Source of the DNA: Nymphaea colorata
Lineage: Eukaryota; Streptophyta; Magnoliopsida; Nymphaeales; Nymphaeaceae
Assembly (NCBI RefSeq): GCF_008831285.2
Contig: NC_045150.1
Coordinates: forward strand, 9,436,001-9,500,000
Direction: 5' to 3'
DNA length: 64,000 nt
This document shows positions 1-64,000 of the stretch, piece by piece. Each line of letters starts with the position of its first letter. Position 1 is the first letter of the stretch. The notes under the pieces are model-generated. The model was given only the letters and a program-made list of their open reading frames with translations, was not told where the DNA came from and did no database searches. The position numbers and the translations under genes are program-made.

Positions 1-2600
1 TTCTCATATTTCTTTTCTAATTTTCATTTGTTTTCGTTATCAGAGACAACAGAAGGTAATTGGCAGCAGAGACACTTTGTGAATGTTTCATAAATCGGTC
101 CAAAAAATTGAGACAGATTAATCAAACATTAGTTATAGTAAGATGAACCTGCTTCCATCTTTGGGGCTGCTTCACGGGATACTTACCAAATGTCTTTACT
201 GCCAAACAACCCTTCTGGGTTCGAATGTGTTAATGGTAAGGTTGAAAGGCAACCCTTTCTGAAGAGATTCAAGAAAGAATCCCAACGAAATAAATCAAAA
301 TTAATGATTAAAGAAAAATAAAATCTTTTCGTAAAATTAGATTTAGTTTTCCTTGCTTATTGTTTGCCAAGATTAGAGGAACATTACCCATTTAAGCTCT
401 TTCTATGCATTGTGTAATCAAGGCTCATGATGGTCTTTCATGGTGAAAAACTATGCATGTTTAATAAAAATAAGTTTTCATTGCTAGTTCTTATTTGTTC
501 TGCTTCTTTTATATTTTCTCAACAGAACCGGAATGGCTGCCATGAATATTGGTGAATCAAATAGCAACGAGACTCAGATTACTTCTTGAGTAAGGGCAAC
601 TTACCTCTGAGAAATATGATGTTGATTGTACCAATTATCCTAAGGCATAATAGATCTCACAAAGGGAAGATAAACTTTTGAGTGAATATCTTAGCACATT
701 GAAAGGAATGCAGGATGAGCTCAACTCATATATCCTTAACGCTATTGATCATCCGAAAATCAAGAAGATTAAAGAGAAAGAAAGAAAGGATTTTCCTGGT
801 GATTATAAAAATTAAATTTCTTCAAGCTATGGCCAAGAGGGGTTGTTGTGATATACACATCTCAATCTCTCTCTCTCTTAGTAAGACTAGTTCAAACCTT
901 CGGATCTTAGAACAAGCATCAGAAGTCACCTTATCTATGATCAGGATCCAAGGCAAGCAAGTGCAGTATAACTTTAACTACATCTTTAGTCATCTAAACA
1001 AAATTATACATGGGTTATTGTCACTGTGACCATATTATCGGCAATATAACGGCCATCGAATGCATATGAGATCTATATAAACTGATTAAGCATCGTTCAA
1101 CAAACTTAATTAATAATTGACGGTTCACAAAGTGCAACTTGTAAAGGAAATGACAATTTGTACTGTCTCAATCTCAGTTCACATCTTATATTGAAAATTG
1201 AGAAAACTGATGCGTATCGACAATGCGCATCAGCTCGTACAGCTTGATTAGTAATTAAATCCAGCTTGATTTGTCAGACAATTTAAAATCAAACCAATAA
1301 TCAAACACATGCCATCTATTTACATCCTCATCTTCAATTCTTTCAAGCAGCACTAGCAACATTTATTTAAGACTTTTTCTGAATCTTTACCACAAAAATC
1401 TCAGGAAAAATAACTTGTCTAAGTGAACAAACTAAAAACAGTTGAACTTCTTCGCATGCTAATAGCTTTCCTCTGAAGTTTTTTATTAACTAGAATACAA
1501 TAGATTTAGCGGATAGGAAAGAAGCAACTTCTACCTCTTTTATATTGAAGCTTCAAACGTCGAGGCACGAAAGGACATATTTTTCGGGTTTTTTTAGGAT
1601 AATTGAAGATGTTGTCCCATTGTCCTCGATCCTTCTGCCGCGGCTAGTGCTACACATGCAAGTACGGAATCCTGCGGGTCGGATTTATTAACCGAATCCG
1701 TGAAGAACAGAGGGTCCAATGCTTCACCAGAATCAGACAGAGCTTGCAGTTTGCAACTGAATCCAGTTCCAATCCAAACTCACTCCAAAATCCAAAAAGA
1801 TTCAGAATCCAAATTTACGCTAATATGCATCTTAAGTCAGCCAGTTCCATGGACCATACAAAAAAACAAGCACACGAGTCCAAAATTGAGTAAATTAGAT
1901 CCAAATCTGAATCATTGACAAACGTTAGGAACAAAAAAAAATGTTAATGACAGCCGTGTAGAATGAGACCTCACCGAAATGATGCACAACTCAAAGAAGG
2001 TGTTTGGTAATGGGAACAATGTCTGTGTTTCAATGAATGCTATGCATTCCTGTTATCGAATGTATAATTTTTTCAAAGAACAACTAGCTAATTTTTTAAT
2101 TAAATAATAATAAATGTATCAATTTTTTGAATTTCAAGTAATTTAAAATTACCAACGCAATACGAGGAGAACTATAGTGCTTTGACAAAAAACCAAAGGT
2201 CACTTCTTTTTCACGTGCATGGGAGTTCAAGAATCTCCATTTTCCCTACAAAAACAAAAGAGAAAAGAAAGCGACATTAAATGTTAATGCTACTAGCCTC
2301 AAAATGAAAATGAAGGTGTCTCTCTCTTTTCTTTGAGAGAGTTGGTGCAATGGTCTAGTAGGCAACTCATCTTCATCTTCGTTTAGAATCTTCAAAACGC
2401 CAATCTTCTTCTTCTCTGATACAAAAAGAAACAACCTGATGTGCAAGCAGAGTCATTAGAAGATACGAAAAGCACGTCGTCCTATAACCTATGGGAAAGA
2501 GAAGTTGGGTCTCTCTTTCAATCAGCTAATAAGATGGGCGCATATCTGATGAAGTGTGTTCATATAAAGGTTCAATCAGAAGGAAACGAACACCAAAGAG
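1..2600. other. Intergenic, no gene recognised
   Basis: AT-rich sequence with only short, low-quality open frames on either strand. Around 62-215 is one of several degenerate dispersed-repeat fragments of this window. It contains a phrase like 'cactttgtgaatgtttcat' and ends near 'ctgccaaacaaccctt', and relatives occur near 7.47, 14.1 and 23.65 kb. No splice-supported exon chain was seen. Confidence 0.6.
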
Positions 2601-2604
2601 AGTG

Positions 2605-2790
2605 ATTGCAGGCGTCGGAGCCCCCTTCAATCCAAGCAAGGAAGGAAAAGGCAGAGAACGTCTCCTGCGTCATGCTCACCGTTGGGTTTGTGCTTGGCAC
2701 CGCGTACAAACCGAATGGTGTTCATGAAGTAGCAGATGTTTCACACCTTCTGCCCGCCTTAGTTAGATTGAACGAAAGCTCCAACGTCAA
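2605..2790 (-). ncRNA. MIR159: MIR159-family microRNA precursor
   Basis: Read on the minus strand, the 3' arm carries CTTGGATTGAAGGGGGCTCC (about 2617-2636). This differs by one base from the miR159 type CTTGGATTGAAGGGAGCTCC, and the GGATTG core separates it from miR319 (GGACTG). The 5' arm (2761-2782) reads GGAGCTTTCGTTCAATCTAA and pairs with the mature segment with few mismatches. Pairing continues inward: GGCAGAAGG of the 5' arm matches TCTGCC and CCTT of the 3' arm. The roughly 185-nt stem-loop with the mature RNA low on the 3' arm is the usual MIR159/319 architecture. miR159 normally directs cleavage of GAMYB-like MYB mRNAs. A minus-strand TATA box lies about 230 bp upstream of the hairpin. 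A plus-strand open frame across this block is its antisense shadow. The hairpin was judged by eye, and expression cannot be seen. Confidence 0.82.
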
Positions 2791-2861
2791 AAGAACTGAA
2801 CCATATAATTCAACGGGGAAAGAAAAAGCCATGCTAAGAATCCTGACAATTGACTGTAAGC

Positions 2862-2884
2862 GAGAGAGAGAGAGAGAGAGAGAA
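2862..2884. repeat. (GA)n microsatellite in MIR159 leader
   Basis: Short GA run (CT on the transcribed minus strand) between the TATA box and the miR159 hairpin. CT-rich tracts are common in plant 5' leaders, which fits transcription from the 3018-3025 TATA box. Confidence 0.8.
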
Positions 2885-3017
2885 TATGCAGTCTGTAAGG
2901 AGATTCAGCGAGGAAGTCGAGAGAAAAGTGGAAAGTTGCAGCGAAGAGATGGGAAGATGGTTTAGGAGTACTTGGAAGAGGATGGTGAATGGTGGGTAGC
3001 AAGCTTTTGGTGGCTTC

Positions 3018-3025
3018 TTAATATA
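3018..3025 (-). promoter_or_regulatory. TATA box for the MIR159 transcript
   Basis: On the minus strand the sequence reads CTCTATATTAAG, a good plant TATA match. A start about 30 bp downstream (near 2990) would give a leader of roughly 200 nt before the hairpin, with a CT-rich tract, as is usual for plant MIR genes. The link to MIR159 is inferred from strand and distance. Confidence 0.55.
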
Positions 3026-3039
3026 GAGCTCGGACATGG

Positions 3040-4718
3040 GCAGGCAGTAAAACCCTAGAGTCAGGTCTGACCATCACATGACGCCATGAACGTGAACTTC
3101 GAGAAGCAGCAAACAATTGATTGATTCCAGATCGTAGCGATAAAAAAGAATGTGACTATAACGGACTTATGATGGAAAATCGTGAAACTTTAACTAATCG
3201 GTTTAATGGGAATCTCAGACAAGATTAGTTCCTGACCACCATGAACTGAGAAGACAACACTAAAAGGGAAAAAATAAAATCAATTAACAGGGCAACGAAC
3301 AAAATCGAGAGTACTTGATCCAAGATTTTTAAACACCACAGTCCACACCAATGAAAACTCAAATAAAATTTCATCACATGACTAACAATCATATTTCTCT
3401 TTTATAATGACACTGGCCATATAATATGCAACTGGAGTAACAAAAGTCACAAGCAGCTTGTCCATAATTTCCGGTGCATCCATGCTGGAAGATAGGTCTC
3501 CCCACCACCTTTATTAGCAAAGAGTAAACAAAAAAAGCTTGTCCATATCAACCGGTGCTTGAAGAGAGACATTTTCTTCAACTTCCTCCCTCGGTTGACA
3601 AAAACCTAGCCTTTTCAAACACGGCACAAATTCCACCGCTGACAATGTCACCCTTCCTCAGTCAGATTTCTAAAGGGGTCTACATTTTTAACCAAGGTGA
3701 AATTAACCATTGAAGGTAGAGGGTCATGGCCGCTTTAATTAATTATTTTTATGGCCCTCAATTTTGGTGGCAGGAATTATTAAATAAAATTTCCAGTACA
3801 TGACTCGACAGGCCTCCGTACACTTAGCTAGTTGGACTTTTTTCAAATCTCAGGCTTGAGGAGTTAGTTTAATTCGGGGTGTGAAGAAGGCCAAAGAATC
3901 AAGACAACAAAATATTGATAAATCACGGATTCTCATGGCGTTTGTAACAACAGTATAATCAAAGCAGGAACAAGGTAAAAATAAAGAACCCAAGTTAACT
4001 AAGGAGTATATAACTCCATTATGCTCCTCATCCGCGGGGAAAAGAAAGTTTGGTGTTTCTAAAAAGTATAAGTATGCATCTTTTATTAGTTCAGTGGTGT
4101 TAGCACTCTACAGAGAAGTAGATGTGCTTTTCCCTGCTGCCATACTAGTTAGTTAGTTGTACTCATTTTCTTCTCAACTTAGTGATCTTCTTTCTGTCTT
4201 GTAAGATTAGAAGCCTATTATGTATAATGAAAGGTTCTTCAATTTTAATAAGGTGATTCATGATTCAATTATTGTTCTTGATTCGAAATTGAAATGAAGA
4301 ACAAGGGTAACAGCCAACAGGCCAGTGGGCAAAAGTGTAGGTTGGGAAATGATATGGTCCATGGGTATCATGTTGTTAATAAAGAAGGTGACCGCAAGGA
4401 CTTCGTTGGAGTTATCTCCGTTCCTGACCACGAAGGAATCCCAACCTTTTCTAATCGGGATACTAGGATATTAGGTCTTCCACACTTTAATATTTGGATA
4501 ATGTAGTTCCAAGTTCCAATATGCGGCCTCAAAATCCTCTTCCACTGGTTGAAGCGTTCGCCCCCTTATTTTGGAAGAAGTTTTCTCGCATTCTTAAATG
4601 CAACTTGGCTTGCATTTCTGTTTATTCCGATGGAGGAATGCCCAGTTGTTGCTTGTTGTTTCCCTCTCATGTTGTGCATAGATTCCCAATGAAACCAAAT
4701 TATAATGATGCTCTCTAG
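3040..4718. other. Intergenic, no gene recognised
   Basis: No convincing coding exon. Two short adjacent plus-strand frames (4294-4506 and 4494-4718) show no recognisable domain. The stretch 4140-4290, with phrases like 'cctattatgtataatgaaaggttcttc', resembles the end of a retrotransposon LTR, but no partner LTR or gag/pol was found. Confidence 0.5.
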
Positions 4719-4868
4719 ATTCCATGCTTGTAAAGGAGAAATTAGGTTGAACTTCTTCTGTGGGTCAAATGTAGAAACGTGACTTTATATATATATATAT
4801 ATAGTCACGTTTCTACATTTGACCCACAGAAGAAGTTCAACCTAATTTCTCCTTTACAAGCATGGAAT
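4719..4868. repeat. Perfect 66-bp inverted repeat with TA-rich loop
   Basis: Positions 4719-4784 are the exact reverse complement of 4803-4868, with no mismatch in 66 bp. They are separated by 18 bases, almost all TA repeats. Transcription of either strand would give a perfect 66-bp hairpin. The lack of divergence between arms implies a very recent inverted duplication, gene conversion, or an assembly/fold-back artefact. The arms contain no coding frame that I recognise. It lies between the MIR159 and MIR319 hairpins. Confidence 0.95.
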
Positions 4869-5474
4869 GAAAGTAAACAGAGTTTACAAAGTTGGGATCT
4901 ATTTTCAGTACCCAATTTACAAACTTTATATAGTTAGATCAGCCTGGTAGCATGTGGTGTCACCGAAAGCTTATTTGGACCAATTATAGAAACGAATATG
5001 AAAGGAATACATTGGATTTGATTAATATGTGCAATATGTGAGCGGATTTTGGATTTGCTTATATACGTTCTCGTATAACCTATGCTTTACATTCCCCTTG
5101 AGTTGTATGAGTTTGATTAGGTTCCATTTTCATAGTAGCAGCAGTACCTAAAATCCAAAGTTGTTTACATCGAAAGACTTCAAGACCCTGATCCAACATA
5201 TGCACAAGCCCAAGTTGGCAACTGGAAGCTCACGAGTTCAATGGAAAAACATTAAAGTGCCCAAACTTCTAAGAGCCGTACCGATTCTCCAATTGGTTGA
5301 ACGATTCTGGACCTTGCCATTATGTTGCTTCACATTTTTTTTGGCATTGTTGGCCCCATATAACATGGTGATCAGGGTTAGTATGCACCCTTATCAGGCA
5401 AAAGATAGATAGCCGCTATGGGCATAACATATTTGGTTAGACTGGAGGGTCAGTGAAAGTTTGATCATCAGTTT

Positions 5475-6305
5475 GATTCTTGTGGCGCTACTTATTTAGA
5501 CTGTAAATGGTGGATGCACGACACTCTAGTTGATGGGTGTTTCACTCCCTACCAAAGTCTCAAAGGCAGGAAAAAAAAGAAGGGGCTTCAGCGTCTTTAG
5601 GGTAGCTAAGTAGAGAGAGCTTTCTACTTATCTGGACTGTAAATGGCGGATGCACTATACTTTAGCTCATGAATGTCTTACTCGCCACCCAGGTCTCGAA
5701 GGCAGGAAAAGAAGGAGCTTTGACCTTTTTAGGTTAGCTAAGTGGAGAGAGCTTTCTATTTATCTGGACTGTAAATAATGAATGCACTGCACTCTAGCTG
5801 ATGGGTATCTCACTCTCCACCCAGGTCTCAAATGTAGGAAAAAGAAGAAGGGGATTCGGCTCTTTATGGTTGCTAAGTAGAAAGAGTTTTTTACTTATTT
5901 GGACTGTAAATGGTGGAAGCACGACACTCTAGTTGATGGGCATCTCACTCCCAACTCAAGTCTCGAAGGCAGGAAAAAGAAGAAGGGACTTCGGCCTCTT
6001 TAGGCTAGCTAAGTAGAGAGAGCTTTCTAGTTATCTAGATTGTAAATGACAGATGCACTACATTCTAGTTGATGGGTGTCTCACTCCACGCTCAGGTTTC
6101 GAAGACAGGAAAAAAAAGAAGGGGCTTCGGCCTCTTTAGGGTAGCTAAGTAGAGAGAGTTTTCTACTTGTCTGAACTGTAAATGGCGGATGCACTACATT
6201 CTAGCTGATAGGTGTATGACTCCCCACCCAAGTCTCGAAGGCAAGAAGAAGAAGAAGGGACTTCGGCCTCTTTAGAGTAGCTAAATAGAGAGAGCTTTCA
6301 TTTTT
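5475..6305. repeat. Minisatellite, ~136-bp unit, about 6 copies
   Basis: The phrase 'gctaagtagagagagctttct' recurs near 5605, 5738, 5873, 6009, 6145 and 6281, giving spacings of about 132-136 bp. Each unit also has 'ctgtaaatggcggatgcac', 'gatgggtgtctcactcc' and 'ggtctcgaaggcaggaaaa'. Copies differ by substitutions and small indels. No unit stays open as protein. The 'ggtctcgaaggcag' piece loosely resembles a Pol III box B, so a tandemly amplified SINE-like piece is possible but unproven. Confidence 0.85.
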
Positions 6306-9300
6306 AAATCTTTATACCCACCCACACCACAACAAAGAACTGTGTAAAATGTAGTGGGACTTAAATTATTTGATGTCAATTTGTGGGTATGATCCATATC
6401 TTAATGAGTCTGAGCTCGAGACCAATACTGTTTCCGTGGTAGAGTAGAAGATGGTGATAAGAATCTCGTATTCTCTGAACTGCTGTGTTCCATAAATGGT
6501 TCCATTTTACACATTCATGGAACACAGCATTCTAAAGGACACACCATTCCTGATTCCAAACCCCCGCATCTTGACAAAATTGACTGTTTGTTAGCTGACA
6601 CAATCTCGTTCACTCTTGGATTAGTTTTGGATCCAATGCTTATCAAACACGGGCAGAAGATCTGGGTTGAGGAACTCACCCAAGACGCCCTGGACAAAAA
6701 ATGGCCTGATCACACACTGCAGGACAAAATTAGTTAGGACGACGAATGCTCCATTATCAGCATGCATGTCGATCCGCTTCACGCATGGAAACGTTCTTAA
6801 CCGTCCATTTTAATGTCCATGTCCCTTGGATCCAATCCGTTCATGAGTTCTTGACCTTAACAATCGTACCTGGTCGGCTGGAAATGAGTGAGTTCGAGGC
6901 GAGGACTAAAACTCGTGCATGTGATTATTAAAGCAAGTCCAGTTTGATCCAAACAGAGTAAATTTGTTTCAGCTAATTTAAGTTCATTGTACACGACTTC
7001 TTATGAAGTTGAATGGCAACTTTATGTTCAAAACTAGTTGGTGTTTCCCTCTTTTGTTTGATTTATAATATAAAAAAGCAACCACCTCTTGTAATTTTCT
7101 CAATAGGGGCCTCACCTTTTATCAAAACTGTCGAAGGAAAAATGTTAGCAGTAATTTTTCTTTTTCACATTGTTCCTCGCTCCACCTTGAGGTTCATTTA
7201 GTTTTCTCGGTTCATGTGACTACGCTCACAAACTTCTGGCTATTAATAACCCCATTCAATAACCGCTAGTTAATTTTTGAACCATGAAATCTTGTCAAAA
7301 GACTCTTAACCCAACTTATTTCACTGCCCAATAAGTCCCTTCTTATGTGGCATTATCATCAGGCCCGACTAGATTGCATCCCACCGATCTCTTTAACTCG
7401 AGGCCCAAGAAAAAATGAGACAAAATTGAAGATCTTACAAGTCTTTTCAGTAGAGCTCTAAAAGTCGCAAGATGAACACTTTGTGAGTGTTTCATGAAAC
7501 TGACCAATGTACTAGTGTGTTTTGAGATTGTAGCACGGTCACAAGCTAGCTAGCATCGTCAAGTAGTTGAGGTAGCCAATGTTGTTAGAATTGCCCTGAA
7601 TCAGCTGATTGGATTTAAAGGTGCCCACAGCTTTCATTATTTTTGTAAGTTTTTTTGTATTTTTAAATAATATAGTTATTTTTCAATGGATTTTAAAACA
7701 TTTTTAGCCTATTAAAAACCGCTTCAGTCGAATCAGTGAATCGGCCGATTCATCAAATCGTCAGCCTTGGTTATTTGCAGGAGGAGAGGGGCAAGAGGGA
7801 CCATGCCGCAGTCTCCCCTACGTTTTGACAAATTAGATTTTACACATCGGTTGCGGCTATGGTCATCGGTTTGGCAGCCAATAGCTGGTTCGAACCATGT
7901 TGTCGTCCCTTGTGCTGCAAAAAAAAGAAAGCAGGAAGCAGAAGTTGATGAACATCTTCAAGGGTTTTATCAACCAAGGATTGATACGTAAGAACAGACA
8001 TTTGAGTCGCGCAGAAACAGATCGATGACGGTGAGTGATTTGAAGGCATTTTCCAAGCAGAAACTTTATAGTTCATCAAGGGTCAATTACTATGGAACCA
8101 ACTCGTAGTTCGATATTGTGATTTAACCAATCTGTTCACCAGCTATGCAATCCAGTGGGCGGGCATACTTGGAGTTGTCATCTGAACAAGTCATTACTGA
8201 CAAACTTAGACCAAATATAGATTATAAACGAAGGTTCAGAATCACGAAGCTCAAACGAATTGGAACATCTACCAAGCTGAAGATTAGGTTAGCAGATGTG
8301 ATCTCCTTCAAACCGTTAACAGCCTAAGATAATTTTCACCAATCAAAATTAACTTTCGGGCTATGTCGCAGTGAGGAATTTTGAATCTAAATCTGAAACA
8401 ACTCTAAATCAAATTTCAACCCTTTCAACTGACATATGAATCTGACTAAATGTAACACCAAATGGATGAAAAGAAAAGGGAAAGGGGAGGCAGATGAGAG
8501 GAAAAGAGAGGGAGAAAAAGAAAGGGTGGGAAGAAAAGGATGTCACGCTTCTTTCCTTTCTGTCTTAATCTCTCCAACTTCGGAATGATTGAATTTACGT
8601 TGAATTTTTTGTTTTTCTCTTTTCCTTGCATAAAAATGGGATTGATGCATTTCCATGTTGGATTAGAACAAATTAAAATCCAATCCCCACCAAATTCAAC
8701 TATATAAAGTCCATTATACAACAAGTTCGACTAAGTAAAATTAATCTAATTTACAAGTCCATCACTTGGGCAAGACAACGTAATTGGTAAATGAGGATGG
8801 TAAGGAGAACATAACAAAGTATTATTCCGATGAAAGCTTAAATCCTCATGGTCTCCCCTTCTTCGTGAGAGCATGCAAAATGGGGACATTTGGAATTTGA
8901 TGTTGTCCGCTGCTTTGTTGTAGAATCCGAATCTATTTAGCTCATCCAATCAATTTGCAACGTCCCTACACATTGCTAATATTTGCACATTAAATCTCCA
9001 TTAATAATCGGAATCGGACATGAAAAGGGATTATAAAATTATAACAGTTCACTTGGACATTCTCAAGATCAGTTATAATAACCAGATCACAAGGACTTGG
9101 CATAGATTCAAATCTAAATATGAGTTGTTGACATCCTCAAGTGGAAGCTTGATAAGGAGAACATTGTGTTGTTGGAACACTATGTTATTAAAAACCTAAC
9201 ATTACAATAAGTTTAATTGTTGCTGTATAAGGAAAATGGCAGAGACGGATCAGAAAATAAGCCTCAAGGCAGAAACAAAAATATCTAATGTAACGTATTG

Positions 9301-9830
9301 ATCAAAGACAATTGACATAAGAAAAAAACAAAGGAACAATCACAGGGACAAGATTGAATGGAGTTAAGAGAACAAAAAGCGTTCACCTATATGTTCTTCT
9401 AAAGATTACAGCAGTTATAGTAATTATATATATATGGACAAACTATAAGGCACTCGGAATCTTGATACCAAGTTTGTACAAGGTGAGGGGTGTCAACCCA
9501 TGAGACTCGAGTCACATACATCCTCTACTTAAGAACATTACATTAGCAAAGGAAGTAAAGTTCTAGAGGTTTAAACAAATACGAGTTAATCTCAGGGATT
9601 CCAACAATTAAGTTAATCTTGTAGTCAGAATTATATAATTTAATTCATCAGAATAAAACAAAAGAAACAAACACGTTTCTGAAGCCATTATTCTTTATGC
9701 CCAATCGTTTTTATAATATTAATCAACCACTCTGTACAGAAAACCTTCGTAAGTAATGCGTCCTTAAAAAAAAAAAAAAAAAAAGACGTGCAGAACCAAG
9801 ATCTGAAAATAGCCAATAAAACGCATGAGA
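6306..9830. other. Intergenic, no gene recognised
   Basis: AT-rich, with short unsupported frames only. It contains a dispersed-repeat fragment near 7470-7520 ('aacactttgtgagtgtttcatga'), a lone box-B-like 'ggttcgaacc' at about 7887 without a credible box A or tRNA fold, and a poly(A) tract at 9766-9784. Confidence 0.55.
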
Positions 9831-10234
9831 TTAAGTAGTCAAAAAAGGTCGACATTTTTTAAATAGATAAAGCTTAGCGTCATGTGCCAACCAAAGAATT
9901 TCTTGTAAAACAGCCAACAGCACATATTCAACGAGGCTGTGCACTTCAAACCTTCTAGATAAAAAGGATGAAGGTTTCTGATGAATCCAAAGAGTTCCCT
10001 GTAGTTGTAGAATAAGTTCATAAATCGGCAGTGTATGAAGCCACATGTTGAATCCATGGTATCAAAGAACCATGTGGCCGTCATAGAACACGGATTGAAC
10101 TTGTAACGCCCAAAGAATTTACTCGGGAAGAAAGATGAGGCAGAGAGATTCATGATACCACAATACCACACACGAAATATCTAGATCAGGATCATAGATA
10201 CATATGTAAATACCCAAGCATGTTAAATAAGAAA

Positions 10235-10251
10235 AAGAGAGAGAGAGAGAG
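10235..10251. repeat. Short (GA)n microsatellite
   Basis: GA dinucleotide run downstream (on the minus strand) of the MIR319 hairpin. A second CT-rich patch lies at about 10397-10412. They may be in the pri-miR319 transcript tail. Confidence 0.7.
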
Positions 10252-10724
10252 ACTACGTGGTAAAACGTGTTTTTATACTTAAATAATGTTTTCTTTACAT
10301 GAATCGCAAAGGTACATCATAATTAAGGACAAAATCAATAACGCTTGCATGACATAAGAGATACAAGTTCCAGATTAAATATAATATGATCCTCTCCCTC
10401 TCTATCTCTCTCTTGCAGGCAGGATTCAGTTGTTGCACCATCCAGCCCACACCCAAAACATGTTGACTGAGGAACACGCTTCATACACTGTCCATAGTTT
10501 CAAGCGTTGAGGATTCCTCCTACCAAACAAACACCAAGGACTATGAAGTGAACACCAAGGACTATGAAGTGAGAAGAAAGTTAGACAAACAAAATGCATG
10601 CAAGGAATCGGCTGACCTTCACGAGATGAAATATCTGAATCAAACTTACAGAAGACGATGCCCCTTGGATGTGAAGAAGCAAGGAAGAGACGTGAAACTA
10701 AAACAATTAGAAAGTACTTGGGAG

Positions 10725-10915
10725 AAAACAAAGAGGGAGCTCCCTTCAGTCCAAGAAGGGATAACACAGAATTCAAACCTATCTCCCGCATCATTCACAC
10801 ATCTGACGAGTACCCGTCACCGCCATTGTACTCAGCACATGAATGAATGAGTCGGCAGATAGTTCAATTCTAATGCTACCCATAGTGGACTGAAGAAAGC
10901 TCTCTATCTCTCTCC
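10725..10915 (-). ncRNA. MIR319: MIR319 microRNA precursor
   Basis: On the minus strand the 3' arm holds TTGGACTGAAGGGAGCTCCC, then T (10734-10754), the canonical miR319. The 5' arm (10884-10905) reads AGAGAGCTTTCTTCAGTCCA, then CT, the usual miR319 passenger strand. The stem between them also has the conserved landmarks of long MIR319 precursors: ATGGGTAGCA just after the passenger strand, TGCCGACTCATTCATTCA toward the loop, and TGAATGATGCGGGAGA on the returning arm. miR319 targets TCP-family transcription factors that control leaf and flower growth. The related MIR159-type hairpin lies about 8 kb downstream on the same strand. A minus-strand TATA box sits near 11.6 kb, about 690 bp from the hairpin, so the pri-miRNA leader would be long or spliced. 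Confidence 0.95.
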
Positions 10916-11593
10916 CCTACTCAAGTAATCTCTCCCCTACTCAAGTAATCTTGACAAGGCGATTCAGACAAGGAACGTTGGCTTAACAGGCGAAGCTCGA
11001 GCTGCAGTCGGAAAGATCGATGACGAGGAGATGCTCAACCACCAGTTGTCTATCAGTCTCTTGCAGAAACTAAAATAAAGAAGTAGAAAACAAGGATAAC
11101 GTGCAGAAGAAACCAGAGACAAGTACATCTTTTAATTAAGCTAATCGTACTTGCACATACCAAACGCATGAAACACGTAAGATATTCGTCCGAAGATCAA
11201 AACCAACCACACTTTCTGAAACAAGACGGGCTCTTGCTCTGAAAGCACTGGAAGAGAGGAGAAATATGGAGGCAAAAGTAAATAAAAAGAAATGGAAGCA
11301 AAAACAAACTTAAACGAAGAAAGATATCAAACGCTAAGAGAAATGTACAGGACCCAGGAAACTACTCGAACGCCTTCTAGAATCACTCTTCCTCTACCAG
11401 ATCCCAGTTGAGTCGGCCATTAACACTACTTTCATATCTCTCTCTCTCTCTCAAATGGTGAAGTGGGCAGGAAACTAATCGGCGACCAAGACGGGGGACG
11501 ATGTCAGGCGCCCCTCTCTTTACCGGTCCCTTCCCCTCAATCCTCCTCGTCCGATCCGTCGTTTTCAAGAGAGAGGAGAGGGAGAGCGATGGC

Positions 11594-11601
11594 ATTTATA
11601 A
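11594..11601 (-). promoter_or_regulatory. TATA box, probable MIR319 promoter
   Basis: The minus strand reads GGTTATAAATGCC, followed by CT-rich sequence and a (GA)n run (about 11437-11452) typical of a plant leader. It is the best TATA match upstream of the MIR319 hairpin on that strand. Short open frames in the leader (for example the 11383-11595 frame) encode nothing recognisable. Confidence 0.5.
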
Positions 11602-11609
11602 CCGAGAGT

Positions 11610-12455
11610 CGAGGTGACTCAGGTCCGGGTAAAAGAAAAAACAAATTCACTTATAATCCTAATTTTTCTAAATAATGCCAATAACGGTCCTATTAATTAT
11701 ATTTTATACGAGCCCTGAGACAAGTATAAGAAAGGAAGCCTAGAGTTAAATCATCAATGACGTTACTTAAAGCCCATGCTGAATTTATCCTTGACATCTT
11801 CTTCAGGTGGTTTTCTTTCTATATTTTTATTGAAAACTATAGTGCTGTCATTTTACTCAATGGATATTTTCTCCGGCAGGTAATAGAGAAGGTCGGCCGT
11901 TTTCTGAAGCTTCCAGTAGAAGTCAAGTCTCTACCAGGAAAAAGAAAAATGTGAGGCCCCTGTTTCAATTACGGCTAAGCGGAAGTAAAACTTCAAACGT
12001 TATAAAAATAGAATAATGAATGGTGACAATTCCGCTGGCTCAGTTGCGAGACTCCCTGGCCACAAGGTCTGGAGAAAAAAAAAAGAAGTATGCTAAATGT
12101 CTTAAAAGTCCTTGGCCTCATGGCTCGGGAACCTACGGACGAGTCGCCATTTCGCGAATCGGTGAATCGTCACGGCTAACAGTACGGGATGCATGAAGCG
12201 TGTTTGGTTGGATTTAGAAGACACGACTTCCGCTGCAGAAGACGATCAACTCAGATTTTACGAGATGCACCAGGTTTGATTTGGTAAAAAGTAATAAACG
12301 CACGCACTTTACCTGTAAAATTCGCATTTAGATGGAACTTAAAAGTAACAAAAGCACCTTCAGATCAGTTTGCTACAAAACATGCAAGAAATTGAGTAGA
12401 TTTAATCTTTGGCTGTGTTTTGGAGCAAGTTTGAGTTCAATAATCACTCTTCACA
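11610..12455. other. Intergenic, no gene recognised
   Basis: AT-rich, with a few short frames and no splice-supported exons. On the minus strand it would be sequence upstream of the MIR319 promoter. Confidence 0.5.
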
Positions 12456-12461
12456 TGCTCC

Positions 12462-12700
12462 AATGGGTGTAGCATAGTTGGTTGGGCGAGCAGCATGTTG
12501 TTGATGCATTTTTAGTTCAATTCTTGGCGAGGATACATCACTATACGACAAACGGTCGTGTATGCGATGCTCAAGTTGAAAGGTAAATTGAAAAAAACAA
12601 CTCTGAACTCTGGAGTAAGAGAAGGAAGGAGAGGAGAGGGCTTCAACCTCTCTGTTGAGTAGTGGGTTCCCTGACACTCACCTGAAGTGTTCTCAATTTG
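12462..12700 (+). mobile_element. tRNA-derived SINE-like element
   Basis: TAGCATAGTTGG at 12470-12481 matches the Pol III box A pattern, and GTTCAATTC at 12515-12523 matches box B in the right order on the same strand. A tRNA-unrelated body follows. This box A/box B spacing with no complete cloverleaf is characteristic of plant SINEs. The 3' boundary and target-site duplications could not be fixed. Confidence 0.45.
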
Positions 12701-14335
12701 TAAGCACTCTTAACTTGTTAAGAGTCTTTCTAAATGGGCGTGGGATTAGAGGTTTTGAGCCAAAGACAAACACCAAATGACATGATAAACATGCATGATG
12801 CTTCTCCCGTAAACCGGCAAGTTTGGAAGATTAAACAATGACAAAGGGAAAAAAAAAAGCTCAGTAATTCCACACATCGTTCACAAAAATCGAGTGTAAT
12901 TTTAAAGAAAATTACAAGCGACGTAGGCCCTAGCCTACCCACTTGACGTCCACTCTTGTTTGCCCTTTGGAGCCCAAATATGTTTCTTAGTGGGTGTTTG
13001 ATTATCCATTTTTGGATGAGATGGTCTCCCTCTGTTCATAGAACAGATCTTTTTATAATGTAAAAAGCGACAACTTGATGATATTAAAATGTAGATCTGA
13101 TGTCATGAAAGAATATGTTTCCTATATATATATATATATATCATGCATCGGGTTAACTGATCGACGATAGTTAGAGGAATTCACTAACCCTACATCCGCA
13201 TATATACACATGTACACACACAAGCTTTTTATTTAACGCTAGTTTTCCCTGTCTTAGATTCAAAGTTTTCATGCATAAATGTTCCTTAATGACATAAATT
13301 GCCGATTCTACCAAATGGAATGATGGACTTTGATGTGGATCTTTTGCGACAGCAGATCTGTGGATCAAGACCTGTGGCTATAGCAAACACATCCTTCAAT
13401 CAGGGTTTACCATTTTGCAACAGAAAAGGCAGTCAAACGAACGCATGAAAGGTTTGATGTTGTAAATTTTAAACGTTATCATGCATAAACTAAGCGCCAT
13501 TGATATCATAAGTTTAAATGAGCAGAAACACAAAGAGAGATGCATGCAAGAACATAATATGTCTCCCTATAAGATACCTATGTTGTCAAATCCAAATAAT
13601 GCAAGCATAGGTTGGATTTGGTCTAAATGCCCATCCCTCTTCAAAAGTAGGAATTCAACAGCTCAACTTTTAGGGTGCAGCGGTGAAACCCTACATAATT
13701 CACCTAGGGAGGTATATGGTAGGCATTATTTTAGCACTACAACTTGTCTGACAGCCATGGAAATCTTTCTCCTTGGTGCATGAATGAAGTGTTTGATTTC
13801 ATGCATAAAAGCAGTGTTTTTTTCATTGGATCCAATAGTGCTTCCCTATTCCACTCTTTTAACTAGCTGAGAAAGAATTTACAAATTTTTGAAATGGGTG
13901 GAACATGTTTATCTTTCAATCTCCAAGAAAAATCATTATTAACTCCTAGAAAAAAAAAAAAAAAACTTAATCAGTTCATCCTTGGGGGCATTTACTCTCA
14001 CATGAAGTTTTTGTTTTGACAATTCAAAACTGTGATAGATGAAAAGGGTTTATCAAATCATTGACATGTAAACCTTTGGCAAGCAAATGTGTCGTATATA
14101 ATATTTAAAAAGATAGTGGTAGTAGAAACACTTAGTGAATGTTACGTGAATCTACTCTAAAGATTGAATCAAATTCATAGAACAATAGTTTAGTGTTCGA
14201 TAAATCTACCCCAATTTAAGTATATTTACAAAGTCTTTCTGTTACCAAACAACCTTTATGGAAGGTGAACTTAAGAAAGGGTAAGATAGACGGATGAGAT
14301 TGATGTCATTAAGTTGGAGAAGTGATGCAGCAAAT
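12700..14335. other. Intergenic, no gene recognised
   Basis: Contains a short (TA)n run at about 13122-13140, a poly(A) at about 13951-13966 and a degenerate dispersed-repeat fragment at about 14115-14255 related to the one at 62-215. The frame at 13481-13783 resembles nothing I know and lacks splice partners. Confidence 0.5.
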
Positions 14336-14339
14336 CACA

Positions 14340-14785
14340 ACTAAAATCTGGCAACATTTCGGGTCCCCTTGTCCAAAATACTCGAGTCGAGGCGACCGAA
14401 ACGGGTCATAGACTGGTTCAGTCTGGATCAGTCAATGAGCTGAGATGCGAAGGGCAGTTTCGTTTTCAACGTTATGCTTATGAGAAATGACGCATCTGTC
14501 CGACACTCGGTCCCTCCGCGTGCACCGCCACAGGCTATGGGTAGGATTGTCATTTCCCGCCGTTTGAGTCCTGCACTCGATTCTCCCGGGCAGGTAAAAG
14601 ACACTGACAGTGAGGTTGCACGCAGTAAGTTCCTCACCAAGTCTACGACGTGGAAAAGAATTTTTTTACCGTGGGTAAGGGTAAGTTCTGCCAGACGGGG
14701 TTACCTTCTTTTCCCCGGAATCGTGTTCGAGTTGACGCGCATCGCGTCGGCGGTCAGTTCTTGATCTGACGGAAGATTTAAAAAA
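14340..14785. other. CpG-rich block of unknown role
   Basis: This ~450-bp block is clearly richer in G+C and CpG than its surroundings ('gacgcgcatcgcgtcggcggtc', 'tcccgccgtttgagtcc') and ends at a poly(A) tract (14780-14795). Both strands have open frames of 70-96 codons with no recognisable domain. It could be a short insertion ending in an A-tail, a relic exon or a regulatory region. Confidence 0.4.
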
Positions 14786-14799
14786 AAAAAAAAAAGGAG

Positions 14800-17175
14800 T
14801 CCTGGAATTAACTTTCAATCTCGGAAGAATTCTCTTGTTTCACGCTCAGCCGTGGACTATGGTAAAAAAACAAAATAAAAGAAAAATTAACTTGAATTTG
14901 GGTTTCTTTCGATTAACCGCTTTAATTCATATGTAAGTTAATCCCGTTAAATAATTTAAAATTTAAGCTCTACAAAGTTTAAGTATATATTTGACAAAGC
15001 AGGTCTTTCAATTTTTTAAAGGGCAAAAGCGGGAAAAGGATTGCTTTAGAAAGACACTGTAATAGACCTAAGATCTTTTTTTTTTTATTTAAAAGTTTAT
15101 GGGCCGCTTGAGAACTAAGTCTAGAGGAAAAGTATTCATTAATTAAACATGCATGCCTATTTTTTTCCTAATTTAAGAGAATTAATACCTTTAAAATTGC
15201 ACTAACGACCTACCTTTTGTCGTTCAATTGTACCAAGTTAGACACATACTTTGAAAAATACTTCAAAACGATAAAAATAGCATGTTTTTGAAGCCAAAAC
15301 ACTAATTTGCCTTCAAAATTTCCTTTTTAAAACTTGTTTGAATGGCTTGAAAATGGAGTTTTTTTTTTTTAACAACAGTGCCTTTATAAAGGCTATTCAT
15401 AAAAAAAAAGAAACTAGCTTTTGCCAGCAAACCCAAACCTATGTATGTCCTCATGTTTTTCAAAACTAATTAAGAAACCAAATTTTATCTGAAAAATGAA
15501 TGTATCGTCCAAGCACAGTGCCAAAGAATCCAACTAAAAACATCAACATGCACAAGGCTATTTTCGTCATTTGAAGTAACAAATCATCGAGGGAAAATAA
15601 TCGCGCGAAGAAAAAATAAACTGCCCACAGGAGAACTCCAAAAACCCTCCAAACTTTATTAGGGGAAAAACAAGCAAAGCAATTATTTTTTTATTTTATT
15701 TTTACATTTAATAATATTTTTTTTCTGAGGAGCGTCGAGATTCTCCGTCTCTTCGTTCTGCACACGCTGTCTTTTCACCCTAAAAGCTAAAAGGACGGCG
15801 AAAAAAATAATTCAAAAGGAAAAATAAAAATTGGGGCCTCGGGGGCTGGAAATTTCTTTCCCGCTGTCCAATCAAAACTTTTTCTCTCTTCTTTCCACCT
15901 CTCTCTCCCACGTGGCCGCGATTACCGCGTGCTTCCTGAAAACGCCAAAGGCCGCGAGACTCCGTCAGCAGAGGACGCTTTTTGTCATTTTCTAAAAGTG
16001 TTTTTGCTCAGGAGGTGAAATTTTTTTAAAAAAAAAAAAAAAACTGAGACAAGAATTTTTACTGAATGAGAAGCTTGGGATCAAAAGGAATATTCTGTAC
16101 AACATTTTATGTCCAAAACACTCCATAACCACGTCTTTTATTAGATAAAAGACGTAAAATTTTCGTTTTTTTTTTAAAATCAGATGTTTGGAATGTTTGA
16201 AGAAAATTCAATTTTGATCAAACAAAGAGGGTTTTTTATGTGGCCTGATCAAGGAACCAATGTTTTTAGAATTCATTAAAAAAGCATTGTTTTCGTAAAA
16301 TCAAGTTTTTAAAAATAGCCCTTCAAACCGTATTAATTAATTAAGATTTTTTTTTTGTAAAAAAAAAGGTATTTACATTCTACCAACCAATCAAGAAATC
16401 AATAAATCTCAAACTTTCATTCAACTCTTTACGTCTTACCAAACAAAGCTAGTTTCTAGTGCCTGAGGTGCAGATTAATGCCTTGAAAGGTGTAAAAACT
16501 ACCAACTTCCACGCACCAATCTCTTTCGAACGATTAATTGGGATTTAAAAAAACAAAATCACTTAAAGATTTGGTTTTAGGAAACATGCCTGCACTTTTA
16601 TTTTAGAAAACCAAATCAGTTTTACAAAACACGCCTGCTCTTTTTTTTGTTTTTCAGTGCGTTGATGCTACAACTCTTTTAGTGATAATCAGTTTGTTTA
16701 AAAGGTCGATAAATAATAGTAACTGAAATTGTAGATATGAGAGATGTTTTTGTGGGGTAGTATTTGGATGACACCTTAAAAAAAATTGTTTTATAAAAAA
16801 TATTTTATTAAAACTTGGTCTTTTAATCCGTTATTTTAAATGTCTTAAGGCGGCACACTCAATATGACGTTTTCTATGAAAAATCTGAAAAGATAATTAT
16901 TCGCTCCCATTGAGAACGCTATTTCCTCAAAATTAGGTTTTTCATAAACATAAACCCAGTTTTGAATGTCCTCCAAATATGCCTAAAATGGTATTGAATG
17001 TCATTCAAGTGCTCTCTTAATGTTCTCAAAGATCCAAAGTAAAATACCAGAGTATGGATTACACTTAAGACTTAGGATCCAAACTCCAAATTTTTATTTT
17101 ATTTTTTGCATCAAGACAATGTTTGTTCTAAAAGAACTGAATGAAGAATTCTGTCTTAAATCTATAGATTTCAAA
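14800..17175. other. Very AT-rich intergenic region
   Basis: Homopolymer-rich sequence with no coding signal, apart from the promoter-like island at 15720-16010 listed separately. Confidence 0.6.
15720..16010. promoter_or_regulatory. Promoter-like island with G-box
   Basis: A GC-richer island inside AT-rich DNA. It contains a CCAAT motif (about 15868), a pyrimidine tract and a G-box CACGTG (15909-15914) next to 'ggccgcgattaccgcgtg'. G-boxes bind bHLH and bZIP factors in plants. No gene could be assigned on either side, so it may be an orphan promoter, an enhancer or a relic. Confidence 0.3.
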
Positions 17176-17179
17176 TCAT

Positions 17180-17326
17180 GAAAATCTTAAACTATAGTAG
17201 ATCGAGGGCAAACAGGTGCTCCCCAACAAAATAAAAGCTTGTTCAACAATTTGAAAATCTTAAACTATAGTAGATCAAGGACAATCAAGTGCTCCCCAAC
17301 AAAAATAAAAGCTTGTTCCCTGGTCG
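17180..17326. repeat. Two tandem copies of a 73-bp unit
   Basis: 'gaaaatcttaaactatagta' begins at 17180 and again at 17253. Both copies continue into 'gtgctccccaacaaaa' and 'taaaagcttgttc'. Copies differ at a handful of positions. A simple local duplication without coding content. Confidence 0.85.
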
Positions 17327-17329
17327 TGG

Positions 17330-18140
17330 CTTCACCTCAACTAATTAAAAAATATATATATTAAAAAAATAAAAAATTTCAATTAGGTAATGTTTTTTTT
17401 AGATTCAGGTTTAATTTAACTCGACTCGAATAAGTTCGTTAGATCATTTAGCTTACCGCCCTTGAAAAAAAATCCTCATTTCACCCCTAACCCCGGATTG
17501 CGGCGTAACATAGTGCGAAGCTATCTATGGGCTACTGTTGACAGTTGCCAGCACCAACTCCATAAAATATTTTTGTTTTCACATTGTCGCCATCTAGTAT
17601 ATGATTATCCATATATAATGATGAAATGATGACTAACAAATCCGTAAAACGTTTAAAATTTTAGTTTTCTTTGAAACTGACATCCCTACTTGAAATATAT
17701 AATGTCATAGTTAATGTTTTTAGAACGCTATATTGGTTTCTCATATAAAAAATTATTTATAATTAAGTCATGTTGGTTAAAAATAAAACTACTGTGTTTT
17801 ACATTATGCATTATAAAAATATATCATAGTATCGTAGTATCCCCAGTCTTCAACCCCTTTATATATTTCAGGATAACAATTCGAATCGGTATGTTGGTTA
17901 TCATAATTTTGGGTTTAGAATATCCGACCCGTTTGCACCCTCGGACCATGCCATCTCCCCCATGTGCGGTCGAGGGTGCGAACGTGGTCTGAGCTCATTC
18001 TTGCCTTTCGCCGCTCCGCCGGCGGCAGCCTCTTGGTTGCCGATGAGAGCAGAACGGAGGGGAAAGGAAGAAATATCATAATAGCAACAAGATAAGAAGG
18101 TGGCAGTTTAGTTGTGGAGGCCTTCGCACTATAGTTTGCA
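17330..18140. other. Intergenic and leader of the C45 gene
   Basis: The distal part is AT-rich and empty. From about 17930 the sequence turns GC-richer and purine-rich up to the start codon at 18143. 'tttgcag|g' directly before the ATG could be a 3' splice site, so a 5'-UTR intron is possible. Confidence 0.4.
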
Positions 18141-18142
18141 GG

Positions 18143-20361
18143 ATGGTCGCAAGCAGGGAAGGAGATTCCGAGGCTGAGCTCCAGACCTTAGAGGTGAGCA
18201 ACTGCCGAGGCTATGAATTGGGCTTCAGCATAGGAAATAGATTCTCCGGCCTCATAAGGAGCAGGGTGGCCAAGGATCAGCTTCTCCAGACTCAGCTCCG
18301 CCCTTTTGCAGACACCCCTCAAGGCCATTCCCTTGTTGAAGCCCTCTCTGCTTCAAACAGGTGCCTCTGCGTGTCTGTCACTGTAGCTAAATATTTCATC
18401 TGTGACCTTGCTCATCGTGAAACTAATCATATGGGCCAGAAAAAGACATAAAATCCATGTTCTTCCAACATTTATTATATTTCACTACTGTTTTTGCTTT
18501 TCATGAAATATCACTACAAATGTACTCTGCCAGGTGGGAAAACCAGGTAGTAACTGAAAATTCATGCTTTTCCAATATGCATAGATGACACTTATGTGGC
18601 TTACTGATGAATGTAAATACATGGCAGGAATAGGTACCCAATATACTGGGATGAACTGCTAGGGACTGCTGAAGGAAGTGGTGCATCTCTGCTTGATGTA
18701 TGTTTCTTGCATTCTATTTCTCTGAAAACCGGTTGTCATTCTCATGAGCATGCCCATGTACCATTTGTTTGTTAGATATCCATACATCAACTGGTTTGCT
18801 ACATGTTCCAGTGAAAGTTTCCTCTGCACGTATCTCATGCACATGCCCGCAACGTACATACACATGCAGTTCTTCTGCTGATATCAGTATACAGAGTTTA
18901 AAGTTAGCTTACTCCTCTGTTATAGTTTACTGTTTACTTTCATGTGGACAGATCATACTAATGAACTTCAGAAAGGAAATCCTTCCGTTCATTCCCACAG
19001 TAAAACAAGTAGCAGAAACGGAGGTCAACAGTGACTGCTCAGATGTTCTTGTTTTGAGTGATACACTTGCTATTGTAGCACACAATGAGGATGCCGCAAC
19101 AGCCATCATCGGACACTTGTAATTTCCTGAATGGATGTTAAACGCCCATATAACTTCAACCAATATGGATTCAATAGGATCTGAAGTTTATACTTGTTGA
19201 TGTGCAGCTACTTGGTGAAGGCAACACTGCCGTCTGGAGTCTCCTTTACAGCCTATACATATGCAGGGGAACTACCAAGCTGTGCTTTTGGCTTCAACAG
19301 CCATGGACTGGTAATCTCTGCCACTTTTTAATCAGACAGAGACTTTATTAAGCGTGTAAAGACTTGAACAGTTTACAGTTCTACTTGCCATTTTCCACTC
19401 TACAAGCAACTTGGTCTGTGCTTGGAATAGATCTACCTAGTTCACCACAGCTTTGCAGGGCCTTCCAGTTCTGGCCACTTTCCACTTTCAGACCAAATTC
19501 CTCTACCACTCGGAACTCTTGATTATTGACCTCTCTAATGTATGCAACGACCATGTCACTTCCAGGCTTTCACTCTTGATTCAGTGCCACCATTGAAAGA
19601 AGAAATTGTGGCAGGCGGTATTGGCCGCAACTTTGTTTCCAGAGATTTGCTTGAAGCAACAGGAATTGATGATGCATTACGGGTATGCAGCTTCATTGGA
19701 AACTTTAGGATATATGGAACATTTTCTCAGGCACGTCCACAAGCATGGTTGGAATGTCTTTGTAGCCTATACTGATTGCTTGTCATGCAGCGTATTCGGG
19801 AGCCAAGTATTTCTTTTGGACATTGCTATAACCTTGTCGACATAAGAAGCCGCAAGATATTGAATGTAGAAGCTGCATCCTGCAATAGAATGTCAGTTTA
19901 TGAGGTTGGGCCAACCCCATTCTTCCATGCAAACATGTACCTTCACCTTCCCATTAAGCAGGTAGACGTTTGTTGTATCAAACACATACATACACATGTA
20001 CGTGTACACATGTATATACCTTCGGGTTTTACAGAGCGCTTTCTCTTTTTGAAGGCACAAGATGAAAATTCGATTAGTCGACAAGCAAGAGCAGCTCAAC
20101 TCAGCAAACAGAAGGAAGAAGACATCCTCTCCCTTCTCGGAGATTCAACTGGCCAAAAATTTCCAATTTACATGGATGGTATGTTATTTGACCAGTCCAA
20201 AAATAGCCTTCTCATGATCGCTCTCATATATTTCATCCTTTTCAGGACCGACACTGAAGACGTCTTGCACGGTATTGATCGACGTGGACAAGCGAACTTT
20301 GTCAATTCTACAGGGGAATCCCAAGGACAGAAAGGTTTCTCATGTCTTCTGCATATCCTAG
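18143..20361 (+). CDS. Peptidase C45 / acyltransferase-like Ntn hydrolase
   Basis: Eight exons join in frame to 361 residues: 18143-18360, 18628-18697, 18952-19118, 19208-19310, 19566-19682, 19791-19961, 20055-20178 and 20246-20361 (TAG). All introns are GT-AG. The product matches the C45 family, which includes fungal isopenicillin-N acyltransferase (about 357 residues) and insect Tan; these mature by autocatalytic cleavage before a nucleophilic Cys. Visible landmarks: RGYELGFSIGNRF near residue 22, the candidate nucleophile Cys125 in SDCSDVLVLSD, HNED at 140-143, the PSCAFGFNSHGL strand, ISFGHCYNLVD, and the C-terminal TSCTVLIDVDKRTL...LQGNPKD. The residue before Cys125 is Asp rather than the Gly of well-studied members. 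No signal peptide is visible at the start used. The natural substrate is unknown to me. A plausible AATAAA lies at 20470-20475, and a decayed copy of exons 7-8 lies 1.4 kb downstream. Confidence 0.9.
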
Positions 20362-20469
20362 ACGGATCTAGAATACAATCTGCCTGCATTATGAAGCTCA
20401 TTTGTGCAAGGAATAGCCAAAATTCTATGTGGGGAACTTTCACGTTGCTCCCATCTTTTCTTTTCTTTC

Positions 20470-20475
20470 AATAAA
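20470..20475 (+). terminator. Poly(A) signal of the C45 gene
   Basis: AATAAA about 110 bp after the stop codon of the C45-like gene, in a T-rich context. Plant signals are loose, so the exact cleavage site is not predicted. Confidence 0.5.
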
Positions 20476-20599
20476 ATCAAGCACGAAAGTTTGTGTGACT
20501 CCTCCTTTTCTTGTTTTGAGTTTCCTGCTTTCTGGAAGTTCAAATTATTGCTGGCTCATGTAAACCTAAAATACCGTTTACGTGAACTTGCAACCTAAA

Positions 20600-21725
20600 C
20601 AACCAATCACGATCGCTTCCACACGAATAAAAGTTCGAAAAATTAAGAAATGGAATTCTTATTAAAATGAATTCCTTAAAAAATTGAGGAATTACGTACC
20701 ATTTACTATTCTCGTTAGATCCACCGAAGGGAGAAGAAGAAGAAAGCATTGAGAATTTATGAATTTGTTGATGTTGATTGATCAAGGGAATGCACTAGTT
20801 GGATCCACAGACTTCAGGGAACAGCTGGAATAAGAAGGAAAGAACCAATATATCTTTTTGTTTTTCCCCACAGGCAAGCTGGGGAGAGGTACCCACTTAA
20901 ACTTCATGCTAACAGAAGCATCCTGGGTATTAAAAACTTAATCCCCCTTCAACTTGAAGGTATTAAGTCTAAACCACCGGATGAACAAACTTCGGTGAAC
21001 TACCTGTAGTCTCCTCGATATAAAAGTCTAAACCCCCAAGCGGGGTGGATAGAACTCTTTTCTGCAAGTTGGTCTATCTAGTGTGTTTGGACCCCGCAAG
21101 AATGGAAATCCAGGTATTGATACTGCCATTTAATTAAATTCTTAACTTGGCGCAATATTGTCGGTGATTGTTACTGTAAAGGAGTATGAAAAGTGTAGTC
21201 TTTTGCTTGATGTCATAACTGGAAACCCAGAAGATTGGCCTCTTAAGCGACATCATGCTTACTCGTATCAAACCGAAGGACAGTCTACCATGAAAAACAC
21301 AGAAGGATCAACATAAGTGTGTCAAGCACATACGTTGGTTTAAATATAAGACTTATCTGATAATCAAGATCGGATCACAAAACTTCTAATGATGCAAGAT
21401 TTGATGACTATTACATGATTGGACAAATCATACCAGATGTGGTTTTTTAATGGAAGTATCAAGGTCAGTCCCATTATGCGAGTCCGAATTGATGGAGTAG
21501 AATAAACATCCTTTAGTTTATTAATGAAGAATCAGACTTGATAAATAGTTAAAACAATAATTGGCGCACCAGTCTCAGCACTTACGTTATATAACAAAAT
21601 CATAAAACTCTGCAAAAGCAGGCAGATGTCCGCACATCCACATACACATAAAAACAAACAAAAGTGGAGAGAGGGAGCGAGAGAGAGGAATGACAAGAAT
21701 TAATTTTGGTAATTTGTCATTGATA
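20600..21725. other. Intergenic between C45 gene and its relic copy
   Basis: No exon-like block equivalent to C45 exons 1-6 was found here, so the downstream duplicate appears to lack its 5' part. A sequence around 20870-21110 with repeated 'taagtctaaacc' and 'cccaagcgggg' looks repeat-derived. Confidence 0.4.
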
Positions 21726-21729
21726 TAAG

Positions 21730-22030
21730 GCACAAGATGAATTTCCTATCTCTCGACAAATAAGAGCAGCTGAATTCAGGCAAAAGGGGAAGCCTGCCGA
21801 TTCCATGTTATTCCACATGAGAGATTTCCAAGTTAAACCGGCCGGCCTTGTTGAGGCTCACGATCTCACCCCAAGTATTTCATCAACCTTCAGACCAAGA
21901 CCAAAAATTGAAGACGTCAGCCAATGTATCAACAGACCTGAAGAAGAGAACGTTTACCGTTTATCTATCCGACATGTGAACCCAAAAGACAAAAGTCCTC
22001 TCATGTCTTCACCACATCCCAGATAGCTCT
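21730..22030 (+). pseudogene. Truncated duplicate of C45 exons 7-8
   Basis: From 21730 the frame AQDEFPISRQIRAAEF parallels AQDENSISRQARAAQL, the start of exon 7 of the intact gene upstream. The tail from about 21905 aligns at DNA level with exon 8 (ttgaagacgtc, aagagaacgttta, aacccaaaagacaaaag, tctcatgtcttc). In the exon-8 reading frame there is an internal TGA, and the conserved NPKD piece lies in a different frame, so the copy is frameshifted. The CTVLID strand is degraded and the remaining exons are missing. It is a non-functional tail duplication on the same strand, about 1.5 kb downstream of the parent exons. Confidence 0.75.
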
Positions 22031-22200
22031 GGAGGATGACCTGACTGCTCTATGAATTAGGTTTGCGGAACAAATAACCTGAAGTCAATCGACTGAAGAT
22101 CCCATGCTGCGTTTATTTCATTGCTTGAGATCAAATTGAGAACATGAATTTGCCAAGATAGTTTTCTCTTTGTTCTGAAGTTACTGCTCTCCTGAACGCA

Positions 22201-23274
22201 CTATGCTGGTTCATACAAGCCAAGCATATGACCATCAATGCAACGCACGGCAGCAACCTGCACCATCCATCAATTAATGAAACCAACATTGGAGAAAAGA
22301 TTGACAAGTGAACCTCAAGTTTATGCACACCCATAGCATTTATAGAGCAAGTCGATTACTCAAGAAGCATAAGAAACACTCAATTCACTTTTAACTCCTG
22401 AAAATATCTCAATTTTGTGGAGCCAATCGATACACTACTCTGGTTGAATCAGGAAGATGGATTTCGATCCTGAACCAACAGAGGTACCTAGGAAAGAACT
22501 GCAATTGATTTTAACAGAAAATAAAGTCCATAATCCAATAACAAACCGATTACTTTGCCGTGCACTTCATATTTGATAGGGCCGTCCAATTCAGCACCTA
22601 AAGACATGAGCTTAGTGACCGTGGCGTTTATGTCTGTCACAGTAAAGGATAGAAGAGAAGAGTAGCCTTTCTGCATCATGACATCACTGCAAGAGCAGAT
22701 AGTTAGGTCTCAGTCATCAAACAATGATTACAGTTACCAACATGCAGCTGAAAAACAGTTTACCAAACGAAACAAAACATTAACACCACCATGGAAATAA
22801 CAAGAATTGATTGAAGAGTTTCTATGGAGGCTCCAAGAGTTCAAATGATGCGCATTTGCCTTGACACTTAGAAAAAGAAAATAACTTAGTTCAATTATGC
22901 ATCTATTTTTTCATGAAAAAAGAAGAATTTTTTGCCCAAATCATATTCCAAAAGAAGAAAACAAAGATCTCAAATACCTATCGTTCCTTCTTTAACCACT
23001 TACTCCCCTTCCTAGCATGAAATCAAACGTTTGGGATTGAAAACAGAGAACTCTAATTAACCATGGAACATAAAATGCACATGACCCTAGAATGTGGGAG
23101 AAGTAAAACGAGCGACCTGCTTGATTGCATGAGCGCTAACTTCAGAGGGCCGGAATGGAGCTCTGCCCACCTGAGTGTGCATACGTTGACGGTGAATCCG
23201 AGTCCTTCAGAGTAGAACCGAGCTGCCTTGGGGACGTCCTTGTGGAGTTGCAGAAGCCATCTGAACGAAGCCAT
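22201..23274 (-). CDS. Small VOC / glyoxalase-like protein
   Basis: Three exons on the minus strand join in frame: 23274-23117, 22686-22554 and 22257-22201 (TAG), giving 115 residues. All junctions are GT-AG. The protein begins MASFRWLLQLHKDVPKAARF, continues with VNVCTLRWAELHSGPLKLAL, then GYSSLLSFTVTDINATV and AELDGPIKYEVHGKV, and ends VRCIDGHMLGLYEPA. This is the single beta-alpha-beta-beta-beta unit of the vicinal oxygen chelate superfamily and closely resembles the small plant 'lactoylglutathione lyase/glyoxalase I family' proteins of about 110-140 residues. Such proteins are annotated as glyoxalase-like, but the substrate is not established and glyoxalase I activity should not be assumed. 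An upstream in-frame ATG at 23418 exists. The start at 23274 was chosen because it fits the family N-terminus. Confidence 0.9.
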
Positions 23275-23942
23275 CCCCTCGCCCCCTCGCGTATCTGAAA
23301 AACACGAACCTGTTTCGGGGGTTAGATTTAGGGTATCGTGGAAGAACCGACACGAGAGATCCAAATCCAAAGTCAAATCTTGTTCGGGCTTGGTGGGTGC
23401 TCGTGGGCTGATAAGCATGTGCCCTGACGGGGCTAGATTGGCTGCAAATGAAAAACTAAAACTATTATTATTATTAGCTTATTAATAATGTCAGTTAAGC
23501 TGATATTTCGATAGAGCCATGTAAGCCGTCATTGTGACAACCAAAAGTTCATTATATGGAGAGATATATGTAAAATTCTAAATGAAAAGAGGTAAAAAAG
23601 TAATTTTCTATTTTTGTATACACCAAAATTTTTGGAAGTATACTGTCTCATGAATGTATCCCAAAAAATGAAGTAGTAAGTGTTTTATGAATCTCTCCTA
23701 TTTTTTGTGACACATTCACGAGACAATAACAGTATGTCATTGTTGCCAAACAACATCGATAGGTCATTGCCCTTCAATGATCAAACCTCATATCTCAAGG
23801 AAGTCCTAGACTTCCACCACCTTGAATCCTTTAAGGCCTAGTAACAAAAGTCCATGATCCATGTAAATGGGCTCGACTAGGAGGATGAGGATTTGGATCC
23901 TTTAAGTTGGATGGCATTAGCGAAATTGGATCTTGGCCAGGA

Positions 23943-24155
23943 TCATGTTGAAACAATGAACTTTGAGGGTCGTCTGCGGAGATGATCAATGACAGGCATT
24001 GAAAGGACCACATTGTTACTATCTCGGAGTTCATTATCCTTTTGAACATGAAATTCAGATTCATAAAATTGCACAGTTCTACTTCTAAATATAAAATCGC
24101 ATTCGAAACCGTATATTTTGTGAAAGTTGTTGTACAATGGAACAGGGCATTGCAA
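23943..24155 (-). other. Unassigned open frame, possible exon
   Basis: A 70-codon minus-strand frame ending in TGA, with a mixed polar composition (KIYGFECDFIFRSRTVQFY, DNELRDSNNVV). It could be the last exon of the same unknown gene as the exon-like block at 24816-25010, but no splice join could be demonstrated. A chance frame is equally possible. Confidence 0.2.
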
Positions 24156-24815
24156 CTATTGTTTGTTGGATTTGATAAACTCAACTCAAAAAGATGCTTC
24201 CTTGATTTAGACTAGTAAATTACACTTTTACAATAGCTGAAGCCTAGACAGAAAGTATGTTTGTCACTGAACCATATTATTGCATTGCTAATGCAACAAG
24301 GTTGGAGGTTCCACTGGCTTAATTTGTTATTGAATTGTCAATTTTCTTTGACTATGGATTTGTGCCATAGTCCCATCTTCAATCAGAGCTGATCATTGCA
24401 AGACAACACATATACTAATTTTCACTATTCGATGTTGAACCACTACTTCAGTAAGGTATGAAGTAGGTGTATGAGTTAAAGGAAAATCACAAACACATGC
24501 AAACACACAAACGAGACGGATTTACGTACCCCAAATCACTAGAACTTATTTCCATGAAACAAACACACTTGATTACATGTAACTGAGTTGCCCTTATCTC
24601 TTTCATATCGATCACAAGTTCGAGCAGGCAGCAATTTTTTTATCATACATTTTTCTCTTATCATGCAACTGACTATGCTTTGGCAAGAAGTTTCTTTACA
24701 TGGTGGATTTGGTTACATATTTGAATGATTTGGGTGGGCACTCTTTCCTTTACATTTGACACAATAATCTTGTGAGTTCCCATTTTCATCAGTATTGCCT
24801 TTCAGACAACCTTAC

Positions 24816-25010
24816 CTTGGAACTGATAACTGCCATACAGTGGTTGTTACTTTTTATTAGCCTGGGCAGCTGTTCAGTAGCAAGTGATAATGGTTTAGAA
24901 GGTTCAACAGTAGGGATGTCCCCTGCTTTTAATAGATGCCATTCCTTCTGTAACCATGCTCGTATGAAGACTTCGTCTTTTCTCCTGCCATATGCTAAAA
25001 GCTCTGACAT
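24816..25010 (-). other. Exon-like block of unknown family
   Basis: A minus-strand frame of about 65 codons, with protein-like composition (ELLAYGRRKDEVFIRAWLQK, then EWHLLKAGDIPTVEPSKPLS), ends at a consensus donor AAG|GTAAGG at 24816/24815. An AG acceptor candidate lies near 25005-25015. It sits between the VOC gene and the PPR pseudogene, on their strand. I do not recognise the family. It may be a surviving exon of a decayed gene or an exon of an unannotated gene whose other exons I could not place. Confidence 0.35.
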
Positions 25011-25627
25011 GTGCTACAATGTGGGGCCGTTATCATTTACTATGCGATCTGCCAATTTTAGCAATGGAATCAAAATGCAGTGTCACCTTATTATCATGTC
25101 CATTGGGAAATCTATTAGAAGAAATCTTATCTCGAAATACTTGCAAGTCTGTTATATTCTGGATACATCACCAGTTCATCTATAATAATAAATTCAATAA
25201 ATGTATGTAATTTTCTGTTGATTAGTTGAACTCCAATCATTAGCTTTTTTGTAATGAGATATAAAGAGCTGAATAGTAATGAAAGGACACATTTTTTGCT
25301 CAAGAGTTCTCTGTTCTGAGCAATTCCTTTTTCTGCGTCAGTAGGTTCTTTGTTTTATGTTCCATGGAGATCTCAATCCCAACTGTTCTTTGTAACAATT
25401 CATAAACTTTTGAGTACATGACATAAATATTTTACAAGTTCATTGTAGTATATTTGCAGATTAGCCTTTAATGGAAATGAATCCTCCCACTCTGGAAGTG
25501 AAAACTTACATCCTTTATTTCTATATAATATATAAAGAATGCATTTACGATTTCAAGAATTACATGATTCCAATGCAGAAATTATAAGAGTATGATAGAT
25601 TTACGAAATTGTGATCTTCATTTAACT

Positions 25628-26990
25628 TCAAATAGAAGCTGCTTCAACTGCATGATCTTTTAATATTGCCAACAACTCATGAACACCTTCAGGATCATAT
25701 AGTTGATTTTTCATTCCATCAAATCTGTCTTCTGTCGTCCAAGTGTAGCCAACTGGGTTTCCATTTTCTGACCGATGCAGTTGATTTTCTCTGTCCTGTT
25801 CCCTCACTCAAACCATAGGTAGGAGGATAGGATCTTGGAAGAAACTAAAGTGACTGTGTCTTTCCTAGTTTCAACTTTGTGAATAATTCTACCATATCTC
25901 TCATGGTGATATAGGTAACTAACTGGATCAGATTGATCCTTAAATTTCCCTAAAGTCATACAGTATGCTGATAGTATGCCATTTACAGTGATCCAATTTG
26001 CATTGATGCCTTCTTCTTGCATTTTTTGGAAAAAAGATACAACTCATTCACCTTGGCCATGAACAACAAATCCTGAAATCATTGAATTCCATATCACGGT
26101 GCTGCTGCGATGTGCTCTTTCAAATGCATGAGCAGCAGACTCAATGCAGTCACATTTGGAATACATAGTGATTGTGGCAGATTGAACTGAATATTTTCTT
26201 TGCAACCCTGACACAATTGATAAACTATGTATTTCTTTTCTTATTCCCAGCGAACCAAAATCTGCACAAGCTCTTAGTGCTGCGGTTAAAGAAAAAATGG
26301 GTCCAGACGGATGCCAGAATTTCACATTTGACATCATACTTTCAAAGCTAGGTCAACATTTCGATTCTTAACATGGTCTGAAACTATGGAAGTCCATGAA
26401 ACTATATCTAACGTTAGGTTATCCATCCTCATTTTGCAAAAGAACTTCTGAGCTTCATCTACTTTTCCACTTTTGGCAAGTCTTGAGATCAGTCCATCCC
26501 AAACGACTATATTCCTCTCAAAGCTTTTGTTGAAGAGTTTCATTGCTGCAGAAAAACTTCCCATCTTAATATATGTCTCAACCAGCGTGCTCTGCAAATA
26601 AACATTTTTCAAGTTACTTCTTATACTTAAACCATGAAAAGATTTTCTAACTTTTAGAGCATCAACCAGGATGCATGCCCTCAAAATACTTGTAATAGTG
26701 ATGCAATCTGGTTCAACACCACATTCTTGCATCAAATTGAAGACTTATAATGCCTCTGTTCCATGTTCATGGTCCATATAGTTAGATATTAGTGTATTCC
26801 ACGAGCTTGGGTTTTGTTTGAACACAAGTGAATCGATTCTGTTAAGAAGTGCCTTCTCATCATCTAACAGTCTGTTGTTCACATAACCTTTGAGAAGAAT
26901 ATTTCATGTAACTAAATCAGGTTTCATGCCTGCCAAATCCATCCTGTGAACCAAATCTAGAGCATTATTTATTTGATCTTTCTTAACGGG
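25628..26990 (-). pseudogene. Pentatricopeptide-repeat (PPR) protein relic
   Basis: Minus-strand sequence with successive PPR motifs: LVHRMDLAGMKPDLVT, NPSSWNTLISNYMDHEHGTE, MMQECGVEPDCITITSILRAC, NIVVWDGLISRLAKSGKVDEA, SAAHAFERAHRSSTVIWNSMI, EEGINANWITVNGILSAY, and a C-terminal GYTWTTEDRF...VHELLAILKDHAVEA. PLS-type organellar RNA-editing or processing PPR proteins have this layout. The frame is broken: TGA replaces an expected Trp codon at about 26904-26906, TAA at 26745-26747, a frameshift near 26335, and TGA at 26044-26046. The 5' end is lost at about 26990, where unrelated sequence begins. No full-length parent is present in the window. Confidence 0.88.
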
Positions 26991-27715
26991 TTAATCCTCA
27001 AGCAAGTAGCTTATATACTAGAATGGGACTCGAGAGGTGACCAAATTCAGAGGGGAAATTTGGGAGGCTCTAGACAAGACTCAAAAGAGAAGTGAGCAGA
27101 CATATGGAAGAAGAACATCCTAGCTAAGGCATCTAGTTCCTCTACTTACCATGTGAGGGATGACTTCCTACGATGGACAAGATTAAAAGGACGGGTAGTC
27201 TACCCTTGCTAACGGATGCTCTCCATGTCATAGAAGGGAGGAAAATGATGCTCATTCTTATAAAGTGCAACATTGCTCACTGAGATCGGAAATTGTCAGT
27301 CAGCATATTTGGTAGGAAACACCTGTCTTGGCCAAGTGTGAGCAAAGAATTCCAGTTTTTTACACGGTAAGATGCCAATCGGAGTGGCTTAGGAAATGCT
27401 GGAGAGAGTGCTTTCCGTCGGTGTGCTAGAAACTGTGGCAGGTCATAAATTTAGTTGTTCATGTACGCAGTATATAAAAATATAGGGTGGGAGCAGCTTA
27501 GCGTCAATTCCAAGGAAGTAAAAAAAGGTGGTATGAAGCTGAATATGATTTACTTGTCCAGTGATTAAACATTCTTGAATCATTGAACAGGACTATTGCA
27601 ATCGTCACAACATCGAAAGATGGAACAGAAAGATGAAGAATGTGACAGAAGACACGTAGGTGCTCCCTGTGAAGTGGAGGAGCTTAGATACTTCCAAGAA
27701 CAACAGATGGTCTAA
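26991..27715. other. Unassigned, probably transposon-derived
   Basis: No coding exon is recognised. The abrupt loss of PPR homology at about 26990 suggests an insertion or rearrangement junction. The sequence has no terminal repeats that I could pair. Confidence 0.3.
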
Positions 27716-28045
27716 TCACCGATCTGCCTCCAGCTGGGGTGGGACATGATCTACAGAGTGAACTCCCCAGCAGATCGACAAGCAATTGGATAAACTTATT
27801 AACGCAGGTCCCCTTGCGGACCATTTTTTGTTAATCCTCTTAACGCAAGCCACAACTTGTGGACCATTTTTTGTTTTGATTTCTGTGTTTTTGCTTTGCC
27901 TCTCTGGTCCCGCAGGATGGCTTGGCCGGTTTTTGGTTGTGCCTTTTTGTTGCCCTGCGCCTCGTGTCATTCCGCTGTCATATCCATTTTTTAAGCAATA
28001 ATGGAGGGAAGTCTATCCCCCAGCATTTCCCGATGAAAAGAAAAA
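27716..28045 (+). mobile_element. Possible LINE 3'-end fragment
   Basis: A GC-richer stretch whose two halves repeat 'cttattaacgcaggtccccttgcggaccattttttgtt' as 'cttaacgcaagccacaacttgtggaccattttttgtt'. It ends in 'atggagggaagtctatcccccagcatttcccgatgaaaag' followed by an A-rich tail. That ending resembles the 3' end of a 5'-truncated plant non-LTR retrotransposon. No reverse-transcriptase domain is present, so the assignment is tentative. Confidence 0.3.
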
Positions 28046-28744
28046 AACAAATTTTGACACAAAAGTTTAGATCCGATTATTAATCGGATTCATATTTGGA
28101 ATCAATTTTCCCCACCGATCTATCAGGATCTCGAAATCGAAAAGGACACCCAATTCTGATTAAGTGCAAAATTTTGGACACAATTTTTGTTAACTTACAA
28201 TTCAAATCCAACTGCCAGTTGGCATGTGTCGAACATTATAATACAAAAATAGCTATATCCAATATTCCATATCCGCCAATCTATCCAATTACAAGTACCT
28301 TTTTTCAAGTCACAATTTTATAAGATGCTTTGACCAAATCTAATTCACAGATATGATGCACCTATTTATTTGGCAACAGAGGGAGAACCTTAAGAAAGCA
28401 CGACAAAAGATCGATCCTTGTCGAATGAACCGAGACACGGTTGGGATCTTAAAAACACTGTCCCATAGTTTTTGACACAGCAAACTCGTAATGCAGCTCA
28501 AGTAAAAATTCTCAGTGGAGTTGGTTCTCAAAACACTCGTTGCGGTGCGATGCTCTAATCATTTTCTCCTTGTATTGAAAAGCAAAGCTAAAAACAAAGG
28601 CTGCACAATCACAGAAGGTTATATCTACAAGCAGGTTATTCCAAAACAGAATTGCATTCATGCACAGACTGAACATAGACAGCCAGAACTGCATAGGCTC
28701 AAAAATTGCCACTTAACAGTGGTAGGAGAATATCATCCTAAAAC

Positions 28745-31086
28745 TCATGAGCCCCTTGATGTTCTTAGCCGAGCCTGCTGCCCTTCTAACCTTGCTTCAA
28801 GCAATTTGGCTTTGAGCGTATTCTCCTTCACTCCAGATGGCAACTTCACTGATCTTTCAGAGAAATCCAGCTCTGGAGATCTTTGATGGTAACCCCATTT
28901 CTGTACAGGGCTTGCTATCTCATGCACACCACTTACGCCTTTATCCTTAGAACCCACAATAGAATGTACATTCCATGAATAAGATTCTTCGTTGTGATCA
29001 ATTTCAGACCAGACCCTACCGCCATTGGAATGCAGTGACTGGCCCCTGACTGGCTTATCTGTTAGATGGTTCGTGCTATGAATAATGTGTCGAATTGATT
29101 TCCTGTCTTGGCAGCCATCTTGCACGTCAAAGTTTTCAGGATTTTGACACACGGAAATTTCAATCTGATCGGATTTGTCAGCTTCATCTTCATCAAGATT
29201 GCTAGTATGAGCAGCACTTGTCCTGTCTGCGAGAGGCGCCCTGCTTCCTGTTCTGCAACCATTTATCTTCTCTTTGAATTGTAGTTGAAAACTGGAAGAA
29301 TTTCGATGGCTGATACTATGTCGAGAAACTACATTTGGCTTAACATAGTTAGGTTTGTTAGCCACTTCAAGATCATCAGCAGCATTGCTTCCACGAGAAT
29401 TTTTCTTATCATCATTTGCAGCATCTTCACCGTTCTTGTTAAAACAATGCAAGTCACTAGCAATCGAATCTTCATCCCCAGCATACTGAGGTGCACTGGT
29501 GGCCTCGTTTAAGGGAACAGATTCAAGTGAGCGCCGACGGAGCCAATCATCCTTCAGAGCCGTATGAAGATAATTGATAACCTTTGAGTCTTGGGATTGT
29601 TTATTTCTGAGAAATGTTTCAATTTCAAAGTTTAGTCTATCCACCATCATGCTCTTCTCATCGGAGTCATGATTTGCATCTGCCAATTTCATCTGTACCC
29701 TCTCATCTAGCCAAGCTTCGGCTATATGCAGTATAAATCTGTCATCTCGTTCAGCTGGTTCTTTCTCATGCTTTTCTTTCAGGTTGCGAACTTCTTGTTC
29801 ATAATCTCCTATCCCCTTTGCAAATTCATCACAGAGATCTTCCAACACCAGTCTAGCTTTCCTCTCTTTGTCCAACTCTTTTACAGCCTTCGAAAGTGCC
29901 AACTTCATATCAGCTACCTCTCTCGCTAGCTTCCTGTGTAGGCTCTCTGACCTTCTCCTCAGTCTCCTCTCGTTGTCAAGCTCTTCCCTTATGGACTGAA
30001 CCGCTGCTTTAATCCTCTCATGCTCTCTGCTCTTCCTCATCAGCTTGTCCTCTGCATACTGTTTCATCAATTCATCTATTTCTTGACGATCTTCTTGCTG
30101 CACTTGAATCAATTCGTGAACCTGAGCACGTGCATGATCTCTTTCTAGTTTCAGTGTCTTAATGATTGATGCATTAGATGTCTGCTGTTCTTCCAGGATC
30201 CAAATTCGGTTTAATACTTTCAACAATTCTGTTGATGTTTTAAGATTACAGCCGAGTTCCCCAGGCCTGCTCTTGATGTCCAATGAACTACTTGGTGTAG
30301 TAGCCTGATTATATGCTCCACCCTTTTGAAAAAATAAAAACAAAAATAAGAGAATTGAAACTTGCATTGCATATGAAACAGTGGGGTTGACCATGAAACT
30401 CCTTTAGAACAATTAGTTCAACAGAAACAATTACTTCAAACTGATGGTATTGGAACACAGAAACATAAATGGAGAATCACTGCTGTCAAGCAAAACAAAG
30501 AACTGAAAATGGATCAAGAACTTGCAAACCACAATATTCAAGCATCAGCTGTACCTTACAATTGTTATGTAAAAGTTAGCAGTAAGTTTACAATAGATTA
30601 CCAGTCACCGAATAAGAGCAATGACTCTTACCTCCATTGAACTAACATAACTGACAGGAGATACAGGCTGCAGGGCCCGGTCATTTCCATTAATTAACTT
30701 CTGATGTTCAATCAATGATGCAGCAACTTGCCTCGTCAGACTACCATTACTTGGTCGCTGCAGGGATAGAAGTTCTGGGATAAGGAAAGAGGACGTACAG
30801 TGCTCAGATCTATTTACTTTCTGCTCCATGGAGCAGCACAAAAATTGTAAATAGATTCTCATTTGAGAAAGATCCCATGCATGAAATAGAGTAAATGAGT
30901 AAAGTTATACACAAAGAAGGCTCTGCAGGTAGGCCAACAGAGAGAGAGAAGAGAGAGAGGACAATGAAAAATCATTCACCAGAGTCAGTCTAAAAGTACT
31001 AAATCTGAGGCAAGAACTGCAAGACTTAATGCACATACTAAAAAAATACTTTCAATGGAGAGCAAGAAACCTGCAATAGAAAATGG

Positions 31087-31142
<56 letters not shown>

Positions 31143-32794
31143 ATGTAAAGAATTGATAAATTCAGTAACGCACAAACTAAAGGTATACTTGCGAAACCGA
31201 GAAAAAGAAACCTGCAAGAGAAAAGCAAACCAACAGAAAGACCTGATCTGATCAATGTAAAAATAAAACCTACCGTACAAAAGGCAGTACGATCAGCTTA
31301 AAAAAAAACAGTAGAACTAGCATGTACCAATCTGAAGAGACGCTTTCATAAATATGTAGATATCCATATCCATGTCCCAATTTTTCAGTAAGTAGCCAAG
31401 TTCAGTCTCAACTCTACCTCGAGAAACTTCAGAATACCAAGATAAGTGAAATTCATCTAGCAATTAGAAGGTAGACAGAGAAGACGTTGACAACAAGACA
31501 CGCATGCTGCAGCCAAAGATATTACAACAAAGCTACAGAATTACTTAAAAGTGGTACCTACAACAGAAGGAAAGGCAACCATCAAATCGTGCAGCATCAA
31601 CATAAAAAGCCTATTTAATAAAACTCTCGTTATATACAAAATATAATGCCTTTAAACAACCGTAAATCCGCAAACGAGATCATGGCAAAGCTCAATATAA
31701 AGTAGCCATAGAGCATAGGACCACCCTTCGATCATGATTAATGACATGTTCATACGAACCAGAAAGGAAACCACTAAGCATAATGTAAACACACAGCGAG
31801 AGATAGAGAGAAACGAAAACTCGCGAAGAGCAAAACGTCAAACTCATTATACGGCTATTAGAGAGGATAAGAAAAGAAAAAGAATCAAACCACAAAAACA
31901 GAGAAAACAGACAAATTACAAGCCATCATGAGATAAAAACATACAGAAGAAGACGGTACAAGCGCATTCTCCTGTAAGCTAAGGATTAGACTGAATTTCC
32001 GGCAAGTTGAGAAAAAGTTAGCAGCCAAATAGGTGGTTACATAAAAACCTATCAGATCAAGGATGAATTGATCCAAGAAAAAAAATTAGAAGAAAAAAAG
32101 ACAACTAAATCAAATGGATACTCGAATTCCAGGATGCCCATCAGTCAACAAGCAAAAATTAACCCATTATAGAAAAGAAAAAGTTCAGAGAAAACAACCC
32201 ACAAATCTTGACCACAAAACAACGAATTAACCACTAAAAAATCGTCACCACGACGTTAAGAAACAATCACTAATCAGTGAATACCCACTAAACTGCCCAC
32301 TCTAAGAAAAAGAAAAACATCCAGAAGAGAAGTAAAAACAGAGAGAAAAGGGTCACCTGATCGTGAGTTGGGCTGCGAGAAGCATCATCCAAATGAGAAG
32401 GAAAATCAAGGCCTTTCTCTTTACTCCTCCCTACCTTCCTGACAACTTTCTTCATTTTCCTACCGGAATCTGAAGGTGGTGGTGGCATAATCTTCTGAAG
32501 CTCCCAGAGATTAGCGCCAAGCTTCCGAGCAGACACTGTTAGACCCTTCCCGTTATCTCCGCAATAAATTTTGCTGCCACCCTTTTCATCATCACTCAAC
32601 TCCATTTTCCATGTGGGCACCGGGGTCAAGGCTCCTCCTCTCCTGCCTAACAAGATCCCTTTCCTCAACTTTATGCCCAAGAACTCCTGCTTTTCTGCTT
32701 GCTCCCCAACTACTAATTCTTTACTTTCACCACCATCCACCTTTAATTGCCCACCCTCATTTCCAGCCAGCCCCTCCTCATCCTCCTCCTCCAT
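28745..32794 (-). CDS. Plant coiled-coil 'USO1-like' protein
   Basis: Three exons on the minus strand join in phase 0: 32794-32357 (146 codons), 30820-30632 (63 codons) and 30322-28745 (525 codons and stop), giving about 734 residues with GT-AG introns. Family landmarks occur in order: KRGILLGRRGGALTPVPTWK-type segment near residue 45, VSARKLGANLWELQ near 90, SLTRQVAASLIEHQKLI with RALQPVSPVSYVSSME at exon 2, and SSSLDIKSRPGELGCNLKTS with ELLKVLNRIWILEEQ opening exon 3. A coiled coil follows (about residues 245-400), then a polar tail. This matches the plant family annotated 'intracellular protein transport protein USO1-like', related to BRANCHLESS TRICHOMES. Molecular function is mostly unknown, and the USO1 label reflects only coiled-coil resemblance. 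The second exon could start one codon earlier. The CT-rich leader lies upstream at 32.8-32.95 kb. Confidence 0.88.
31090..31139. repeat. (AG)25 microsatellite in intron 1
   Basis: Uninterrupted AG dinucleotides inside the first intron of the coiled-coil gene. The Leu-Ser-rich frame across it is an artefact of the repeat. Confidence 0.95.
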
Positions 32795-33020
32795 CCCACA
32801 AAAAAAAAGAACCGGGTCTTTGTTTCCTGTCTACCTCCTTTCTTTTAGGTCCTTCCAGTAGGCCCTCTCTCCCCCTCCCCCCCTCTCTCTCTCGCACTCT
32901 CTCTCTGTCTACAGTTCCTTCTGTAATTCCTTTTCTTTTCCCCTTTTTGTGCTTTTCTAGAGGGAGCATGTTGGAGCGACTCGAGAGTACAGCTCTGAGG
33001 TTTGAGTGCAGTCCAGCAGA
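32795..33020 (-). promoter_or_regulatory. Leader/promoter of the coiled-coil gene
   Basis: Sequence 5' of the start codon is strongly GA-rich on the minus strand (CT-rich on the plus strand at about 32860-32910), typical of plant leaders and core promoters. No clear TATA box was found. Plus-strand frames here are antisense shadows. Confidence 0.4.
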
Positions 33021-33099
33021 CACATGGAAGTTTTCTGATGTGATTGGATTCGGTCTAACAAAGAGTAGATCTCGAGGGGTGAGGTTTTGGCATTCTGAT

Positions 33100-34092
33100 T
33101 AATGGAAGCTTTCACTCAAGTGTGCCTTTGGTCCTTTCTGTAGTCAACAGCATTCTTTTAATTTTCGTTTCTTAAATTAGAGTTTACAGAGAACATGCGG
33201 AATGATGAAACCTCGCCCTCTACCTAGGCACCTAGCTTAGCAGGCGTCACATGATTCTGGATTTCTGGGCCTCAAAACTCAAGATATTGAAGGTTTTGCT
33301 CAAGATCCTCAACCGTAAAGGAATTCATTCTGATTGTGGTACAAGGGAGGTCCTCTTTTTCTTCTACCAGAAATTGGTTTCATGGTAAATTTCATGATTT
33401 TTGCAATTTTTATGAAGTATAATTAAACTAAATATGCAGCAATTAAACACTCTGTGAGAACATTTATAGCTTTCCTAATTTTTTAGGCTTCATAATTGCC
33501 GAACAAGCTCCATGAAGAGTAAACTTTTTAAACAAAATGGTGAGGAATTCTAAAACTTTCGACTTTTTTAACCTCAAAATTTGCGGAAGCATGTGATTGT
33601 CCGGCAATTTTTTTAATGCATCTTACGGTTGAATCACCTGAAAAAGAAAAATAAACAAAGGTCTAGGCTTGACTTTTTCTCAAAATTTTCACTTATTAAT
33701 TTATTGAAATTTTTTAGAGAAAAGCTCACTTCATTGGAATAATTGGAATAAATGGAGCAAGCGATACGGGTGTACAAGCACCACTTGCTTGCGACCCAGA
33801 CCCGTTTGGAACTCAGTCCATAGGAATCCGAGGAAACGAGGAGGATTGTCAAACTCCACTTGTGAATCCTTTTTTAAATACAAAAATCCGCTGGACTAGA
33901 ATATCATCAAACATTGAATTCCAATTCACTTCAAAATCTTATTTTAATGGTTGACATGGTACTACTTATTTCAAATAAAATCGGACCCAATTAGATTTTG
34001 CAAGTTCATAACATTACCTTGCATAAGTGAGAGGAGAAGAAATAAAAAAATCCTAAGTTGACGAGTTTTAATTGAAACTCAATTTTGTAATC

Positions 34093-34155
<63 letters not shown>

Positions 34156-34680
34156 AACTGAGTAACGTTAGCTGACTATGGTTGAGGCTAGGGCAAGTCT
34201 CTCATACTCGGAATTATTTTAAAAATGCAAAAAAATTTAATGTGATATGACTTGTTGCTAAATGCCGGGTACAAACTTTTAAAATATGAAAAAAAGAAAC
34301 TTTTAAATGCGATATGACTTATTTTTAAATGTGATACGACCCGTTTTCAACCCTCCCCACTCATTTCCACTTCTATTGTGTGACATGACTTTTCCTTGGT
34401 CTCCCCCTCTTAAAAGTTAACCCTTGACAAATTATTTTAAACTTTGTTTTAAATCAATTAAAAACTTAATTAAGTAAACAAGTACAGAATCAACAAATTT
34501 TAATGTTGAAAGGATATGTCATGGATGTTGTTAATGCACAGCAGCAGTAATAGACAAATATCTACGGAGACCTCATTCTGGCTTCAAGTCATGATTCCTG
34601 TTTGTAAAATAGTGAACATTTTTGAATGACAAGAGAGATCGAGAGTTCTTTTTGGATGTGTTGGATTCGACAATTTCATG
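33100..34680. other. Intergenic, no gene recognised
   Basis: AT-rich, with a long (TA)n array at about 34096-34150 and no coding signal. Confidence 0.6.
34096..34150. repeat. (TA)27 microsatellite
   Basis: Uninterrupted TA dinucleotides. Its length is likely to vary between individuals or assemblies. Confidence 0.95.
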
Positions 34681-34686
34681 TGAATA

Positions 34687-34895
34687 ACCTTCTACTGTTA
34701 AGAATTATATTTGTTTTATATTTTTTTAGGAAATAAAATCTCAATTTTTTAACCATTAAAGTTTGAGATTTTATATATAATATATATATAGTATTTCTAA
34801 ATTTGGTTTAAATCAAACTTTGATGGTTAAAAAATTGAGATTTTATTTTTCAAAAGAATATAAAACAAATATAATTCTTAACCAGTAGTAGAGGT
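34687..34895. mobile_element. Fold-back MITE, ~80-bp arms
   Basis: The left arm (from 34687, 'accttctactgttaagaattat', then 'tctcaattttttaaccat') and right arm (ending 34895, 'ataattcttaaccagtagtagaggt') are reverse complements over about 80 bp at roughly 90% identity. They flank a short AT-rich centre. A non-coding ~210-bp inverted-repeat element fits a miniature inverted-repeat transposon or a fold-back hairpin. No clear target-site duplication was found. Confidence 0.7.
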
Positions 34896-34899
34896 ACCA

Positions 34900-36300
34900 T
34901 GGGGCTGGTGTGGGCAACTCTCCAGACTATAAACCTTTGTAAAATTTTTATTTATCATGTATTTGGCTCAGGCATAGGCATAGTAAGTTGGATAAGTGCC
35001 CTCAGCTAAAACTTTTGGACTCTGACACTGTTTTTAACAAGAAAAAAATAAACCCTTTTACTATGTATGCCAGACTTTGATGAAGGGACCATTGGTTCTT
35101 GTGACATTGAATTGTGGAGATTAAATTGCACTAGCAAACAATTTTTTCAAGAATACAAAAATACTCTTCCAGGAAAGAAAAAGAAAGAGCAAAAGAGGGA
35201 AACAAACTTTTCTTAAACAAAACCTATTGTCTCCTTTCATGAGTAGTTTGAACGGGTGAAAGGACAACTTGATATATGTAACTTGGTCAATATCAATGTC
35301 GACTTCTGATCTATTTGGAATCAATGGCCTACATTATTCTCATACAACCTGATATATGAAGGTTGATACCTATTTGCTTCTATATATATATATATGAAAA
35401 CTGTCACCCCCCTGCTGCAGAGACTGAAGAGAAAACGATATTTGTTGCGTAGAATTCAAAATTCAATGGTCATTAAAATAAAATTTTAAATTAAATCTAT
35501 AACATGTGCTAAAATTTTAAAACTCAGCAGCTACTTTCTCATTCTTAAACCACAAGCACACACATTCCTTTTACATGCCGTATAAGTACATAGTCCAAAC
35601 AAAAACAAGCCTACAATAAATGATTTGCAGTGCAAATTTAGAGACTTGATTAAAAGTGACACTCAGACGTCTTACTCAAAAGCTCTATCTCACTCAACTG
35701 AAAAAGAAAATGCTCAAAATAGTGAGTCCTAGTGACTCTGTGAGCATAGTTACAGTTAAATTTCACACTACTCAATCAACAATTTACATGACCCACAACC
35801 TATTGAAATTAAACTAAAATTAGTTTTTCTTAATTACTTTTTATGAAACTCTTGATGTTATTTAACTATAAGTCTAATGCAATATCTAAACTTTTTATTC
35901 TTAGCAGCTTAATGAATGTACGTAGCGCATCATGATGTGTTCCAATATATGGGCTAAACCATTTTATATTACATTTCCGTTTATTATTTATAGCCAACTT
36001 TACTTTACTATCAATAAACAAAGCATGCTATAAAATATGCTGTAACAACCATAATAGAAGTCCAATGCAACATGTGACTGCGTATCTCATTTTCTATGAA
36101 CATAAGCAAATCAAGATTATATCTTAATCAGCCATTCTAAAATCTGTTGTAAGAATTCATATAATTATCCAGCCATTTGTATATTAATTCAACTACCCTA
36201 AATTCCACTCATCAACTAAACAGAACAAACACGCAACAAATCTGTCATATATAATAGAAAGCCCTATTTAATATGATCTTTATATATATATATGAGAAAA
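34900..36300. other. Intergenic, no gene recognised
   Basis: AT-rich sequence with short (TA)n runs at about 35380-35396 and 36280-36293. No exon-like frames with splice support. Confidence 0.55.
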
Positions 36301-36319
36301 GGAAAATATTACAAATAAA

Positions 36320-36745
36320 ATAAGTTTGAAACTTCGTTTCAAGATTACTGGAAAAAGAAATAATGCAGGACACGTGACACCAACTGCTTCATTTTCTACT
36401 TTTCGATCGGTTTGCGGTCGATCGAATAGACTGATTGAAGGCGAATACTTCGACAACTTTGGTAGCATTGGGCAGTACTTGCTCTGCTACTACTGGAGAC
36501 ATTGGATTCTTTGAGCGAAGCAGGAAGGAAGCAACTCGTAGTGTGACCACCGCAGCTGATTGCGGCAGAAGCAAACAAGGGAAGGTTAGCATCATATCGC
36601 GAGCGTTCCAGGTTCAGTCATCCATGGCGGACGAAGCCAATTACGGAGGAAACTTTACAGCTTCTCGCGTTGGACTCCACCGTATGTCGTCCTGCATTAG
36701 CCGCTGTCAATCGTCTGCTGCGTCGTCTTCTTCCCATTGAATTCG
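36320..36745. other. Unassigned open-frame block
   Basis: Several frames of 60-100 codons are open on both strands in this GC-richer patch, for example plus 36435-36740 (TSTTLVALGSTCSATTGDIG) and minus 36389-36595. No domain is recognised, and I cannot decide the strand. It may be a relic exon or an open stretch by chance. Confidence 0.2.
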
Positions 36746-37016
36746 ATAATAAGTGGGCTCCAACCCCATTTAATGAGAATCACAACTGAAATCCTTTTCG
36801 AATTCCATCCCTGTACAATGCTTTTGTCCGGAAATACACCTTTAGATTCATAGGGATGCACTTGACTTAGAGAAGATAAGTATATCATAGAAAATACCAT
36901 TCTCTCATTTTATAAAAATATCAAGCAGTACTTGATGAGCACTATGGTACTTGATGGGGCCCGGGCTCTCGTATGTGCCATACAACATTTTTTTTAAGGG
37001 ACGACTTGGAACTTAG

Positions 37017-37446
37017 TAGGGCAGCACACGAGCCCAGTCGAGCTTGAGTTTGGTCTGGACTCGGCTCAAAAAAATAGAGCTCGAGCTCGCCTTGAACTCG
37101 AGTCAAACTCTTATAACAAGCTCGACTCGACTACACAAAATCGAGTCTGAGCTCGGCTCATTTAACTCTTTAGGCATTGACTCGTGTAAGCGTCAACTCA
37201 TGTAACTCGTTGAACTTATGTAATTTGTGAATCCGGTTTTGATAATATTATATAGAGTACCGGTTTGCGAGTTGAGTCGAGTACAAACGAGTCGAGTTCA
37301 TGAAACTTGAACTCAGTTTGTTTATCGTTTCGAGTATCTTTGTAAGCTCGAACTCGGCTCGTTTATAAACGAGTCAAGCAGAAGCCGAGTTTTTTCGAGC
37401 GAGTTCGAGTTGAGCCCGAGTTGGCTCGGCTCGTTGTGCAGCCCTA
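37017..37446. mobile_element. CTCGAG-rich element with terminal inverted repeats
   Basis: The left end TAGGGCAGCACACGAGCC and the right end GGCTCGTTGTGCAGCCCTA are inverted copies with one indel and one mismatch. The interior is rich in 'gagctcgagctc', 'cgactcg' and 'gagtcgag' phrases. It has no coding frame. It fits a non-autonomous DNA transposon. A diverged relative lies at 48425-48690. Confidence 0.7.
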
Positions 37447-37454
37447 TATGCGGC

Positions 37455-38600
37455 CAATCTCCATTTCAAGAACTCAAAGAAAATATGTCAGGATTTGGAT
37501 ACTGAATGAAAAAAAACATCCCACTTAGTTACATGATGCTAATTGGTCTTTTGCTTTAATCTATCTTACTGTAAACAGTCAAGAAAGAGCTCTCTATGTA
37601 CCAGATCTTTAACCCAAGATGGTTACTCTTACAATTGGTATCTACTTATATGATCCTGCTTTTTAGCTTGTATGAAAGGGGAAAAAAAAAATAGAATTGC
37701 TTCTCAAGTCCATTATTCATAATAATCACCACAAGCACTTGGGCCAGGTAAGGGGGCTTGATGGTTTATAATTTGCATGGGTCCACTTGGGGTTGCTTGA
37801 GGCCAGCTAAAGTCCGGGACTGAAAAATCAGCCTGTCGAGCAGTGGCAGAGCCAGAAATTTTCAACGGAGTAGCAATAGGAATTTTTTGTTGCGGAGAAG
37901 ATGCAGCAAATGGTACAGATACACATGTGGGCTATGTGTGGGCAATTGCCCACATGTGGGCTAGCCCGTTAACCAATTAAAAGCTAAAATTTTCTTCATT
38001 CTAGTTAGGTAAGTAATAGTCATGCTTTTTAGCAGTTGGTAGAACAGCGGCTAAGCTACTAGTAGGCAATCAAATCTACTAGCTTAATTAGCGGTTTGTC
38101 CTTTTAAGTTTTGATGACTTGTGAAACATGGTGTTTTTTACTGCCTTTGAGACCGATCTACACGTTAAGAGGGCGTTTGATATACCCTGAATCATGGAAT
38201 GTTAAAGAATTAAAATGCTCAATGTTTTGGAAATCGAAATTATTAAAAAAATGAGGGATTTTGTTTTGAGAATTAGGAAACTGAAACCTGAAGTTTAGAT
38301 TCAATTCCAATTTGATGAGGAATTATGGTTATGAAACTTTCATTCTTGAATCAAAATTCTAAATCATCGAACACCCAATGGGAAGTTGATTCCTGCAAAT
38401 TAAATAATAAGGTTTAACCTGCAAAAAAAATTGAAAAGAAAAAGGAGTTATTTATAATACCGATGAATGCTTCCTTGAATGTCACAAGTAGTTTTGGAGA
38501 TGTACATGCAGACGTTTATTTATGTGTTTAAGAATAAAATAAACATAAAAATAAAAAAATTTCGATTAGAACATGTTCTCCCCAGCTCCTCCCTTACAGA
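37455..38600. other. Intergenic with a repeat-end fragment
   Basis: No gene recognised. At about 37842-37860 'cagtggcagagccagaaatttt' matches the terminal sequence of the GGCTCCGCC element family seen at 39.87, 40.63 and 49.26 kb. At about 37923-37966 the phrase 'cccacatgtgggcta' is repeated in direct and inverted form. Confidence 0.45.
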
Positions 38601-38602
38601 GG

Positions 38603-39010
38603 TGTCAATATATCTGATTTGAAATGCATATCCAATCAAATCATTTTAAAAAAATCACATATGAATAAAAAATTAATATCTCATTAAGAAATTGGATCGA
38701 ATACCAATTGAAGAAATGACATTCGATCAGGATTTGGATATACATAAATATCTGACCAGATTCGGATTCAGTTTCATGTTGGATTTAGTTTAAAAAAAAT
38801 ATCTATATCCAATGCTCTTATATTTTGAAACTCGGGCAGATGCGGTTCAAAATTTGAATTTGAATTCAAATTTGAATTTGAATTCGAATTCGGATATGAA
38901 TGTAAAAAACAGATTCGAATTGAATTCAGATGCAGATATGCCTTTTTTTCATTTGTATTCAAATCCGAGACTATATATCACAATTGAATCCTATCCATTG
39001 ACGTCCCTAC
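38603..39010. mobile_element. Non-autonomous repeat, family A copy 1
   Basis: Starts 'aggtgtcaatatatctgattt' and ends 'atcctatccattgacgtccct', so the ends are inverted versions of a 'GATGTCAATAKATC'-like motif. The interior includes an imperfect 'gaatttgaattcaaatttgaa' array. Copies of the family also lie at 39.52 and 49.77 kb. It lacks coding capacity. It fits a MITE-like element, though the class is not determined. Confidence 0.6.
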
Positions 39011-39479
39011 TTACTTGCCTTGCCTAGAGTCGTCTTTTCTCCTCAAATAATTGAAAGATTCGTAATGAAACCGAATTTTTCAAGCAAAGCCATGCAAAAA
39101 CTGGCCTAAATCTGGTCTGGCGAATCTTATTTTATCCCCCCAACTGGTCTCGATTGATTGTATAGGAAGATTAAGAATCACGACAGTTGGTAACAGCTCA
39201 CCGGGATTTAAAATCCTTGTATTCTATGAATATGATCAATTTATGACAAGTTTTTAAGTCTTCCTTACACAGAGAGTGCTGCAATCCACTTTATTTAAGG
39301 CACACATGGTGCGACCCCAAGTTTGAGTGTTAAATTAGATCTGATATGAACTGTAATGGTACGAGCCACAACTAAGTCATATGCTTTGATGGATCACAAG
39401 CCACCTCTAACTGGTTTCTATTCACGCCAGAAGAAAGTTAAGAGCTACAACAGCTTATAATAGTTCATTTTTCTATGTT

Positions 39480-39506
39480 AAGTAGTATATATATATATAT
39501 ATATAT
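39480..39506. repeat. (TA)n microsatellite
   Basis: TA dinucleotide run just 5' of the second family-A repeat. Confidence 0.85.
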
Positions 39507-39516
39507 GCTTATGATT

Positions 39517-39750
39517 AGGGATGCCAATATATTCGATTTGAATTGGATATCTAATCAACAGTTCAAAAAAAAAAGGATATGAAAAAATATATATATCCAA
39601 TTAAGAAATCGGATAGAATTTAGTTTAAGAAATAACATCTCATTGAATTCAGATTCGGACATGGATTAGAATTGGATTGATTTTTTAAATAAATGTCGTA
39701 TATCTAATGCTCTTATATTTTAAAATCGCTTAAAGGAACAAAATTTGGAT
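39517..39750. mobile_element. Non-autonomous repeat, family A copy 2 (truncated)
   Basis: Begins 'agggatgccaatatattcgattt', matching the start of the copies at 38603 and 49770, and shares 'tatctaatgctcttatatttt' with them. The right end with 'ccattgacatccc' is missing, so the copy is truncated. Confidence 0.55.
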
Positions 39751-39865
39751 TTGGATTGTGAGGTTCAGTTATGACTTGTACTTGTTAGTATTTGCAGAAT
39801 AACCAATCGGACACCCTTCCGCAGCACTTTGCCGCTATGACTCCACCACTGTTGTATGTTGGAGT

Positions 39866-40031
39866 CAGGGGCGGAGGGAGGGGGGGGCCGCCTGGGCCAT
39901 GGCCCGGGTGAGCAAAGGAAAAAACAAAATTACAACCCGATCGGTCGCTCCTCGTCGCTCCTTTCGGCCCGACCCTGGCCCAGCCAGTCTTGGCCCGACC
40001 CTAGAAAAAAATCTGGCTCCGCCCTTGGTTA
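39866..40031. mobile_element. GGCTCCGCC-ended short element
   Basis: 'caggggcggagggagggggg' near 39867 and 'tctggctccgcccttgg' near 40012-40028 are roughly inverted ends around a GC-rich, non-conserved core with the palindrome 'gggccatggccc'. The same end sequence appears near 37842, 40632 and 49445. It fits a short non-autonomous transposon family. Confidence 0.45.
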
Positions 40032-40320
40032 AGCATGGTGAACTAAGGCTGGTCGTCCCTTTGGACGATCCTTGGGTCGACTGCTGCTTTTCATGAACTC
40101 AATCTAAGAGCAAATGGCAGGGCCACAGAACCACATTTAGATAAAAAAGGGAGGGGGGAGGAGGGGATTGTGGTTGCAACTTAATGCCTCCTGCAGTAAA
40201 ATTTCATTTTATAAGATGTAGATCCTTCATAGCAGGAAGAAGCCCCAGTGCCCGAAAATAGTCAAAGCATACCAAATCTATAACAGAAAAATCTTCCCCT
40301 AGTTGTCAAGTATGTAATCA

Positions 40321-40480
40321 TCTGTACCCTGCAACAAGATCTTGCTTGTTCGGTGTTTCTTCATAGAACACCAAGCAAAAAATCAAGTCGAGGGTTTGTT
40401 GCTCACAATCAACTGTACCCTGCAACTTCATCTTGCTTGTTTGGTATTTCTCATAGAACAAGAAGCAAAAGAGAATTCAA
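40321..40480. repeat. Tandem duplication, ~91-bp period
   Basis: 'ctgtaccctgcaac..gatcttgcttgtt' at about 40321 recurs as 'ctgtaccctgcaacttcatcttgcttgtt' at about 40412. Both copies continue into 'catagaacaccaagcaaaa' / 'catagaacaagaagcaaaa'. Confidence 0.75.
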
Positions 40481-40631
40481 AGATTGCATCTTTAATCCTT
40501 GGTGGGTTTGTGAACTGGAAGATTCTTTGAAATGGATGGAACATAAGGCGTATCGTTTGAAAAACAGATTTTGCAATCTTATTGCTAATCAAAACTGTGC
40601 CATTACCAACGAGGATTTGATTTTGCCAATT

Positions 40632-41710
40632 CAGGGGCGGAGCCAAGGGAGCGACAAGGGCAATTGCTCCCTAAGCTTTTGAAAAATAAAATTTTACTGC
40701 TTAAACTTTTTTGTCAATATTTATCTGATAATATATGGACAGTATTTATAAAGAAAAAATATATGTCAAGAAGAAGCCTGTGGTTCCATAAAAGCGAGGC
40801 TAACATGTCGTGGGCCTGCAAAAGAATGCTGTGGGGATGGGAGGAAATTAGCCATCTTCTTCATTGCTCGTATCAGTTTGGTAAATCTATTTGGTTTTGG
40901 ACTGAGCATTGGAATTGGAGAATCCTTGCACCTCTGCTTAAAGATGGTGATTTTGATGTTTGTTACAAACCTTTTGGCTGCACTATTGATCATATTTTTA
41001 GTGTGTATAACAATTATATCTTGAGCAGGGTTACCGTTCCTTGGATTAAATTTGTAGTTGATAAAATTCAGCTTAACTCTAACCGTGCTATACTCTCATG
41101 GGATGATACTCAGATTGCCAACATGAAAAGGATGAAGCTCTATCATAGAATCAGGCACTCAGCCGTAAAGGATATTGAAGCATTATCAGTTTGGAAATCT
41201 CAAGGCATCCCTAGAGCTAACTGGACTTTGATCTTGGCGATCAAAGATAGGTTAATCACCTTTGACAGGTTACGGAGCTGGTGTGTTTCCTTCCCCAGTA
41301 TGTGCATAAATTGCAGGAAACAACCAGAATCAATTAATCATTTGTTGTACATTATAATGTGGCCGGACGCATGAACAGAAATTTATGTTTGCAGAGCGTA
41401 GTTGGGTTGCAGCGAAGTGGCTTCATGATCCTGATGATCTGCTGTTTGATATTTTAGTCTGTTTAATATTTTAGTCTGTTTCCATCTTGCTGGTTGCATA
41501 ATAGCATAGCTTGTCGGACTGGTGGGCTGGTGAAAGTTTTGCAGTTCGATTACTGAATCCATGTGTGCTACTCTTCTGGACTGCAAATGGTGGATACGTG
41601 AGCAGCCCCTGAATGGAGGAGAACTATCAAACGGGTTTGAATGTGTAGCATACATGTTCTTAAGCAGAGTGTCCACTTGGTTGGAAGTGTTCAATCTTAC
41701 CACTTAACTG
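40632..41710 (+). mobile_element. Decayed LINE remnant (RVT zinc-binding region)
   Basis: The frame 40664-41374 encodes features of the C-terminal region of plant non-LTR retrotransposons: DNIWTVFIKKKYMSRRSLWF, a KRMLWGWEEISHLL segment followed by FGKSIWFWTEHWN, AILSWDDTQIANMKRMKLYH, and a zf-RVT block ANWTLILAIKDRLITFDRLR with CINCRKQPESINHLL. The reverse-transcriptase catalytic domain is absent upstream, where sequence ending in the repeat 'caggggcggagccaag' (about 40632) intervenes. Downstream of 41374 the frame is broken by stops. It is a 5'-truncated, inactive copy. Confidence 0.8.
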
Positions 41711-41719
41711 TGATCTATC

Positions 41720-42480
41720 AATGAGGACACAGTGTAACTTCAAAGAAGCTACTTGGCTTTCTGCCAATTCAACAAAATTTGGATTCCTTGGAGAAGGTTG
41801 ATTTGCTTCAGCAGGTAAAAGCTCATTCAGACAAGGAATCTTTCTACTGAAATAATCCGTTAAATTATAACTCTTATATAATGGTGTAAGCAGCGATTCT
41901 TATAAGAGGAAAGTTTTAGATGTTTCAGATTTGCAGGAGCAGGTATAGAGAAAGGAATGACCATTTCATGTAGAGTTGTTGACAACTGCATCGCAGTTGT
42001 TGTGGGGAACCACTGTGGAAAAGAAGAAAAATGTGAAACTGATACCAAAGGGCAGAAAGCTGTAATACCAAAAAAGAATTTCACACAGACGAGAAAGGAT
42101 TTTAACCATGGTTCAACCCTATGAGATTCTACGTCCACAATCGAAAGAAGTTTTACTCTTTTCTCAGGACAAACATTTATGCATTTGATTTCATCTCTTT
42201 CCGTCAATGAAGGAATTGCATCCTTGATCTTAGGAATTGCCTTAGAATACATATATGCTGAAAACTTCTTTTATATATGCTAAAAGTTAAGCAGAGAGTT
42301 TCCTCAAACAATGAGAGAAACTTCACCTAATAATATATTTCTGGTCTCTTAGCAAGAAGTAAAAAGTATTACAGAGTGCTGAGGCGCCATAATAGTAATC
42401 ACCACTCATGACTGAACGAAGCATTTTATCAAAGTGGTAGCATCACAAATGATCTTAGTGGAAAGCAACCAGTTATCCAC
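41720..42480. other. Intergenic, no gene recognised
   Basis: The frame 41860-42252 (minus) has no recognisable domain and no splice support. Otherwise empty. Confidence 0.4.
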
Positions 42481-43266
42481 CTCACACACGCGTGCGTGCA
42501 TGTGCACACACACATACGGAGAAAATGAAAATGATACATCTATTTGCGGGGCTTGTATGGCAGCAAGTACAGTATAGGAATGTATGAAAACTCAAAGTGA
42601 TATGAACATATCCAATTACATTCTCTCTCTTTCTCTCTCTGTGTTTTTGAATGGAGGTGCACGCACCCACATACATACATGCACAAGCAATAAAAATGAT
42701 ACTCGACTTGGGAGTTGGGAGGCCTACACGCATGAATGACCAAGTTATAGGCGCTATCGGCAACCCTACTCCATCAAGTTACAGAATGGCGGGCGTCTCT
42801 TGTCCCCATCATATATGGGGAGCCACGACGGCTGGTTCACAGCCCCAATGGTGCCTTGGTGGGTGTGGGCAGAGCTCTCTCTCTGTCTTTCTCGCGGAGA
42901 GTGCCACCTTGGTCTCCTTTGTGCTCATAGGTTCTAAGATAATGAATTCAGAACGGGTACACATGCCCCCTTCCCTCCTCTCTCGTCCTCTTCTTTCGTG
43001 ATGTCTATTCTGTTTGCCACTTTGAAAAACGACAAACCATATTTGAGAATCCTCACTATACAGCGAATACAGTGACACCTCGATATTTACACTTGGCATT
43101 TTAGATTAGTGGTGCAATAAATATGAAGAAAGAACCATGATATTATTGCAGAGAGAGAGACGGAGAACCACCCTCTTTTTTGTAGAGGGACAGAAGAAAG
43201 CCATAAAACAGTTGGTGTCATAAACTGACAATACACAGACAGATTCCGTAATATGATTTTCACATC

Positions 43267-43314
<48 letters not shown>

Positions 43315-43680
43315 AAAAGGAATCAGGAGGGGAACGGGGAAGGGACTAAGAAGTACAGAGGGACAGAGTATAGATGTGAAAGGGGACTTTGGCAAATTGT
43401 TAACAGAGGAGAGAACAGAGGAGAGAACAGAGAAGGGTCGAGCTCACTCGAAAAAGTGGGTGGGGATAATGGCACGACAAACATTTAGATTGGGGCGACG
43501 CATTGGTATGTGCACCAAAAGACAAAAAGGAACAGCCGAGAGATGCCCGGTCCCTCTCAACACCAACCGAAAGGAGCAGCAAAAGTATGAGTGGATATGC
43601 TCAACTATGAATCCCGAGTCCCCCAGCCTACTCTCTCTCTCTCTCATATTCTTGCCTTCAGTTTAATTACGGAGTGCAAT
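42481..43680. other. Microsatellite-rich block, possible non-coding transcript
   Basis: Contains several CT/GA tracts (42621-42641, 42877-42890, 43270-43311, 43631-43645), which in this window often mark transcript leaders, and GC-richer unique sequence between them. No open frame has a known domain; the Arg-Glu-rich frame is only the GA repeat. A weak stem-loop at 42706-42779 is discussed separately. Confidence 0.35.
43270..43311. repeat. (GA)21 microsatellite
   Basis: Uninterrupted GA dinucleotides. Confidence 0.95.
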
Positions 43681-43689
43681 TATCAGAGC

Positions 43690-44492
43690 AAGGTCAATTA
43701 TGCTGTACTTTAAAGAAAAAATGACCCGTCAAATATTAGGACATCAGTTGCCTTTGAAGTATCAAGGAATTCTGTGAAAGAAATGGAAGTCCTGCTTTAT
43801 AAAAATGACATAGAAAACGACGATGCTGCAGGAATAAACTGACAGTATTTTACCACTTCTTTTAAAAGATTAGGGTAGGTTTTCGAGATGAAAATAACAT
43901 TAAAAAGTGATAAATTTGGTACGGAATTCAATAACCTGATTATAAAATTCAGCCGACCTCGAATGGGGAATGCAATACAGCGGAGGTTCTGATCCAAACA
44001 GGCGAGAAAAAGTTAAAAGCATATCCATCTGACAGGGAGAAAAGGATTTATACGAAACAGAGCCTTATGACTCCACATTCCTTCAGGCAGCAGGGCCTTG
44101 CCAAAGAAGAAACGACTCTTCAACAGTCAGATGGCCGCAACATGATAATCATTCTCCCATATTTTGCAGTGTGAATTTTATTTGATTCATTCTGTCGAGG
44201 TTCTGACAGAATCATCCTACCATTCCTCTGGGCATATTGGGCGAATGATTCTCATAATACCAAGCAAAAGACGTCTCAAATACACGTCTCCTACACAGAA
44301 GAGACTATTTTCATAAGATGGCAATGCACAAGAAACCTCATTGGTGGAGTAAATATCTTTATTATATATTGAGAGGACATGAAACAAAAAGACAGGAACG
44401 CATCGATACTATGAAATATTGAAATTACAAGGAGACAAATACTGCTTTTAAGAGGAACAACCAATTTTGACACCAAACACCAAAGATCGCGT

Positions 44493-44495
<3 letters not shown>
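43690..44495. other. 3' flank of HWS, no gene recognised
   Basis: AT-rich sequence 3' of the F-box gene. It may include part of its 3' untranslated region. Nothing else was identified. Confidence 0.4.

Positions 44496-44533
<38 letters not shown>
44496..44533. repeat. (CT)n microsatellite, HWS 3' flank
   Basis: Uninterrupted CT dinucleotides about 220 bp past the HWS stop codon. Confidence 0.95.
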
Positions 44534-44536
<3 letters not shown>

Positions 44537-44754
44537 GATAAGAGAATGCAAAAAACGCCAGGCATGTTTGCAACTTGATGTGCAATCTTACAATTTTTTA
44601 TACCGATGAAGGAAGGAATGGAAATCTAACCATTCTCAAAATTTTGAATAGTTTCACTTTCATTACTTGGTGCTGCACCCCTGGCATTTTCCATCTGCAT
44701 AGATAACAGCACCATCCAGCGACAAACTTCGAACTCTATTAAACAAAAGCACGA

Positions 44755-45993
44755 TCAAGGAGCAACTTCAAGCCTTGGTTCAAAGCAAAATCCTGTAAAA
44801 AGCTGCAAAGGGAAACGCTTACTCACTGGACACTTCTGCGCCCACTTCCATTGTTTCTGGCTTATGTCAAACGCAAGTAGAGCAGGGGCCCCATAGCTTT
44901 GAATGTATATGAGATCATCTGTTCCACTGCTACAGAAAACATCATCAAACTCTCCAAATCCTTGAAAGAACTTGTGGGGCATCCGAGCCACCTCCTGCCA
45001 CTCAGTCTTGTTCAGTAGCCAGATCCCAATGCCCTTGATTATATCAGGTCTATCTTGTTTACCGATGCCACCAACCATTACCAATTTATCCTTGAGATTC
45101 ATCAGTCTTCCGCATGTAAGAGAACAAGGGACAGCAATCAAACTTTGCATCAAAGAAACATGGGGAGATCGGCTCACAAGATCATACATGATCAACCCGT
45201 GTCTGCTCTCAGAGTTCCCCATGACACCAGTAGAGTAAATCAAGAAATAGAAAATCCCATTGCATATCACACTCTCGTCTCCTCCTCTCCATCCTGTCAA
45301 TACTTCCTTCAATGACGTAACCCAACATTTCAATTGAGAATCATAAACTTGGATCGACAGGTTCCACCGAAGGAAGTCATCTGGGACTTGCTTAGATTTT
45401 GCAACTGCTATGGTATAGCAGTTGGATTTATGGTCCACGGACATAGAAATTGCGCTGTAATCTGCTAGTTTAAGCTCAGGAGGCACTTGTATTTGCTTGT
45501 GAACCTTGGTGACAGGATTGCAGACATACAGCCTGTTCCGACTATTGTTGTCCATGAAACAGACTAACCCACATGAAGAAGCGATGAACCAGTTGGGTGC
45601 ACCAATGCAGGGGAGGTCAATATTGTACCACTTCCTAAGAATCGGATCATATGCAAATCCTGTTGGATCATCGTTGCTAGTGAACATAAAGTACCAAGGC
45701 TTCTGCGGCAAAATGTTGGAGAAATGCCACAAAAACCTGTCTGAATTGATTATCTGATTCCACCTCTTACACACAGACCCTGCCCTAAAAATGCTAGCTA
45801 TGGGCAAGCAAGCCAGGATCCGCTCCAGCAACTCATCAGGCAGGAGAAAATCAAGAGAAACAAGAGAATCATCATTCTGCCCACAACCATGAATATCTGA
45901 GAATGCTTCACCACCCCACAATGATTCACCACCCCACACCTCTTTTCCTATTTCCCTGAAACGGCTAGTGACCCAAGATGTCTGTCTCTCCAT
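44755..45993 (-). CDS. HWS: F-box/kelch protein HAWAIIAN SKIRT
   Basis: A single uninterrupted minus-strand frame of 412 residues. The F-box lies at about 47-90 (LLPDELLERILACLPIASIF, then RAGSVCKRWNQII), followed by a kelch-like beta-propeller. The HWS-specific blocks are all present: KPWYFMFTSNDDPTGFAYDP, NWFIASSCGLVCFMDNN, SGWRGG-type LTGWRGGDESVICN, PCSLTCGRLMNL, VGGIGKQDRPDIIKGIGIWL, FFQGFGEFDDVF, SSGTDDLIYIQSYGAPALL, and a C-terminus LQLFTGFCFEPRLEVAP. Arabidopsis HWS (At3g61590) is the SCF substrate-recognition subunit that controls sepal fusion, organ growth and abscission, and genetically modulates microRNA abundance. Only the N-terminal ~45 residues diverge from the Arabidopsis protein, and length is typical. 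It appears intact. Start chosen at the first Met of the frame. Confidence 0.97.
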   Translation of the reverse strand: MERQTSWVTSRFREIGKEVWGGESLWGGEAFSDIHGCGQNDDSLVSLDFLLPDELLERILACLPIASIFRAGSVCKRWNQIINSDRFLWHFSNILPQKPWYFMFTSNDDPTGFAYDPILRKWYNIDLPCIGAPNWFIASSCGLVCFMDNNSRNRLYVCNPVTKVHKQIQVPPELKLADYSAISMSVDHKSNCYTIAVAKSKQVPDDFLRWNLSIQVYDSQLKCWVTSLKEVLTGWRGGDESVICNGIFYFLIYSTGVMGNSESRHGLIMYDLVSRSPHVSLMQSLIAVPCSLTCGRLMNLKDKLVMVGGIGKQDRPDIIKGIGIWLLNKTEWQEVARMPHKFFQGFGEFDDVFCSSGTDDLIYIQSYGAPALLAFDISQKQWKWAQKCPVSKRFPLQLFTGFCFEPRLEVAP

Positions 45994-46960
45994 CTCAGCA
46001 CTCTAAGTCAGGAGCCCTAGAATCACAACCCAAAAAAAAAAAAAAGAAAACACACATTACAAGAATGAACAAAAGACAGCAAATAACCAAACAACAAAGA
46101 TTTAGCACGCAGTAGATTACGATAAAAAGGAAAGTGGAGAATCCAAAACCATCATTAATTTGTTTCCCATTGAAAAAGCAAATCCCAAATCAAATTCAGA
46201 TCAGGAAAAATGAAAAAAGAAGAGGCAGAAAGGGAAACAACAATAAGAAGCAATGCTGATGCCATAACGTAAAAAAGTGAACCACCAAATCATCAACCTC
46301 CCAACTGAAACCCCTCTAAGACACCAAAATGCTCCCATTCCGAGGCCCCGAGAAGAAAGAAAAAAGATAAGGTGAAACGAGCATAGAGAGAGAGCAAGAG
46401 AGAGAGAGAGAGAGCATCCAAAATGTGCGAGTTTGGACGTTTATATGACGCCTGTAACATAGAAAACTTGAAGCTCCTCACCTCCGTTTTCGCTGATATG
46501 AGCATCTCGCAATCGTGTAAACAAGTTAGACAACAATCAAAAGTAACCGATTTCCACCACACAGGAAACAGAAAACAAATGCAGGCAAGATTCATGCATC
46601 AGATCCACAAGAAGCAACACAACAATAAGAAAAGCATGAGGAATGGAAGGAAGCGTACAAAATGGACAACCAACGTACCCGATATAAGAGATCTTGGAAG
46701 AACCCTCGTCGTCTTCACCAAATCCGAGTAGATGGGTACCTCTAAAACCTGTCAGAAAGGCCCCCCTACCCCCAGATTTATCACAGGGAGCAACGGAATT
46801 TTTTGGGGATAAAATACAGAACCACCCACAAAAAATAAAAGCTTGGAAAGAAAGGAGAGAGAAACATCAAAGGGGACGAAGAGAGAGAAACGACAAGTTA
46901 CAAACGGATGGACCTCTCTCTCTCCATTTCTCCCTCAACCAGGGTTTTGTAGTTGTATTG
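45994..46960 (-). promoter_or_regulatory. HWS leader and promoter region
   Basis: Upstream sequence on the minus strand, including a GA/CT-rich tract at about 46386-46412 and another at 46911-46930. Pyrimidine tracts with AG ends suggest a 5'-UTR intron could be present, as occurs in related genes, but I could not fix its ends. The plus-strand frames at 46423-46731 and 46694-47176 have no domain and are treated as antisense noise. Confidence 0.4.
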
Positions 46961-46969
46961 TACACTTCA

Positions 46970-48420
46970 GGGTGGCGTGCGGTTGTGGTTATTGTAATAA
47001 TATTTTCTTTCACATATTTATTTTCAATAAATAAAAATTTTTTCTTGAAAGAAACTCTCGCTCGATTTTGCAAATACTTGGAGCAGATAACTCCTGGTCT
47101 CTGGATTTTGTTGCCAAACAATTACAAAAACATGCTCAACATTTTATTGTTTTACAGAAACACGCCAAACCTTTAAAATCTGACTCTCACCTCAACTCAG
47201 TTATTCCTGGCTTTCCACCTTCAGTTTAGCTTGTACTTAGTCGAGTAAATTTCCAAAACCAATCTTCAGACCAGAGCTTCATCCATGGCATCTTTTATCT
47301 CCATGAAAACGATCTCTCTCCCCCATAACATTCTTCTGTCATCTTTCATGTTTTCTTAACAAAATAATTTATGTTCACAATAACACCTCCTCAACCTTAC
47401 ATGGATGATGAAGAAACGATAGAATCTTGCTATTGAAAGGAAGATGATTCTTTTGCATATTTCCTTGAGTAGAAGTTATCTTTAAATAGCAGATTATCCA
47501 GCATCAAGATTGTCATGGACTTTCCATAATAAGTGCTTACTGGCGCAGTTGTGGGAACCGTTACGTGTCTTTGATTGGGACCGGTAGCGAAACTTTTCGT
47601 TAAGGGGCACCGCTATTTGAAATTGCAAACTTTAAAAAGCCCTTATTTGTAAAAAACAAAAAATAAAAAAGTAGCTATGTGTAAATAAAACAAATTTTGT
47701 AAGCTGGTATGGACAATTACCTGTGCATCACATCAGAGAATTTCATGCACCAATTAGCATCAAAGTCTCATGTCCTTGATCTAACTTTAGGTTTTTTTTT
47801 TTCCTTTTATTTTTAAAATATGTTGATAAATGTGAACTTTTAAGAAATAGATGATGTTGAGTTGAATTATAAAATGAGAAAAAATTGGGGTGTCTTTTTG
47901 TAAATTATTCGTTATTTAATAAATGCGGCATGTTAACAACCTGGCCCATGATTTTGGCTTCATCGCAGCGACGATATGCTTTCACTCTCACCAGTCGCTC
48001 TTTTCTTGCCTTTTTATATGTGCAGAAAACCACATTAGTAGTAAAGAAAGCATACCAATTTGTGGCTTCCACATAACACAGAGGGCCCCCCACCAGGGAA
48101 GCCCTTTTTGTGACAGGCCCCACCCCAACATGAACTTTATTTCTTTATTTTTTTTCCCCTAAAGTGTAGCTACTTGAATCTCATGTGGCTGGAAATAGTT
48201 TTGTTTATAAGATTTTGCCTATATATATATATATATATATATGGTGGGTCCTAGACCATTAGGTCAGGACAAAAACCAGATGGCTTAAACATGAACGTAT
48301 AAAATGTTTTTCTCTTGCAATGTAACCTGATTGATATGATTTTAAGGAAGAGTTGATGGAAAACCTTTATTAATTTGATCATTTTTTAGTGCTTTTATAA
48401 TAAGTAAAAACGAACGGCTC
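46970..48420. other. Intergenic, no gene recognised
   Basis: AT-rich, with a (TA)n run at 48222-48242. Short frames on both strands around 47.9-48.15 kb have no recognisable domain. Confidence 0.55.
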
Positions 48421-48424
48421 TCGT

Positions 48425-48690
48425 AATAACAATGAATATCAATTCTATTCAAACCAGTTTGTCGAACCTTAATCGAGTCAAGCTCGAGTTCAACACGTAA
48501 CAATGAGTATCAATTCTATTCAAACGAGTTTGTCGAGCCTTCATCGAGTCAATCTCGAGCTCAACCGTAACTGCCGAATAGAGCTCGAGCTGCTACTGTC
48601 AAGGTACTCTCAAGCTTGAGCCAAGTCGAGCTCGATGTTTCATTAGTCGAGCTGAGCTCGAGCTGACTGAACTCAGTCTACAGCTACCTG
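48425..48690. repeat. CTCGAG-rich repeat with internal 71-bp duplication
   Basis: Rich in 'gtcgagct', 'gagctcgagctg' and 'tcgagtcaagctcgag', like the element at 37017-37446. A 71-bp segment starting 'aatgaatatcaattctattc' at 48431 is repeated as 'aatgagtatcaattctattc' at 48502. No clean terminal repeats remain. Confidence 0.6.
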
Positions 48691-48699
48691 GAATGGACT

Positions 48700-49255
48700 T
48701 ATAAATTACCTAAAAATCAGAAATTATTTAAAAAAAACACTTTATTTAAATAAAGCAACATTGCCTTTTTACATTGTAGCAGTTGTTTCTTTATCTCCAT
48801 TTGCATTTGATAATATTCAAGGGATTTGAGATCGATGTGTGTGAATCTCAGGTCAAGGCTCAAATCTGTGGATCTGTTGTCTGACCACAGATTTACAGTT
48901 TTTTGCATTCAAAAGTGGATCTAAAAATTCGTTGCACTACTTCCTTTTCTGTTTAAACAAACATGAATTTACGCGTCTGAGACACAAGACTATCAGGTTC
49001 ATGCATATTAAAATAAACAAATCGCTTCATGCAAGAATAAAATATATAAAGAAATCGCGAACACGTTTCTTCAAACCTTTCTCCTTTCCTCTGGTTGCTG
49101 CTAAAGAGACCAAGAATTAGAGGTCGAGAAATAAGTGTGAGTAGGATATCCACCTTCCATCGCAGATTTGCCTTTCTACGGAGAAATCTAGCAACCCCAA
49201 TACGGAGTGTTTTAAACATATCATATCATATTAATGAGGTGAAAGATTTTCAATT
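48700..49255. other. Intergenic, no gene recognised
   Basis: AT-rich, with overlapping short frames on both strands and no recognisable product. Confidence 0.5.
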
Positions 49256-49259
49256 TTTT

Positions 49260-49457
49260 AGTGGTGAAGCCACAAATTTTTTCTAAGGAGAGCCAAATTA
49301 TATTTTTCAAGATTACTAGTGGGGCCCAAGTATATTTTTCAAATTTTTTAAAAGGGACCAAACCAAAGTTTTTATAAATTATAACAGGTGATTTTTCCTT
49401 TTGTCAAAATAAAACTGGGGCCATGGCCCGTGCCGGCCCCCTCTTGGCTCCGCCACT
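49260..49457. mobile_element. 198-bp MITE with GGCTCCGCCACT ends
   Basis: The left end AGTGGTGAAGCCA (49260-49272) and the right end TGGCTCCGCCACT (49445-49457) are inverted repeats with 11 of 13 matches. The interior is AT-rich with a GC-rich 'ggggccatggcccgtgccggccccc' near the right end, as in the element at 39866. Non-coding. No convincing target-site duplication. Confidence 0.65.
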
Positions 49458-49469
49458 GATTCGATCTTG

Positions 49470-49770
49470 GTTGTTGGACGGGTGGCCTTGTGGCGGCGGC
49501 AGGCAGATGGACTCACGGTGGGATAGTGAGCTCCAAAAGAGGAGTCTCTACCTACTTTAAGTGAGTGCACCACTAATTAAACTACTTTCCAGCCTATTGC
49601 CACTTACTCACATTTCACTCCCAATAGTTTATACCACACATGCTATAGTTTCCTTTAATAGCTGCACAATTAGTCTCTCTCACACACTCTCTCTCTACAC
49701 ACGCACATATACATACATACATATATATAATATATATATATAGAGAGAGAGAGAGAAAGAGAAAGAGAAG
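49470..49770. other. Unassigned plus CT/TA microsatellites
   Basis: Ends in a compound tract (TATA at about 49722-49741, then GAGA at 49742-49755). No gene recognised. Confidence 0.5.
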
Positions 49771-50165
49771 ATGTCAATATATCGGATTTGGATTGCATAT
49801 CTTATAGAATCATTCTGAATATTTATGAAATCAAATTAGATTCAGATTTAAGAAATAATGCCCAATTAGATTTAATTTCAGATATATATTAAAATCTGAT
49901 TACATACTGATTCGGATTTGGTTTGCATTTAATTTTAAATAAATATCCTATATCTAATGCTTTTACATTTTGAAAGTCAGCTGAACTCACGTTAAAATTG
50001 AGATTCAAATTCAAATGTAGATCAGATTTATATTGTGAAATCAGATTTCGAATTCGAATTTGGGATTTCAAATCCAAATTAGTACCGAATATTTGAACAT
50101 CCAAAAATGCCGAAGTATGATTAAGAATACATCCAATTCGAATCAGATCCATTGACATCCTTATA
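49770..50165. mobile_element. Non-autonomous repeat, family A copy 3
   Basis: Starts 'gatgtcaatatatcggattt' and ends 'atcagatccattgacatcct', again inverted ends of one motif, with the interior phrase 'tatatctaatgcttttacatttt' shared with the copies at 38603 and 39517. The minus-strand frame here is not a gene. Confidence 0.6.
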
Positions 50166-50169
50166 AACA

Positions 50170-51780
50170 TGAATCCAAGTGCTTTGCACTATATATCCAA
50201 TATTGACATAAGAGTTTATTTTAGTTTCTCTTCATTGTAGGTTTAATAACAAACATTACTAATGAAAGGGGAACAACAAAAAGTTGTTAACGTTGATGTA
50301 ATCGTAGTTGTTGGATGTGGACGTGTCTATTCTTCTGTTTCGTTCAAAGAATATGCTTTCTGTGAAGATGAGGAAAATAGAAAAAGGGGAAAATAAGGAG
50401 GTGCATCGTGTCCTTTTCCAAATTAAAATGCATTTTGTGTTGTCCCAATATTGAAAAATATCAGAAACGGACGAGGTGAAATTAATGCAGATTTGTCCAA
50501 CATTGCACAAGAAGCAAAGAGAAGTAATTCAACGGGACCAAAAAATTATCTTCATTATGCGAATGTTTAGTTAAGTAGGAGGAGTATTTCTTCCTACCAT
50601 TTATTATGTCAAATAGTTCTTATGAGGTAACTTTTGATTCTATCAAGATTTAAATGGCATAGTGTATTCATTTAATTATGTGACATCTAATTACTTCTAT
50701 TAAATAGTGTATTCATTTAATTATGTGACATCTAATTACATCTATTAAAACATACTAAATGTCACCGAGTACGATCAAATAATAAAATCAAACGTTTGTT
50801 ATATATACATACGCGTGTGGGATGTGCGCATGCAAACACATCCAAACAAGCGTTCGTTGCTTCAAAATTATGCAACATGGAAGTATGACTTTGCGTGTAA
50901 AAGTAGATATACTAAGTTTTTAGTAAATTACGTACGTTTGGACGGCATTACACACTTTGTTTGCTAATGATTCGTAGTATGGAATGCAAATCAGAAAAAA
51001 GTTATGCCTGTCTTTTGTAAATCGTGTTCTTTAAGGGTTCCATCGACAAAAAAGAACAATTTGTAATTATCGAAGTTGTTCCAACTTCAAGGGCATATTC
51101 ATGAAACAGTTACAAATTATTCTCACTACTACCAGTAAGCACCTGTACACCTTTTAGAAATTTTTAAATGTTGCTAGTTATTCGTTGTTGTAAATTTTGG
51201 AAATTGAACTAAATTCGATTTAGTGTACAAGCTAAATTAGTGACACGGCGTCACAGCCTGATCGGTTATGAATCGTTAAAAAAGATAAAAGCCCGAAGAA
51301 TCTAGAGAAGTAAATAAAAATAAGAAGATTTTAAACATTTTAAAAGACTAGTAAAAGCAGAGACATGTGAAACAACATTATCTGCACTTTATGAAAGACT
51401 TATTATTTTAAATTTAATATTCTTTTTCTTCAGAAACCCGTGTTTAATTAAATCAATTTTATACTGTGGCAGTTTGACCAATGAAAGCAATTTAATTTAC
51501 AGCAAAATTTTTCGTGCTAAGGAAGCTTAACGGTCAGTTTGCAAGCATTGCATTATTAGTATTATTGATTATTATTAAAGTTTCCATGAACTGTTGATTC
51601 AAGTCAAGCTAATAAAAAAAATGGCTTAAATAGTTGTGCAAGTATGAGACTCACGAGGGACGATTGTTTGGTGATTGACCAGAGCGGAGCAAATGCTGCA
51701 TGTGAGATCCACCAATCTGCTGCGGCGTGTTTGTTGCTTGGACTCAACTTGGTCGCACATTCATTACTTCCCATCCTAGC
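50170..51780. other. Intergenic, no gene recognised
   Basis: AT-rich. Contains the tandem duplication listed at 50656-50748. No exon-like sequence. Confidence 0.6.
50656..50748. repeat. Near-perfect 49-bp tandem duplication
   Basis: 'tagtgtattcatttaattat' with 'gtgacatctaattac(t/a)tctattaaa' occurs twice in direct succession with essentially one difference, indicating a recent slippage or duplication event. Confidence 0.9.
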
Positions 51781-51816
51781 ATTCAGTTGGTAGCGTCAAT
51801 GCCAAAGCAACAAACA

Positions 51817-51821
<5 letters not shown>

Positions 51822-51891
<70 letters not shown>
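51822..51891. repeat. Compound (TA)n(GA)n microsatellite
   Basis: About 45 bp of TA repeats pass directly into about 25 bp of GA repeats. The Ile-Tyr/Arg-Glu-rich frames across it are repeat artefacts. Confidence 0.95.
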
Positions 51892-51898
<7 letters not shown>

Positions 51899-51899
51899 G

Positions 51900-54800
51900 A
51901 GAGATGTACTTTTTTTTTATAATATAACACGCCAAACTTCGAAACAGATATTGACCACCTACTAGCCCTTGTCCTGGATAGTGCACAAACCCTTCAAGAA
52001 CACTCAAAGAAATACGGGAAGTATTATTTTGGTAGACAACACGCACATAAGATCAACCATCGTCCATTTTCATTTGATGTGATATGAAATTTGTACATTT
52101 GAGAACAGGGCCTTCTTCTCTTGATCTTACTTTTGTACGAATGTAAAAGTGGAACAAGTGTAGAATCTTAGCTCCGAGTCAAATCAGATGTCATATCAAT
52201 TGGCTTGATAAATTAAGCTTGGATTAAGTGAAATACGAAAACGTTTTGATTTAAAAACGAATTAAGTATAACAAGAACTTTTTTGGTGGATATTGAGGCT
52301 AATTGACATACTTAAACATCATAAAATTCATGGGCAGTGACTAAAAATGCAACTATCGATGTTAGAAACCTGGTCTTAGTTTCTAAAATACATTATCAAT
52401 TGGAACGCATGTGTGTTCTTATCAACTAAAGCTATTTGAAGATGATCAATAACTTCTTAGATATTATTGATCAAATGATGTAGAACATTTCACAATCTCC
52501 ATGGCAATTGATATTGAAATTGAAGGAACTATACGTGTGCGTCTTTTCAACATCAAATTTTCTCGCTGTTTGAATTGAATGCAGCCTTGTCTATATAGTA
52601 CATATGAGTGCCCATTATTAAAAAAAGCTTATTCATTACCAAGGGATGAAAGATAGTTTACCGCTAAATTTGGTAGAGAAAAAGGAGATAGCGACCAGGT
52701 CTCATCATCAAAAGCATACCTAAATTTGGTAGAGAAAAAAGATATCACAGTAGGACCTCTCTACCAAATTTGGTATATAAAATACTAAGGTCTAAGGGGG
52801 TGTTTGATATCTCCGATTTTAGATCTTTATGATTTGAGAACTGTGAATTTAAAATTAGATCTCCCTCCCTCTCTGATCTTAAATCCGATCATTTTTCAAC
52901 GCAAGAAACCAAAATATGGATTTTAAACGTGAATATTAGGTCTGACCTAGGATCCATAGCTTGGTTAATCACGAATTTCACCATAGACCTTTTGTCACAT
53001 CAGCAAAAGCATATCATATCATATCTACATCAGATCCATAGATTTCAAATCCAAAGTAAACAGATGCCTCCTAAAGAGCATGTTTGTCTAAGGATATGAG
53101 ATCCTCAAATGATAATTTCAATATCAAATCCACGGATCCTAAGTCCAACCCCTCTCTTAAGGGGACCTCAGGTCATGGGTTTTGAAGGACCCAAAATCCA
53201 TGTCTTTACACAAACCGGAGATTCACTGTTTGCTTAAACAGTGAGTCCCACAAACTGCAAAATTTTCAGATCCCGTGGGAAACAAACACGCCCTGCTGAA
53301 AGTGACCAGTAGTTTTTCAAAAACTAAAAAGCATCCAACTTCACTGACCCGGACCAGTAGAAAGCTTTGCTGGATTTCATGCCACCACCGATGGAAATGG
53401 CAGAGATTTCTGGTCCCGTTTCTATCGAACCATGAACTGCCGGATGAGTGTAGCGCCACCTATTCCAGTCAGTGGCTAGTATGTGGTTGGTCTCTGGTTC
53501 GAGTGACATGGGAACTCGCCTATTTTACCAATGAAATCTAAGTATCGAAACAGCTCTACACCCGAAACATAAAAAAAGAAGAGAAAACTTTTATATGAAC
53601 TCACCCAAATATATAATATAGTTAATTCAACAGACATCAATTGGATCTGATGCATTGGAAGCCTTTCTTCTTCTTTAGAAAGCCTTTCTTGGTGAGGTAG
53701 AAATGAAATAAATGCTAGTTCTAGAACCATAAATCTAATAGAAATAATATAGTCACAAATATCATTTACAAGTCTTAAACGACGAGGACTTTTTGGGTAT
53801 AGTATGACAGTTGTTTTTCTTAGAAAAATCTTGGTAAATTTTAAATGAGTTAATAAAAGAGAAGAAGGTTTGAGGCCACATAGCACGAAGAAGCACATAA
53901 TATTGATGGTGGCGCCCATTTGCATCAGCTTTATTGAAGCCATTTTTGTTGAACTGAAAAACAGGAACATCACTATGCAATGCAGCATGCTTTGGCAATA
54001 TATTTTTTTACTGTTTTGGGTTAAATTGAACCCAAATAAGCCTTCATTCTTTTCTTTATTTGTAGGGTTCAAAGCTGCTTTGAAATTTAGGTAAAAAGTT
54101 GGATACTTGTAATTAAACTTCGCTTACTCACTGTTTACATTTCAAAGAAATAACACCCACAAAAATCGAATAAACGACCACCCTTTCACTATTATGCCAG
54201 TTTGATCAATTATAATACTCACTTTGGACCAATGAAAGCGGGCAAGGAGGTAGATATGTTCATAAAGCAATTATACAGCAATAATACAAATGAAAGAAGT
54301 GGGGCGGTACCAATAAATTAATAAAACATGAAAATGACTCAAAAGTAAAGTTAATGGAAATTTAATTTTCCATTCATAATGATAATAATATGATGTGGCC
54401 ATTGTAAAAAAAAAAAAAAACTATATTTAAAGGAAAAGTTACAAAAAGGTGCTTAATATTTGGATAAATAACAAATCACCACTCGACTTTAAAGAGTTAA
54501 CATATAAGGTCTCAACTTTTGATAGAACTTCTCAGAGAGCCCCCTATAATAATAATAATAAAAAAACATCAATTTTATATAAAGTGAGTAAAGTGCCTCC
54601 CGAAAAGAACTAGTCCTTCTTGGCAAACGAACGATGTATATTTTTTCTCTTCAGGTGAGATATTTTTACTATTTTATATCAAATATTATTTTTCTCTGTC
54701 AAGAACTTTTCTCAACATTTGTCACCTACTGGTTGGCTTCTAAAAGTTGATTGGTGGTTTGTCGTTTACCCAAATTATAGGTGCTCTTTTTGGCAAATTT

Positions 54801-55980
54801 TCAAACATATATATAAAATGCTTTGAAAAGAAGTACATGTAGATTAAATAAAATAAAAAAAATAGTTGTGAATTAAGTAAAGATAAATTATTTGAGAGAT
54901 AAGTTTCATTCTTCTTTGGGAAAGGTCGAGCTTCAGGTCTTTGAAACTTGTTTGTTTCTAGAGAAGTAATATTATGCTTTAAGTAGTTTTTATTAAATAT
55001 GATCAACACTGCTAACTACTACAAAAATGTTTACACAACTCTCTGATGTTCTTTTGAAAGTGAACATTCAATAAGAATGAAAGAATTGTTATTTTGCAGC
55101 ATATAATGAGTTCTGAGGTTTCTTTGTGTCCATAATAATCTATGTTTATTAAATAAGCATGATGAAAAAATTGCTAATCTTTAAATTATTCTATAAAGGA
55201 AAAAAATAAAACTTTGATAATCAAATTGTATACCCAACTTTGTTAGCCAATAATGGAGTTAAAGATCCATGAAGAGGTTGGCATAATAGACCAGACAAGG
55301 GTTGATACGCAATCAGATTCTGTTTCGAGTTTTCAGGGAATCAGTCTACTGTGTTGCAAAAAGAAGGACATCAATATGCAAGTTGAAGGGTGAGGTTTTG
55401 ACGTGGAATGAAATACTACTTCTCCTCACCCAAAATAATGAAGTTAAGGACTTATATCGATCAGATTTAAGATTTAAGCTTATATAAGGACCAAAATCTG
55501 ATTTAATCAGACACTATAAGATCAAATACGACCTCAAGGTTAAAATCAGGGCGGAATGTTCATAACCAACTCTGGATTCAATATTCATTTTTTCTTCAAA
55601 CATAAGCCTTCTAAATATGACTGTCATTAGCACTAACTTTTGGCTTTTGTGCCGTCCATCGACCATCACCATCGTTAACAACATCACCAGTATTCTTTTG
55701 CCGCCATTTTCCATTCTTTATCTAAAGCATTAATCCGTCATTTTCTATGTAAAGTTTCCTGTCATTGGGTTCCAAATCACAGCTAGTAGCCTTCCTGGCA
55801 GAAACATGAAAGCATGAGAAACTCCACTGTCTTCTCTGAAAAGCATACAAGAGGAGGCAGCGCCCACTGAATGGTCGGCCATTATAAGTATGGCCTCTCC
55901 GACCACTTTTCACACGCATTCCGACACCTGCCCTTTCCGCCATTGCAGCCGAAGCTCAGAGCTTAGTGCTTTGTTCACAG
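51900..55980. other. Intergenic, no gene recognised
   Basis: No coding exon recognised on either strand. The frame 53476-54072 (minus) has irregular composition and no domain. A segment at 52660-52790 repeats 'taaatttggtagagaaaaa' twice, then once inverted. 53380-53540 has a lone box-B-like 'ggttcgagtgac' but no complete SINE or tRNA. Confidence 0.5.
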
Positions 55981-56062
55981 CTTAATGGCGAAGTTTTTAG
56001 TTGCCTGCCCACAAGAGCTCTGCACGACCTTTAGTAAGGGGTTGGAACACGGATTGCACATA

Positions 56063-56510
56063 AACATGGATTGTTTTTCTTTCATTCTTTATGAGCTCAC
56101 AATAATTAACACACAAGACTCTATGTTCATGCTTCTTCAAGTTATATACGATATAGTTTTTTCATGTTTTGGCTTCTTCTCCTTTTTTGTTTTTTATCCT
56201 ATGGAGCCGTTTAGCATTAGAAATACTTTTGAATCTGCATTAAAATTGATGTAGATCGACGAGACACTTGTTCAAATATTCTAAATCTATTTTCATTTTG
56301 GAGTGATTCAAGTGCACACAAACACGGATTGCTTTTCTGTCATTCTTTATGAGCTCGTTATAATAAAGGCCCTTAGCTCATGTTTCTTTAGGTTTCATAT
56401 ATGGAAGGTTTTTCATGTTTGTGGTTTTTTTATTGTACTTCATGGGGCCATTTGGGATTGATTTCATGAATGTGTCTCAAAATTGAAGGAGACTCAATGA
56501 AATTTATGAA
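56063..56510. repeat. Diverged tandem duplication, ~258-bp period
   Basis: 'aacatggattgtttttctttc' at 56063 recurs as 'aacacggattgcttttctgtc' at 56321. Both copies continue with 'attctttatgagctc', 'catgtttttct...gtt' and 'ggagccgtttagcatt' / 'ggggccatttgggatt'. Divergence shows an older duplication. Not coding. Confidence 0.7.
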
Positions 56511-56605
56511 TCTACCTCAATTTTAGAACAGATACATGACATACTTCAAAAGATACTTTTAATACTAAAAATACCCCAATAGGTAATGGGGAAGACACTA
56601 ACAAG

Positions 56606-56607
<2 letters not shown>

Positions 56608-56693
<86 letters not shown>
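56608..56693. repeat. (TA)43 microsatellite
   Basis: Long uninterrupted TA array, the longest in the window. Confidence 0.95.
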
Positions 56694-56698
<5 letters not shown>

Positions 56699-56699
56699 T

Positions 56700-58140
56700 A
56701 GCCCAGATCTGCGCGATGGACCCAATTCGGCCCGATTTTTTTTTAAATTTTTGTCACATTTCCTGATGATAAGTGCTTTTCATGTTTATTATTTGATTTT
56801 CAACTTTTTCTTTAACTATCTAACAACATTAACGCATACTTGGTGATATCCAATTTAGATAGTTTTTTAAACTTAGTTAAACTTTGGAAAATCGAACCAT
56901 GGAAATATCAAGTATCTTCACTGACTTAAAACTGGCACGACGGGAAAAAACTCTTGGACGTTCTTAATTGACCATGGAATAATTTAGATTTGATTCTTTG
57001 CAACTCCTTTTTCTCATCAAGCAAAACATTTCAGATATGATTCATGCTTAAACACGGTTCAAAATTTCACCGAACCAGGGTTTGTATGTCAATTAGATTA
57101 TATAGACCCGATCCATAGATTCTAAAGAAACAATACGACATGGATTGACCTAGAGCTCAGTGGATGTGTTTGTGTATTCTGCTCATCCAATATAGGACAG
57201 ACTCGAATCATCTTGGGATCCTTGCTTCATAGTTTGCAAACCCACCGAGTCTGCTCGGATCGGAAAAAAATCTAGCCACGAGTCAAGGTTGTCTTGGCTC
57301 GACCCCGACTCAACCCTGACTCACCCGACTCGGCCTGACTCGCTCTTGGCTCACTCTGACTCGTCCGATTCAGCTACAGTTATTTACATTTTGGTTATAA
57401 TGGGACATGAAGCAAGAACACGCTTAAGTTTTTATTTTCTTAGGAAAAAGTAAACGAGATTGAGATTTCGTGTTTCGAATGGGAATCAGGTGAGACGGAT
57501 TTAAAAGGACTCGAGACTCTTTGTCAACCAGTCTCTCCACCATTCAGACACGCCGAATATGATAATTTTTAAAGTAAGATTTGATTTTTTAAATATCCCT
57601 ATTCTGTTTCAATTTAACATTTTCCTGTTCTATGGTTTCATACCCCCAGTACTGCCTCAAAATTTGAAGTTCAATGAAAGAACTTTCAGAATAAAACATG
57701 TGCAGCAGCTTTAGAAAGTGATTCTACCATTGATAAATTCTACTTGCTCCCGAAGAAATATGTGGAAAATTAGGCGTATAACTTACAAAGATCAAACTCT
57801 AAATCATTTTTACAGTCATTTTAACCTTTCAATTCATTCATGCAAACGACAATTACCACTGTGGGGGATTGGATCACATTGAACAAAATTCGTTACCAAC
57901 TTCAGGAAACACCAAAAATGAAGACACCCGGGTCGGCTGGGAGGGAGATCGAATTGATCAATCACGGTTAGAACACAGATGCCCACATAAATACCCCTCC
58001 ATTTACCACCGCACCTACGCTCCCTAATTCTAATTCAAAGAACTAGTATAGGGTAAAAATGGAATACGCCAGAGCACACTAGACATGGAGCTCTCCCAAT
58101 GGCTGCTTCTCTCTCGTCGAGAAAAGAGGTCTTCGTACCG
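56700..58140. other. Intergenic, no gene recognised
   Basis: Includes a patch at about 57255-57370 with repeated 'gactcg' / 'tcgactc'-like phrases, and otherwise AT-rich sequence. From about 57.9 kb it would be the 3' flank of the C2-domain gene. Confidence 0.5.
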
Positions 58141-58162
58141 AAATTAAAGAAAATGCCGGAAT

Positions 58163-59056
58163 TCAGGATTCCTGTTGCTGATCATCGATCTTGACAGACT
58201 TTTGCTGCAGATTCTGATCGGATGCACTGGGATTAATCTTGGAATCCCCAAAATTCTTCTTCTGGAAGACCAAACCGCAGAGAGCCGACGTCCCGGTGGC
58301 CGACGTCCGGCCTGGACCTCCCTCTCCGTCGCCGTCACAGTCTCCGTTATGGCTAGTGTTAACCAATTCTTTCTCGCTACTCATCTTTGTCTTAACATCG
58401 CATTCATCCATCTTCTTTCCGCCGTTATTGTCGACGTCCCCGTCCTCCGTCTCACTCTCAGTCAAACAGCCGTTCCAGTCAGTCAGAGCGGCGGAGCTCC
58501 GCCTCCCGGAGCTCAGCCTCGGAAGAGACCTTCCCATGAGATCCCTGTACCCGAGGGCCACATCGGATCGCCACGTCAGGCTTCCAACTGTGTCCTCCAG
58601 GACGATCATCCCGACGTTGAGGACACCGTGGAAACGGCCGGAAGGTCGCCGAATCTGGAGAGCGGCAAAGCCAGCTCCGCCGTCGGTTCCGACCGAAAGG
58701 AGGTTGGAGACGAGGACGCGGACGGTGCCGACGAGCGCATCGAAGACGATTCCGACGGCGTAGATCTCGACGGAGACGGCCGAGTTCTCGTCCGAGAGGA
58801 ACGCCTCCGGCACGCGGAAGATGAACTTGTCGTTCCACGTCGGGTTCTCGCGCCCGACCCGGTCGACGCGGGTCCGGAGCTTCTTTTCTTGACTGATGTA
58901 GGTGATTGCGTAGGTCTGCATCGCCCGGAGACTTCCGACGACGTTCTTGATCTGCTGCGCTGAAATGAGGTTGATCTCGAGGAGGCGAGTCCGTCCTTCG
59001 CCGGACGTCTGCTGGCTCCGTCGCCGGAGAAAGCCATTAGGGACTCGGGGAACCAT
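58163..59056 (-). CDS. C2-domain (calcium/lipid-binding) protein
   Basis: A single-exon minus-strand frame; from the Met at 59056 it gives 297 residues. The start at 59056 (MVPRVPNGFLRRRSQQ) is preferred because the upstream in-frame extension to 59227 runs through a (GA)n leader repeat encoding Arg-Glu. A C2 domain spans about residues 22-125: LLEINLISAQQIKNVVGSLR with MQTYAITYISQEKKLRTRVD, then NPTWNDKFIFRVPEAFL and SVEIYAVGIVFDALVGTVRV. The second half is acidic and polar (about 190-297), without transmembrane segments. Plant proteins of this layout (SRC2/'CaLB'-like) attach to membranes or bind phospholipids; calcium dependence cannot be judged. The coding sequence is markedly GC-richer than its flanks, which produces long spurious frames on the plus strand. 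Divergently transcribed from the PAM71-like gene. Confidence 0.88.
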   Translation of the reverse strand: MVPRVPNGFLRRRSQQTSGEGRTRLLEINLISAQQIKNVVGSLRAMQTYAITYISQEKKLRTRVDRVGRENPTWNDKFIFRVPEAFLSDENSAVSVEIYAVGIVFDALVGTVRVLVSNLLSVGTDGGAGFAALQIRRPSGRFHGVLNVGMIVLEDTVGSLTWRSDVALGYRDLMGRSLPRLSSGRRSSAALTDWNGCLTESETEDGDVDNNGGKKMDECDVKTKMSSEKELVNTSHNGDCDGDGEGGPGRTSATGTSALCGLVFQKKNFGDSKINPSASDQNLQQKSVKIDDQQQES

Positions 59057-59520
59057 CTTGACGTCAGAGCTTCTCTCTTCTGGTTGATCTCTCTCTCTCT
59101 CTCTCTCTCTTTCCCCCTCCAAGAACCCCCCAACCAATGCAAGAACAGGTGGGAAGAAGAAGAGTCGCAGAGAGAGGGAAGATGGTGAGTTTGAATCGCG
59201 TGGGTCGTAGAGTGGGAGACTATCCACGTGGTAATATACGGAAGGGGGTGCCCGGAACGAATTCTGACCGTCAATCTCTTAAGATGGACGGTCAACATCC
59301 GTTGAAGTGTCTAATAAGACAGTTAGGAGGCGCCGAGGCGTCCTAAAAAGGCCGGGGTCCACTGAACATCTTTGAACCGTAAATCTTCATAGATGGACGG
59401 TCTACATCCCCGTTTGCTTCCTGATAAGGTAGTTAATCCTTCGTCCAAGAATTTAAGGTTGATGGACATCGATGCAAAGAGCATTTAAAAGCGAGGGAAG
59501 AAAGAAAGGGGACGGTAAAA
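59057..59520. promoter_or_regulatory. Divergent promoter, C2 gene / PAM71-like gene
   Basis: 464 bp separate the two start codons. It contains the GA/CT leader tract of the C2 gene (59091-59110) and a G-box, CACGTG at 59225-59230, followed by 'gtaatatacg'. It also holds two diverged direct repeats, 'gaccgtcaatct..atggacggtc' at about 59265 and 'gaaccgtaaatct..atggacggtc' at about 59373. G-boxes in photosynthesis-related promoters bind light-signalling bZIP/bHLH factors, so light regulation of the PAM71 side is plausible but inferred. Confidence 0.55.
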
Positions 59521-59680
59521 ATGCGCGGGCACGTTATCTGCGGGAGCGGGCTTGGAGTTGCTCTTCTAAATCCGAGGCCCTCCTCGAGGCCTCCCGGCTT
59601 CCAGATTTCCGCTGGCCACCGGCGAGAATGGCGACAGTTATCTGGAAATTCTAACATCCTCCGATCAATGAGGTAAGCAG

Positions 59681-59738
<58 letters not shown>

Positions 59739-59998
59739 AAGCGCTTGAAACCTTCGGCTTGTCGTTCCCTGCGGGAGGGAACTGTGATAGTTGTCCGACC
59801 ACTTGCAATTCTTTAGCTCGGCGCAAGTACAAAATCTTGGGCTTCTCGTTTTCTGCAAGAGGCAATTCTGGTGGTTCTCTGGTCACTTACGTCTCTTCAG
59901 ATCAAGGTTGTAAGCAAGTGCGTGTGTATCCAAAGCCCTCCGGCTTCTCGTTCTTAATTGTCTCTAGACAATGCCGACAGTTAAGCAAGACCCCTCTG

Positions 59999-60032
<34 letters not shown>

Positions 60033-62223
60033 AATGCGTGTTTGTGTGTGTGTCTCCGAGCCTCGCGCATAAATTTGTGATTGATTGTGGATATTAGTCA
60101 CTGGCGCTGCTTTCCGGTTTCTATCGAGTGAAGTTGAGATTCTGCTCAGAAAGTGGAGCAGAAAAAGCAAAGCTATAGGATTCTTGTATTATTAAAGAGA
60201 AAGAAGAGAAATGCATGTCCGAGTACAAGTCCCTGTATGCGTCGCTTGTGCTTTTCTTTTGATGTTTCTCTGGATCCATTATGGATTTTACGTCTTGTGC
60301 TGTTTCCTGGATTTAATTAATGAGCTACAACATGTAGTTAAAAAAATTGGAGCGGAACGTGTCAATGTTTCTGCATCATCGGTCTTTGGATCGATTACGG
60401 GTTTTAGTTCTTGTACGAAATAATATCAAGTTTATGTATTTTTTTCGCTCGATGCCTTTTTACGATCGAATGTCTTCTCGTGCAATCTCTTTGTGGACCA
60501 ATTTTGTTTCACGATTTTTTGTTGATTCTCATCTTTTATGTCATGCGTTAGGGGCACTATGACAATACACTTGAGCAAAAACTTGAATGCTATAAAAGAA
60601 AATTTTATGTGTTTAAGCGCACATACACATAAACTGTATGTGGCATTCACTAATCTCTGTCGTTTCTTCTCATATTTTCTGCATTTGATCCTAGTAATCT
60701 GATCTACCATAAAAATTTGGTTGCCGGGCACAGATTAAACTTTAATTACCCGGGATTTTCTGTTGTTGTGGTCTTCTCCAGTTCCATTTTTTAAATTTGT
60801 ATTTCTTGTTTTGATTTCCAATGTCAAGAGTTCAAATTGTGGAGTTTCTCTCTTCCTTTTCCACAAGTACTTGTACAGCAATTTCATCGTTCACTTTGAC
60901 CTTGTTAGAAGGATCTTGTAGTACTATTTTTTTGGTTGTATACTATGTATTACTATTTCTTGGGGATATAGATTGGAGTTGATTTTGCATGAGATGTTTA
61001 TTTGGTTTTTCAGGTATAGATTTTACTCACAGGTGATGAAATTTTATCAGGTCGTCGAGAGAGTTTCGACTGCTGGCATATCTTAAGGAACAGGTAAATT
61101 AGTATTTCCCATGACGATGCATCTCTTTAATACATCAGTATGTGCAGGAGAGGGCCCAAACTCTCCACTAATTTTTAATAAGTATCTTAATCAATAACAT
61201 TTATCAAATATTATTATGAAATAATCAATGATTGGATGTGAACCTTCTTGTTTTGTGCACGTTTTTGCGTCTTCCCCATCTACCCAGTCCTATCCTTGTC
61301 TCAGTAGTTGTCATGCTATGGGCCTCGCATCTAGGAGTATTAGTTAAGGGCCAAGGCCAATGACAGGACCAACCTTGGGTCAGGTAAATTCGTTCCAGTG
61401 AAACTAGGCCAGCTATGTCTTGCAAAATCTCAGTTCCTTAGTTATATAGGCTTACTTCATTATTGGATTACATGGCAATATAAGAACCTCTTTTGATTTA
61501 TGAACCAAGCTTTGGACTCTTTTGCACGATTGCTAAGGTGTATTTTGTGACAGTGTCGTATCTGCTTTTATGTTTTATTGTGTTGCCTTTTACTCTATAT
61601 CTCATTGTGGCCCAAATTCTTGAAAAGCAAAATGCTGTTACAATGATTTGAAAGCTCCTTTTTTGTTCCTTCACTGTTTTTCACCCTTTTTCATCTTTAT
61701 TCCCTATCTCCTATGTTCATTCCTCCATCAGGTTATCTTCTTCTTTTTTCATCAAACTTATTTGAAATGGAAGTTCCTATGCATTACAACTTAAGGTTCA
61801 TGTCCACTTCATAAACAGTTGTTCTATGACCTTATATTGTCTGTTGGTGGAATGGTTGCACTGGGAGCATCTAGGTGTTGATTACTTTTTACAATTTAAA
61901 TGCAGGAACTCCAGATCTCCAAAGGAGGAAGACTGAATAGACAAGAAACTGCTGAAAATCTTCAGCATCAATGTCATGCTAATATCTTGGATCAATCTTC
62001 CATTCTCAACAACCTAATGAAATTTCTTCCAGAAAATTTGGCTTGTAAAACTTTTAGAGACTGTAATTTATCTATTACATTTATTGTGAAAGTCGCCACA
62101 CTGTTTGGACTCCTCACTTTCTGTGGATCACAAGGAGCACAGGCCAACACAGAGTTTGCAAGTACTTTGCAATCATCTGATTTTTTAGGAGACATTGGTG
62201 ATATTAGCACAGGTTTTGCTTCG
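59521..62223 (+). CDS. PAM71: PAM71/GDT1-like thylakoid protein, 5' part
   Basis: Three exons join in frame: 59521-59672, 61051-61093 and 61906-62223, encoding the first 171 residues. The gene then continues past a GTTAGG donor (62224) into an intron that runs off the window. Residues 1-65 (MRGHVICGSGLGVALLNPRP...) are basic and Ser-rich like a chloroplast transit peptide. Residues 120-138 are hydrophobic and end with AQAN. The segment then reaches DFLGDIGDISTGFAS (157-171), which in PAM71 immediately precedes the AFLLIFFSELGDKTFF motif of the UPF0016/GDT1 cation-transporter domain. PAM71 moves Mn2+/Ca2+ across the thylakoid membrane and supports photosystem II. The catalytic repeats are outside the window, so identity rests on this junction motif and layout. 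If splicing at 62224 fails, the frame stays open to 62448. Divergent from the C2-domain gene. Confidence 0.65.
59681..59738. repeat. Compound (CT)n(GT)n microsatellite in intron 1
   Basis: CT repeats pass into GT repeats directly after the intron-1 donor of the PAM71-like gene. Confidence 0.95.
59745..59990 (+). repeat. Diverged ~85-100-bp repeats in PAM71 intron 1
   Basis: 'ttcggcttgtcgtt' (about 59752), 'ttgggcttctcgtt' (59836) and 'tccggcttctcgtt' (59938) head three related blocks with 'ctgcgggaggga' / 'ctgcaagaggca' and 'ggttctctggtcac'. The third block and exon 1 ('cccggcttccagatttc...gcgacagtta') share 'cggctt' and 'cgacagtta'. The blocks may be decayed duplicates of exon-1 sequence. 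Confidence 0.5.
60100..61050 (+). other. Intron 1 of the PAM71-like gene (3' part)
   Basis: T-rich intronic sequence with no exon-like block before the acceptor at 61050. Short frames on both strands are noise. Confidence 0.55.
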
Positions 62224-64000
62224 GTTAGGAAACCTTCTCATATCTCTATACTTGAACTTATACTAGTGATGTTTGTAGAAGTATGCAACTTGGTCTTAAG
62301 CATCTTAGAGCCATGGAATATGGAGATATTTTTTGTGGCCTTTAAGAATGTCAGAGTTGTGATTCTATTCTTTCCTTACCTTTTTTGTGCTTGGAGTTGG
62401 CAGTATGAACTATATCAGTATTATGAATATAAGTTTATGTATTGTTAGTTTCTGCTAATAATAGTTGCTATTTTGCATTAAGTGTATATGAAGTAGATTA
62501 GGAAGAGTAAGGTGGTTGAACTCTTGAATATATTGTTTTGGCAGATAGTATAAAATAGCTGTGAACTCATATAAGTATAATTGCGTTGAACACATAAAAA
62601 TATCACAGTCTATTCTCTATTAATTTAGTGTATTCATTGGTTAATATTGCATTGACCTTTGAAGCATCTGAGATAGTTTTATTTCTGTCCCTTCTCTGAT
62701 CATTGAAAGCATCATGACAACCACTGTAAAAGCTTGATTCTTTTTATTTCTGTGATATTATTTTCAAATCTTGCTTAGTTTTTTCACCTTTTCTTGTGAA
62801 GCCGAGAGAAAGTGTACATCATATTCTATTTATACTTATTGTCATGACTGGAAATATGAACATTTAGATGTTGCTAAGAAAATCAGAGAAGACTCCTTTT
62901 TCTTGCATGTGATTTGCTATTTCAAGATGTAGGACAGTGTGTACACACCGTCTTAGCATCCAAATAAATTCTGCAATGAAGTTTGACAACAGTGAGACGG
63001 ATTGACAAAGAGTTGACTCTTTATTGTCAAGTTACATTCATGGATGGCAAAGCTACTGAAGTAAGCCAATATGTCATACATCATGCTGAAGCACAAGTGG
63101 AGCAAATGATACATTAAATCTCTTTCTGACTGAAACTTAATCTTTGTATTGGCCCATATACTTTAACTTCATCCGTTCCTTATTGGGGAAGAGGCATCAC
63201 GATAGGGGGATGAAGAAGGAAGGATCAAACAAAAAATGTGATGCCCTGTTGGTGGCAAGAGGAGAGAATCTTGGTTTGTAGAACTAAGGAACCCTTTCCT
63301 ACAAAACTTTTATCCATTGAACACGTTGAAAAATTGGTTATAAGTGAACTCTAATTTCCCAATAAGGTGAATGTAAGGTATAAAAGTTTTCACCAAGTTT
63401 GACAAACAAATGGCACTATTTGCTGCATTGGCTCCTACAGGGTTGTAAATTGTAGAACAGTTGCACATGATTTTCTCTCGTTCATTTATAATGTTGAGAA
63501 TGTTAGAGAAGTTACAATCTGAACTAAGAAACGAACAATATAACCAGATGGCAGTTAAGAATTTTAAAATGCTAACAGCTTGTGTTTTAGGATGCCTTGT
63601 CTGGTTTTAGCCCTTTAGGTTTGTTACTTGGACATTGAGTTAGACAGCCATAATACTAAGCTTTACTATAATCACGACCTGGTCAATAACCCAGCTGGTT
63701 GTTACGATTCCTGGGTCAACTTGCAGCATTTTATAAGCAAGTATTTCATTGGGTGGGTTTAGGCAGATCATGTATGCTAAGTTGCATATGTCACATTATT
63801 TTGCTGGATATTTCCAGATTCAAGTTTTATTTACTCCAAGCTCTTGATTGTGCCATATTTTGTTTTTCAACTTTTGGTGGTAATATAAATTATAAATTTC
63901 AAGTTACAGTAAACTTTGTTTTGATATTGGTCATCTGAACCTAGTGTACACATAATATGTCTTCTTTTAGCTCTGTGTCTTGTTTATATGTTTGTTTACT
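62224..64000 (+). other. Intron 3 of the PAM71-like gene (incomplete)
   Basis: Begins with GTTAGG. No block encoding the expected SELGDKTFFIAALLA segment was found up to the right edge, so the next coding exon must lie beyond 64000. The frames at 63699-63938 and elsewhere have no domain. Confidence 0.5.

What the first reader, a model, noticed from the sequence alone, without database searches (positions are those of the whole stretch)
2605..10915. MIR159-type and MIR319 hairpins in tandem on one strand
Seen directly: two long stem-loops on the minus strand about 8 kb apart, one with GGATTGAAGG (miR159 type) and one with GGACTGAAGG (miR319). Each has the mature RNA low on the 3' arm, and each has its own same-strand TATA box. 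Established: miR159 and miR319 are sister families with different targets (GAMYB-like versus TCP). Inference: the pair may preserve the ancestral tandem arrangement from which the two families diverged, or may be a local duplicate.
Basis: partly seen in the sequence, partly recalled or inferred. Interest (0 to 1): 0.75.

Follow-up and report, generated by a model that had tools for sequence, protein, structure and literature searches.

The report
Ancient MIR159–MIR319 tandem pair, water lily
Two related microRNA genes sit side by side in what appears to be a water lily genome, inside a block of neighbouring genes that matches, split in two, the places where the thale cress genes MIR159c and MIR319b lie, which suggests the pair was already together before flowering plants diversified.

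Summary
The window lies in a 408-Mb plant genome whose size fits Nymphaea colorata. Hairpin A (10723-10914, minus) is a canonical MIR319 (RF00638, 133 bits). Hairpin B (2604-2793, minus) is a diverged MIR159-type gene (73.2 bits, cutoff 74; MFE z -6.5) that still pairs at 16 of 17 stem positions where both sides differ from A. It shares 45% identity with A.

Of 11 MIR159/319 loci found, six form three same-strand pairs 8-17 kb apart (0 of 1,000,000 random placements). The C2 and C11 pairs look like duplicates, in the opposite order (159 upstream).

New: the block runs LRB genes, MIR159 (B), MIR319 (A), glyoxalase, USO1-like. By Arabidopsis locus numbers, MIR159c (At2g46255) adjoins LRB1 (At2g46260); MIR319b (At5g41663) lies near a glyoxalase (At5g41650) and a USO1-like gene (At5g41620). 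Best reading: an ancestral MIR319-MIR159 tandem, kept whole here, reciprocally lost from duplicated segments in Arabidopsis. That the families diverged in this tandem is not shown. TATA boxes are at chance level. Arabidopsis sequences were recalled; gene order was inferred from locus numbers. B's tree placement is weak. No small-RNA data.

The parts
10723..10914 (-). Hairpin A: MIR319 precursor (canonical)
   Evidence: RF00638 133.2 bits over gathering 74; MFE -90.9, z -8.4; 72% and 69% identical to the C5 and C10 MIR319 hairpins and 66% to ath-MIR319a as recalled
10735..10755 (-). miR319 mature position CTTGGACTGAAGGGAGCTCCC, 3' arm base
   Evidence: exact 20-mer match; sequence read; the 21-nt ends are inferred, no reads
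2604..2793 (-). Hairpin B: diverged MIR159-type precursor, candidate counterpart of ath-MIR159c by position
   Evidence: RF00638 73.2 bits; MFE -83, z -6.5; 16 of 17 stem pairs with both sides different from A still pair, 7.4 expected by shuffling
2616..2636 (-). Predicted mature RNA of B, CTTGGATTGAAGGGGGCTCCG
   Evidence: position aligned to the family; the 21-nt ends are inferred, no reads; predicted pairing
22204..23478 (-). Glyoxalase/VOC gene (three exon stretches found: 23271-23122, 22694-22542, 22260-22204), the At5g41650/At1g64185 type
   Evidence: Pfam Glyoxalase 21.0 bits, cutoff 20.6; 74-86% identity to a recalled Arabidopsis protein
28745..32830 (-). USO1-like coiled-coil gene (open frames 28745-30403 and 32288-32830), the At5g41620 type
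   Evidence: family assigned from recalled conserved motifs (GRRGGALTPVPTWK, SARKLGANLWE), no Pfam match for either frame; five weaker matches elsewhere in the genome
26047..26744 (-). PPR gene fragments between the glyoxalase and USO1-like genes
   Evidence: Pfam PPR_2 and PPR on 26334-26744; below cutoff on 26047-26352

Best explanation
Two separate microRNA genes in a head-to-tail heterotypic tandem. A is a MIR319 gene: its transcript folds into the long hairpin that the family dices from the loop to the base (established for the family, not shown here) and releases miR319 against TCP mRNAs. B is a MIR159-type gene at the MIR159c position, releasing a diverged miR159 predicted to pair with GAMYB and GAMYB-like mRNAs, with some TCP pairing. 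The tandem sits in a block LRB-LRB-MIR159-MIR319-glyoxalase-(PPR)-USO1-like. I infer that this order existed in the common ancestor of water lilies and eudicots. In the lineage to Arabidopsis the block was duplicated and thinned reciprocally: one copy kept MIR159c beside LRB1 (chromosome 2), the other kept MIR319b near the glyoxalase and USO1-like genes (chromosome 5). Shown here: the hairpins, their genome-wide census, the same-strand pairing, the structural constraint on B and the water lily gene order. Inferred: orthology to the Arabidopsis loci, reciprocal loss, separate transcription, processing and targeting.
For: Hairpins. Census: 11 places by RF00638; a separate pattern scan hits the same 11 mature sites. 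Three same-strand pairs: C13 8.1 kb, C11 8.7 kb, C2 16.8 kb; 0 of 1,000,000 random placements of 11 loci give three or more pairs within 17 kb. B under structural constraint: 44 of 51 consensus pairs formed (shuffled mean 20.8); 16 of 17 pairs with both sides different from A still pair (7.4 expected); against the C11:1112129 MIR159, 10 of 13 (5.4 expected, p 0.0064); 28 of 51 consensus pairs have at least one sequence with both sides changed and the pair kept. B is not a recent copy of A: identity 45%. Synteny, MIR159 side: the two LRB matches found in the genome are tandem on C13 at 9413550-9414392 and 9421245-9422096, minus; 70-77% identity over the main stretches to recalled Arabidopsis LRB2, nearest exon stretch about 11.6 kb from B; MIR159c is At2g46255 (PMC2988730, passage) and LRB1 is At2g46260 (PMC8042123, passage). 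Synteny, MIR319 side: glyoxalase at 22.2-23.5 kb and USO1-like gene at 28.7-32.8 kb; MIR319b is At5g41663 (PMC5181588, passage), At5g41650 is a glyoxalase (passages), At5g41620 is USO1-like (passage). Targets in this genome: B pairs with three GAMYB-type sites at penalty 3.5-4.0, the canonical miR159s at 3.5-4.5; with two distinct TCP sites B 5.5, miR319 4.5-5.5, miR159 6-7.
Against: Arabidopsis gene order is read from locus numbers, and Arabidopsis sequences were recalled, not fetched; gene strands there were not checked. B's place in the tree is weak (78/81, branch 1.48); without the mature columns it joins another long branch, C11:16085536, which has a miR319 mature yet also falls on the MIR159 side, so the side is a poor guide. 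B with A as a clade is not rejected (p-AU 0.085 and 0.097), nor is B with A and its MIR319 relatives (0.088 and 0.296). With recalled Arabidopsis sites B scored 3.0 on TCP4, level with miR319 and better than its own 4.0 on MYB33, against a clear GAMYB preference. The USO1-like family has other members, and the glyoxalase has relatives on C6 and C8, so those anchors are weaker than LRB. 6PGDH (recalled as At5g41670, next to MIR319b) was not seen in 114 kb of C13 with recalled probes; best match E 0.45. The C2/C11 pair has the opposite order, and the 150-kb C2 and 114-kb C13 stretches share only repeat-like matches. No small-RNA, degradome or expression data.
Confidence: 0.65

Rival explanations
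1. Local duplication inside the water lily lineage: B is a tandem copy of A (MIR319) whose mature sequence drifted from GGACTGAAGG to GGATTGAAGG, so its resemblance to miR159 is convergence.
For: Adjacency on one strand; a clade of A and B is not rejected (p-AU 0.085; 0.097); B's 3' end (GCTCC) is miR319-like; B pairs with a recalled TCP4 site as well as miR319 does.
Against: A and B share 45% identity, less than A shares with its C5 and C10 relatives (72 and 69%); no BLASTN match between A and B with 1.5-kb flanks; B sides with MIR159 with and without mature columns, weakly; LRB beside B matches MIR159c, not MIR319b, in Arabidopsis by locus number.
Confidence: 0.2
2. Two unrelated old MIR genes brought together by chance rearrangement on C13; the matching Arabidopsis neighbours are coincidence.
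For: The C2/C11 pair has a different order, and the C2 and C13 stretches read share no genes; USO1-like and glyoxalase genes are not single-copy.
Against: 0 of 1,000,000 random placements of 11 loci give three pairs within 17 kb; anchors on both sides fit, in order.
Confidence: 0.1
3. B is a decaying pseudogene of MIR159c, still folding but no longer processed, as Arabidopsis MIR159c nearly is (compatible with the ancient-tandem reading).
For: Score just below the family cutoff; its mature sequence differs from those of the other 10 loci; ath-MIR159c is very weakly expressed and said to have the hallmarks of obsolescence (PMC2988730, passages; PMC6724108, passages).
Against: 16 of 17 pairs that differ from A on both sides still pair, and 44 of 51 consensus pairs form; its energy is in the range of the other hairpins; its predicted pairing with the GAMYB-type sites is in the range of canonical miR159's.
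Confidence: 0.3

Closest known systems
Arabidopsis MIR319b (At5g41663) and the MIR319 family
   Same: Canonical mature sequence, long loop-proximal duplex, and nearby glyoxalase and USO1-like genes (order from locus numbers)
   Different: Here a MIR159-type gene lies 8 kb downstream on the same strand; I recall no MIR159 at the Arabidopsis locus
Arabidopsis MIR159c (At2g46255)
   Same: Position beside an LRB gene (locus numbers); diverged member of MIR159; 3' end GCTCC rather than GCTCTA (ath-miR159c recalled)
   Different: B has GGGGG in the mature sequence and G at its 3' end; MIR319 is its neighbour here, not in Arabidopsis (by locus numbers)
Rfam RF00638 MIR159 (covers MIR159 and MIR319)
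   Same: A well over, B 0.8 bits under the gathering score
   Different: The one model matches both families here and does not separate them
C2 and C11 MIR159-MIR319 pairs of the same genome
   Same: Same-strand heterotypic pairs 16.8 and 8.7 kb apart
   Different: Opposite order (MIR159 upstream), canonical miR159, a different MIR319 clade, different neighbours (ribose-5-phosphate isomerase; BCNT on C2)

Membership tests
MIR159/MIR319 superfamily (RF00638) | A: covariance model score over gathering (74 bits) | tested here: met
   133.2 bits
MIR159/MIR319 superfamily (RF00638) | B: covariance model score over gathering (74 bits) | tested here: inconclusive
   73.2 bits, 0.8 under, E 1e-13 in the window: not met by the letter, but far from chance
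MIR159/MIR319 superfamily (RF00638) | Long unbranched stem with miR at the base of the 3' arm and more than 60 nt between miR and miR* (type 1 of Li et al. 2011) | tested here: met
   Folds; definition from PMC3118147 section 6
MIR159/MIR319 superfamily (RF00638) | Conserved second duplex near the loop | tested here: met
   Alignment and consensus structure of 10 of the 11 hairpins: clear in A, diverged but paired in B
MIR159/MIR319 superfamily (RF00638) | Loop-to-base dicing and accumulation of 21-nt RNA | not testable with these tools
   No small-RNA reads available
MIR319 | A: mature TTGGACTGAAGGGAGCTCCC and membership of the MIR319 clade | tested here: met
   Exact; grouped with the C5, C10 and recalled ath-MIR319a hairpins, 93/95
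MIR159 | B: mature TTTGGATTGAAGGGAGCTCTA or a near variant | tested here: inconclusive
   No match within 3 mismatches of the canonical 21-mer; core TTGGATTGAAGGG present in CTTGGATTGAAGGGGGCTCCG
MIR159 | B: precursor in the MIR159 clade | tested here: inconclusive
   On the MIR159 side with support 78/81, long branch; without mature columns it joins C11:16085536, and a clade with the three miR159 loci is not rejected, p-AU 0.261
MIR159 | B: targets GAMYB-like, not TCP | tested here: inconclusive
   Sites read from this genome favour GAMYB type (3.5-4.0) over TCP (5.5); recalled Arabidopsis sites gave 3.0 for TCP4 and 4.0 for MYB33; no cleavage data
ath-MIR159c orthologue | B: position next to an LRB gene | tested here: met
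   Both LRB matches found lie on C13, the nearest exon stretch 11.6 kb from B; Arabidopsis adjacency by locus number

The most novel reading that the evidence does not exclude
A heterotypic MIR319-MIR159 tandem array existed before crown angiosperms; the C13 and C2/C11 clusters of this water lily are its relics, and Arabidopsis MIR159c and MIR319b are the reciprocal survivors of one ancestral tandem, so that the MIR159/MIR319 split in flowering plants was carried by a local array rather than by dispersed duplicates.
Probability: 0.35. Interest if true: 0.75.

Novelty: new variant of a known kind. Interest (0 to 1): 0.6.

Why it matters
miR159 and miR319 are a textbook case of sister microRNAs that divided their targets between them, but where and how they parted is open. 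A preserved heterotypic tandem, with flanking genes that match MIR159c on one side and MIR319b on the other, gives positional evidence of orthology where hairpin trees are too short and saturated to decide. It turns the question into a synteny test across sequenced angiosperms, and it would explain the weak Arabidopsis MIR159c as the remnant of an old, positionally conserved gene. Positional homology of this depth (crown angiosperms dated at 234-263 Ma in PMC7015852, passage) is unusual for microRNA genes, as far as I know.

Tried and rejected
Gene-level synteny between C13 and the C2 cluster: 150 kb against 114 kb gave only short repeat-like matches and matches of one 1446-aa frame that looks like a transposon polyprotein. 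BCNT as an anchor between C2 and C11: one match in the genome, on C2. TATA boxes: chance level. A bacterial promoter scan is irrelevant to a plant and was ignored. A third decayed member near the pairs: no further RF00638 match at E up to 1 in the window, in 50 kb left of it, or in 60 kb around the C2 pair. B with a co-evolved target at C1:40163657 (GGAGCCCCCTTCAAACCAA): attractive because its C matches B's extra G, but the 901 bases read show no long frame at the site (longest 74 aa), so not claimed. 6PGDH near A with three recalled probes: no credible match in the C13 or C2 stretches (best E 0.45). The 6PGDH (PF00393) and BAG (PF02179) family searches of the genome did not complete. Of ten literature searches, six bore on linkage or on this genome's miR159/319: 25 of 303 papers listed; 20 of 185; 6 of 6; 1 of 1; 2 of 2; 15 of 24; no listed title or abstract start describes MIR159-MIR319 linkage. 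I read parts of 15 papers only; subscription papers are not held, and supplements (for example the cluster table of PMC3464803) were not readable. So 'not in print' is not shown.
Full report
WHERE WE ARE. The window is G000:C13:9436001-9500000 of a 407.8-Mb genome in 783 contigs. The eight contigs between C1 and C14 whose lengths I saw are 12.6-44.0 Mb. This fits Nymphaea colorata, described as 409 Mb with 14 pseudo-chromosomes (PMC7015852, passages). I treat that as likely, not proven.

THE OBSERVATION. Hairpin A (10723-10914, minus) scores 133.2 bits with RF00638 and folds at -90.9 kcal/mol, z -8.4. Hairpin B (2604-2793, minus) scores 73.2 bits, 0.8 under the gathering score, and folds at -83 kcal/mol, z -6.5, as one long stem. 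A carries canonical miR319. B carries CTTGGATTGAAGGGGGCTCCG: a miR159-like core, an extra G, and a miR319-like (or, as recalled, miR159c-like) end. No canonical miR159 within 3 mismatches is in the window. The TATA boxes exist but are uninformative.

CENSUS. RF00638 over the whole genome gave 21 matches at 11 places, sense and antisense counted together; 7 of the 11 exceed the gathering score. The tool scored 34 of 75,495 first-look candidates, so 11 is a lower bound. A pattern scan with up to 2 mismatches gave 53 matches: the same 11 mature sites, 3 star-arm matches, 19 copies of one repeated site, 4 candidate target sites and 16 others that I did not follow up; the reversed control gave 11. 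By mature sequence: miR159 at C2:3188101, C11:16971422, C11:1112129; miR319 at C5:9971848, C10:20827887, C13 (A), C2:3204863, C11:16980111, C11:16085536, and a miR319-like short hairpin at C2:5199778; B alone has its own sequence. Six of the 11 form three same-strand pairs: C13 (8.1 kb), C11 (8.7 kb), C2 (16.8 kb). In 1,000,000 random placements of 11 loci, strand ignored, 4613 had at least one pair within 17 kb, 9 at least two, 0 three.

TWO KINDS OF PAIR. On C2 and C11 the order along the strand is MIR159 then MIR319, and the members match across the two chromosomes (MIR159 75%, MIR319 80% identity). A ribose-5-phosphate isomerase gene lies upstream on the opposite strand in both (C2:3176886, 10 kb away; a partial copy, 69% over half the protein, at C11:16926694, 44 kb away). 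This is one anchor only, and a fuller and closer relative of that gene (73%) lies on C10:15.89 Mb, away from any of the 11 loci. I read the two pairs as duplicates of one pair, which would fit the Nymphaealean whole-genome duplication (PMC7015852). On C13 the order is MIR319 (A) then MIR159-type (B), and no genes are shared with C2 within the stretches read. So the C13 pair is not simply a third copy of the C2/C11 pair.

WHAT B IS. B is 39-50% identical to every other hairpin aligned and 45% to A. In a 12-row tree (10 loci plus two recalled Arabidopsis precursors; the short C2:5199778 hairpin was left out) B joins the MIR159 side at 78/81 on a long branch. In a 10-row tree without the mature columns it stays on that side but joins C11:16085536, another long branch (68/72). 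C11:16085536 has a miR319 mature, so falling on the MIR159 side is a weak sign of family. B with A as a clade is disfavoured, not rejected (p-AU 0.085, 0.097); B with A and its MIR319 relatives likewise (0.088, 0.296); B with the C2/C11 MIR319 pair gives 0.039 and 0.119; B with the three miR159 loci 0.261 without mature columns. Constraint is clearer than ancestry: of 51 consensus pairs B forms 44 (shuffled mean 20.8); of 17 pairs where both sides differ from A, 16 still pair (7.4 expected); against C11:1112129, 10 of 13 (5.4 expected). The consensus structure was derived with B included, which favours it somewhat.

NEIGHBOURS. To the right of A lie a glyoxalase gene (exon stretches within 23271-22204, minus, 74-86% to a recalled Arabidopsis protein; Pfam just over its cutoff), PPR fragments and a USO1-like coiled-coil gene (28745-32830, minus; family recalled from motifs). 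To the left of B, about 11.6 kb away, begins a tandem of two BTB-BACK genes of the LRB type (Pfam: BACK in both, BTB over its cutoff in one and below it in the other; 70-77% to recalled LRB2 over the main stretches, 47-63% over the N-terminal ones). They are the only matches found in the genome with that query. Between A and B the longest stop-to-stop frame that overlaps neither hairpin is 113 aa (9839-10180). In Arabidopsis, by locus number, At2g46255 is MIR159c (PMC2988730), At2g46260 is LRB1 (PMC8042123) and At2g46250 is 'myosin heavy chain related' (PMC5744475; I recall it as one family with At5g41620). At5g41663 is MIR319b (PMC5181588), At5g41650 a glyoxalase (PMC5764358, PMC5422514) and At5g41620 USO1-like (PMC11444407); passages only were seen in all of these. 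The water lily block LRB-MIR159-MIR319-glyoxalase-USO1 thus reads as the union of two Arabidopsis segments, each of which kept one of the two microRNA genes. Against: 6PGDH, recalled as the next neighbour of MIR319b, was not found with recalled probes, and the glyoxalase and USO1-like genes have relatives elsewhere, though none of those places is within several Mb of another of the 11 loci.

TARGETS. Candidate sites were read from the genome: three GAMYB-type genes (site motifs LELPSFQ, MELPSSQ, TELPSSQ; Myb domains found upstream in the two of three that were looked at) and three TCP-type genes (RGTLQSN twice, RGPLQSS once). The TCP names rest on recalled motifs; Pfam gave no match for the one frame scanned. 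With a simple plant penalty, B scores 3.5-4.0 on the GAMYB sites and 5.5 on the TCP sites; canonical miR159s 3.5-4.5 and 6-7; miR319 4-6 and 4.5-5.5. With recalled Arabidopsis sites, under slightly different end rules, B scored 3.0 on TCP4, as miR319 did, 4.5 on TCP2 and 4.0 on MYB33. So B is predicted to be intermediate: as good as miR159 on GAMYB sites, better than miR159 on TCP sites. Arabidopsis MIR159c is a weak anther-expressed gene described as having hallmarks of obsolescence but able to silence MYB33/65 when overexpressed (PMC2988730, passages). Whether B is similar is open.

CONCLUSION. The pair is best read as an ancient tandem kept whole in the water lily and split by reciprocal loss in Arabidopsis. 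Whether the two families were born in this tandem is not decided: Li et al. 2011 (PMC3118147; abstract and sections 6 and 7 read) place the split in duplications in the seed-plant ancestor, and a term search of that paper's text gave 0 for 'tandem', 'linked', 'synten' and 'Amborella'.

Noticed in passing
G000 C3, C4, C5, C11, C12, C13, C555, C652: 19 of 53 matches are TCAGCTCCCTTCAATCCAA, many in pairs 5.6-7.9 kb apart; it is a perfect complement to miR159 positions 2-18. Probably a retroelement family with a built-in miR159 site (inference; the elements were not read).
   Followed up: partly
window 10725-10916, + strand: The antisense strand of hairpin A also scores over the Rfam cutoff (83.8 bits) and folds at z -8.4; three other loci (C5, C10, C11:1112129) do so too. 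Any antisense transcript would fold.
   Followed up: partly
window 5488-6299: Six tandem copies of a 136-base unit lie between the two hairpins.
   Followed up: no
window 4719-4868: A near-perfect palindrome with 75-base arms (99%) lies between the hairpins; it draws sub-cutoff matches to animal microRNA families.
   Followed up: no
window 10909-10951: A 20-base unit is exactly repeated 2.2 times right at the 5' base of hairpin A.
   Followed up: no
L024, G000:C2:5199778-5199877: A short MIR319-like hairpin with TTTGGACTGAAGGGAGCTCCTA and no room for a loop-proximal duplex, like the type 2 genes of Li et al. 2011.
   Followed up: no
L014 positions 1419-1475: A 57-base partial copy of the MIR319 5' arm (84% to the C11 partner) starts 91 bases upstream of the arm itself at C2:3204863.
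   Followed up: no
L034:4910-5008: The upper stem of the C2:3204863 MIR319 hairpin matches Rfam MIR4414 at 41.4 bits (cutoff 100); MIR4414 may be related to a MIR319 upper stem.
   Followed up: no
G000:C1:40163657-40163675 (L046): A site GGAGCCCCCTTCAAACCAA whose C pairs with B's extra G; no long frame seen around it in 901 bases.
   Followed up: partly
G000:C2:3.227-3.265 Mb: Frames that look like a cluster of TIR-NBS-LRR resistance genes lie right of the C2 pair (recognised by eye).
   Followed up: no
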